40,974 bases of DNA from an uncultured Pelagibacteraceae bacterium (GTDB taxonomy: Bacteria > Pseudomonadota > Alphaproteobacteria > Pelagibacterales > Pelagibacteraceae): contig CACDDC010000008.1 in the NCBI GenBank assembly GCA_902551455.1, positions 1 to 40,974 on the forward strand, written 5' to 3'. The notes under the pieces were generated by a model. The model saw nothing but the letters and a program-made list of their open reading frames with translations, was not told the origin of the DNA and made no database searches. The position numbers and the translations under genes were made by a program. Positions 1 through 40,974 of this stretch are shown here, piece after piece (position 1 is the stretch's first letter; the number at the start of each line of letters is the position of its first letter).

Positions 1-25
1 GCCTTACTATATGTAGAAAATTATA

Positions 26-925
26 ATGTTTTATATTCTAGGGTTTTATAAATTTAAAAAAATTATTGATATAAATAGTAAAAAAATAAATTTACAAAAT
101 TATTTCCTTAAAAATTCTATAAGAGGTACACTAATTATTTCAAAAGAAGGTATTAACGGTACCATATCAGCTAAAAAAAAAATATTAGATTTAGCCATAA
201 ATAAAATTAAAAAAACTTTTAAAATTAATAATTTTGATAGTTCGAATTTATCTAATAGCAAATATCAACCTTTTCATAGAGCAAAAGTTAAAATTAAAAA
301 TGAAGTAGTACCACTGGGTATTAAAGTTAATAAAAGTAAATTTAAAAATTATATTGAACCTTCTAAATGGAATAAACTAATTAATCATAATAGAACATTA
401 TTACTAGATGTCAGAAAACCATTTGAATATAATGTTGGTACATTTAAAAATGCTATTAATCCACAAGTAACTAATTTTAGAGAATTTCCTTCCTATCTTA
501 AAAAATTAAAGAAAGAAAAAAATATAGCAATGTTTTGTACTGGAGGAATAAGATGTGAAAAAGCTAGCACTTATTTAAAATCAAAAGGTTTTAAAAATGT
601 GTACCAATTAAAAGGTGGTATTATTAATTATTTACAGAAAATTAAAAAAAATAAAAGTTTATGGAAAGGGGAGTGTTATGTTTTTGACAACAGAATATCA
701 TTACAACATGGATTGAAAGTAGGCAATTATTCTATGTGCAGTGGGTGCAGAAAACCAATCTCAAATAAAGATAAAAAATCTGTAAAATATGAAGAAGGTG
801 TTTCATGTCCAAATTGTCACGATAGTTTAACAAATTCTCAAAAAGAAAGATTTAGAATGCGCCAAAAGCAAATAAATCTTGCAAAAAAACTTGGAAAGAA
901 GCACATATTCCAAAAAGAATTTTAA
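26..925 (+). CDS. trhO: tRNA uridine(34) hydroxylase TrhO (rhodanese-family, YceA)
   Basis: The 299-aa protein matches the TrhO/YceA family, which hydroxylates U34 of certain tRNAs to ho5U in the cytoplasm. The N-terminal part (about residues 1-100) carries the family's GTL..SKEGINGTIS segment. A rhodanese domain follows (about 120-210) with the active-site loop CTGGIRCEKAS; Cys171 is the expected catalytic residue and Cys177 lies in the same loop. The C-terminal tail has CSGCRKP and a CPNCHD pair, consistent with the family's Cys-rich end. Length is normal to slightly short. ATG at 26 was chosen because it places the conserved FYKF segment close to the N terminus. The MATE gene starts 2 bp after its stop, so the two are probably cotranscribed. 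Confidence 0.92.
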   Translation: MFYILGFYKFKKIIDINSKKINLQNYFLKNSIRGTLIISKEGINGTISAKKKILDLAINKIKKTFKINNFDSSNLSNSKYQPFHRAKVKIKNEVVPLGIKVNKSKFKNYIEPSKWNKLINHNRTLLLDVRKPFEYNVGTFKNAINPQVTNFREFPSYLKKLKKEKNIAMFCTGGIRCEKASTYLKSKGFKNVYQLKGGIINYLQKIKKNKSLWKGECYVFDNRISLQHGLKVGNYSMCSGCRKPISNKDKKSVKYEEGVSCPNCHDSLTNSQKERFRMRQKQINLAKKLGKKHIFQKEF

Positions 926-927
926 AA

Positions 928-2283
928 ATGAATTTACTAAAGGACAGTGTTCCAAAATTAGTTAGAAAACTTGCAGTTCCAGCTATGGTTGGCACTTTAT
1001 TTCAAACACTATACAATATAGTTGATACTTTTTTTGCTGGCAAAATTTCACCCGAAGCTTTATCAGCACTTAGTAAGTCATTTCCAATTTATTTTATAAT
1101 CATAGCAACTTCAATTGGTGTAACAGTTGCAGGTACTGCTCTTATAGGAAATAGTATTGGAGAAAAAAATAAAAGTAATTCAATTAATTATTTTACACAT
1201 ATAATTTATTTTGGAATTATACTTTCCTTAATTATTACTTTTTTAGGCCTAAAATATGCCGATGATGTTTTTTTGCTGATGGGGTCTACTCAGGAAGTAA
1301 TTAATTTAGGTCTAGATTATACTAATATTATTTATTCTGGTGCTATATTATTTATTCTAGTAGTTGCCTTAAATTCACTTCTTCACGCCGAAGGTGATAC
1401 TAAAACTTATAGAAATGTTTTAATTTTATCTTTCTTTTTGAATATAATTTTAAATCCTATTCTAATTTTTGGTTTCTTTTTTATTCCTGCCATGGGAGTA
1501 AAAGGTATTGGTATCGCAACTATAATTGCCCAATCAGTATCATTCATATTTATTTTAAATAAAGTTTTAAAAAATAGTTTAGTTAAACAATTAACAAAAG
1601 AATATTTAAAGCCAAAATTTTTATTTTTTAAAAATATTTTTTTTCAATCTATGCCAATATCTATATCAATTTGTGGTTATGCATTAGCAGCTTCAATTAT
1701 TTTTACTTATGTTGGTCAGTCTGGTGAATATGCAGTTGCAGGTTATGGAGCAGGAACTAGAATTGAACAAGTTGTATTACTTCCTATATTAGGAATTAAT
1801 ACAGCGATTATATCAATTATTTCACAAAACTTTGGAGCAAAAAATTTTGATAGAATAAAAGAAACATACTTTACAGCAATTAAATATTCTTTCATTATAA
1901 TGATCACTGCAGGAGCTATTGTTTTTACTTCTGCCGATTATATAACAAGTGTATTTTCTGATGATCCCGAAGTTATACAATATGGAACAAGATATTTAAA
2001 AATTTCTGCCTTTGTATTACCTGCTTATCCAATTTTTTTTCTTTCCAACGGACTTTTTATGGCATTAAAAAAATCAGAAAATGCAATGATTTCAAATTTT
2101 TTTAGAAATGTACTAAATCCTATAGTTGTTTTTTATATAGCAAAATATATTAGCGCAAGTTTTAATACTTTTTTTTGGATATGGGTTGGTATTAACTGGT
2201 TTTTCTCAATCAGCTACTTGTTAATTATTATTTATTACTTTAGATCAAAGTTAGAGAAATCTAGCGCTGTCGTTCATCCATGA
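928..2283 (+). CDS. MATE family efflux transporter
   Basis: The 451-aa hydrophobic protein has about 12 predicted membrane segments in two similar halves, as in MATE (multi-antimicrobial extrusion) exporters of the inner membrane, which exchange Na+ or H+ for cationic or amphipathic compounds. The start (LVRKLAVPAMVGTLFQTLYN..DTFFAG) and the second-half motif (GYGAGTRIEQ..LPILGINTA) are typical of the NorM/DinF-like group. The substrate cannot be read from sequence. It follows trhO by 2 bp. Its last 33 bp overlap the 3' end of soxG on the other strand, a tail-to-tail overlap with no room for a separate terminator. Confidence 0.9.
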   Translation: MNLLKDSVPKLVRKLAVPAMVGTLFQTLYNIVDTFFAGKISPEALSALSKSFPIYFIIIATSIGVTVAGTALIGNSIGEKNKSNSINYFTHIIYFGIILSLIITFLGLKYADDVFLLMGSTQEVINLGLDYTNIIYSGAILFILVVALNSLLHAEGDTKTYRNVLILSFFLNIILNPILIFGFFFIPAMGVKGIGIATIIAQSVSFIFILNKVLKNSLVKQLTKEYLKPKFLFFKNIFFQSMPISISICGYALAASIIFTYVGQSGEYAVAGYGAGTRIEQVVLLPILGINTAIISIISQNFGAKNFDRIKETYFTAIKYSFIIMITAGAIVFTSADYITSVFSDDPEVIQYGTRYLKISAFVLPAYPIFFLSNGLFMALKKSENAMISNFFRNVLNPIVVFYIAKYISASFNTFFWIWVGINWFFSISYLLIIIYYFRSKLEKSSAVVHP

Positions 2284-2814
2284 CCATAAATGCTTAGAAA
2301 ATGATCTTCTAACAAATAAATTTATCTCATTTATATCTTTATTATGAATTATCACATCTACATGATTTAGAATAGTTTGAGTTACTGCACCTTTTGTGTT
2401 TTTAAATTTATTAAAGTTAAATGGACAACCGCTTGATAATAATTCATATGTATTCTTGCCCCTTATATTAATTATTGACCAGTGATCTGAAACATTTGTA
2501 ACAGATCCTAAATTAACTTTTGATATTTCGCTAAAAAGCTTTTCTTCCAAATTATAATTATTTTCCAATTTATGAACTTTTTCATTAGTATATAGCATCC
2601 ATTCATCTGGACTTAACCATAGAATATTTAAATTTTCATTGCTAGAAGAAGTGTTTGGTTCTGTTGGTATAATAATAGATAAAGATTTTCCAATTTTAGT
2701 TATAAAATCTCTTTTTTTTCCTCTCAAATTAATTTTAACTACAGGCTCAAATTCAGACATATTAATTTCAGAATATTTTTTAGTTTCGTTAATTGATGAT
2801 TTGTAATTAAGCAT
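2251..2814 (-). CDS. soxG: Sarcosine oxidase gamma subunit SoxG
   Basis: The 187-aa protein is the last gene of a soxB-D-A-G operon. SoxG is the small GcvT-like subunit of heterotetrameric sarcosine oxidase and helps form the folate-binding complex with SoxA. Recognisable parts are the ILWLSPDEWMLY strand and the later SDHWSIINIRG..ELLSSGCPFN region, both usual for SoxG. The start overlaps the end of soxA by 8 bp, so translational coupling is likely. The identification rests on the motifs plus the invariant operon position, because SoxG sequences diverge strongly between species. Confidence 0.9.
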   Translation of the reverse strand: MLNYKSSINETKKYSEINMSEFEPVVKINLRGKKRDFITKIGKSLSIIIPTEPNTSSSNENLNILWLSPDEWMLYTNEKVHKLENNYNLEEKLFSEISKVNLGSVTNVSDHWSIINIRGKNTYELLSSGCPFNFNKFKNTKGAVTQTILNHVDVIIHNKDINEINLFVRRSFSKHLWSWMNDSARFL

Positions 2815-5812
2815 TTAACCTCTTATTTTCTTTATCTAAAAAAATAGTATCTGTTATTGTTATATTTATTGTTTTATTTTCCATTGGAACAAACATTTTT
2901 TTTCCTTTTAATTTTTTACCATTTTTAACAACTGCTAAGGCAATGGATTTCTTTAAATTCGGACTAAAATAACTTGATGTTATATGACCTAACATTTCAA
3001 TAGGTTTTTTATTTGTATCAGCTACAATTTGAGCTCCTTCTTCTAAAACTTCTTTAGGATCTTCTGTTAATATACCTACTAGTTGTTTTCTATCCTCTCT
3101 AATTGTGTCGCTTCTATATAAAGATCTTTTACCTATAAAATCATATTTCTTTTTACTGATTATCCAATTCATCTGTAGATCAACAGGCGTAATTGTTCCA
3201 TCAGTATCCTGTCCAGCAATTATGAAGCCTTTTTCTGCTCTTAGTAAATGCATTGCCTCCGTTCCATATGGAGTTATATTAAATTCTTTTCCAGCTTCGA
3301 AACATTTTTCCCATACAGATTTTCCATAGCTTGATTGAATATTAATTTCATAGCTATGTTCTCCAGTAAAACTAATTCTCATCACTCTACATTTTATTTT
3401 ATCAATTTTCGCATTCTTGAATGACATATGTGGAAAATTGCTGTCTGATAAGTCTAAATCAGGAATAACTTTAGAGACAATTTTTTTTGAATTTGGTCCA
3501 CAAACACTTATCGTTGCATAATGATCAGTTACAGAAGTTAAATAAACATCAAGTTCAGGCCATTCTGTTTGCAGATAATCTTCTAGCTTAGTCATTACAT
3601 TTGCTGCACCACCTGTAGTAGTTGTCATAATATAATGATTCTCACTTAATCTAGCTGTAACACCATCATCATAAACCATCCCATCTTCATTTAGCATTAA
3701 ACCATATCTACATTTACCAATTTCTAATTTAGACCAAGCATTTGTATAAACTCTATTTAAAAACTCTGACGCATCTGTGCCTTGAATATCTATTTTACCT
3801 AAAGTTGATGCATCTAATATACCAGCACTATCTCTTGCTGCTTTACTTTCTCTTTGAACAGCATCATACATGCTTTCATTTTCCTTTGGATAGTACCAGG
3901 CTCTTTTCCATTGACCAACATTTTCAAATTCAGCTTTATTTTCTAAATGCCAGTCATGTATTGGTGTTTTTCTTATAATATCAAAAAATTCTCCAACGTT
4001 TCTTCCAACTATTGTACCAAATGTTAATGGTGTGTAAGGAGGTCTAAATGTGGTTGTTCCCAATTCACCCATTTTAACACCGGCTGTTTCAGATATAATT
4101 CCGAGTGCATGCATATTAGATAATTTCCCTTGATCTGTAGCCATACCCGTTGTTGTATATCTTTTTACATGCTCAATAGATTTAAAACCTTCTCTTAAAG
4201 CTAATTTTACATCATTTGCAGTGGAATCGTTTTGAAAATCTAAAAATGGTTTAGTTTTTCCCAAAGGTTTATCAGATGGAAGTAGCCATATATTTTTTTT
4301 ATCCATTTCTTTTGATGAGATAATTTCTAAATTTTCATAATCAATATTTTTTACATTTAAAAATTTATTAGTTGAACTAGCAGAATTTTTTATCACTTCA
4401 TAAAGCTCAAAATCTCCATTACAGGATCCAATACTTATTTGTTCTAAATTTGATTTATCTGGCAAAAAAACATTATCTTCCTCTCTAAATTTAAGTTTAC
4501 CACCAGACTGAGTAAACAAATGTACTCTTGGAGTCCAACCTCCAGACATGCCTAAACAGTCGCATTCTTCTTTTATTTTTTTTCCTACAACAGCACTACT
4601 ATCGTCAGACAACTTCATAATTTCAATAGAATTGATTCTTTTGTAGCCATTTGTATTAACAACTGTAGATTTCCAATGAATTTTAATACCTAATTTTTCA
4701 GCTTGTTTTACTATTAGCGAATTAGTTTTATCTCTTATATCAACTACTGAATTAACGCTCACACCACTATTACTTAATGAGATGGCAGTTTCATAAGCTG
4801 AGTCATTATTTGTAAATAAAGATATTTTTTGACCACATTTAACTCCATAATAATCTATGTACTTTTTGATAGAAGACGAAAGAATAATACCAGGCCGATC
4901 ATTATTGTTAAAAATTAATGGTCTTTCTATCGCTCCTGTTGCTATAATTACTTTTTTTGCCCTTATTTTCCAAAGTCTTTGACGAATTTTATCTTTTTTT
5001 TCATTTAGATCTAAATGATCAGTTAAGTTTTCTCTAGCTAAAATATAATTATAACTATGATAAGCAGCTACTGATGTTCTTGTTTTTATAGTTAAATTTT
5101 TAAGTGAATTTAAAGTTTCAATTTCTTTTTTTAACCATTCATTTGAATAAGAATTATTTATTTTGAAACATTCATTTTCTTGGAAAAGAGTAGTGCCACC
5201 TAAGATATTTTTATCGTCTATTAATACAGTATTTAAATTATTCTTAGCTGCAGTTTTTGCAGCTATTATTCCAGATATACCTCCACCGACAATCAAAACA
5301 TCACAGTGTAAATATCTATGATCATAAATATCTTTATCCGGTTTGGTAGGTGATTTACCTAGACCTGCAGATTTTCTTATAAAGTATTCATATAATTTCC
5401 AAAAATTAGCAGGCCACATGAAAGTTTTATAATAGAAAGCTGCCGGTATAAGAGGGGAGAAAAAATTGTTTATAGCACCTATGTCAAAATTGACACTCGG
5501 CCAGCAATTCTGGCTTGATGCTTCTAAACCCTCGTATAATTCTATTTCAGTTGCTCTTGTATTTGGTTCTGTCATTGAAGCATCATTTCCAACTTGTACA
5601 ATTGCATTAGGTTCTTCAGAACCACATGCCATTATCCCTCTTGGACGGTGATATTTAAAGCTTCTTCCAACAAGGTGTATATTATTTGCTAGTAAAGCAG
5701 ATGCTAAGGTATCACCTTTAAAGCCATATAATGTTTTACCGTCAAATTTAAAAGATATTCTAGATGTTTGATCAATAAACTTATTATTTGTTATTCTCAA
5801 ATTTTTGTTCAT
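2807..5812 (-). CDS. soxA: Sarcosine oxidase alpha subunit SoxA
   Basis: The 1001-aa protein is the large subunit of heterotetrameric sarcosine oxidase, which demethylates sarcosine to glycine and transfers the one-carbon unit to tetrahydrofolate. Residues about 15-100 form a ferredoxin-like 2Fe-2S fold (GDTLASALLAN..RSFKYHRPRGIMACGSEEPNA). A pyridine-nucleotide Rossmann domain follows near residue 175 (VLIVGGGISG). The last 400 or so residues are a GcvT/aminomethyltransferase domain (SAGILDASTLGKIDI, GPNSKKI, FTGEHSYEI, GTEAMHLLRAEKGF). Length agrees with known SoxA proteins of roughly 950-1000 aa. Its start overlaps the soxD stop by one base (TAATG). Confidence 0.97.
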   Translation of the reverse strand: MNKNLRITNNKFIDQTSRISFKFDGKTLYGFKGDTLASALLANNIHLVGRSFKYHRPRGIMACGSEEPNAIVQVGNDASMTEPNTRATEIELYEGLEASSQNCWPSVNFDIGAINNFFSPLIPAAFYYKTFMWPANFWKLYEYFIRKSAGLGKSPTKPDKDIYDHRYLHCDVLIVGGGISGIIAAKTAAKNNLNTVLIDDKNILGGTTLFQENECFKINNSYSNEWLKKEIETLNSLKNLTIKTRTSVAAYHSYNYILARENLTDHLDLNEKKDKIRQRLWKIRAKKVIIATGAIERPLIFNNNDRPGIILSSSIKKYIDYYGVKCGQKISLFTNNDSAYETAISLSNSGVSVNSVVDIRDKTNSLIVKQAEKLGIKIHWKSTVVNTNGYKRINSIEIMKLSDDSSAVVGKKIKEECDCLGMSGGWTPRVHLFTQSGGKLKFREEDNVFLPDKSNLEQISIGSCNGDFELYEVIKNSASSTNKFLNVKNIDYENLEIISSKEMDKKNIWLLPSDKPLGKTKPFLDFQNDSTANDVKLALREGFKSIEHVKRYTTTGMATDQGKLSNMHALGIISETAGVKMGELGTTTFRPPYTPLTFGTIVGRNVGEFFDIIRKTPIHDWHLENKAEFENVGQWKRAWYYPKENESMYDAVQRESKAARDSAGILDASTLGKIDIQGTDASEFLNRVYTNAWSKLEIGKCRYGLMLNEDGMVYDDGVTARLSENHYIMTTTTGGAANVMTKLEDYLQTEWPELDVYLTSVTDHYATISVCGPNSKKIVSKVIPDLDLSDSNFPHMSFKNAKIDKIKCRVMRISFTGEHSYEINIQSSYGKSVWEKCFEAGKEFNITPYGTEAMHLLRAEKGFIIAGQDTDGTITPVDLQMNWIISKKKYDFIGKRSLYRSDTIREDRKQLVGILTEDPKEVLEEGAQIVADTNKKPIEMLGHITSSYFSPNLKKSIALAVVKNGKKLKGKKMFVPMENKTINITITDTIFLDKENKRLNA

Positions 5813-6087
5813 TATTTTATTGGTGGTTTTTCACCCATTTTATAAACAGCGTGAATTTTATCATTTCTTGTGTCTCTAACTATATTAAACCATTTTCTAC
5901 AGCCATGAGCATGGTTCCATCTTTCGAACTGGATGCCCTTAATATTTTTTCTCATAAATAGGAATTCTGCCCATTGATCATCACTTAATTCAGTTGGTTG
6001 TTTTGGTCTAACAATATGAGCTTCACCACCAGCAGAAAATTCACTCTGGTCTCTTTCTCCACAATAAGGACAATTAATTAAAAACAT
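5812..6087 (-). CDS. soxD: Sarcosine oxidase delta subunit SoxD
   Basis: The 91-aa protein is the small zinc-binding subunit of heterotetrameric sarcosine oxidase. The CPYCGERD start gives Cys6 and Cys9. The HAHGCRKWFN segment gives His59, His61 and Cys63, the expected zinc ligand set for SoxD. The EFSAGGEAHI and QWAEFLFMRKN segments are also family-typical, and length is standard. It lies between soxB and soxA with one-base stop/start overlaps on both sides, so the operon is read as one tightly coupled unit. Confidence 0.96.
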   Translation of the reverse strand: MFLINCPYCGERDQSEFSAGGEAHIVRPKQPTELSDDQWAEFLFMRKNIKGIQFERWNHAHGCRKWFNIVRDTRNDKIHAVYKMGEKPPIK

Positions 6088-7340
6088 TAGTGTGCTACAG
6101 CAGCTGCTCCGTGCTCATCTACAAGATCACCACTTACAAATCTATTTATGTTAAAGTCAGCATTTAATTTATGAGGTTCATCATTAGCAATAGTATGGGC
6201 AAATAAATCACCAGATCCTGGTGTTGCTTTAAATCCACCTGTACCCCACCCACAATTAAAATATAATCCCTTGATATGAGTTTTGCTAATTATTGGACTG
6301 GCATCTGGACAAATATCAACAATACCACCCCATTGTCTTAACATTTTCATTCTACTAAAAATAGGGTAGAGCTCTAATATTGCTTTTAAAGTTCCCTCAA
6401 CAACATCATGACTTCCTCTTTGTGTATATGAAACATAGGCATCAGTACCCGCACCAATAACTAATTCCCCTTTATCAGATTGACTTACATATGCATGAAC
6501 TGCATTGGACATAACTACAGTATCTATAATAGGTTTAACTGGTTCAGATACTAAAGCTTGTAAAGGTTTGCTCTCAAGAGGTAATTTTAAATCAACCATA
6601 TTTGCAATGACACTAGAATGACCAGCGGTTACTACTCCAATTTTTTTTGTTTTAATAAATCCTTTTGTTGTTTCTATACCTTCAACATTATTTCCATTTC
6701 TTTTAATTCCTTTTACTTCACAATTTTGAATAATATCCACACCCATAGCAGAAGCTCCCCTTGCATAACCCCAAGCAACAGCATCATGTCTAGCGGTTCC
6801 AGCTCTTCTTTGCAAAGTTCCTCCTAAAACAGGATATCTAATATCAGGTGAAGTATTAATTATTGGACAGAATTTTTTTACTTCTTCTGTATTTAGCCAT
6901 ACAGCATCAATACCATTTAATCTATTTGCATGAGTTCTTCTTTTTAAATCTCTAACATCTTGAAGATTATGAGCTAAATTCATAACACCTCTTTGACTAA
7001 ACATTACATTGTAATTTAATTCTTGTGATAATCCTTCCCAAATTTTTAATGCATGATTGTATAATCCAGCACTTGCATCCCATAAATAATTTGAACGAAT
7101 GATTGTTGTGTTTCTTCCTGTGTTTCCTCCACCAATCCAACCTTTTTCAACAACAGCAATATTTGTCATATTATGTTTTTTGGCTAAATAAAATGCTGTA
7201 GCTAAACCATGACCGCCACCACCAATAATTATTGCATCATATTCTTTTTTTGGCTCCGGGTCACGCCAAGCTCTTTGCCAATTTTCATGGTCACTAAAAG
7301 CATTTTTAATCAATGAAAATATTGAATATTTGTTTTTCAT
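6087..7340 (-). CDS. soxB: Sarcosine oxidase beta subunit SoxB
   Basis: The 417-aa flavoprotein is the catalytic subunit that oxidises sarcosine. The N terminus has the dinucleotide-binding motif [17 protein letters not shown] followed by [34 protein letters not shown] (His185) is the likely covalent FMN attachment region by comparison with characterised heterotetrameric enzymes; the exact residue is inferred. The C-terminal [15 protein letters not shown] and [17 protein letters not shown] are classic SoxB/DAO-family motifs. This is the first gene of soxBDAG. Its product glycine can feed GlyA, encoded at 19.2 kb. A candidate promoter with an internal palindrome precedes it. Confidence 0.97.
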
Positions 7341-7357
7341 ATTTTGTTCAAAAATAC

Positions 7358-7388
7358 TTTATAAATATTGAATATTCAATGATTTCAA
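7358..7388 (-). promoter_or_regulatory. Candidate promoter and operator-like palindrome for soxBDAG
   Basis: Read on the minus strand, TTGAAA (7383-7388) and TTTATA (7360-7365) are separated by 17 bp, a plausible sigma-70-type promoter 18-45 bp upstream of the soxB ATG. Inside the spacer lies a perfect 14-bp palindrome ATTGAATATTCAAT (7367-7380), which could bind a dimeric regulator. In DNA this AT-rich several such palindromes are expected by chance in 41 kb, so only its position makes it notable. No clear Shine-Dalgarno sequence precedes soxB. Confidence 0.35.
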
Positions 7389-7405
7389 GTTACACAGGTA
7401 TCAAC

Positions 7406-7498
7406 GGAAAGGTGGGTGAGCTGGTTTAAACCAACGGGTTGCTAACTCGTCGTGCGTCGAAAGATGTACCGAGGGTTCGAATCCCTCCCTTTCCGCCA
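7406..7498 (+). tRNA. tRNA-Ser (anticodon GCT)
   Basis: A complete class II cloverleaf of 93 nt can be drawn. The acceptor stem is GGAAAGG/CCTTTCC (7406-7412 with 7488-7494), with discriminator G at 7495 and an encoded CCA at 7496-7498. The D stem is GGT/ACC. The anticodon stem ACGGG/CTCGT closes the loop TTGCTAA, with anticodon GCT at 7441-7443 reading AGC/AGU serine codons. The long variable arm is a 7-bp stem (7452-7458 with 7463-7469) capped by GAAA, diagnostic for tRNA-Ser. The T arm is GAGGG-TTCGAAT-CCCTC. The base after CCA begins the stop codon of the opposite-strand transglycosylase gene. Confidence 0.97.
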
Positions 7499-9715
7499 TT
7501 AATAAAGAGGATCGTCTTTAAAGAAGTTTTTTAATTTTATTGGTTTTTGCTCTAAAACGTATCTATAAACATTATAATTTTCTAATACTCTTTGAACATA
7601 ATTTCTTGTTTCTTTAAATTTTATCAGTTCAATCCAATCTACATAATCGATTTGGCCCTTTTGAGGATTTTTATTTATTTTTTTCCAATATCTAACTCTT
7701 TTTGGACCAGCATTATAAGCTGCAATTGCAAATGGATAAGAACCATCATATTCTAAAATTAGTCCAGCTATATAATGTGAACCAAGTTTAACATTATATT
7801 CGGGATCTTTAGTTAGTCGTGATTTAGAGTAAGGCAATTTTGCTTGTTTAGAAACAGTTTTTGCAGTGTAAGTCATTAGTTGCATTAATCCTTTGGCTCC
7901 AGCTGAACTATTTGCAGATGTGTCAAATTCACTTTCTTGTCTTATTATGGATAATATAAATGAATGTTCTGGAATTTTTCTACCATTAATTATTGTTGGT
8001 ACATTAATTATTGGATAATTATATTTATTATGAAATCTTTTTTCATAAGATGCAATTTTTGATATTTGTATAGCAAAATCAAACCTAGATATTTCAGACG
8101 CTAATTTTGCGGCTAGAATTTCACTACCATTCTCTATATTTTCATTTGCTAGAAATCTAAGTATATGCTTTGTATATTTGTCTTTATTTAATTCATCTAG
8201 AAGATAAACAATTTTAACTAATTTTTTTTTATAGAAATTTTCAGCTATTTTTTTATCAACCTCCATTAAATCATTTAAAACAAAAGTTTGATTAGGATAA
8301 ATTTTCATGTGAGATAATTGACCATAATATGTAGTTAAATATTCAGCTCCTTTTTTATACCATTCCTCAGCAAATTCTTTTTGGCCAATTCGTTCATAAG
8401 TTCTTCCTAACCAATATGCACCTCTTGACAAACTAATTGGATATCCTACACTTTCGTAAAACTTTAAAAAGTGTTCTTTAGCTAAAATAGGATCATTTAA
8501 AAAGCTTAAAGCAATCCATCCACTCATCCATTCTGCCTCTGCATATTCTGGTCCTTGACTTAAACTATGATTACTTACAACTTTATATGCAGTTTCATAT
8601 TTTTTTTTATATATTAAAGCTCTACCAATAATTGATCTTTCAACCCACCATTTATCTGGTCTTACCATGTATTCTTTAGTATTTTCTATTTGTAACAATA
8701 TTTCTAAACTACTATCTGTTCTTCCTCTTTTTCTTCGCCATTTAAGTCGATCATAATTTAAACCGGCATCGTTCTTAAATTTAGTTGGCACTTTACTAAT
8801 AGCTGTGTCAACACCATATGATTTACTCATTAAAAGTTGTCGAGCTGTATAAAGCAATTGATAATCTTTAGGCAAATATCTTAACATTCTTTTTAAATCC
8901 CAATGTTTATTCTCATAAGCTAAATAATCAGCTCTTTTAATATAATCATTTGTATCTAAGTATTTTTTATATTTTTTTCTTACTTGTTTTAATTGACTTC
9001 TTGTTAACTCAGCATCAATAAATCCATTCTTAATTAATTCTATTCCTTCATTATTTTTACCAATTTTAATGTAAACATCTCCTAATATCATTTTTCCATA
9101 GCCGCTAAGAGGTGGATTTAATTCAAACCAGTTTAAAATATTTTTTTCAGATAAATTTGTTGTAGATATTTTGTGTTCGGCTAGATACTTAATTCGACTT
9201 ATTCTAGGATATTTTGGATTTTTTAATATGAATTGTTTATAATCTACAAATGTTGCTTGATTTCTACTTGTTAACAAATATCTCCACATGATAAAATCAT
9301 ATATAGATTTATCTTTAGTCTTTTTTGAAGTTTTTATTGCACCTATCCATCTAAGCTTCTCCATTTGTTGAATAGCACTTTTTGCATATTCAAAATCTTT
9401 TTTTGAGAAATATTTTGATGTAGCAACTTTCTTTTTCTTTTCTTTTTTGACAAATAATGGCTTTGATTTTGGAATTATAATACCATTAATTTTATCTAAT
9501 TTTTTTTTTACTACGACTTCAACAGTCTTTTCTTTTTTTACTGCAGATGGTTTAATTGGAGGAATTAATATGCCTTTGGATATTTTCTTTTTTATTACTT
9601 CTTTACTAAGATTTGGTTTTTCCTTGGGTATAATTAACGCATCCGCTAAACAATTATGAGAAAAAGTCAAAATAACTAGACTTAATATTAATATTTTTTT
9701 AGTTTTAGACAGCAT
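7499..9715 (-). CDS. Soluble lytic murein transglycosylase (Slt-like)
   Basis: The 738-aa periplasmic protein cleaves peptidoglycan glycan strands. Residues 1-25 form a signal peptide (basic start, hydrophobic core, ending ..CLADA). Residues about 27-100 are a Lys/Pro-rich linker holding three copies of a short IP..KP element (27-34, 49-56, 79-86). A long alpha-helical repeat region follows, as in Slt70. The C-terminal SLT domain (about 570-710) has the catalytic-Glu motif SIIRQESEF, then AGAKGLMQLM and the AYNAGP..V..W motif. It ends immediately next to the tRNA-Ser on the other strand. Known Slt70 proteins are about 620-650 aa; the extra length is mostly the linker. Confidence 0.93.
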   Translation of the reverse strand: MLSKTKKILILSLVILTFSHNCLADALIIPKEKPNLSKEVIKKKISKGILIPPIKPSAVKKEKTVEVVVKKKLDKINGIIIPKSKPLFVKKEKKKKVATSKYFSKKDFEYAKSAIQQMEKLRWIGAIKTSKKTKDKSIYDFIMWRYLLTSRNQATFVDYKQFILKNPKYPRISRIKYLAEHKISTTNLSEKNILNWFELNPPLSGYGKMILGDVYIKIGKNNEGIELIKNGFIDAELTRSQLKQVRKKYKKYLDTNDYIKRADYLAYENKHWDLKRMLRYLPKDYQLLYTARQLLMSKSYGVDTAISKVPTKFKNDAGLNYDRLKWRRKRGRTDSSLEILLQIENTKEYMVRPDKWWVERSIIGRALIYKKKYETAYKVVSNHSLSQGPEYAEAEWMSGWIALSFLNDPILAKEHFLKFYESVGYPISLSRGAYWLGRTYERIGQKEFAEEWYKKGAEYLTTYYGQLSHMKIYPNQTFVLNDLMEVDKKIAENFYKKKLVKIVYLLDELNKDKYTKHILRFLANENIENGSEILAAKLASEISRFDFAIQISKIASYEKRFHNKYNYPIINVPTIINGRKIPEHSFILSIIRQESEFDTSANSSAGAKGLMQLMTYTAKTVSKQAKLPYSKSRLTKDPEYNVKLGSHYIAGLILEYDGSYPFAIAAYNAGPKRVRYWKKINKNPQKGQIDYVDWIELIKFKETRNYVQRVLENYNVYRYVLEQKPIKLKNFFKDDPLY

Positions 9716-9755
9716 ATATTTTTATAAGAATCTGCAATTTATGTTATAAGTATTT

Positions 9756-10637
9756 ATGTTTAAAGGTTCAAATGTTGCGTTAATTACTCCATTTAAAAAT
9801 AACAAGTTAGATGAAGAAAATTATATCAAATTAATAGATTTTCATCTAAAAAATGGAACAAATGGACTAGTACCGGCCGGCACTACCGGTGAGTCACCAA
9901 CTTTAAATCACAGTGAACATCAAAAGGTAATAGAAATTTGCATAAAAGAATCTAACGGGAAATTACCTGTTATTGCAGGAACAGGATCTAACTCAACAGC
10001 CGAGGCAATATCATTAACTCAACATGCAGAAAAAGCTGGAGCTGATGCAGCTCTAGTTGTGACTCCATACTATAATAAGCCAACACAAGAAGGTTTGTAT
10101 CAGCATTACAAAGCTATAAATGATAACACAAGTCTTCCAATTATAATTTACAACATACCAGGCAGATGTGTAATTGACATGTCCGTAGACACTATGGCAA
10201 AATTATTTGAACTTAAAAATATATCCGGCGTTAAAGATGCAACTGGTGATCCCAATAGAATTGATCAAACTACTAAAAAATTAGGACACGAATTTATCCA
10301 GCTTACTGGAGAAGATGGATTTGCATTTGAATTTAATAAAAGGGGAGGCGTAGGAATTATTTCGGTGACAGCCAATGTTGCACCTAAATTATGTTCTGAC
10401 TTTCAAAAATATTCAAAATCAAATTCTGACAGTGAAATAAAAGAAGCTGAAAAATTAGATGAAATGTTGCAACCTTTGCATAAGTCATTGTTTATAGAAA
10501 GTAATCCAGCACCTGTCAAATATGCAGCAAAACTTTTAGGTTTATGTGATGATGAAATAAGACTACCATTAGTTAAAATTAAAAATGAGACACAAGAAAA
10601 AGTTAAGAAAGCTTTAAGTCACGCAAAATTAATTTAA
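9756..10637 (+). CDS. dapA: 4-hydroxy-tetrahydrodipicolinate synthase DapA
   Basis: The 293-aa cytosolic (beta/alpha)8 enzyme condenses pyruvate with aspartate semialdehyde, the first committed step to lysine and meso-diaminopimelate. Visible motifs are GTTGESPTL (residues 42-50), YYNKPTQEGLY (105-115), YNIPGR with Tyr132 and Arg137, and GVKDATGD with the Schiff-base Lys160. Length matches the family. It is transcribed divergently from the transglycosylase with a 40-bp spacer, and smpB starts 3 bp downstream. A TATAAG element at 9745-9750 could be a -10 box, but no good -35 is visible. Confidence 0.97.
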   Translation: MFKGSNVALITPFKNNKLDEENYIKLIDFHLKNGTNGLVPAGTTGESPTLNHSEHQKVIEICIKESNGKLPVIAGTGSNSTAEAISLTQHAEKAGADAALVVTPYYNKPTQEGLYQHYKAINDNTSLPIIIYNIPGRCVIDMSVDTMAKLFELKNISGVKDATGDPNRIDQTTKKLGHEFIQLTGEDGFAFEFNKRGGVGIISVTANVAPKLCSDFQKYSKSNSDSEIKEAEKLDEMLQPLHKSLFIESNPAPVKYAAKLLGLCDDEIRLPLVKIKNETQEKVKKALSHAKLI

Positions 10638-10640
10638 TAA

Positions 10641-11111
10641 ATGAAAAAAAAAACCAATTTTGGTTTAAAAATTATTACCATAAACAGAAAAGCAAACTTT
10701 AATTATTTTTTTAAAGAATTAATAGAAGCAGGAATAGTTTTAAAAGGGTCAGAAATCAAATCAGTAAGATCTGGAAAAGTTAATATTGCTGAGTCTTATG
10801 CTGTTGAAAAAAATGGTGAAATTTTTTTAATCAATTCACATATACCTGGTTATAAACAAGCAAGTTATTCCAATCACAATCCATATGCGGAACGTAAACT
10901 TTTATTTAATAAAAAAGAAATTAATAAATTAATTGGAAGTATGCATGAAGATGGATTAACTTTAATACCTACTAAAATGTATTTTAAAAAAGGTAAAGCA
11001 AAAATAGTAATAGCAATTGCTAAGGGTAAAAAACAGTATGATAAAAGATTAAGCAAAAAAACAAGAGATTGGAATCGTGAAAAAGCAAGATATTTTAGAA
11101 AATCGAGTTAA
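10641..11111 (+). CDS. smpB: SsrA-binding protein SmpB
   Basis: The 156-aa RNA-binding protein delivers tmRNA to stalled ribosomes for trans-translation. The N-terminal [13 protein letters not shown], then [26 protein letters not shown] and the central [17 protein letters not shown] segments are hallmarks of SmpB. The basic tail [23 protein letters not shown] is the part that inserts into the ribosome. Length is normal. No tmRNA (ssrA) gene is visible in the window. The final 35 bp overlap folK in another frame. Confidence 0.97.
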
Positions 11112-11604
11112 TTTAGCAATTTTAGGAATAGGATCTAATCTTGGAAATAGAAGGAAAAATATAGAAAAAGCTAAATTCTATTTACAGTTAAATAAGATTA
11201 AATTGATAAATTTTTCCAGTTATTATGAAACTCATTCTTGGCCTAATAAAAAATTTCCAAAATATTTAAATATTATTGTCATGGTTAAAACTCATCTAAA
11301 GCCGTATGAATTATTTAAAATAATAAAATTGATAGAAATTAAACTAGGCAGAAAAAGAAGTTTTAAAAACTATCCCCGAACATGTGATATTGACATAATT
11401 GATTTTAATAATAAAGAAATAGAAGTAAAATCAAAAAACATAGACTTAAAGATACCTCATCCAAGAGCTCATTTAAGAAATTTTGTTCTTGTCCCTCTAT
11501 ACGAAATATCAAAAACTTGGAAACACCCTAAATTTAATAAAAAAATTAGTTATTTATTAAATAAAACAAAAACATGCGAATTAAGAGCTATTAAACTTAT
11601 TTAA
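11077..11604 (+). CDS. folK: 2-amino-4-hydroxy-6-hydroxymethyldihydropteridine pyrophosphokinase FolK
   Basis: The 175-aa cytosolic enzyme transfers pyrophosphate from ATP to the pterin in folate synthesis. Motifs include [14 protein letters not shown] near the N terminus, [26 protein letters not shown] (residues about 86-112, with the two metal-binding aspartates in DIDIID) and [15 protein letters not shown]. The start is GTG at 11077. No other ATG, GTG or TTG occurs in frame before the first conserved strand, so the 35-bp overlap with smpB appears real. Folate supply is relevant to the folate-dependent SoxBDAG and GlyA steps elsewhere in the window. Confidence 0.93.
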
Positions 11605-11624
11605 TTTAATGATATAAACAAAAT

Positions 11625-13370
11625 ATGCTAAATTCAGAAGATTTAATAAACAAGGTAAAATCATATAACAAGTTTCTAAATCCCGAAACTTTATCAAAAG
11701 CCTATAACTTTGCTTTAAAAGCCCATGAGAAACAAAAAAGAGATGAGGGTTCACCTTACATAATTCATCCTGTGGCTGTTGCAAATATTTTAACAGAATT
11801 AAAACTTGATAGTGCTACTATAGCTACTGGGTTATTACATGACACAATAGAAGATACTCAAGCTACATATCAAAATATTAAAGAACAATTTGGCAAAGAA
11901 GTAGCTGATCTTGTTGATGGAGTTACTAAAATTTCTGAGTTTGAAAATCAAGCTATTTCAAATTCTAAAGCTGAAAATTTTAGAAAATTAATTTTAGCAA
12001 CTTCTAAAGATATAAGAGTTTTACTTGTGAAACTAGCAGACAGACTGCACAATATGAGGACTATCAAATTTAAGATAGATAAAGATAAACAGATTCATAA
12101 GGCAAAAGAAACTATGGAAATTTACGCTCCTTTAGCTGATAGAATGGGAATGAATAGAATAAGAGATGAATTAGAAGATCTTTCATTTGAGGTATTAAAT
12201 CCAGAAGCAAGAAAATTAATAAAAGACAGATTAGATAAAATCAAACATAATAATTTAACTAATTTTAATAATGTTTCTGATGAGCTTCATGATTTGCTTA
12301 ACGTAAACAAAATTAATTCGAAAATATATAGTCGAGAAAAAACTCCTTTTTCTATATGGCGAAAAATACAATCAAAAAGAACTTCACTTGAACAAATTAC
12401 GGATATTATTGGTTTTAGAATTATTTTAGATGATATACCGCATTGTTATAAAGCATTAGGTGTATTTCATAACAAATGGAATTGTATACCGGGTAAATTT
12501 AAAGATTACATCTCTTCACCAAAAATAAATAATTATCAATCTTTACATACAGCAGTTATTGGTCCTAATAAACGTCCAATCGAAATTCAATTAAGAACAA
12601 TGACCATGCATGAATTTGCACAAAGAGGTATTGCATCTCATTGGAAATACAAATCTTCTGAAAAATTTAATTCTTTAACATGGAAAGAATATGATTGGCT
12701 TGCAGATTTAGTTGAAATTATTAACAAGAACCAAAATCCAGAACATTATTATGAATATACAAAACTCCAAATGTTCCAAGAAAATGTGTTTTGCTTTACT
12801 CCAAATGGATCGGTAATTAAATTACCAAAATCTGCATCACCAATAGATTTTGCATATGCAGTACATACTCAAATAGGTGATACAGCAGTAAGCTGTGAAA
12901 TTAACGGAAAAGAGTCACCATTACAAACAACTTTATTTAATGGTGATGTTGTAAAAATTATTACATCAAAAAAAGTATCTCCATCATTGCATTGGTTATC
13001 ATCAACAAAAACTGGTAAAGCTAGAGCAGCAATAAGAAGATATTGGCAATATAGAGAAGCTAATGAACCTAAACTAAGAAAGCAGTACAACACTACATTA
13101 TGGTTATCATTACCTGATCAACCTGGAAGATTAGGCGACGTGACAACAATGATTGGATCAAACCAAGTTAATATATCAAGTGTAGAAATGGTAGAAAAAA
13201 CCACTAATACAATCAATTTTCGATTTAATCTTATCATTGGTGATTTGAAAAACTTTACAAATCTAATTAGTGAGCTAAAACAAAAAGAATATAAGTTCAA
13301 AATAATTAGACATAAAAATAAAAAATATGCTTTCATTAAAAGACTCTTTAGCGGTTTTAAGAAAAACTAA
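11625..13370 (+). CDS. relA/spoT: Bifunctional (p)ppGpp synthetase/hydrolase, RelA/SpoT family (shortened)
   Basis: The 581-aa protein makes and hydrolyses the stringent-response alarmone (p)ppGpp. The hydrolase HD domain has EGSPYIIHP (His48), LLHDTIEDT (His72-Asp73, Glu76-Asp77) and KLADRLHNMRT, so hydrolysis is likely retained. The synthetase domain (about 225-345) has the QITDIIGFRII and YQSLHTAVIGP motifs and PIEIQLRT..MHEFAQRGIASHWKYK. A TGS domain follows (about 385-445, VFCFTPNGSVIKLPKSASPIDFAYAVHT). A C-terminal ACT domain starts near residue 495 (LPDQPGRLGDVTTMI). The Cys-containing zinc-finger/RIS region and most of the helical region normally between TGS and ACT are missing, which explains 581 rather than about 700-750 residues. 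Confidence 0.93.
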   Translation: MLNSEDLINKVKSYNKFLNPETLSKAYNFALKAHEKQKRDEGSPYIIHPVAVANILTELKLDSATIATGLLHDTIEDTQATYQNIKEQFGKEVADLVDGVTKISEFENQAISNSKAENFRKLILATSKDIRVLLVKLADRLHNMRTIKFKIDKDKQIHKAKETMEIYAPLADRMGMNRIRDELEDLSFEVLNPEARKLIKDRLDKIKHNNLTNFNNVSDELHDLLNVNKINSKIYSREKTPFSIWRKIQSKRTSLEQITDIIGFRIILDDIPHCYKALGVFHNKWNCIPGKFKDYISSPKINNYQSLHTAVIGPNKRPIEIQLRTMTMHEFAQRGIASHWKYKSSEKFNSLTWKEYDWLADLVEIINKNQNPEHYYEYTKLQMFQENVFCFTPNGSVIKLPKSASPIDFAYAVHTQIGDTAVSCEINGKESPLQTTLFNGDVVKIITSKKVSPSLHWLSSTKTGKARAAIRRYWQYREANEPKLRKQYNTTLWLSLPDQPGRLGDVTTMIGSNQVNISSVEMVEKTTNTINFRFNLIIGDLKNFTNLISELKQKEYKFKIIRHKNKKYAFIKRLFSGFKKN

Positions 13371-13915
13371 TGCTCTTTTAGATGGGCATTTTGTACTTTC
13401 ATCAGGTTTACATTCGTCAAAATATATTCAATGTGCAAAATTATTAAGCTATCCCCATTTATCTAATAAAATATGTATTTCATTAAGTAAAAAAAATTAA
13501 AAAAAATTTTAAAAAAATTGATTTAATATTATCACCTGCTATGGGTGGTATAGTAATTGGTTATGAAATAGGAAAACTTTTAAAAAAAGAAACTATTTTT
13601 TGTGAGAGAGTAAATAATAAATTTAATTTAAGGCGTGGATTTAATATTAAAAAAAAATCAAATGTTTTAATAGTTGAAGATGTAATAACAACTGGTAAAT
13701 CAAGTTTAGAATGTCTAAAATTAATTAAAAAAGCCAAAGCAAAAAATGTTGGTTTTGCATGTATAATTGACAGATCGAACAAAAAGACACTTAAAATAAA
13801 AAATAAAAAAATTGTTTCTCAAATTAAAATAGATGTACCAAGTTATAATAAAAAAAAAATACCTTCATTTTTAAAAAAAATTCCAGTCAGAAGTCCTGGG
13901 AGCAGACGTTTATAA
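13327..13915 (+). pseudogene. pyrE: Orotate phosphoribosyltransferase PyrE, interrupted by a +1 frameshift in an A8 run
   Basis: PyrE attaches ribose-5-phosphate to orotate in UMP synthesis. The first 57 codons (13327-13500) read the family N terminus, including LLDGHFVLSSGLHSSKYIQCAKLL, then stop at TAA right after a run of eight A (13489-13496). The rest lies one frame over up to 13915: LILSPAMGGIVIGYEIG, then the PRPP-binding loop NVLIVEDVITTGKSS and a normal C terminus. Dropping one A from the run joins the halves into about 195 aa, the usual length, with no conserved part missing. It overlaps relA/spoT by 44 bp and pdxJ by 1 bp. It may be a pseudogene, a homopolymer sequencing error, or a gene rescued by slippage on poly-A. 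The intact motifs favour error or slippage over old decay. Confidence 0.85.
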
Positions 13916-14631
13916 TGATAAGACTTGGTGTCAATATTGATCACATTGCAACAATCAGAAATGCTAGAGGTGAAAATCATCCAGACCTTATATTGTCAGC
14001 AAAAAATATAAAAAATTATGGAGCAGATTTAATTACTGTACATTTAAGAGAAGACCGACGTCACATTAAAGATCGAGACTTAATAAAATTATCTAAATTA
14101 AAACGAATTCCAATAAACCTCGAAATAGCAGCAAATAATAAAATGTTAAAAATAGCACTTAAATTTAAACCTAAATTTGTTTGTTTAGTGCCTGAAAAAA
14201 GAAAAGAAATTACTACAGAAGGTGGATTAAATTTATCAAAAAATAAAAATATTATCCAAAAAATAGTTAGCAAACTTAATAGCAAAAATATTAGAACAAG
14301 TTTATTTATTAATCCAAATATAAATGACATAAAAATCGCCAGTTATATAAATACAAAATGCATTGAATTACATACTGGAAAAATATCCAGACTAATAAAA
14401 AAAAATAAAAACTATAATAACGAGTTAATTAAAATTAAAAAATGTGCAAAGTACGCATCATCTATTGGTTTAGAAGTTCACGCTGGTCATGGAATGGACA
14501 TCAAAACAGCTAAAATATTAACTAAAATTAAGGAAATTAGTGAATTTAATATAGGACACTTTATTATTGGTGAATCCATCTTTTTTGGATTAAAAAAAAT
14601 TATTAGTAAATTTAAAAAAATTTGTAAATAA
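13915..14631 (+). CDS. pdxJ: Pyridoxine 5'-phosphate synthase PdxJ
   Basis: The 238-aa cytosolic TIM-barrel enzyme condenses 1-deoxyxylulose 5-phosphate with 3-amino-1-hydroxyacetone phosphate to form pyridoxine phosphate (vitamin B6). It opens with the family signature LGVNIDHIATIRNARG, followed by DLITVHLREDRRHI, CLVPEKRKEITTEGG and VHAGHGMD, and ends with FNIGHFIIGESIFFGL. Length is normal. The start overlaps the pyrE stop by one base, and acpS begins 1 bp after its stop, as in the common alphaproteobacterial pdxJ-acpS-lepB-rnc string. Its product PLP is the cofactor of GlyA and the MetY-type enzymes in this window. Confidence 0.96.
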   Translation: MIRLGVNIDHIATIRNARGENHPDLILSAKNIKNYGADLITVHLREDRRHIKDRDLIKLSKLKRIPINLEIAANNKMLKIALKFKPKFVCLVPEKRKEITTEGGLNLSKNKNIIQKIVSKLNSKNIRTSLFINPNINDIKIASYINTKCIELHTGKISRLIKKNKNYNNELIKIKKCAKYASSIGLEVHAGHGMDIKTAKILTKIKEISEFNIGHFIIGESIFFGLKKIISKFKKICK

Positions 14632-14632
14632 A

Positions 14633-15019
14633 ATGAATATTTTAGGGAATGGTGTTGATATAGTAAGTAATTCAAGAATTAAGAGATCAATAAAAAATTA
14701 CAAATTTGTAAATCGTATATACTCAAATTTAGAAATAAAAGACTCTAAAAAAATAAAAAATAAAGTAAATTTCTTTGCTAAAAGATTTGCAGCTAAAGAG
14801 GCATTTGCTAAATCTTTAGGAAAAGGATTTAGAAATGGATTAAATTTTAAAGATATATCAATTAAAAATAATAAATTTGGAAAACCGGAAATACTTGTAA
14901 ATAACAAAATAAAATCAATTTTGAAAAAAAATTTTAAAAATAGTAAATTTAAAATTTTTCTATCGTTATCGGATGAAAAAAATCATTCAATAGCTTTTGT
15001 AATTGTAAATAAAATTTAA
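14633..15019 (+). CDS. acpS: Holo-[acyl-carrier-protein] synthase AcpS
   Basis: The 128-aa cytosolic enzyme transfers 4'-phosphopantetheine from CoA to acyl carrier protein. The N-terminal GNGVDIVSNSRI carries the metal-binding aspartate. RFAAKEAFAKSLGKGF holds the second acidic ligand (Glu in AAKEA) and the CoA-binding region. The C-terminal LSLSDEKNHSIAFVIV is the conserved final strand. Length is typical. It sits between pdxJ and lepB with 1-bp gaps on either side and belongs to the same operon. Confidence 0.95.
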   Translation: MNILGNGVDIVSNSRIKRSIKNYKFVNRIYSNLEIKDSKKIKNKVNFFAKRFAAKEAFAKSLGKGFRNGLNFKDISIKNNKFGKPEILVNNKIKSILKKNFKNSKFKIFLSLSDEKNHSIAFVIVNKI

Positions 15020-15020
15020 T

Positions 15021-15749
15021 ATGAAAAAATTCATTGTTGAAAATGTCAAAACATTGCTTTATGCCTTAATTATTGCCATTTTCATTAGATCCATATTGAT
15101 TCAACCTTTTTATATACCATCATCATCAATGGAACCAAATTTGTTAATTGGTGATAGACTTTTTACAACAAAATTTACTTACGGTTATAGCAAACACTCG
15201 TTTCCATTTAGCCCACCTATTTTTAAAAATAGAATAATGTATAATGACCCTATTAGAGGTGATGTTATAGTTTTTAAAACACCTGCTGATAATAGAACAG
15301 ACTATATCAAAAGATTAATTGGTTTGCCTGGCGACCAAATTCAATTTATTGACGGTAATTTATATATAAATAATAATCAAGTTTTAAAAACAATAGTTAA
15401 AAAAAAAGATCAAATAAATTGTGGTAATCAAAAAATCGAAGTTGATATTTTTGAGGAAAAACTTTCGAATGAAAAAACATATTTAACTGCATACAGAATA
15501 AATAGCAGCTTTATAAATTCAGATAAATTTAATGTACCAAAAGATCACTTCTTTTTTTTAGGTGATAATAGAGATTGTTCAAAAGATAGCAGATTCCTTT
15601 CAGAAGTTGGCTATGTTCATAAAAATAATCTTGTTGGAAAGGCTAGGATACTTTTTTTCTCATCAAATCCAAAGATCGGAAGTATATTTTACATTTGGAA
15701 ATGGAAAGAAATTTTAAGATACAATAGATTTTTTAAAAAAATTAATTAA
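15021..15749 (+). CDS. lepB: Signal peptidase I LepB
   Basis: The 242-aa inner-membrane serine protease removes signal peptides from exported proteins. One N-terminal membrane segment (about residues 10-28) is followed by the catalytic box YIPSSSMEPN with nucleophile Ser36. The general-base box is DYIKRLIGLPGD with Lys97. Box E is FFLGDNRDCSKDSRF, and the DP..GDVIVFK strand is also present. Length is normal for proteobacterial type I peptidases. Likely local clients are the transglycosylase precursor and other Sec-exported proteins. Its final base is shared with the rnc ATG. Confidence 0.96.
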   Translation: MKKFIVENVKTLLYALIIAIFIRSILIQPFYIPSSSMEPNLLIGDRLFTTKFTYGYSKHSFPFSPPIFKNRIMYNDPIRGDVIVFKTPADNRTDYIKRLIGLPGDQIQFIDGNLYINNNQVLKTIVKKKDQINCGNQKIEVDIFEEKLSNEKTYLTAYRINSSFINSDKFNVPKDHFFFLGDNRDCSKDSRFLSEVGYVHKNNLVGKARILFFSSNPKIGSIFYIWKWKEILRYNRFFKKIN

Positions 15750-16417
15750 TGTTAAAGAAAATCAATAAATTACAAGAAACAATAAAAGTAAATTTTAAAA
15801 ATCAAAATCTACTAATTAAAAGTATAACCCACAAAAGTTATGATAAAAAAAACAATTATGAAAAATTAGAATTTTTAGGTGATCGTGTTTTAGGACTCAC
15901 AATATCTAAAAAATTATATGACTTATATCCAAATGAAAAAGAAGGGATTTTAGATAAAAAACTTGCTTCACTTGTTAACAAAAATATTTGTTTCCTGGTT
16001 GGCAAAAACTTAAAATTAGATGATTTTATTTATGTTGGTAAACAAAATTCAAATAATTCATCAATTCAAAATAAAATTATTTCAGATTCATGTGAAGCAT
16101 TAATTGGAGCAGTTTATTTAGATAAAGGTTTTGATTATACTGAAAAATTTATTCTAAAGATCTGGAAAAGTTTCATTTCTACTTCTAATGTTCTAGAAAT
16201 AGACTCCAAAACTAAACTTCAAGAATACTCCTTAAAAAAATATAAATCATTGCCCATTTATAAATTAATTTCCAACACAGGACCAAGACACAAACCAAAA
16301 TTTAAAGTTGCTGTTAAGCTTAAAAATTTTGATTATATTGAAGCAACTGGTAATTCAAAAAAAGATGCAGAGCAATCAGCAGCAAAAGCTTTTTTAAATG
16401 TGATTAATGAAAAATGA
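15749..16417 (+). CDS. rnc: Ribonuclease III
   Basis: The 222-aa double-strand-specific endoribonuclease processes rRNA precursors and other duplex RNA. The RNase III signature LEFLGDRVLGL (about residues 40-50) carries the catalytic Glu/Asp residues. A second acidic cluster is DSCEALIGAVYLDKG. A C-terminal dsRNA-binding domain (about 150-220) includes TKLQEYSLKK..PIYKLISNTGPRHKPKFKVAV and DAEQSAAKAFL. Length is standard. It overlaps recO by 4 bp (ATGA). In many Alphaproteobacteria era lies between rnc and recO; here it does not. Confidence 0.96.
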   Translation: MLKKINKLQETIKVNFKNQNLLIKSITHKSYDKKNNYEKLEFLGDRVLGLTISKKLYDLYPNEKEGILDKKLASLVNKNICFLVGKNLKLDDFIYVGKQNSNNSSIQNKIISDSCEALIGAVYLDKGFDYTEKFILKIWKSFISTSNVLEIDSKTKLQEYSLKKYKSLPIYKLISNTGPRHKPKFKVAVKLKNFDYIEATGNSKKDAEQSAAKAFLNVINEK

Positions 16418-17094
16418 GCTGGCAAGATCAAGGATTTTTAATTAATAAAAATAAATATAATGAAAATTCAGTAATAGCAGAATTTTTTACTAAAAATCAT
16501 GGTAAAGTCTCGGGTTTAATATTTGGCGCTTCATCAAACAAAATAAAGAAATATCTTTTAATAGGTAATAATTTTCATATTAATTTTAATTCAAAAAATT
16601 TAAACAAAATAGGATATTTTAATATTGAAATAAATATTTTAAATACACCGCTATTCTTAGATGATAAAAAAAAACTGTATTGTTTAATTTATTGCATGAG
16701 TCTAATAAAATTTCTAACTGTTGAAAATCAAGAAAATAAAAATATCTATGTATCTCTAAACATTTTTTTTAAAATTCTTAATGAATCTAATTGGATTAGA
16801 AATTTTTTATTCTGGGAATTAAATTTTTTTAAAAATATTGGTTATGATATAAATTTTAAAGATTATGTTTCAAAAAAATTAATTAATGGAACTATGCAAT
16901 ATGTTTCTAAATCTGTTAATTATAGCAAGTATATACCAAAATTTCTTATTGAAAAAAATACTGAACCTGTTGACAATAATGATCTTTTAAATGGATTTAA
17001 TTTAATTGGTGATTATTTAGAAAAGACGATACTTAAACCCAATAATATAAAATTCCCAAATTCTAGATTGGATTTTTACAAGCAAATTAAGTAA
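16414..17094 (+). CDS. recO: DNA repair protein RecO
   Basis: The 226-aa protein fits RecO, the recombination mediator that loads RecA at gaps with RecR. The N-terminal OB-fold opening (WQDQGFLINKNKYNENSVIAEFFTKNHGKVSGLIFGASS) is characteristic, and the helical C-terminal domain includes FFWELNFFKNIGYD-like residues near 145-155. RecO proteins diverge strongly, so the remainder is less recognisable. The 4-bp overlap with rnc implies translational coupling. The stop lies 4 bp from the convergent hemB stop. Confidence 0.87.
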   Translation: MSWQDQGFLINKNKYNENSVIAEFFTKNHGKVSGLIFGASSNKIKKYLLIGNNFHINFNSKNLNKIGYFNIEINILNTPLFLDDKKKLYCLIYCMSLIKFLTVENQENKNIYVSLNIFFKILNESNWIRNFLFWELNFFKNIGYDINFKDYVSKKLINGTMQYVSKSVNYSKYIPKFLIEKNTEPVDNNDLLNGFNLIGDYLEKTILKPNNIKFPNSRLDFYKQIK

Positions 17095-17098
17095 ATGC

Positions 17099-18088
17099 TT
17101 ATAAGTATTTAATTATTTTGTCCGCAAAATAAGTTACTATTGCACTAGAACCGGCTCTTTTAAATGCAATTAAGCTTTCCATTATACTTTTTTCATCAAT
17201 AATTTTTTTTTTAATTCCATTCATTATAAGACTGTACTCACCAGATACTTGATAAGCTAAAACTGGGATTTTAAAGTTTTCTTTTATTAAACTGATAACA
17301 TCTAGATAAGGCATACCGGGTTTTACCATAACCATATCTGCACCTTCTTTAATATCTAAAGTAACTTCCCTTATCGCTTCAAGGCTATTTTTATAATCCA
17401 TTTGATAAGTTTTCTTATCACCTTTTAAATTTTTACTTGATCCAACAGCATTTCTAAACGGACCATAGAAACTCGAAGCATATTTAACTGCATATGACAA
17501 TAATTGTACATTTTCAAAATTATTTTTATCTAGAGATTTTCTTATCTTTCCTATACGCCCATCCATCATATCAGAGGGTGCCAGAACATCACATCCCATT
17601 TCAGCCTGAAGTAATGATTGCTTAATTAAAATTTCTATAGTTTCGTCATTTAATATTTTATTTTTTTTAAAAATACCATCATGCCCATGTGAAGTGTAAG
17701 GATCGAGAGCAACATCACACATTATTCCTATTTCATTTTTATATTTTTTTTTAATAAATCTTAAAGCTTTACAAATCAAATTATCATCATTTAAAGCTTC
17801 GCTTCCAGAATGATTCTTTAGTTTTAATTTAGTATAAGGAAAAAGCGAAATCATTGGGATTTTATTTTTTACAGCCTTATCAAGAATTTGCGTTAACATA
17901 TCAACACTATATCTATAAACGCCAGGTAAATTTTTTATAGTTTGCTTTTTATTTTTACCATCAACAATAAATATTGGTAAGATTAGATCATTAACAGACA
18001 AATTGCTTTCCTCTGTTAATCTTCTGATCCAATCAGTTTTTCTGTTTCTTCGTAGCCTTAGATTTGGATATTTACCGGTGATAATCAT
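17099..18088 (-). CDS. hemB: Delta-aminolevulinic acid dehydratase (porphobilinogen synthase) HemB
   Basis: The cytosolic enzyme condenses two 5-aminolevulinate molecules to porphobilinogen for heme synthesis. Motifs include RLRRNRKTDWIRRLTEE, the catalytic-lysine region SFYGPFRNAVGSS and GADMVMVKPGMPYLDVI with the Schiff-base Lys, plus LAYQVSGEYSLI. The DVALDPYTSHGHDG segment lacks the Cys cluster of zinc enzymes, consistent with the Mg-type form of Alphaproteobacteria. I place the start at ATG 18088 (329 aa); a TTG two codons upstream at 18094 is possible but less likely. It converges on recO with a 4-bp gap. Confidence 0.95.
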   Translation of the reverse strand: MIITGKYPNLRLRRNRKTDWIRRLTEESNLSVNDLILPIFIVDGKNKKQTIKNLPGVYRYSVDMLTQILDKAVKNKIPMISLFPYTKLKLKNHSGSEALNDDNLICKALRFIKKKYKNEIGIMCDVALDPYTSHGHDGIFKKNKILNDETIEILIKQSLLQAEMGCDVLAPSDMMDGRIGKIRKSLDKNNFENVQLLSYAVKYASSFYGPFRNAVGSSKNLKGDKKTYQMDYKNSLEAIREVTLDIKEGADMVMVKPGMPYLDVISLIKENFKIPVLAYQVSGEYSLIMNGIKKKIIDEKSIMESLIAFKRAGSSAIVTYFADKIIKYL

Positions 18089-18160
18089 TCTCAACTATTT
18101 TTTTATATGCGACAATAGTTATATGTAATATAGTTACAAATAAAGTATTTATTTAATCGC

Positions 18161-18784
18161 ATGTCTACCATAACACATATAAATAAATTTTCATCGAACG
18201 AATTGATTAATGATTTTCATCAACAAGATATAAAATTTGACATAAATAAACTAAAAGAAGCTTGTAATGAAGTTTTAAAAATCAGAGGTTTCGATACTAG
18301 TTTAGGAATACCTCATTTTGCAGCAATACCACTTACTCAAATACCCGGAGACCCTGAATCTATAGCAGGTAGCAAGGTAAGAGGTGTTTATTGGACTAAA
18401 CCAGACTCAACTGGTAAAGAGGTTTCAAGAGATGTTAAAATCGAAGAAAATAAATATACTGAGTTTTTGAAAGACTTTGAACATACATATTTTAAAAAAG
18501 TATACGATCAATTATCTAAAAAATATAAATTAGGCAGAGTTAGATTGTTATTAAAGGAACCAAGATCAACTTTGAGTTGGCACAGAGACCCTGAGCCTAG
18601 ATTGCATATACCAATATATACAAACCCTGGAGCAATAATGGTTATAGACAAGGTTGCTCAACATATGCCAGCTGATGGATCTGTGTGGATTACCAATAAT
18701 TTAAAATATCACAATGCATTTAATGGTGGTGAAGAAAATAGAGTTCATTTCGTTGCTTGTGTTTTAGACTATAAATTTAATTAA
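18161..18784 (+). CDS. Aspartyl/asparaginyl beta-hydroxylase-like 2-oxoglutarate/Fe(II) dioxygenase
   Basis: The 207-aa protein looks like a 2-oxoglutarate-dependent Fe(II) dioxygenase of the AspH-like cupin group. WHRDPEPRLHIPI offers His141 and Asp143 as metal ligands, with the LHIPI strand typical of the family. The distal motif YHNAFNGGEENRVHFVACV gives His184 as the second histidine and Arg194 as the probable 2-oxoglutarate anchor. There is no signal peptide or membrane segment, so it should be cytosolic. The substrate is unknown. It stands alone between divergent hemB and rpiB, so context does not help. The match is by motif only and the exact subfamily is uncertain. Confidence 0.7.
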   Translation: MSTITHINKFSSNELINDFHQQDIKFDINKLKEACNEVLKIRGFDTSLGIPHFAAIPLTQIPGDPESIAGSKVRGVYWTKPDSTGKEVSRDVKIEENKYTEFLKDFEHTYFKKVYDQLSKKYKLGRVRLLLKEPRSTLSWHRDPEPRLHIPIYTNPGAIMVIDKVAQHMPADGSVWITNNLKYHNAFNGGEENRVHFVACVLDYKFN

Positions 18785-18808
18785 TTTTAGTTTATAAATT
18801 TACTTAAT

Positions 18809-19231
18809 TTGAAAAAAATTTTTATTGCATCAGATCACGCAGGTTATAGTTTAAAAAAAAGTATTATTTCTAAATTTTCAAAATTGCAAAAAATTATAGA
18901 CCTTGGCGCATATTCTAAAGAGTCTGTTGATTACCCTGATTATGCAAAAAAATTATCTAAAAAAGTTGCCATTAATAAAGATAGTTTTGGCATTCTAATA
19001 TGCGGATCTGGAATGGGAATGTCTATGGCTGCTAATAAAACTAAGAATATACGAGCAGCATTATGCTATAGCATTAAAAATACTAAATTATCTAGATTGC
19101 ATAACAATGCAAACATCATTACATTAGGAGAAAGATTGATTGATAAAAATAAAGCATTCAATTTAATAAAAATTTTCTTAAGTACAAAATTTGAGGGCGG
19201 CAGGCACTTAAGAAGAATTAAAAAAATTTAA
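18809..19231 (+). CDS. rpiB: Ribose 5-phosphate isomerase B
   Basis: The 140-aa cytosolic enzyme interconverts ribose 5-phosphate and ribulose 5-phosphate in the pentose phosphate pathway. It opens with the family motif [13 protein letters not shown]. It also has YPDYAKKLS and the active-site loop [16 protein letters not shown] with the catalytic Cys, then [10 protein letters not shown]. Length is typical. The start is TTG at 18809; this places the first beta strand at the N terminus and no ATG is available nearby. glyA begins 2 bp after the stop, and the rpiB-glyA-nrdR-rib gene order is common in Alphaproteobacteria. Confidence 0.95.
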
Positions 19232-19233
19232 TT

Positions 19234-20544
19234 ATGTCAAGTGAAGGTAAATACATAAACGACCAATATAAAGGATTTTTTGAAGATAGTTTATCTAAAA
19301 CTGATCCAGTGTTGTTCAAAGCTATTAATGATGAGCTAGTTAGACAACAAAATCACATAGAGTTAATTGCTTCAGAAAATATAGTTTCACAAGCAGTTTT
19401 GGAAGCCCAAGGGTCAGTTCTTACCAATAAGTATGCTGAAGGATATCCCGGTAAAAGATATTATAATGGATGTGAGCATGTTGATATAGCTGAAGAACTG
19501 GCAATAGATAGATTAAAAAAGATTTTTAATTGTAAATTTGCTAATGCACAACCACATTCTGGTGCTCAGGCAAATGGAGCTGTATTTTTAGCACTCTTAA
19601 AGCCTGGTGATAAATTTATGGGAATGAGTTTAAATTCTGGAGGTCATATAACGCATGGATTAAAAATTTCGATGTCAGGAAAATGGTTTAACGCAATTGG
19701 TTATGAAGTAGATAAAAATTCTGAACTTATCGACTACGATAAAGTTGAACATTTAGCTTTAGAAAATAATCCTAAGCTAATAATTGCTGGAGGTAGTGCG
19801 TATTCTAGAGTTATAGACTTTAAAAGATTTAGAGATATTGCTGATAAAGTTGGAGCTTATCTTATGGTTGATATGGCTCATTTCTCAGGTCTTGTTGCTG
19901 GTAAAGGATATCCTAATCCATGTGATTATGCACATGTTGTAACTTCAACAACCCACAAAGTATTTAGAAGTGCTAGAGGAGGAATAATCTTAACCAATCA
20001 TGAAGATTTGTCTAAAAAATTTAATACAGCAGTTTTTCCTGGTTATCAAGGCGGTCCTTTAATGCATATTATTGCTGCTAAAGCAGCAGGTTTTTTAGAG
20101 GCATTAAAACCTGAATTCAAAGATTATATAAAATCAGTAATAGCTAATGCTAAAATATTGTCTGAAACATTAAAAAATAATGGATTTAAAATTTATTCTG
20201 GCGGCACGGATACTCATTTAATGTTAGTTGATCTAAGACCTTTTAATGTTAAGGGTAATTTGGCTGCTGAAAGTTTATCCAAAGCTAATATTACTTGTAA
20301 TAAAAATGGTATTCCATTTGATACAGAGAGTCCTATGGTTACATCTGGCATTAGACTTGGTTCTCAAGCAGCAACAACAAGGGGCTTTGGTCTAAAGGAA
20401 TTTAAAAAAGTTGGTGAATTAATTACAAAAGTAATTGATGGATTAGCTAAAAACCCTAATGATAATAGTAAAACTGAGAGCGAAGTAAGAAAAGAAGTTG
20501 TTGAACTTTGTTCAAAATTTCCTATCTATAAACACTTAAGATAA
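19234..20544 (+). CDS. glyA: Serine hydroxymethyltransferase GlyA
   Basis: The 436-aa PLP enzyme interconverts serine and glycine with transfer of a one-carbon unit to tetrahydrofolate. Motifs are [60 protein letters not shown] and the PLP-lysine site [19 protein letters not shown]. The C-terminal [15 protein letters not shown] is also conserved. Length is normal. SHMT can consume the glycine and methylene-THF released by sarcosine oxidase, linking this gene to soxBDAG. No glycine riboswitch fits in the 2-bp gap before it; it appears to depend on the rpiB transcript. Confidence 0.98.
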
Positions 20545-20548
20545 AATT

Positions 20549-21007
20549 ATGATTTGTCCAATTTGTAAAAAAGGTGAAACTTCTGTGGTAGACTCTAGAC
20601 CAACAGAAGATGGAACTTCAATTAGAAGAAGAAGACTTTGTGTTTGTGGTCAAAGGTTCACAACTTTTGAAAGAGTGCAATTTAGAGAACTAGTTGTAGT
20701 TAAAAAAAATGGGAGAAAATCATCTTTTGATAGAGAAAAACTTTCAAAATCAATATATATAGCGCTTAAAAAAAGACCTATAGATACTGATACAGTTGAA
20801 AAATTCATAACTAATATTTCAAGAGCTCTAGAAGAACTAGGGCAAAGCGAAGTATCATCCAGTATCATTGGAAAAATGGTCATGGATGGCTTAAAAGATT
20901 TAGATCCTGTAGCATACGTTAGATTCGCCTCTGTATATAGAAATTTCAGAGAAGAAAAGGATTTTGTTCAATTTGTAGACAAAATTGATGTCTTTAAAAA
21001 AAGATAA
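20549..21007 (+). CDS. nrdR: Transcriptional repressor NrdR
   Basis: The 152-aa regulator senses ATP/dATP and represses ribonucleotide reductase genes. The N-terminal zinc ribbon has Cys3, Cys6, Cys31 and Cys33 ([11 protein letters not shown] and [15 protein letters not shown]). An ATP-cone domain follows from about residue 48, containing [16 protein letters not shown] and [14 protein letters not shown]. Length matches the family. It lies between glyA and ribD and overlaps ribD, an arrangement (nrdR-ribD) seen in many Proteobacteria. Confidence 0.97.
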
Positions 21008-22088
21008 TTTTTCAAAAAGAGAAAACTTTTTCATGAAAATTGCTATAGATTTAGCAAGTGAAAGAGTTGGTCTAACTGGTGCTAATCCATCAGTAGGATG
21101 TTTAATTGTCAAGAAAAATAAAATTATTTCAATAGGTCAAACATCTTTCAATGGTAGACCACATGCAGAGTACAATGCTATAAAAAAAAATAAAATAAAT
21201 CTTAAAGGCTGCGAAATATACATATCTCTAGAACCTTGTTCACATTATGGTGTTACACCGCCATGCACTAATGAAATTATCAAATCAAAGATTAAAAAAG
21301 TTTATTATGCAATTGATGATACAGATATCAGAACTTCCAATAAAGCTATTTCAATTTTAAAAAAAAAAAAAATTACAGTCAAAAAAAATATATTAGTAAA
21401 CGAAGCCAAAAAAATTTATAAATCATATTTTTTTAATAAAAAAAGTAAATATCCATATACAACCGGTAAAATAGCCTGTTCCAGTGATTTTTTAATTTCA
21501 TCAATTAAAAAAAATATAACAAACTATTATAGTAGACAGTTTTCACACTTATTAAGATATAAAAACCAAGGTATACTTATATCTTCTAAAACTATAAATT
21601 TAGATAATTCCCAATTAACATGCAGAACTCGCGGTTTAGAAAATTTTTCACCAAAAAGATTTATTTTAGATAGAAATTTAAATATTAAAATAAATTCTTA
21701 TGTCGTCAAATCAGCAAAAAAAATTAATACATATATTTTTTATAACAAGAAAAACTTTAACAAGCAAAAAAAATTAAAAAAATTTGGAGTTAAACTTTTG
21801 AAATGTAAACTTAATTCTGATAACAAAATTGATCTTAAACATGTTCTTATTCAAATTAAAAAACTAGGTATAAATTATCTACTCGTTGAGGGCGGTAATA
21901 AATTAACAGAAAGTTTTATTGTTAATAATTTATTTAATGAATTTTATTTGTTTAAAAGTAATGTTGCTCTTGGTAAAAAGGGTAAAAACAATATATCTAA
22001 AATAATAAGCAAAATAGGCCATATTTTTCTTAATAAAAAAAAAGTCAATACATATCTGGATAAAGATGAACTTTTAAATTATTACTAG
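20988..22088 (+). CDS. ribD: Bifunctional riboflavin biosynthesis deaminase/reductase RibD
   Basis: The protein of about 366 aa carries out the second and third steps of riboflavin synthesis: deamination of the pyrimidinone, then side-chain reduction. The N-terminal deaminase has the zinc motif HAEY and [11 protein letters not shown] with its two Cys ligands. The C-terminal RibD reductase domain (about residues 155-365) has the [15 protein letters not shown] and [14 protein letters not shown] motifs. I use ATG at 20988; a TTG directly upstream and an ATG at 21033 are alternatives, the last avoiding overlap with nrdR. It heads the riboflavin cluster ribD-ribE-ribB(A)-ribH. Confidence 0.93.
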
Positions 22089-22091
22089 CAA

Positions 22092-22691
22092 ATGTTTAAT
22101 GGAATTATTTTTAATCAAGGGATCATAAAAAAAATTAAAAAAAGAAATAATGGTATAAATCTTTTTTTAAGATCAAAACTTAAATTGACAAATAAAAATC
22201 TTGGTATTTCAATTGCATGTGACGGTGTTTGTTTAACTCTTATTTCAGTCAAAAATAAATTATATGAATTTTATTTATCCAATGAAACTATTCGTAGGTC
22301 TAAATTTAAGAGAAGTAAAAAAGGTGATAAAATTAACCTCGAATTGCCTATAATATATGGAGACAAAATTTCAGGACATTTGTGCCAAGGGCATGTAGAT
22401 ACAATTGCAACTGTTAGAAGTATAAATAAAAAAAATAAATCATATATTTATGACTTTTTAATTCCTTTAAAATATAGAAAACATTTAGTAGAAAAAGCGT
22501 CAATTTTGGTAAATGGTGTCTCACTTACAATGTCGAAAATTACAAAAAAGGGTTTTCAAATATGGGTAATACCTCATACTTTAAAACTCACTAATCTATC
22601 CAATTTAAAAAAAAATGAAATTGTTAACATTGAAATTGATATTTTATCAAAATATGTAAAAAAATTTATTAATGAAAAAAAGAAAATTTAG
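22092..22691 (+). CDS. ribE: Riboflavin synthase alpha subunit RibE
   Basis: The 199-aa cytosolic enzyme dismutates two 6,7-dimethyl-8-ribityllumazine molecules to riboflavin. It has the MFNGII start and two tandem lumazine-binding repeats. The first contains SIACDGVCLTLI and ends NLELP. The second has SGHLCQGHVDTIATV, VEKASILVNGVSLTM and a VIPHTLKLTNLS strand. Length is normal. It begins 3 bp after ribD and overlaps the next gene by 20 bp, so the rib genes are translated from one compact message. Confidence 0.96.
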   Translation: MFNGIIFNQGIIKKIKKRNNGINLFLRSKLKLTNKNLGISIACDGVCLTLISVKNKLYEFYLSNETIRRSKFKRSKKGDKINLELPIIYGDKISGHLCQGHVDTIATVRSINKKNKSYIYDFLIPLKYRKHLVEKASILVNGVSLTMSKITKKGFQIWVIPHTLKLTNLSNLKKNEIVNIEIDILSKYVKKFINEKKKI

Positions 22692-23775
22692 TCCTATTGA
22701 AAGTATAATTCGCATCGCCAAAAATGGTGGTATGTATATACTAGTTGATGATGAAAATCGAGAAAATGAAGGCGATTTAGTTTTTTGTTCATCTGATGTT
22801 AATCCCAAAAAAATTAATTTTATGGCAAAACATGGTAGAGGTTTAATTTGTTTAACTTTAGATAGTGTACAAGCTAAAAAATTAGGTTTATCTTATATGG
22901 CACCTGTTAATCAATCTAGAAACCAAACTGCTTTCACTGTTTCTATAGAAGCAAAAAAAGGAGTAACAACAGGTATATCAGCTAAAGATAGATCAAGAAC
23001 AATTAAAATAGCCACAAAAAAAAATGTTTTAAAAAATGAAATTGTATCACCGGGTCATGTATTTCCTATTATTTCAAAAGATGGTGGCGTATTAGTTAGG
23101 GCTGGTCATACAGAAGCATCAGTAGATATATCTAAATTAGCTAAAAAAAATACATCCGCAGTTATTTGCGAAATTATGAATGAAGATGGAACAATGGCAA
23201 AAGGAGAAAAACTAATTAATTTTGCAAAAAAACATAATTTAAAAATCGGAAGAATTAATGATCTTATTGCTTATAGATTAAAAAAAGAAAAATTAATAAA
23301 ACTTAAAAAAAAATCAAAAATAGAAGTAAAAAGTAAAAAATATTCAATTAATATTTTTGAAAACTTATTAGATGGTTCTGAACATTTTGCTCTTATCAAA
23401 GGGAAAATTAAAAAAGATTTAGTACCAAGAGTTAGAGTGATTTCATCTAATATTGTTCAAAATTATCTAATAAACCAGAATCTTCCAAATTCATTTAGCA
23501 AAACTCTTAATTATTTTAAAAGATATAATAATTGTGTTCTTATATTTATAAGAGATACAAATTTAAAATCAGTTTCACAGACTTTACGTGATTATAAAAG
23601 TAAAAGTTTTTATACAAAAGGAAATGATAAATTAATCAAAAACTATGGTATTGGCGCTCAAATAATTAAGTCTTTAAAGATAAAAAATATGATATTAGTA
23701 ACCCGGTCTAGAAAAAAAGTTGTAGGATTAGATGGATATGGAATTAAAATAACAAAACAAGAAATAATTAAATGA
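22672..23775 (+). CDS. ribB: 3,4-dihydroxy-2-butanone 4-phosphate synthase RibB with a degenerate GTP cyclohydrolase II domain
   Basis: The 367-aa protein has a complete RibB domain (residues about 1-205): LVDDENRENEGDLVF, HGRGLICLTL, GISAKDRSRTI, SPGHVFPI and RAGHTEASVDISKLA. RibB forms the four-carbon precursor of the riboflavin xylene ring from ribulose 5-phosphate. The C-terminal half aligns with GTP cyclohydrolase II at its two ends (SEHFALIKG and KNYGIGAQIIKSL, then VGLDGYGI) but lacks the zinc-binding cysteines and the EGRGIGL region. It is therefore probably monofunctional, with the first step supplied by an enzyme outside the window. Degenerate RibA domains on RibB are known in other Alphaproteobacteria. 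Confidence 0.92.
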   Translation: MKKRKFSPIESIIRIAKNGGMYILVDDENRENEGDLVFCSSDVNPKKINFMAKHGRGLICLTLDSVQAKKLGLSYMAPVNQSRNQTAFTVSIEAKKGVTTGISAKDRSRTIKIATKKNVLKNEIVSPGHVFPIISKDGGVLVRAGHTEASVDISKLAKKNTSAVICEIMNEDGTMAKGEKLINFAKKHNLKIGRINDLIAYRLKKEKLIKLKKKSKIEVKSKKYSINIFENLLDGSEHFALIKGKIKKDLVPRVRVISSNIVQNYLINQNLPNSFSKTLNYFKRYNNCVLIFIRDTNLKSVSQTLRDYKSKSFYTKGNDKLIKNYGIGAQIIKSLKIKNMILVTRSRKKVVGLDGYGIKITKQEIIK

Positions 23776-24152
23776 AAAAAATACTAATTGTTGTGGCTGA
23801 CTATTATAAAGACATATCATTTTCTTTATTAAATAATGCAAATAAAAAATTAAAAAAATTTTCAGTGAAGATAATTAATGTGCCTGGTGTATTTGAAATT
23901 CCTGTTACTATTTCAAAAAACATTAAAAAATACGATGCATTTATTGCTTTAGGTTGCGTTATAAAAGGTGAAACTCCTCATTTTAATTTTATCTCAGAGG
24001 CAACAACTAATGCTATTATGAAACTTGCTATTGATAGTAAAAAACCTATAGGCAATGGTGTAATTACTTGTTTAAATAAAAAACAAGCTAAAGCTAGAGG
24101 CAAAAAAGGAAAAGAAGCTGCTCAAGCAATAATTTCAATATTATCGCAATAA
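23772..24152 (+). CDS. ribH: 6,7-dimethyl-8-ribityllumazine synthase RibH
   Basis: The 126-aa enzyme condenses the RibB and RibD products into the lumazine precursor of riboflavin and usually forms large oligomers. VPGVFEIPV, FIALGCVIKGETPHFNFISEATTNAIMKL with the expected catalytic His, and PIGNGVITCLNKKQA are visible, as is the terminal GKKGKEAAQAI helix. It is shorter than the usual 150 or so residues because the N terminus is trimmed almost to the first strand. The start overlaps the ribB stop by 4 bp. Confidence 0.95.
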   Translation: MKKILIVVADYYKDISFSLLNNANKKLKKFSVKIINVPGVFEIPVTISKNIKKYDAFIALGCVIKGETPHFNFISEATTNAIMKLAIDSKKPIGNGVITCLNKKQAKARGKKGKEAAQAIISILSQ

Positions 24153-24153
24153 A

Positions 24154-24588
24154 ATGATAAACAAAATTGATAGAAATAAAAAAAGTAGATTTTTTTATAG
24201 TCCAAAAAATAACCCTAGAGTTATAGTAATTCAAAAACTTTATGGACAATATTTTAATGAAGATGAAAAACTAAGTTTTCCGAAACATAGATTTAAAAAA
24301 TTTATAAAGGATGTAGTTAATGGCACTATAGAAAGACAAGACATAATTAATGATGAAATATCAAATCATCTTACTCCAGACTTAGATATAAAAAAATTGG
24401 ATAAAGTTTTTCAAATAATTGTTAAAAGTGCAATATTCGAACTTTTGTATATGACAAAAATATCACCAAAAATAATAATAAATGAATATTTAAGAGCATC
24501 AAACTTCTTTATTGAACATGGTCAAACTAAATATTTAAATGCACTATTAGATAAAATATCAAAAAAAATAAGAAAATTTAATGGATGA
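24154..24588 (+). CDS. nusB: Transcription antitermination factor NusB
   Basis: The 144-aa all-helical RNA-binding protein works with NusE (S10) in antitermination of rRNA operons. After a short basic N terminus, SPKNNPRVIVIQKLYGQYFN replaces the usual ArgAla-rich first helix. The C-terminal half has IVKSAIFELLYMTKISPKIIINEYLRASNFF, the diagnostic NusB segment. Length fits. The position directly after ribH is the common ribH-nusB arrangement in Proteobacteria. It overlaps thiL by 8 bp. Confidence 0.9.
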   Translation: MINKIDRNKKSRFFYSPKNNPRVIVIQKLYGQYFNEDEKLSFPKHRFKKFIKDVVNGTIERQDIINDEISNHLTPDLDIKKLDKVFQIIVKSAIFELLYMTKISPKIIINEYLRASNFFIEHGQTKYLNALLDKISKKIRKFNG

Positions 24589-25540
24589 ATTTTATTTAAT
24601 AAGTAAATATTTCAAAAAACTATCAAATAAAAATAGTAGTGCAAAAAAACTAAATGATGATGTTTTTTTTGACAAAAAAAATGGATTAGTTGTATCTGTC
24701 GACGCATATAATGAAGGAGTTCATTTTCCTAATTTTAAATATCCAAATTTAGTTATAAAAAAAGTTTTAAGATCTTCTATTTCAGATCTTATTTCAAAAG
24801 GTGTTAATCCTAAATACTATTTTATTTCTGGAAGTGGAAATAAAAATCATTTCACAAAAAAAAATTTAAATTTAATATCAAAATCATTATTACAAGAACA
24901 AAAAAAATATAATCTTAAACTATCTGGTGGCGATACAACTAATTCAAATAAAGTATCGTTTTCTATAACTACAATTGGTTTTTCTAAATATATTGTAGAA
25001 AGAAATAAGGCTAAATTAAATGATGATATTTATGTCACTGGTAATATTGGTGATAGTTTTCTAGGCTTAAATATAATTAAAAATAAAATCAAAATAAAAT
25101 CTAAATTACAAAAATATTTTATTAATCAATTTTATTTTATTGATTTGCCATATAAATTTAGCACTCATCTTTATAGACTTGCACATACGTCTATGGACAT
25201 TTCTGATGGATTAATTTCTGACATGAAAAAATTAATTAATAAACAAAAATTATCTTTTGAAATCGATATTGATAAGATACCAGTTTCTAATAATTTAAAA
25301 ATTTATTTAAAAGAAAATAAAAAAAATAAAATAAAATTTTTATTTAATGGTGACGATTATCAAACTTTATTTACAGCTTCATCTAAAAAAAGAATGTTAA
25401 TTAAGTCCCTTTCAAAAAAAATTAACCAAAAAGTAACGTTAATTGGTAAAATTATTCAGTATGATAAAAAAAATTCAATAAAAATGGCTAATAAACCTAT
25501 AAATTTAACTAATTTTAAAGGTTATTCACACAATTTCTAA
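24581..25540 (+). CDS. thiL: Thiamine-monophosphate kinase ThiL
   Basis: The 319-aa cytosolic kinase phosphorylates thiamine monophosphate to thiamine pyrophosphate. It has the AIR-synthase-like fold: DDVFFD near the start, VSVDAYNEGVHF, SSISDLISKGVNP, KLSGGDTTNSNKVSFSITTIG, the DISDGLISD helix and the late FNGDDYQTLFT strand. These correspond to the metal-binding aspartates and substrate loops of ThiL. It is somewhat divergent but of normal length. The nusB-thiL pairing is widespread. An 82-bp spacer with T-rich tracts but no obvious hairpin separates it from hppA. Confidence 0.93.
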   Translation: MDEFYLISKYFKKLSNKNSSAKKLNDDVFFDKKNGLVVSVDAYNEGVHFPNFKYPNLVIKKVLRSSISDLISKGVNPKYYFISGSGNKNHFTKKNLNLISKSLLQEQKKYNLKLSGGDTTNSNKVSFSITTIGFSKYIVERNKAKLNDDIYVTGNIGDSFLGLNIIKNKIKIKSKLQKYFINQFYFIDLPYKFSTHLYRLAHTSMDISDGLISDMKKLINKQKLSFEIDIDKIPVSNNLKIYLKENKKNKIKFLFNGDDYQTLFTASSKKRMLIKSLSKKINQKVTLIGKIIQYDKKNSIKMANKPINLTNFKGYSHNF

Positions 25541-25622
25541 AAAAGTTAAATATTGCCTTTTATTCTTTTTTTTGTAATGTCCGTTTTTTATATTTACTAA
25601 ACAACTAACAATTAAAGGAAAT

Positions 25623-27728
25623 ATGATACTTTCAGCATCAAATATACTTCATCTTATTATTTTATCAGGTTTATTATCAATCGTTTATGGTTTTTTTACA
25701 GGAAAAAATATTTTAAGTTCTAGCGCAGGCAATTCTAAGATGCAGGAAATAGCATCTGCTATTCAAATAGGTGCAAGAGCTTATTTAAACAGGCAGTATA
25801 AAACAATCGCAATAGTTGGAATAGTTGTTTTGGTTATAATTAGTTACGCATTTAATATTTTGGTTGGAATTGGTTATCTTGTAGGCGCAACATTGTCTGG
25901 AATAGCTGGATATGTTGGTATGCTTGTATCTGTACAGGCAAACGTAAGAACAGCTGAAGCATCAAGAAAAGGATTATCACAAGGACTTTCAATAGCTTTT
26001 AAATCTGGCGCCGTTACTGGCATGTTAGTTGCTGGTTTAGCTCTTTTATCAATCGCTGTTTATTATTACTTGTTATTAACTTTTGGTGTTGAAGAAAGAG
26101 AAATAGTAAATGCATTAGTAGCTTTAGGTTTTGGTGCATCTTTAATCTCTATTTTTGCGAGACTCGGTGGAGGAATTTTTACAAAAGGTGCTGACGTAGG
26201 TGCTGATTTAGTAGGAAAAGTTGAAGCAGGAATTCCCGAGGATGATCCTAGAAACCCAGCTGTAATAGCTGATAATGTTGGTGATAATGTTGGTGATTGC
26301 GCCGGCATGGCAGCTGACTTGTTTGAAACATACGCTGTTACAATAGTTGCAACAATGGTTTTGTCATCAATTTTTTTTCATGGTGATTTAAATATGATGA
26401 TTTATCCATTATCAATTGGAGGAGCTTGTATATTAACTTCTATATTAGGTACTTTTTTTGTAAAATTAGGAAAATCGAAAAATATCATGGCTGCTTTATA
26501 TAAAGGTTTTATTGTCACCGCTATAACATCATTGCTAATTTTATATCCAATAACAGATTATGTTTTAGGATTAGATAATTCATATTCAATATCTAATAAG
26601 CGCTTTACCGGGATGAGTTTATACATTTGTGGGGTAATTGGATTGGTAATAACTGGTTTATTAATCTGGGTTACAGAATATTATACTGGAACAAATTATA
26701 GACCTGTTAAAAGTGTTGCCTCATCTTCAACAACAGGACATGGAACAAATGTTATTCAGGGTTTAGCTGTATCCATGGAGGCAACCGCAATCCCAGCTTT
26801 AATTATTGTTGGTGGAATACTTTTGACAAATTATATAGCTGGACTTTTTGGTATTGCAATAGCAGTAACAACTATGTTAGCTTTAGCTGGTATGGTTGTA
26901 GCTTTAGATGCATATGGACCAGTTACTGATAATGCTGGAGGAATTGCTGAAATGTCGAATTTGCCAAAAAATGTTAGAAAAACCACAGATGCATTAGATG
27001 CTGTGGGTAACACAACTAAAGCTGTTACTAAAGGTTACGCTATTGGATCAGCTGGTTTAGGTGCCCTAGTTTTATTTGCTGCTTACACTGAGGATATCAA
27101 ACATTTTTCTAAAGTCGCAGGTTCAAAGCTGGAAGGTATTGTTGTAACATTTGATTTATCAAATCCTTTTGTTGTAGTTGGATTGTTAGTAGGAGGAATG
27201 CTTCCCTATTTGTTTGGTTCTATGGGCATGCAAGCGGTTGGTAGAGCAGGTGGTGCAGTTGTAATTGAAGTTAGAAGACAATTTAAAAAAATTCCAGGTA
27301 TTATGAAGAGAAAATCCAAACCTGATTATGGTAGATTAGTTGATCTTTTAACTAAAGCTGCGATAAAAGAAATGATCATTCCATCTTTATTGCCAGTTAT
27401 GTCACCGATAGTTCTATATTTTTTTATTTTACCTATAGGAGGACAAGTTGCAGCTTTATCTTCTGTTGGTGCTATGTTGTTGGGCGTAATAATTACGGGA
27501 CTATTTGTTGCTATATCAATGACGGCAGGTGGCGGTGCGTGGGATAACGCAAAAAAGTATATCGAGGATGGTAATTATGGAGGAAAAGGTTCTGACGCAC
27601 ATAAAGCAGCAGTAACCGGTGATACAGTAGGAGATCCTTATAAAGACACAGCAGGACCAGCAGTGAATCCTATGATAAAAATTACAAACATAGTTGCATT
27701 ATTACTTTTAGCAGTTATAGCAGGTTAA
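25623..27728 (+). CDS. hppA: Proton-translocating membrane pyrophosphatase, probably K+-independent
   Basis: The 701-aa integral membrane enzyme has about 16 membrane segments and couples pyrophosphate hydrolysis to proton pumping across the inner membrane. The catalytic loop [22 protein letters not shown] runs into the acidic motif [19 protein letters not shown]. The C-terminal loop has [53 protein letters not shown] carries Lys466 where K+-dependent enzymes have Ala, pointing to the K+-independent H+-pumping class. AAAGGAA upstream of the ATG is a reasonable ribosome-binding site. Such pumps conserve energy from biosynthetic pyrophosphate. Confidence 0.97.
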
Positions 27729-27731
27729 AAT

Positions 27732-28196
27732 TTATTTAGCTTTTTTTCTTTTGCCTAAAGGATCATTTAATCTTTGTCTCATACTAGATAAAAAAGAATA
27801 AACAAATGAATTCTTTTCATATTGACTAACTGTTGATTTGTCAGAGAAATCTATTTTATTCATTTCATTAATGTCTAAAAAGTTTTTTTTGGCAAGCAAA
27901 CCCATTTCATTAATTTCAAGTATTAGAACATTATTTTTAACTAATTTACTTTGTCCTAAATTATATATTTTTTTTACAGTTTTTTGTCTTTCAATATAAA
28001 TCCATACATCATTTTCAAAGTTTCCTTTTGTTGAAGGTGGGCCAAGTAGATCTAAAATATCGTTTTTATTAGATTTATTTATATATAATTTTTCACGTTT
28101 TTCATTTAAATATGGAACACCATGTGTTTTTTCTACTTTATTTATAGTACAGCTTGAAATAAATAAAGTTATAAATAATATTAAAATTTTTTTCAT
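27732..28196 (-). CDS. bamE: Outer-membrane assembly lipoprotein, BamE/SmpA-OmlA family
   Basis: The 154-aa lipoprotein starts with a signal peptide and the lipobox ISSC, making Cys16 the lipidation site. The SmpA/OmlA segment follows: LYINKSNKNDILDLLGPPSTKGNFENDVWIYIERQ, including the family's G-x-P-S/T turn and W-x-Y strand. BamE is an accessory subunit of the BAM complex that inserts beta-barrel proteins in the outer membrane. Its stop is 3 bp from the convergent hppA stop. Its ATG is interlocked with the ATG of the divergent chaperone gene in a CATG tetramer. Confidence 0.9.
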   Translation of the reverse strand: MKKILILFITLFISSCTINKVEKTHGVPYLNEKREKLYINKSNKNDILDLLGPPSTKGNFENDVWIYIERQKTVKKIYNLGQSKLVKNNVLILEINEMGLLAKKNFLDINEMNKIDFSDKSTVSQYEKNSFVYSFLSSMRQRLNDPLGKRKKAK

Positions 28197-28668
28197 GAAT
28201 AATAAATATAGTAATATTTATAATAATTTAATGAGTTTATCGAGGAATAAAACGCTTTTTTTTTATTGTGAGATTGAAGACAATTTTTCATCAAGATTGA
28301 TACTTTTTTTATTACATTTTGTGTTTTTTTTATCAAGATTTAAAGAAAAAGATAATCGAAATTTTATGCAAGATACATATGATTTTATTTTTCGACAAAT
28401 AGATATAAGTCTAAGAGAAACTGGCGATGGTGATGTTTCAGTGAATAAAAAAATGAAAAATTTTATTAATACATTTCATGCTATAATTTTAGACCTAGAA
28501 AAATGGAACCATATAAACCCTGAAGATAAGACCAAAAAATTACAAAAATACTTAATTTGTAATGATAAGTACGGTTTATTAGCTTCATATTTTGATAGAT
28601 ATTTAATATATTTAAGAAATAACAATTTGAATTTTTTCACAGAAAGTGTAAATAAACATAAATTTTAA
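28195..28668 (+). CDS. Ubiquinol-cytochrome c chaperone (CBP3-like) family protein
   Basis: The 157-aa protein resembles the alphaproteobacterial/mitochondrial CBP3 family, implicated in assembly of the cytochrome bc1 complex. The diagnostic segment is [23 protein letters not shown] (residues about 63-86), preceded by a hydrophobic helix [15 protein letters not shown]. These chaperone genes often neighbour bamE/omlA and rpmF-plsX in Alphaproteobacteria, as here. Its start codon shares two bases with the divergent bamE start codon, so its promoter must lie within bamE coding sequence or its transcript is leaderless. Confidence 0.85.
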
Positions 28669-28670
28669 TT

Positions 28671-28850
28671 ATGGCTGTACCAAAACGCAAAACAACTAAG
28701 TCAAGATCTGGAAAAAGAAGATCTCACATTTCTCATTCTATAAAAAATGTTATAGAAGATAAAAAATCTGGTGAATATAGGCTTTCTCATCATCTAGATT
28801 TAAAAACTGGTACTTATAAAGGTCGACAAGTTTTAGATCCAAAGGAATAA
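28671..28850 (+). CDS. rpmF: 50S ribosomal protein L32
   Basis: The 59-aa protein begins [19 protein letters not shown], the standard start of bacterial L32, a small basic protein of the large ribosomal subunit. The rest ([16 protein letters not shown]) is also recognisable. No zinc-binding cysteines are present, as in the zinc-free form typical of Proteobacteria. It begins 2 bp after the chaperone stop and 10 bp before plsX. The rpmF-plsX pairing is almost universal in Proteobacteria and links ribosome and lipid synthesis. Confidence 0.97.
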
Positions 28851-28860
28851 TTATATTTCA

Positions 28861-29865
28861 ATGAATGACAATATTATAATTGCAGTTGATGCAATGGGAG
28901 GTGAGGGTTCACCAAAAAAAGTAATTGATGGAGTTTCCTTACATTATCATAAAAATAATGATGTTTTTTATAAAATTTTTGGAAATAAATTTGAATTAGA
29001 ACAATTATTATTAAATAAAATTAATAAAAATAATTTTGAATTAATCCATACGGAAGATAAAGTGCTTGATAAGGACTCTGCATTAGAAGGTGCTAAAAAA
29101 AGCAAAAAAACTAGTATGTGGATGGCAGTTGAAAGTGTTAAGAATAAAGAATCTGACATAGTTATTTCTGCTGGAAACACAGGTGCGCTCTTTGTTATTT
29201 CAAAATTAAATTTAAGTATGATTGAAAATATTGATAAGCCAGCTCTATCAGGACTTTGGCCTAATAAAAATGGGATGAATATAGTACTTGATTTGGGTGC
29301 AAACATTAAATGTAGTGAAAAAAATTTAATAGACTTTTGTATTATGGGTTCATCTCTTCATAAGTCACTATTCCCAGATGAGAAGTCAAAAGTTGCTTTA
29401 TTAAATATTGGATCTGAAGATATTAAAGGCCATGAAGTATTGAGATCTGTATACCACAAACTTAAATTAAAAAATAATTATGACTTCGAATTTAAAGGTT
29501 ATATAGAAGGAAATCATATAATGGATGGTGATGTAAATGTAATTGTAACTGACGGATTTACAGGCAATATAGCTTTAAAAACTGCCGAAGGTACTGCAAA
29601 TTTTATTACAAAAGAAATTAAAAAAAATATGACTTCTGGTATAATAGGAAAGATTCTAACTTCTTTAAATTATAAAAATCTAATGAAATTTAAAAAAAGA
29701 CTAGATCCTAGATTATATAATGGTGCTATATTTATAGGTCTTAATTCTCCAGTTATAAAAAGTCACGGATCTACAGACTCAGTAGGATTTTCTTACTCTC
29801 TTGATGTATGTAAAAAAATTATTAAAGGTAATTTAATTAATAAAATTAAAATGAATATAAAATAA
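28861..29865 (+). CDS. plsX: Phosphate acyltransferase PlsX
   Basis: The 334-aa peripheral membrane enzyme converts acyl-ACP to acyl phosphate, which PlsY uses to start phospholipid synthesis. The N-terminal IIAVDAMGGEGSPKKVIDG and central VISAGNTGALF are conserved PlsX motifs, as are LDLGANIKCSEKNL, VIVTDGFTGNIALKTAEG and GAIFIGLNSPVIKSHGS near the C terminus. Length is standard. In most Alphaproteobacteria fabH follows; here the next gene is ihfA, overlapping the plsX stop by one base. Confidence 0.96.
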   Translation: MNDNIIIAVDAMGGEGSPKKVIDGVSLHYHKNNDVFYKIFGNKFELEQLLLNKINKNNFELIHTEDKVLDKDSALEGAKKSKKTSMWMAVESVKNKESDIVISAGNTGALFVISKLNLSMIENIDKPALSGLWPNKNGMNIVLDLGANIKCSEKNLIDFCIMGSSLHKSLFPDEKSKVALLNIGSEDIKGHEVLRSVYHKLKLKNNYDFEFKGYIEGNHIMDGDVNVIVTDGFTGNIALKTAEGTANFITKEIKKNMTSGIIGKILTSLNYKNLMKFKKRLDPRLYNGAIFIGLNSPVIKSHGSTDSVGFSYSLDVCKKIIKGNLINKIKMNIK

Positions 29866-30152
29866 TGAGAATTAATTTAACCAAAAAAGATATTATTAAT
29901 GCTGCTTACTTAAGACTTGGTTTTTCAAAAAAAATTATTGATTTATTATATGAAGACTTAATTTCATTATTAACAACAAACATAAAAAAAGAAAATAAAT
30001 TGAAAATTAGTAAATTTGGGACATTTTCTATAAGATTTAAAAAAAAAAGATTTGGCAGAAATCCTAAAACCAAAGAAGAAAAAATCATATCTGAAAGAAA
30101 AGTTTTGTTATTTAAACCTTCTAATGAATTAAAGGAATTTATTAATAATTAA
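29865..30152 (+). CDS. ihfA: Integration host factor alpha-like DNA-bending protein (IHF/HU family)
   Basis: The 95-aa nucleoid protein has the IHF/HU fold. NLTKKDIINAAYLRLGFSKK forms the helical dimer part. LKISKFGTFSIRFKKKRFGRNPKTKEEKII holds the beta-arm with the RNPKT tip whose proline intercalates DNA, and VLLFKPSNELKEFIN ends the domain. The plsX-(fabH)-ihfA-merR order points to the alpha subunit rather than HU or IHF beta; that assignment is by context. Length is right for IHF. Confidence 0.9.
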   Translation: MRINLTKKDIINAAYLRLGFSKKIIDLLYEDLISLLTTNIKKENKLKISKFGTFSIRFKKKRFGRNPKTKEEKIISERKVLLFKPSNELKEFINN

Positions 30153-30153
30153 T

Positions 30154-30531
30154 ATGCAAAAAAACAATTCATCTTATAAAACAATAAGTGAAGTTGCTAA
30201 AATTTTAAATCTAATAAACAATAAAACTGGAAAAATGAATACACATACTCTTAGATTTTGGGAAAAACAATTTAAACAAATAAAACCAATTATATTATCT
30301 GGCAGAAGAAGATACTATGATCATCACTCTATAGAGCTCTTAAAAAAGATTAAATTTTTACTAAAGGAAAAAGGAATGACAATTAATGGAGTTAAAAGAT
30401 TTCTTGAAAATAACAAATCATTTAATCTTGACGAACCAAATAATAGCTTTATAAAGACTGATAAAAATAATTTGAAATCTCAAGTTAAAAAAATTTCAAA
30501 TTTATTGAAAGAAATAAAAAAATTAAAATAA
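30154..30531 (+). CDS. MerR family transcriptional regulator
   Basis: The 125-aa protein has an N-terminal MerR winged helix-turn-helix: TISEVAKILNL, then MNTHTLRFWEKQFKQIKPIILSGRRRYYDHHSIELLKKIKFLLKEKGMTINGVKRFL. A short Lys-rich coiled-coil tail follows (about residues 100-125). No effector-binding cysteines or C-terminal sensor domain are present, so it is the small MerR type that usually follows ihfA in Alphaproteobacteria. Its target is unknown. Confidence 0.9.
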   Translation: MQKNNSSYKTISEVAKILNLINNKTGKMNTHTLRFWEKQFKQIKPIILSGRRRYYDHHSIELLKKIKFLLKEKGMTINGVKRFLENNKSFNLDEPNNSFIKTDKNNLKSQVKKISNLLKEIKKLK

Positions 30532-30532
30532 A

Positions 30533-30724
30533 ATGGCAAAAAAAACGCATATTAAAGTTAGGTTGGTTCCAGAGTCAAAACCTAACAGTCCTTTTTTCTA
30601 TTATGTTAAAAAACCTGCTGGTGGGGAAAAAGCTAAAGTTAAATTAAAAGCTAAAAAGTATAACCCTGCTACAAGAAAGCATGAAATTTTTGTAGAAAAA
30701 AAACTTCCACCTCATAGTAAATAA
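30533..30724 (+). CDS. rpmG: 50S ribosomal protein L33
   Basis: The 63-aa basic protein matches L33 of the large ribosomal subunit: AKKTHIKVRLVPES at the start, FFYYVKK, and the YNPATRKHEIFVEKKL end. No CxxC zinc motif is present (zinc-free form). It is about eight residues longer than the usual 55, with extra residues before FFYY and in the KPAGGEKAKVK loop. It starts 1 bp after the MerR gene. Its stop codon directly abuts the stop codon of aroQ on the opposite strand, with no intergenic base. Confidence 0.93.
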   Translation: MAKKTHIKVRLVPESKPNSPFFYYVKKPAGGEKAKVKLKAKKYNPATRKHEIFVEKKLPPHSK

Positions 30725-31015
30725 TCATTTTTTTTTAAAATTTCTTTTTTCAAAATCTATAAAAGCATAAATCATATTTGTCCATATTCTTTTTGTAATT
30801 TTAGGATCAATATTTTTTTTAATTGATTTTTGTTTTATTTGCTTAAGTATTTCTTTTATTCTTTTTTTATCTATTATTTGATTTTTATAATCTTTTAGCT
30901 TTAAAACATCATTAACTATAATTGATCTTCTTTTAATTATATTAATTAATGAGATATCAAGTTTGTCTAATTCTTTTCTAAGTTTAACTAGTTTTTTTTG
31001 GTTTAGAGGCGACAT
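30725..31015 (-). CDS. Chorismate mutase, AroQ class
   Basis: The 96-aa all-helical protein matches a monofunctional AroQ chorismate mutase, which rearranges chorismate to prephenate for Phe/Tyr synthesis. KLRKELDKLDISLINIIKRRSIIVNDVLKLK corresponds to helix 1, with the catalytic Arg in RR. RIKEILKQIKQKS and the C-terminal IWTNMIYAFIDFEKR helix match the rest of the fold. It is small, without a periplasmic signal or fused dehydratase domain. Its start lies head to head with ctaA, separated by 43 bp if ctaA starts at 31059. Confidence 0.85.
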   Translation of the reverse strand: MSPLNQKKLVKLRKELDKLDISLINIIKRRSIIVNDVLKLKDYKNQIIDKKRIKEILKQIKQKSIKKNIDPKITKRIWTNMIYAFIDFEKRNFKKK

Positions 31016-31058
31016 TTATTTAATTGGATTTGTTAATAATTATTATATTTATTCATTT

Positions 31059-32084
31059 ATGTACATAGAAAAAAATAATCTAAATAAGTATATATCTTTC
31101 TGGCTTGTTTTAATGTTCTGGATAGTTTCACTTATGATCGTAGTTGGAGGATTAACAAGGCTTACTGACTCTGGTCTTTCTATAACGCAATGGCAATTAT
31201 TTTCAGGAATTTTGCCACCTTTTAATGATAACGATTGGGAAAATTATTTTAATTTGTATAAGCAAATTCCTGAATTCAAATTACAAAATTATTTAATGAC
31301 TCTAGATGAATTTAAAGTAATCTTTTGGTGGGAATGGGGTCATAGATTTTTAGGTAGATTAATAGGAATTATTTTTTTTGTTCCATTAATATATTTTTAT
31401 TTTAAAATTGGATTTAATAAAACAAAAAGTCTTTTTTTTATTTTTTTTCTTATTTGCTTACAAGGTTTTTTAGGATGGTATATGGTTTCAAGTGGATTGA
31501 TTGAAAGAGTAGATGTTAGTCATTTTAGACTGTCTATTCATTTAATTGTAGCATTTGTTATCTTGTCTCTTATCTATTGGAACTATTTATATTTTAAAGA
31601 AGTTCCACATTCAGAAATAAAACTATCTAAATATCTAATATTATTTTTTCTTTTAATGATTTTTATACAAATCATTCTAGGTGCGTTTGTTGCTGGAATG
31701 GATGCTGGTAAAATATATAATTCTTGGCCACTAATGGGCACAAATTATTTTCCTGATGATAATAATCCAATTAATTTATTAAAAATTTCAGCTTTTAGTG
31801 ATCCATCTTTAGTCCAATTCATGCATCGAAATATGGCCTATATTATAATTATTTTATATTTATTTATTTTATACAAGGTTAGTAAAAATCGTATTAAACA
31901 ATTTTATAAAATTTTGTTAATTTTGGGAGTTTTTTTATTAATACAAGTCATTCTAGGAATATTGACTCTTTTATTTGGTGCACATATATTTTTTGCATCT
32001 ATGCACCAAATAAGTTCAATATTTTTAGTTAGTTCATGTATATATTTATTATTCCTAAATACAAAATTAACTAACGGCCTTTAA
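31059..32084 (+). CDS. ctaA: Heme A synthase CtaA (COX15 type)
   Basis: The 341-aa inner-membrane enzyme oxidises the C8 methyl of heme O to make heme A for aa3-type cytochrome oxidase. About eight membrane helices are visible. Conserved motifs are VGGLTRLTDSGLSITQW, WEWGHRFLGR, DVSHFRLSIHL, FVAGMDAGKIYNSWPLMG, FMHRNMAY and MHQISSIF, which supply the four heme-ligating histidines. I chose ATG at 31059; an upstream in-frame ATG at 30963 would overlap aroQ and add a non-conserved extension. The 3' end overlaps convergent metY1 by 18 bp. HemB in this window feeds the same heme pathway. Confidence 0.95.
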   Translation: MYIEKNNLNKYISFWLVLMFWIVSLMIVVGGLTRLTDSGLSITQWQLFSGILPPFNDNDWENYFNLYKQIPEFKLQNYLMTLDEFKVIFWWEWGHRFLGRLIGIIFFVPLIYFYFKIGFNKTKSLFFIFFLICLQGFLGWYMVSSGLIERVDVSHFRLSIHLIVAFVILSLIYWNYLYFKEVPHSEIKLSKYLILFFLLMIFIQIILGAFVAGMDAGKIYNSWPLMGTNYFPDDNNPINLLKISAFSDPSLVQFMHRNMAYIIIILYLFILYKVSKNRIKQFYKILLILGVFLLIQVILGILTLLFGAHIFFASMHQISSIFLVSSCIYLLFLNTKLTNGL

Positions 32085-33392
32085 TTCCGGCTTACCCGAT
32101 GCCCCTAGTGCCTGTTCTAAGTCAGCAATTATATCATCAGGATGTTCAATACCAATTGAAAGTCTAACATACCCAGGTGTTACACCGGCCGCTATCAATT
32201 CTTCTTCAGTAAGCTGGCTATGTGTTGTTGTAGCTGGATGAATTGCTAAACTTCTTGCGTCACCAATATTTGCTACATGGTAAAACATTTTTAATGCTTC
32301 TATAAATCTTTTACCTGCTTCGACACCACCTTTTAATTCAATACCAACTAAAGCTCCATTTCCACCTTTAAAGTATTTTTTTGATCTATTTGCTATTTCA
32401 CCTTCATGAAGAGTAGGGTAAATTACTCTTTCAATATTTTTATGTTTTTTAAGATAATCAACAACTTTTTCAGCATTCGAGCAATGTTGTTTCATTCTAA
32501 GAGGTACAGTCTCTAAACCTTGAATTATACCCCATGCATTATCAGGTGCTAAAGGAGCTCCTAAATCTCTTAACAAACATACCCTTGCTCTTACAGCAAA
32601 AGTTACATTAGCACCAGTTAGTTGAGGTACTACCTGTCCCCAAATTGCTCCACCATAACTTGGATCAGGTTCATTAAAATTTGGTTGTCTTTTTGGATCA
32701 GCTGTCCAATCAAAATTACCACCATCAACTAAACATCCGCCTATAACAGTTCCATGTCCACCAATAAATTTAGTTAAAGAGTGAACAACAATAGCAGCAC
32801 CATGCTCTATTGGTTTACAAATAACTGGAGAAGCGGTGTTATCCATGATTAATGGTATATTATGTTTTCTTCCTATATCAGCAACTTCTTGAATTGGAAA
32901 AACTCTAAGATATGGATTTGGTAATGTTTCAGCATAAAAACATCTAGTTTTTTCATCTATGAGTTTCTCAAAATTTTTAGGATCAGCTGGGTCTGCATAT
33001 CTACATTCAATACCAAGTTTCTTAAGTGTGTGTGTAAATAAATTTACAGTTCCTCCATATAAATCAGTTGAACTAATAAAATTATCACCTGATTGGCAAA
33101 TATTTAATATTGCAAATGTTGAAGCTGCTTGACCAGATCCTACACTAACACAAGCTAATCCAGACTCCAAAGCTGCAACTCTTTTCTCAAGAACATCATT
33201 AGTTGGATTCATTATTCTTGTATAAATATTTCCAAATTCTTTTAGAGCAAATAAATTTGCAGCGTGTTCAGTATTATTAAATTGATACGATGTTGTTCTA
33301 TATAAAGGAACCGCAACAGCCGTTGTTGCTGGGTCACTTCTATAATCTCCACCATGTAAAGCAATTGTTTCAGGGTTTTTTATTTTTGTCAT
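32067..33392 (-). CDS. metY: O-acetylhomoserine sulfhydrylase MetY (first paralog, riboswitch-controlled)
   Basis: The 441-aa PLP enzyme belongs to the Cys/Met metabolism family and makes homocysteine or methionine from O-acetylhomoserine and sulfide or methanethiol. Motifs are ETIALHGGDYRSD, VPLYRTTSYQFN, IYTRIMNPTNDVLEKRVA, the PLP-phosphate loop SVGSGQAAST and the PLP-lysine site HSLTKFIGGHG with Lys208. NIGDARSLAIHPATTTHSQL and GYVRLSIGIE also mark the family. The 441-aa length with the long insertion fits MetY rather than MetB/MetC/MetZ. An AGGAG ribosome-binding site 7 bp upstream sits at the 3' end of a SAM-II/SAM-V-type riboswitch. Confidence 0.94.
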   Translation of the reverse strand: MTKIKNPETIALHGGDYRSDPATTAVAVPLYRTTSYQFNNTEHAANLFALKEFGNIYTRIMNPTNDVLEKRVAALESGLACVSVGSGQAASTFAILNICQSGDNFISSTDLYGGTVNLFTHTLKKLGIECRYADPADPKNFEKLIDEKTRCFYAETLPNPYLRVFPIQEVADIGRKHNIPLIMDNTASPVICKPIEHGAAIVVHSLTKFIGGHGTVIGGCLVDGGNFDWTADPKRQPNFNEPDPSYGGAIWGQVVPQLTGANVTFAVRARVCLLRDLGAPLAPDNAWGIIQGLETVPLRMKQHCSNAEKVVDYLKKHKNIERVIYPTLHEGEIANRSKKYFKGGNGALVGIELKGGVEAGKRFIEALKMFYHVANIGDARSLAIHPATTTHSQLTEEELIAAGVTPGYVRLSIGIEHPDDIIADLEQALGASGKPELKAVS

Positions 33393-33398
33393 TTTTAT

Positions 33399-33455
33399 CT
33401 CCTTTTATTGTATTTTAGCATTATGCAAGGTAACAATACAGTTCAAATACCTACC
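33399..33455 (-). promoter_or_regulatory. SAM-II/SAM-V-type riboswitch upstream of metY1
   Basis: Reading the minus strand, stem P1 is AGGTA/TACCT (33448-33452 with 33428-33432), closing a loop that contains TTTGAACTGTATTGT. The loop's TATTGT can pair with ACAATA just upstream of the AGGAG ribosome-binding site, forming an H-type pseudoknot (P2). The joining region contains GCATAATGCTAAA. The AAC-GTATTG loop and GCTAAA joining strand match the SAM-II/SAM-V binding core, and SAM-V occurs in Pelagibacterales ahead of methionine genes. Binding of SAM would stabilise P2 and restrict ribosome access. Class II versus V is not certain by eye. Confidence 0.78.
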
Positions 33456-33485
33456 GAAAATGTTATGAAAAAAACCTTTTTAGCT

Positions 33486-33491
33486 ATTATA
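33486..33491 (-). promoter_or_regulatory. Candidate -10 element for metY1
   Basis: A perfect TATAAT on the minus strand lies about 30 bp upstream of the riboswitch, giving a leader of roughly 85 nt that would contain the whole aptamer. The upstream -35 region is weak: TTGTTC occurs only with a short spacer. It is an inference from position and one hexamer in very AT-rich DNA. Confidence 0.35.
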
Positions 33492-33562
33492 TAGACATCA
33501 ATAATGAACAAATCGGAATTATAGGGCTATTATTCTATAATAATAAATCTAGTAAATAAATT

Positions 33563-34378
33563 TTAAGATTTAGGAGGATAATTTGTGGTAATAAATTTTT
33601 TTAATACAGCTAGAACTCTATCAGCTTCTTCAAGTAACATCATATGACCACAATTATCTATAACATCTACTTTACTTCCATCAATTAAATCGGCTAATTT
33701 TTTTCCTTCTTTTACTGGACACATTTTATCACCTGTTGCTAAAATTGATAAGGTTGGTATTTTAATTTTTTTTGCAGCTTCAAAACCATTTTTATAATTA
33801 TTGCAAGCTCTAAAATCTACACCCAATGTATCCTTTATGGTTCTTGATTTAGCTAACATTCCACCTGTGTTTATATGGTATAATCCTGGAACAGGATGAC
33901 CTCCAAAATGACCTGCTGGTCCATGCGCCCAATCCATCATAAGATCTACAGCTTTTGGATCATTGTTTTCAGCAAGTGATAATAATTCTGGATTCATAGG
34001 TATTGCGCCAGCGCCTCCTATTAAACTTAAAGTTTTTATTTTATTTTGATATCGAGATGCACACTCTATAGTAACTAAACAGCCTTGAGAATGTCCAACT
34101 AAAGATGCTTCTTTATATCCCACAGCATCAATCACACTGCTAATCCAATCAGCCATATCTTCAATTGATTTTAAGCTTTTACCACCAGATAATCCATGAC
34201 CAGGTAAATCTAAAGCCAAAACACTATAACCATGAAAAGCAAAATATCTAGTTTGAAGAACCCAAGTCATATGGGTTAAACCACTTCCATGTACAAAAAT
34301 TATTAGTGGTTTTTTTTTGTCAAAAGGACGTCCACCTGTTGAGGCAAAAACCTCTTCATTGTTTACTTTAAATTTCAT
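33563..34378 (-). CDS. Alpha/beta hydrolase fold protein, coupled to metY2
   Basis: The 271-aa cytosolic protein has the alpha/beta-hydrolase fold. FVHGSGLTHMTW gives the oxyanion region, ALDLPGHGLSGG the adjacent strand, GHSQGCLVTIE the nucleophile elbow with its Ser, LSILATGDKMCPV the acid strand, and DNCGHMMLLEEADRV the catalytic His. The triad therefore looks complete. Substrate unknown. Its start overlaps the metY2 stop by 4 bp (ATGA) and it sits between two MetY-type genes, which hints at a role with acylated homoserine or sulfur compounds. It is too short, and lacks the MetX signature as far as I can see, to call it homoserine acetyltransferase. Confidence 0.82.
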   Translation of the reverse strand: MKFKVNNEEVFASTGGRPFDKKKPLIIFVHGSGLTHMTWVLQTRYFAFHGYSVLALDLPGHGLSGGKSLKSIEDMADWISSVIDAVGYKEASLVGHSQGCLVTIECASRYQNKIKTLSLIGGAGAIPMNPELLSLAENNDPKAVDLMMDWAHGPAGHFGGHPVPGLYHINTGGMLAKSRTIKDTLGVDFRACNNYKNGFEAAKKIKIPTLSILATGDKMCPVKEGKKLADLIDGSKVDVIDNCGHMMLLEEADRVLAVLKKFITTNYPPKS

Positions 34379-35706
34379 TGATTAGAGACAAGTCTAGGTT
34401 TTCTAGCAGCCCTAAAACCAATTTCAAAATCATTTTTTATGTCATCTATATCTTCTATACCTACAGATAGTCTAATCATATCATGAGATAAGCCAGCAAA
34501 TTTTAATGTGGCTTCATCCATTTGTGAATGAGTCCCAGAAGCAGGATGTATAACTAAAGTTCTAGTATCTCCGACATTAGCAAGGTGAGATGCAAGTTTA
34601 ACATTATTAATAAATGCTACACCAGCGTCTTTTCCTCCTTTAATTCCAAATGCAATCATTGAGCCTCGTCCATTCGGTAAAAGTTTTTTAGCTAGTGCAT
34701 GATCTGGATGATCCGGTACACTAGGGTGTGAAACCCAAGCTACACTTTCATGACCTAACAAATATTTAACCATTTCCTCAGCATTTGAACAGTGCTTTTT
34801 CATTCTAACAGACAAAGTTTCTATACCTTGTAATACATTCCATGCATTCTGTGGACTAAGACAAGGACCAAAATCTCTCATTCCTTCAGCTCTTGCTTTC
34901 ATGGTGAAAGCTGTAGGACCAAATTCCTCAGCAAAAGATAATCCATGATAACCTTCGTAGGGTGCGGTCATAGTTGGAAATTTATCATTTTGCATCCAAT
35001 CAAATTTACCACCTTCTACCAATATACCTGCCATTGAAGAACCGTGTCCTGCCATCCATTTTGTTAAAGAATGAACAACAATATCTGCGCCATGTTCAAA
35101 TGGTTTACAAAGATATGGAGTTTGATAAGTTGCATCTACTATTAGAGGAATGCCAGCACCATGTGCAATTTTTGCAATTTCAGGCATGTTCATTAGTTCA
35201 TTTCCAGGATTTCCTACCAATTCTCCAAATATACCTTTTGTATTTTTTTGAATTGCTTTCTTGAAACCTTCAGTGTCTCTTGGTTTTACAAAAGTAGTTT
35301 TAATTCCAAATTTGGGCAGTGTTAATCTAAATAAATTTACTGTACCTCCATACAATTGTGAAGACACAACTAAATGATCTCCAGACTCACATAACGTCAT
35401 TACTGTTAAAAATATTGCAGCCATTCCTGAAGAAGTTGCTAAAGCAGCTGTACCACCTTCCAAAGAAGCCACTCTTTCTTCTAATACTCCGACTGTAGGA
35501 TTTGATATTCTGCTATATATATGACCGCCTCTCTCTAAATTAAATAAAGCAGCGGCATGATCAACATCATCAAACAAATATGAAGTTGTTTGATATATAG
35601 GTACTTGTCTTGAGCCAGCATTTTTGTGAGGCTGGTAACCTGCGTGTAAACTTAATGTATCAAATTTATATGTATGTGGATCTAAACCCTTTTTTTTATC
35701 GCCCAT
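34375..35706 (-). CDS. O-acetylhomoserine sulfhydrylase-like PLP enzyme (second MetY paralog)
   Basis: The 443-aa protein is another Cys/Met metabolism PLP enzyme of MetY length. Motifs are DTLSLHAGYQP, VPIYQTTSYLFDD, IYSRISNPTVGVLEERVA, TSSGMAAIFL, the PLP-lysine site HSLTKWMAGHGS with Lys216 and NVGDTRTLVIHPASGTHSQMDE. It differs from the first paralog around the cofactor: DATYQTPYL where most relatives have DNT-x-PYL, and GELVGNPGN in place of ETLPNP. This suggests a different sulfur donor or acyl substrate. AAGGGAG 8 bp upstream is a clear ribosome-binding site. No SAM riboswitch is seen ahead of it. It is coupled to the downstream hydrolase. Confidence 0.88.
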   Translation of the reverse strand: MGDKKKGLDPHTYKFDTLSLHAGYQPHKNAGSRQVPIYQTTSYLFDDVDHAAALFNLERGGHIYSRISNPTVGVLEERVASLEGGTAALATSSGMAAIFLTVMTLCESGDHLVVSSQLYGGTVNLFRLTLPKFGIKTTFVKPRDTEGFKKAIQKNTKGIFGELVGNPGNELMNMPEIAKIAHGAGIPLIVDATYQTPYLCKPFEHGADIVVHSLTKWMAGHGSSMAGILVEGGKFDWMQNDKFPTMTAPYEGYHGLSFAEEFGPTAFTMKARAEGMRDFGPCLSPQNAWNVLQGIETLSVRMKKHCSNAEEMVKYLLGHESVAWVSHPSVPDHPDHALAKKLLPNGRGSMIAFGIKGGKDAGVAFINNVKLASHLANVGDTRTLVIHPASGTHSQMDEATLKFAGLSHDMIRLSVGIEDIDDIKNDFEIGFRAARKPRLVSNQ

Positions 35707-35788
35707 AATGATAACTCCCTTTTATAATATGTAATTATTTTTGTGTAAAAGTTAATAAACTAACATTTTTTAACATTTATATAATAAA

Positions 35789-35817
35789 TTGACAATATAA
35801 CTATTTATAAGTATTAA
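35789..35817 (+). promoter_or_regulatory. Candidate sigma-70 promoter for rplM-rpsI
   Basis: TTGACA (35789-35794) and TATTAA (35812-35817) are spaced by 17 bp, the best -35/-10 pair I noticed in the window. Transcription would start about 35823-35826, only a few bases before the rplM ATG at 35828, so the message would be leaderless or nearly so. No Shine-Dalgarno sequence is visible before rplM, in keeping with that. It lies in the spacer divergent from metY2. Confidence 0.5.
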
Positions 35818-35827
35818 TCCCGCATTC

Positions 35828-36286
35828 ATGACTAAATTTATTAAAAATAACGAGATAAAATCTGATTGGTATGAAATAGATGCTAAAAATGCTGTTGTTG
35901 GTAGACTTGCGACAATCATATCAAAGATAATAAGGGGGAAAAACAAAAGTACATATACACCCCATATGGACCATGGTGATTTTGTGGTCGTTAAAAATAT
36001 AGAACAAATTAAATTTACAGGTAATAAATTTGAAAACAAAAAATACTATAAACATACTGGTTATCCTGGTGGAATTAAGGAAACCACACCATCTAAATTA
36101 CACAATAAAAAACCTGAAGAGGTATTAAAGCTTGCTGTTAAAAGAATGTTGCCAACTGGACCGCTAGCAAAAAAACAATTAACTAAATTAAAAATTTATT
36201 CTGGTTCATCACACCCACATGCTGCACAAAATCCAAAAATAATTGAATTGTCAAAGTTAAATAATAAAAATATTGTAAGAAATTAA
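35828..36286 (+). CDS. rplM: 50S ribosomal protein L13
   Basis: The 152-aa large-subunit ribosomal protein has the L13 signature: WYEIDAKNAVVGRLATIISKIIRGKNKSTYTPHMDHGDFVVVKN, then KFTGNK, YKHTGYPGGIKETTPSKL, LAVKRMLPTGPLAKKQLTKLKIYSGSSHPHAAQNP. Length is normal for Alphaproteobacteria. It forms the near-universal rplM-rpsI pair with a 2-bp gap. A good promoter candidate lies directly upstream. Confidence 0.98.
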   Translation: MTKFIKNNEIKSDWYEIDAKNAVVGRLATIISKIIRGKNKSTYTPHMDHGDFVVVKNIEQIKFTGNKFENKKYYKHTGYPGGIKETTPSKLHNKKPEEVLKLAVKRMLPTGPLAKKQLTKLKIYSGSSHPHAAQNPKIIELSKLNNKNIVRN

Positions 36287-36288
36287 AT

Positions 36289-36708
36289 ATGGAAGTTATC
36301 CCAAACATCAATACAAATTTTAAAGATAGTAAATATGCTACTGGAAAAAGAAAAACATCTATTGCTAAAGTATGGATTAAAAAGGGTACAGGTCAAATTA
36401 TTGTTAATGGAAAAAAATATGATGATTATTTTACAAGAGAGAGTCACAAAATGCAACTATTGAGACCTTTTGAAATAATTAATCAACCAACTGATTATGA
36501 CGTTAAGTGCAATGTTAAAGGTGGTGGTTTAACAGGTCAAGTTGGTGCAATGGTTCATGGAATTTCAAAAGCATTGTTGTTATTTGACTCTCAATTAAAA
36601 CAATCATTAAAAAAAGAGAAATTAACCACAAGAGACTCCAGATCTGTAGAAAGAAAGAAATACGGACATAGGAAGGCTCGAAGAAGTTTTCAATTTTCTA
36701 AAAGATAA
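36289..36708 (+). CDS. rpsI: 30S ribosomal protein S9
   Basis: The 139-aa small-subunit ribosomal protein contains YATGKRKTSIAKVWIKKGTGQIIVNGK, YDVKCNVKGGGLTGQVGAMVHGISKALL and the basic C terminus TRDSRSVERKKYGHRKARRSFQFSKR, whose tail reaches the P-site tRNA. A short, non-conserved N-terminal extension of about 15 residues precedes the fold, as is common in Alphaproteobacteria. It is cotranscribed with rplM. A T-rich tract without an obvious hairpin lies between it and argC. Confidence 0.98.
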   Translation: MEVIPNINTNFKDSKYATGKRKTSIAKVWIKKGTGQIIVNGKKYDDYFTRESHKMQLLRPFEIINQPTDYDVKCNVKGGGLTGQVGAMVHGISKALLLFDSQLKQSLKKEKLTTRDSRSVERKKYGHRKARRSFQFSKR

Positions 36709-36741
36709 TTTATTTTTTTTTTTCAACTGATATATTAAATT

Positions 36742-37764
36742 ATGAAAAAGGTTAACGCTTTAATAGCTGGGTCAACAGGTTATATAGGTTTACAACTTGT
36801 AAAATTATTATTGAAACATAAAAATGTAAAAATTAAGTTTTTATGTGGCAACTCTTCAAAAGGTAAAAATATTTATTTTTATGATAAAGATTTAAAAAAC
36901 AAAAAATTACCAAAGATAATTAAGTTTAAAAAAAATTTACTTAGTAAAGTTGATGTTATTTTTACAGCTCTGCCAAATGGTGAGTCACAAATTATTTCAA
37001 AATTATTATTAAAAAATAATGTATTAATTGATTTGTCGGCTGATTTTAGACTAAATAAAGCTAAAGATTATTTAAAATGGTACAAAATAAAACATAGAGC
37101 AAAACAAAATATAAATAATTCTATATATGCACTACCTGAGATTAAAAAAAATATAATTAAAAATTATAATATTATATCATGTCCAGGATGTTATCCTACA
37201 TCTGCTTTATTACCATTGATTCCTCTTTTGAAAAAAAATCTTATTAATTCTAAAAATATAATTATAGATTCTAAATCAGGTTACTCTGGTGGAGGAAGAG
37301 GAATACATAAAAAATATAAAAATCATAATTTATATAATTCTTTTAGCGCCTATGGCGTTGGTTTTCACAGGCACAATTCTGAGATACAGCAAGAACTAAA
37401 CATATATTCAAAAAAAAAGGTAAATTTCTCATTTACACCTCACTTGTCACCAATGTTTAGAGGAATACTCAGTACAATATATATTGAGATAAATAAAAAT
37501 ACTAATGCATCTAAAATATTAAATTATTTAAAATATTTTTATAAAAATGAAAAATTTGTTAAAATCATGAAAATTAACAATATTTTAAGTACCAATGATG
37601 TAATAAATACAAATTATTGCAATATTTCTGTTTGTAAAACAAAATTTCATAACAAATTAATTATTTTATCAGCCCTTGATAATTTGATAAAAGGTGGGGC
37701 AGGTCAAGCAGTTCAAAATTTAAATATAAGATATGACTTTAATAAATTTAATGGGCTAATATGA
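36742..37764 (+). CDS. argC: N-acetyl-gamma-glutamyl-phosphate reductase ArgC
   Basis: The 340-aa NADPH-dependent enzyme performs the third step of arginine/ornithine synthesis. The N-terminal Rossmann motif is ALIAGSTGYIGLQLVKLL. The catalytic site is ISCPGCYPTSALLPL with Cys150. Other family motifs are FTALPNGESQ, IDLSADFRL, YALPEI, DSKSGYSGGGRG and the final VQNLNIRYDF. Length is typical. In Alphaproteobacteria argC often follows rplM-rpsI, as here. Its stop overlaps the start of a tiny lipoprotein gene by 4 bp. Confidence 0.96.
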   Translation: MKKVNALIAGSTGYIGLQLVKLLLKHKNVKIKFLCGNSSKGKNIYFYDKDLKNKKLPKIIKFKKNLLSKVDVIFTALPNGESQIISKLLLKNNVLIDLSADFRLNKAKDYLKWYKIKHRAKQNINNSIYALPEIKKNIIKNYNIISCPGCYPTSALLPLIPLLKKNLINSKNIIIDSKSGYSGGGRGIHKKYKNHNLYNSFSAYGVGFHRHNSEIQQELNIYSKKKVNFSFTPHLSPMFRGILSTIYIEINKNTNASKILNYLKYFYKNEKFVKIMKINNILSTNDVINTNYCNISVCKTKFHNKLIILSALDNLIKGGAGQAVQNLNIRYDFNKFNGLI

Positions 37765-37931
37765 AAAAGTTTTTTTTAATATTTTTTTTATTAACTTCAT
37801 GTTCGAATTTAAATTCAGAGATCAACAAAATGGTAGAAGATATTGATATATATGAAAATTTAACTTTTGATGAATTTAAAATAAAAATTATAAATTATGT
37901 AAAAGAAAGTAATTATCCAGATATTAATTAA
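37761..37931 (+). CDS. Small predicted lipoprotein of unknown function
   Basis: The 56-aa ORF starts with a basic-hydrophobic signal (MKKFFLIFFLLTSC) ending in a lipobox-like LTSC, making Cys14 the probable lipidated residue and leaving a mature peptide of about 43 residues. The mature part is acidic with a central DEFKIKIINYVKES helix. It overlaps the argC stop by 4 bp (ATGA) and ends 3 bp before hom, so it fits exactly into the operon spacing, which supports its being a real gene. I do not recognise a family. Confidence 0.68.
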   Translation: MKKFFLIFFLLTSCSNLNSEINKMVEDIDIYENLTFDEFKIKIINYVKESNYPDIN

Positions 37932-37934
37932 TAT

Positions 37935-39224
37935 ATGAAAAAAAATATAAATATTGCTGTTATAGGTTTAGGTCAAATAGGAAGTTATTTGCTCAATGAA
38001 ATAAATTTAAAAAAAAAAGATATTGAATTAAAAACTGGAAAAAAAATAAAAGTTGTTGCAATTTCAGCTAAAAATATAAATAAGAAAAGAAAATATAAAA
38101 TTAAAAAAGAAATATTTTATAAAAATCCAATCGATATAATAAAAAAATTGGATGTAGATATTTTATTTGAGGCAATTGGTCAATCAGATGGTATTTCGAA
38201 AAAAATTGTCGAAATATCATTAAAAAATAAAATAAATGTTATTACACCAAATAAAGCACTGATAGCTAAACATGGAGATTTTTTAACCTATTTAGCTGAA
38301 AAAAATAAAGTTAATCTGGAGTTTGAAGCTTCAGTAGCAGGTGGTATTCCAATACTTAGAACTATTAAAGAAGGTTTGGCTACAAATAAAATTAATAAAG
38401 TCTATGGAATTTTAAATGGAACTTGTAATTATATATTGTCTGAAATGGAAAAATCAAAAGAAACATTTTCCAATGTATTAAAAAAAGCTCAAAATTTAGG
38501 GTATGCCGAACCAGGAAATCCAAAATTAGATTTGAATGGTCACGATGCATTTGCAAAAATTAGAATTCTCTCCTCACTTGCTTTTAACAAAAAAATTTCT
38601 AAAGCAAATTGTCTTATGGAAGGTATTGAAAATATCGATTTTAAAGATGTTGAAATAGCAAGTAAACTTAATTATAGAATTAAATTACTGGGTATTACTG
38701 AAATTATTAATAATCAATTATTTGAAAGAGTACATCCTTGCTTAGTCAAAAAGGATAGTTATATAGGAAACGTAAATGGTGTTATGAATGTAGTAATAGT
38801 TCATGGTAATCCAATTGGTGAAAGTATTTTACAAGGTGAAGGTGCTGGTCCTTGCGCCACATCATCAGCATTGATGTCAGATTTATTATCAATTTTAAGA
38901 GGTAATATTAAATATCCTTTTGGCATACCGTCTGCAAAAAGAAAAAAACCCAAAATATATAATATCAAAAATTACAATAATTCATTATATCTTAGATTTG
39001 AAGTTAAAGATAAACCTGGTGTTTTATCTCAAATTACTAAACATCTTGCTAAAAGAAGAATTTCTGTTGAACGCTTGATACAAATACCTGACCATAAAAA
39101 AAAAACTGCTTCAATAGTTATAATTACACATAAATCTAACGAAAATGACGTACAAAACTGCTTAAAATCATTCAAAAACAATAGAAATATTCTAAAAAAA
39201 CCTACGTTAATAAGACTTCTTTAA
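37935..39224 (+). CDS. hom: Homoserine dehydrogenase
   Basis: The 429-aa cytosolic NAD(P)-dependent enzyme reduces aspartate semialdehyde to homoserine, the branch to threonine and methionine. Visible are the N-terminal nucleotide-binding motif AVIGLGQIGSYLL, TPNKALIAKHG, FEASVAGGIPILRTIKEGL, the signature NGTCNYILSEME with YAEPGNPKLDLNGHDAFAKI, and a C-terminal ACT domain from about residue 350 (LRFEVKDKPGVLSQITKHL). The ACT domain implies allosteric feedback, usually by threonine. Its product, after acylation, is the substrate of the MetY-type enzymes 3-6 kb upstream. Confidence 0.97.
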   Translation: MKKNINIAVIGLGQIGSYLLNEINLKKKDIELKTGKKIKVVAISAKNINKKRKYKIKKEIFYKNPIDIIKKLDVDILFEAIGQSDGISKKIVEISLKNKINVITPNKALIAKHGDFLTYLAEKNKVNLEFEASVAGGIPILRTIKEGLATNKINKVYGILNGTCNYILSEMEKSKETFSNVLKKAQNLGYAEPGNPKLDLNGHDAFAKIRILSSLAFNKKISKANCLMEGIENIDFKDVEIASKLNYRIKLLGITEIINNQLFERVHPCLVKKDSYIGNVNGVMNVVIVHGNPIGESILQGEGAGPCATSSALMSDLLSILRGNIKYPFGIPSAKRKKPKIYNIKNYNNSLYLRFEVKDKPGVLSQITKHLAKRRISVERLIQIPDHKKKTASIVIITHKSNENDVQNCLKSFKNNRNILKKPTLIRLL

Positions 39225-40124
39225 ATGGATATATATATCAAACTTTTTGAAGTTTTGTTCCCAGTTTTTTTTATTGTTGGAATTGGATATTTTTTAGGAA
39301 AGAAAAAAAGTGATATAGATACTGTTTTTATAACAAATTATTCTGCTAATTTTGGTGCTCCTGCATTATTTATTTTTGCAATAACATCATCAGGAGTGAC
39401 ATTCAGTATATTTTCTGAATATTTTTTTTATTCAATAATTGCACTTATTTCATTTGCTTTAGTAGGAATAATATTTTTACTGTTAATGAAAAAAGACTAT
39501 ATAAGAGAGTTGCCACCTTTTTTTCTCCCCAATACTGGTAATATGGGTATTCCCATATGTCTTTTTGCTTATGGATCTATGGGGATGGGGGTAGCGGCCG
39601 CTATATCATCTTTAGTTGTTCTTCTTCATTTTACAATAAATATTTTTTTAGCTAGTAAAAAATTTGATATAAATATAATTTTAAAAAGTCCTTCATCCTA
39701 TGCGGTAATTATTGCTGTATGTTTTTTGTATTTTGATCTTAAAATGCCAACTTTTGTAATTAATACTGTTATGTTGTTAGGATATGCAATGATAGTTTTA
39801 ATACTAATGTCTTTGGGTATTTCTTTAACACAATTAAAAGTATTTAGTTTAAAAAATTCTTTGATTTCATCATTTGCAAGAGTTATTTTAGGTCCTGTTA
39901 TTGGTTTTTTAATTATAAAAATATTTAATTTGTCTGGCTACCCTGCCGGTGTATTGTTAATACAATCTTCTATGCCTAGTGCTATTTTGACTTATTTAAT
40001 AGCATCAATGTATTCTCCTAAAGAAATTGTTGATAACATATCTAGCATGATTGTTGTATCTACTTTAATGTCACTTATAACAGTCCCGATAATTGTATTT
40101 TTTGCTTTAAAATATTTTTCTTAA
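39225..40124 (+). CDS. AEC family (auxin efflux carrier-like) transporter
   Basis: The 299-aa membrane protein has about 10 hydrophobic helices in two inverted halves, characteristic of AEC/BART-type carriers. Typical segments are the N-terminal LFPVFFIVGIGYFLGKK, the NTGNMGIPICLFAYG discontinuous-helix motif and, in the second half, PAGVLLIQSSMPSAILTYLIASMY. In bacteria these carry organic acids such as malate or malonate, but the substrate cannot be told here. It follows hom with no gap and overlaps the next transporter gene by one base. Confidence 0.88.
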   Translation: MDIYIKLFEVLFPVFFIVGIGYFLGKKKSDIDTVFITNYSANFGAPALFIFAITSSGVTFSIFSEYFFYSIIALISFALVGIIFLLLMKKDYIRELPPFFLPNTGNMGIPICLFAYGSMGMGVAAAISSLVVLLHFTINIFLASKKFDINIILKSPSSYAVIIAVCFLYFDLKMPTFVINTVMLLGYAMIVLILMSLGISLTQLKVFSLKNSLISSFARVILGPVIGFLIIKIFNLSGYPAGVLLIQSSMPSAILTYLIASMYSPKEIVDNISSMIVVSTLMSLITVPIIVFFALKYFS

Positions 40125-40972
40125 TGAAAGCTATAATTTTTAATTTATCAGCTTGGGTAATGTTGCCAATAATGGACGGGTTTGCAAAATACTTAAGTGC
40201 AACATTGCCTGTTCTACAAATCACTTGGTCGAGATATTTTTTTACAGTTGTTTTTGTCCTTCCAATTATGTTTTTTTTCTTTAAAGAAAGATTAACTTGG
40301 ACAGAGAAGCCAAAACTTCAATTAATTAGAGGCTTGTTGTTATTTTGTGCAAATATTTTATTTTTTTACTCAATTTCAATTATATCTTTAGCAAAGGCTC
40401 TTACCTTGGCTTTTGTTGCACCACTTATAGTAACAGCCTTGTCACCATTTTTGTTAGGGGAAAAAGTCGGATTAAGAAGATGGTCTGCTGTACTAACAGG
40501 TTTTATAGGTTCATTGATAGTAATTAGACCAGGTTTTGTCGATATTAATTTAGCAAGCATAGCTGCTTTAGGCACCGGTATTATGTATGCCTTTTATTTA
40601 ATAGTTACTAGAAAACTTCATAAGTTTGATAATCCTCTTTTGACACTTTTATTAACTGGTACAGTAGGGACTATTATTGGCTCATTAATCATGCCATTTG
40701 TTTGGGTCCAACCATCTATTGTCGAATGGTATATGATGCTTGCAATAGGTTTTTTTGCTTCAATTGGCCATTTGTTTCTAATTTTATCTTTATTGTATGC
40801 TGATGCTTCCAAACTAGCTCCTTTCGGTTACTTTGAAATTGTTCCTAATATTATAATAGGTTATTTTTTCTTTGATCATTTTCCATCTTTATGGCATTTT
40901 GTCGGTCTAGTAATTATTATTAGTTCTGGTGTTTATATTTTTAGAAGAGAATTACATAACAATCCTATCTAA
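40124..40972 (+). CDS. EamA/DMT family transporter
   Basis: The 282-aa inner-membrane protein of the drug/metabolite transporter superfamily has about 10 helices in two EamA repeats. Recognisable are WVMLPIMDGFAKYLS, the Arg-containing QITWSRYFFTVVFVLP, the repeat-ending PLIVTALSPFLLGEKVGLRRWSAVLTGFIGSLIVIRPG and the second copy FGYFEIVPNIIIGYFFFDHFP..LWHFVGLVIIISSGVYI. Substrate unknown; relatives export or import metabolites such as amino acids or purines. The gene is complete, its stop lying 2 bp before the window end. Confidence 0.9.
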   Translation: MKAIIFNLSAWVMLPIMDGFAKYLSATLPVLQITWSRYFFTVVFVLPIMFFFFKERLTWTEKPKLQLIRGLLLFCANILFFYSISIISLAKALTLAFVAPLIVTALSPFLLGEKVGLRRWSAVLTGFIGSLIVIRPGFVDINLASIAALGTGIMYAFYLIVTRKLHKFDNPLLTLLLTGTVGTIIGSLIMPFVWVQPSIVEWYMMLAIGFFASIGHLFLILSLLYADASKLAPFGYFEIVPNIIIGYFFFDHFPSLWHFVGLVIIISSGVYIFRRELHNNPI

Positions 40973-40974
40973 TC

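Follow-up and report, generated by a model that had tools for sequence, protein, structure and literature searches.

The orotate phosphoribosyltransferase gene, pyrE, of an uncultured Pelagibacteraceae bacterium is broken by a change of reading frame at a run of eight A's, and the extra A is probably a homopolymer indel introduced by DNA amplification, sequencing or assembly, the pyrE of the cell itself being ordinary. The frame break is real in the deposited sequence, which is a stretch of 40,974 nucleotides (the window); that its cause is technical we infer. The window is one contig of a draft genome of 983,926 bases in 38 contigs that is 79% complete, and the nearest records are Pelagibacteraceae (SAR11), mostly single-cell or metagenome drafts.

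The frame break in pyrE

The pyrE gene spans positions 13327-13915 of the forward strand and switches frame at the A8 tract at 13489-13496. Its first reading frame (13327-13500, 57 aa, forward strand) begins at ATG 13327, is read through the tract as AAA AAA AAT and ends with TAA at 13498-13500, directly after the run of A's as had been claimed in the original prediction. This N-terminal part matches positions 4-51 of TIGR01367 (E 1.9e-13), the NCBIfam model of orotate phosphoribosyltransferase, which has 187 positions and a curated cut-off of 150.25. The second reading frame (13490-13915, 141 aa, forward strand) encodes the C-terminal part and matches positions 50-187 (E 9e-41), its family match undecayed. 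With 50.5 bits for the N-terminal half and 139.5 bits for the C-terminal half, either half alone scores below the cut-off. Since together they cover the model nearly end to end, the gene is one base away from a whole pyrE; the match is complete and lies in two frames that change at 13489-13496 instead of in a single one. The claim that both halves carry intact family motifs holds, and so does the claim that there is one A too many; in the related locus L020 the same local sequence has A7 and pyrE is in frame. Frameshift-aware alignment against two reference proteins likewise scored the tract as a +1 event. It had been proposed that the length of the run be compared in relatives and that A7 at this position would make the break a simple sequence error, and A7 is what L020 has.

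Neither the two frames nor the frameshift-aware alignment revealed a further stop or shift in either half. Identity to 80 relatives is 70-81% for the N-terminal half and 70-82% for the C-terminal half, with no sign of decay, and the downstream half, without a stop, is as undecayed as had been described. The original prediction would have called the gene a true pseudogene if it carried further mutations and if a second intact pyrE lay elsewhere. We found neither the one in the two halves nor the other among the five PF00156 matches of this genome, which is 79% complete. One of these matches is pyrE itself, one is apt (adenine phosphoribosyltransferase) by family search, and one is like a purine phosphoribosyltransferase but reaches no NCBIfam cut-off even with its best matches; the two remaining ones we take, from their sequence and length, to be PRPP synthetase and PurF.

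Both neighbors of pyrE on the same strand are intact. Upstream is a relA/spoT family gene (11625-13370; TIGR00691, 596 bits) that overlaps the start of pyrE by 44 bases (13327-13370), and downstream is pdxJ (13915-14631; NF003627, 305 bits), the ATG of which shares one base, 13915, with the pyrE stop. By inference from this arrangement, the early stop in pyrE could additionally uncouple the translation of pdxJ.

pyrE in related genomes

The same neighborhood was found at 80 loci of relatives, with relA at 80, pyrE at 80 and pdxJ at 78 of them. At all 80 (the genome_contigs set) the two halves of pyrE share one frame without a stop, and when 29 loci from further genomes are added, the two sets overlapping in part, both halves are in the same frame at all 109 other loci where both could be placed. 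The only shifted copies in this test were the window's own two, L004 and L086; the loci L001, L002, L003 and L005 are not pyrE. When 61 genomes were searched, some match to pyrE was obtained in 55 and none in six. Every one of the 50 relatives with a strong match has an open frame of 194-215 codons. The rest of the 55 are the genome under study, G013 with fragments at contig ends, and G049, G055 and G057 with weak matches to other phosphoribosyltransferases. The pyrE shift is therefore private, being common to none of the 109 other loci in a sample that holds no genome of the same species.

Other homopolymer frameshifts in the same genome

The window and a further 400 kb of its genome (441 kb in all) were scanned by frameshift-aware alignment against the proteins of two related genomes, G012 (800 kb) and G034 (397 kb). 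The scan took in 303 genes, with some 94,000 codons aligned, and yielded six robust homopolymer events, namely, pyrE (A8), rpsA (A8), ihfB (A9), pyrF (A8), a FadB-like gene (T6) and agmatinase (G7). A seventh, in trpF (A7), was found by a targeted alignment whose identity of 36% (70/194) is below the limit of the scan. Genes were named by searching the intact proteins of the relatives against NCBIfam, except for pyrF (PF00215) and pyrE (TIGR01367). Six of the seven events are +1, and the one in rpsA is either +2 or -1. Those in the FadB-like gene (C9:8253) and agmatinase (C9:10927), both at locus L163 and both +1, are each backed by two reference genomes. Left out of the seven were an event at C2:16489, which had a robust score and lies near a start but is not at a homopolymer, and five weak or terminal ones at C1:5398 (A8), C1:7071 (A10), C2:1503, C2:16457 and C3:3559. 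An earlier, cruder scan, which used half of the later G012 reference, had given two junctions in 100 matched genes; it found few, since for many genes there was no reference protein and it overlooked short shifts near the C terminus, and the frameshift-aware alignment took its place.

Errors at homopolymers should affect genes that have nothing in common, whatever the base of the tract; the shifts found here do lie in unrelated genes, at A, T and G tracts. In a census of tracts, one of six G tracts of at least six bases was affected compared to five of 1925 such A tracts (Fisher p 0.019), trpF being counted in the latter numerator though its region fell below the limit of the census. A tracts of A9 or longer occur at about 0.6 per gene in this sample. 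The genes rpsA, ihfB, pyrF and trpF are consecutive and have one homopolymer shift each, all four within 1.43 kb at a site outside the window (L116:1200-2500 / G000:C1:35,900-37,400). When seven events were placed uniformly in 441 kb, four came to lie so close together in none of 200,000 simulations, and a dip in quality explains such a cluster better than biology does. The clustering, the +1 bias in drafts, the short T and G tracts, the privacy of the shifts, and the fact that rpsA and ihfB are broken along with pyrE and pyrF all point to a technical source. Amplification, sequencing or assembly of the draft would then have added one base in the A8 tract, and the added A would make an ordinary intact pyrE appear split.

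How often such breaks occur

Five genes at the 80 relative loci were examined by the same criteria, and in 103,911 codons there were five homopolymer events, all +1. They are in relA (A6 and T7) and pdxJ (A10, A6 and A8) and none is in pyrE. The loci L016, L063, L066 and L077 carry these private shifts, two of them in L063, and in each pyrE is intact. At these rates, which amount to a break in about 1-1.5% of pyrE copies, 1.0-1.6 shifted pyrE would be expected in 110 copies and one was seen. The broken pyrE is therefore an ordinary draw from the general class of private homopolymer indels. It counts against a technical cause that the rate in the genome under study does not differ significantly from that in G034 (7 vs 2, p 0.19; 7 vs 1, p 0.077). 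The case of pyrE serves as a caution for AT-rich drafts in that an essential gene broken at a homopolymer should be judged against the genome's own break rate, which here is by itself enough to expect about one broken copy of pyrE in 110.

Shifts of this kind were also found in G012, which is closed in a single contig of 1,343,202 bases. Over 112,837 codons it shows six events at homopolymers, of which four are -1 and two +1; the tracts are in tmk (A9), waaA (A10), mraY (A9), prmC (A12), folP (A13) and a gene without a name that encodes 360 residues (A10). These shifts are located at L168, in the L182-side block and at L187-L207. Robust events away from homopolymers made up three of nine in G012 and one of three in G034. 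At the sites in folP, tmk and waaA, 60 other genomes each were inspected and no gene was split into two matches there, the exception being folP of G006, where a further N-terminal match overlaps the first and one TAG lies in frame. Judged by the matches, these three shifts appear private to G012. One in-frame stop each was observed inside the otherwise long matches of G006 folP, G039 folP and G023 tmk. Error is the simplest reading for G012 too, and its pattern of core-gene shifts of both signs at A9-A13 could be real biology.

A possible recent loss of the enzyme

If the strain or cell truly has A8, orotate phosphoribosyltransferase may have been lost, so recently that decay has not set in, and such indels would arise often where a lineage lacks MutS. 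The MutS model TIGR01070 had no match in any of 21 SAR11 genomes, of which 11 have a completeness of 90% or more, against 11 positives among 14 controls; the lineage may therefore often acquire true homopolymer indels. Long A tracts are common, and the undecayed state of pyrE fits a recent event. Also, the next gene of the pathway, pyrF, loses its frame close to its end, again at an A8. However, we consider a real mutation unlikely because rpsA, ihfB and trpF would be broken in the same cell too, which is hard to square with viability. Moreover, pyrD is intact, pyrF is without a stop in all 36 other genomes with a match (one of them partial), and no second copy of pyrE turned up among the PF00156 matches of this incomplete genome to make up for the loss. 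A loss of UMP synthesis along the whole pathway, which the shifts in both pyrE and pyrF bring to mind, was set aside since pyrD is intact and since the neighbors of pyrF, namely, rpsA, ihfB and trpF, are shifted as well.

Possible rescue by transcriptional slippage

The original prediction offered a pseudogene, a sequencing error and a gene rescued by slippage of RNA polymerase, and it leaned towards the last. The facts on which it built were correct, and the interpretation holds in part, since at least six other homopolymer shifts move the weight towards error. Slippage rescue requires that A8 be real and that full-length PyrE be made from a share of the transcripts, those in which the tract has seven (or ten) A's. 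It would suit a gene of the essential type with an undecayed downstream half and a stop directly after the tract. Slippage on A8 has been discussed for IS elements of Deinococcus and Nostoc, and a run of eight A's is described as yielding about a tenth of the human apoB product (PMC1088944). Rescue at poly(A) is known in endosymbionts of aphids and ants (PMC5009743, PMC3017870). Slippage is established for nine A's in Thermus dnaX (PMC1088944) and for eleven A's, at about 20%, in Citrobacter tssM (PMC4256274). Baranov et al. give nine as the usual threshold and see a sign of suppressed slippage where an AT-rich genome abounds in long runs; since eight A's can suffice in some organisms according to the same source, the length of the tract alone is not exclusionary (PMC1088944). 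The reported Citrobacter case adds A's, whereas pyrE of the window needs one to be lost or two to be added (PMC4256274).

If slippage carried a cost, A8 should be avoided in coding sequence, and in SAR11 it is not. Compared to the expectation from shuffling synonymous codons, A8 runs number 409 vs 326 (1.25x) in the genome under study, 580 vs 505 (1.15x) in G012 and 362 vs 314 (1.15x) in G034, the three SAR11 genomes to which the test was applied, without a positive control organism. Runs of at least nine A's are depleted in G012 (332 vs 369 +/- 12 expected), and so are runs of at least nine T's in the genome under study (20 vs 27.8 +/- 3.2) and in G012 (33 vs 54.7 +/- 5.3). In all three genomes A12-A13 runs fall short of the expectation, and it is possible that there is some cost at longer runs. 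Since A8 is not avoided, slippage rescue is poorly supported. A tract of usually at least nine A's or T's and a shift that is kept across relatives would be expected of such a gene, and pyrE has A8 and a shift common to none of the 109 loci. Its downstream half is constrained, as expected of a rescued gene, and this is equally expected under a sequence error. Furthermore, the T6, A7 and G7 shifts of the same genome cannot be accounted for by slippage rescue. These other single-base shifts, in T6, G7 and A tracts and with four of them in 1.4 kb, favor sequence error over slippage rescue, which we regard as highly doubtful for pyrE.

A search of the literature for SAR11 together with transcriptional slippage found no paper, and SAR11 was absent among the matches listed for frameshift, poly-A and slippage combined. 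It is a long shot, by analogy with the endosymbionts, that free-living SAR11 without MutS have numerous frameshifts at homopolymers within their essential genes and tolerate them because slippage restores a share of the messages. The cases may then be pyrE, pyrF and ihfB in the genome under study and tmk, mraY, folP, waaA and prmC (A9-A13) in the closed genome of G012. If this were true, slippage rescue at poly(A) would extend from endosymbionts to free-living ocean bacteria that are among the most abundant cells of the ocean.

Possible frameshifting by the ribosome or a split enzyme

At A_AAA_AAG-type sites the usual ribosomal frameshift is -1. Heptamers of this type are named in PMC3711429. 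A programmed shift of +1 (or -2) would join both frames of pyrE if it took place on AAA AAA A, upstream of the TAA; in its favor, the slippery stretch is rich in A and a stop codon comes immediately after it. We judge it very improbable since the direction needed is +1 and not the usual -1, and since the arrangement is found at none of the 109 relative loci, so that there is no conservation of a frameshift signal. That pyrE is instead split into two polypeptides that assemble, the second from the in-frame ATG at 13541 with an ORF of 124 aa, is scarcely credible because this ATG lies inside the segment of the LSPAMGG region that is kept in all relatives shown, a start there loses residues covered by TIGR01367, and no relative has a split pyrE.

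Comparison with known systems

The pyrE of the window resembles the TIGR01367-type PyrE of Pelagibacterales in that both halves match the model in order and in that relA/spoT and pdxJ are its neighbors. It differs in that all relatives tested are in one frame and the window copy is broken at one A8 tract. With the poly(A) frameshifts of Buchnera and Blochmannia that are rescued by slippage it has in common an AT-rich reduced genome, a homopolymer indel and an undecayed downstream part. However, those known cases are described as having long poly(A) (9 or more bp; a tract of 11), and some of them are conserved between species (PMC5009743, PMC3017870), whereas pyrE of the window has A8, is private, and occurs in a genome that also has shifts at T6, A7 and G7. 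A survey that covered 206,991 frameshifted genes took singletons validated by BLASTp to be expected sequencing errors (PMC3711429). No feature that we tested sets pyrE of the window apart from the singleton homopolymer frameshifts of draft assemblies, and it shares with them that the shifts are private and of a single base, that they affect core genes which are otherwise intact, and that they are clustered along contigs.
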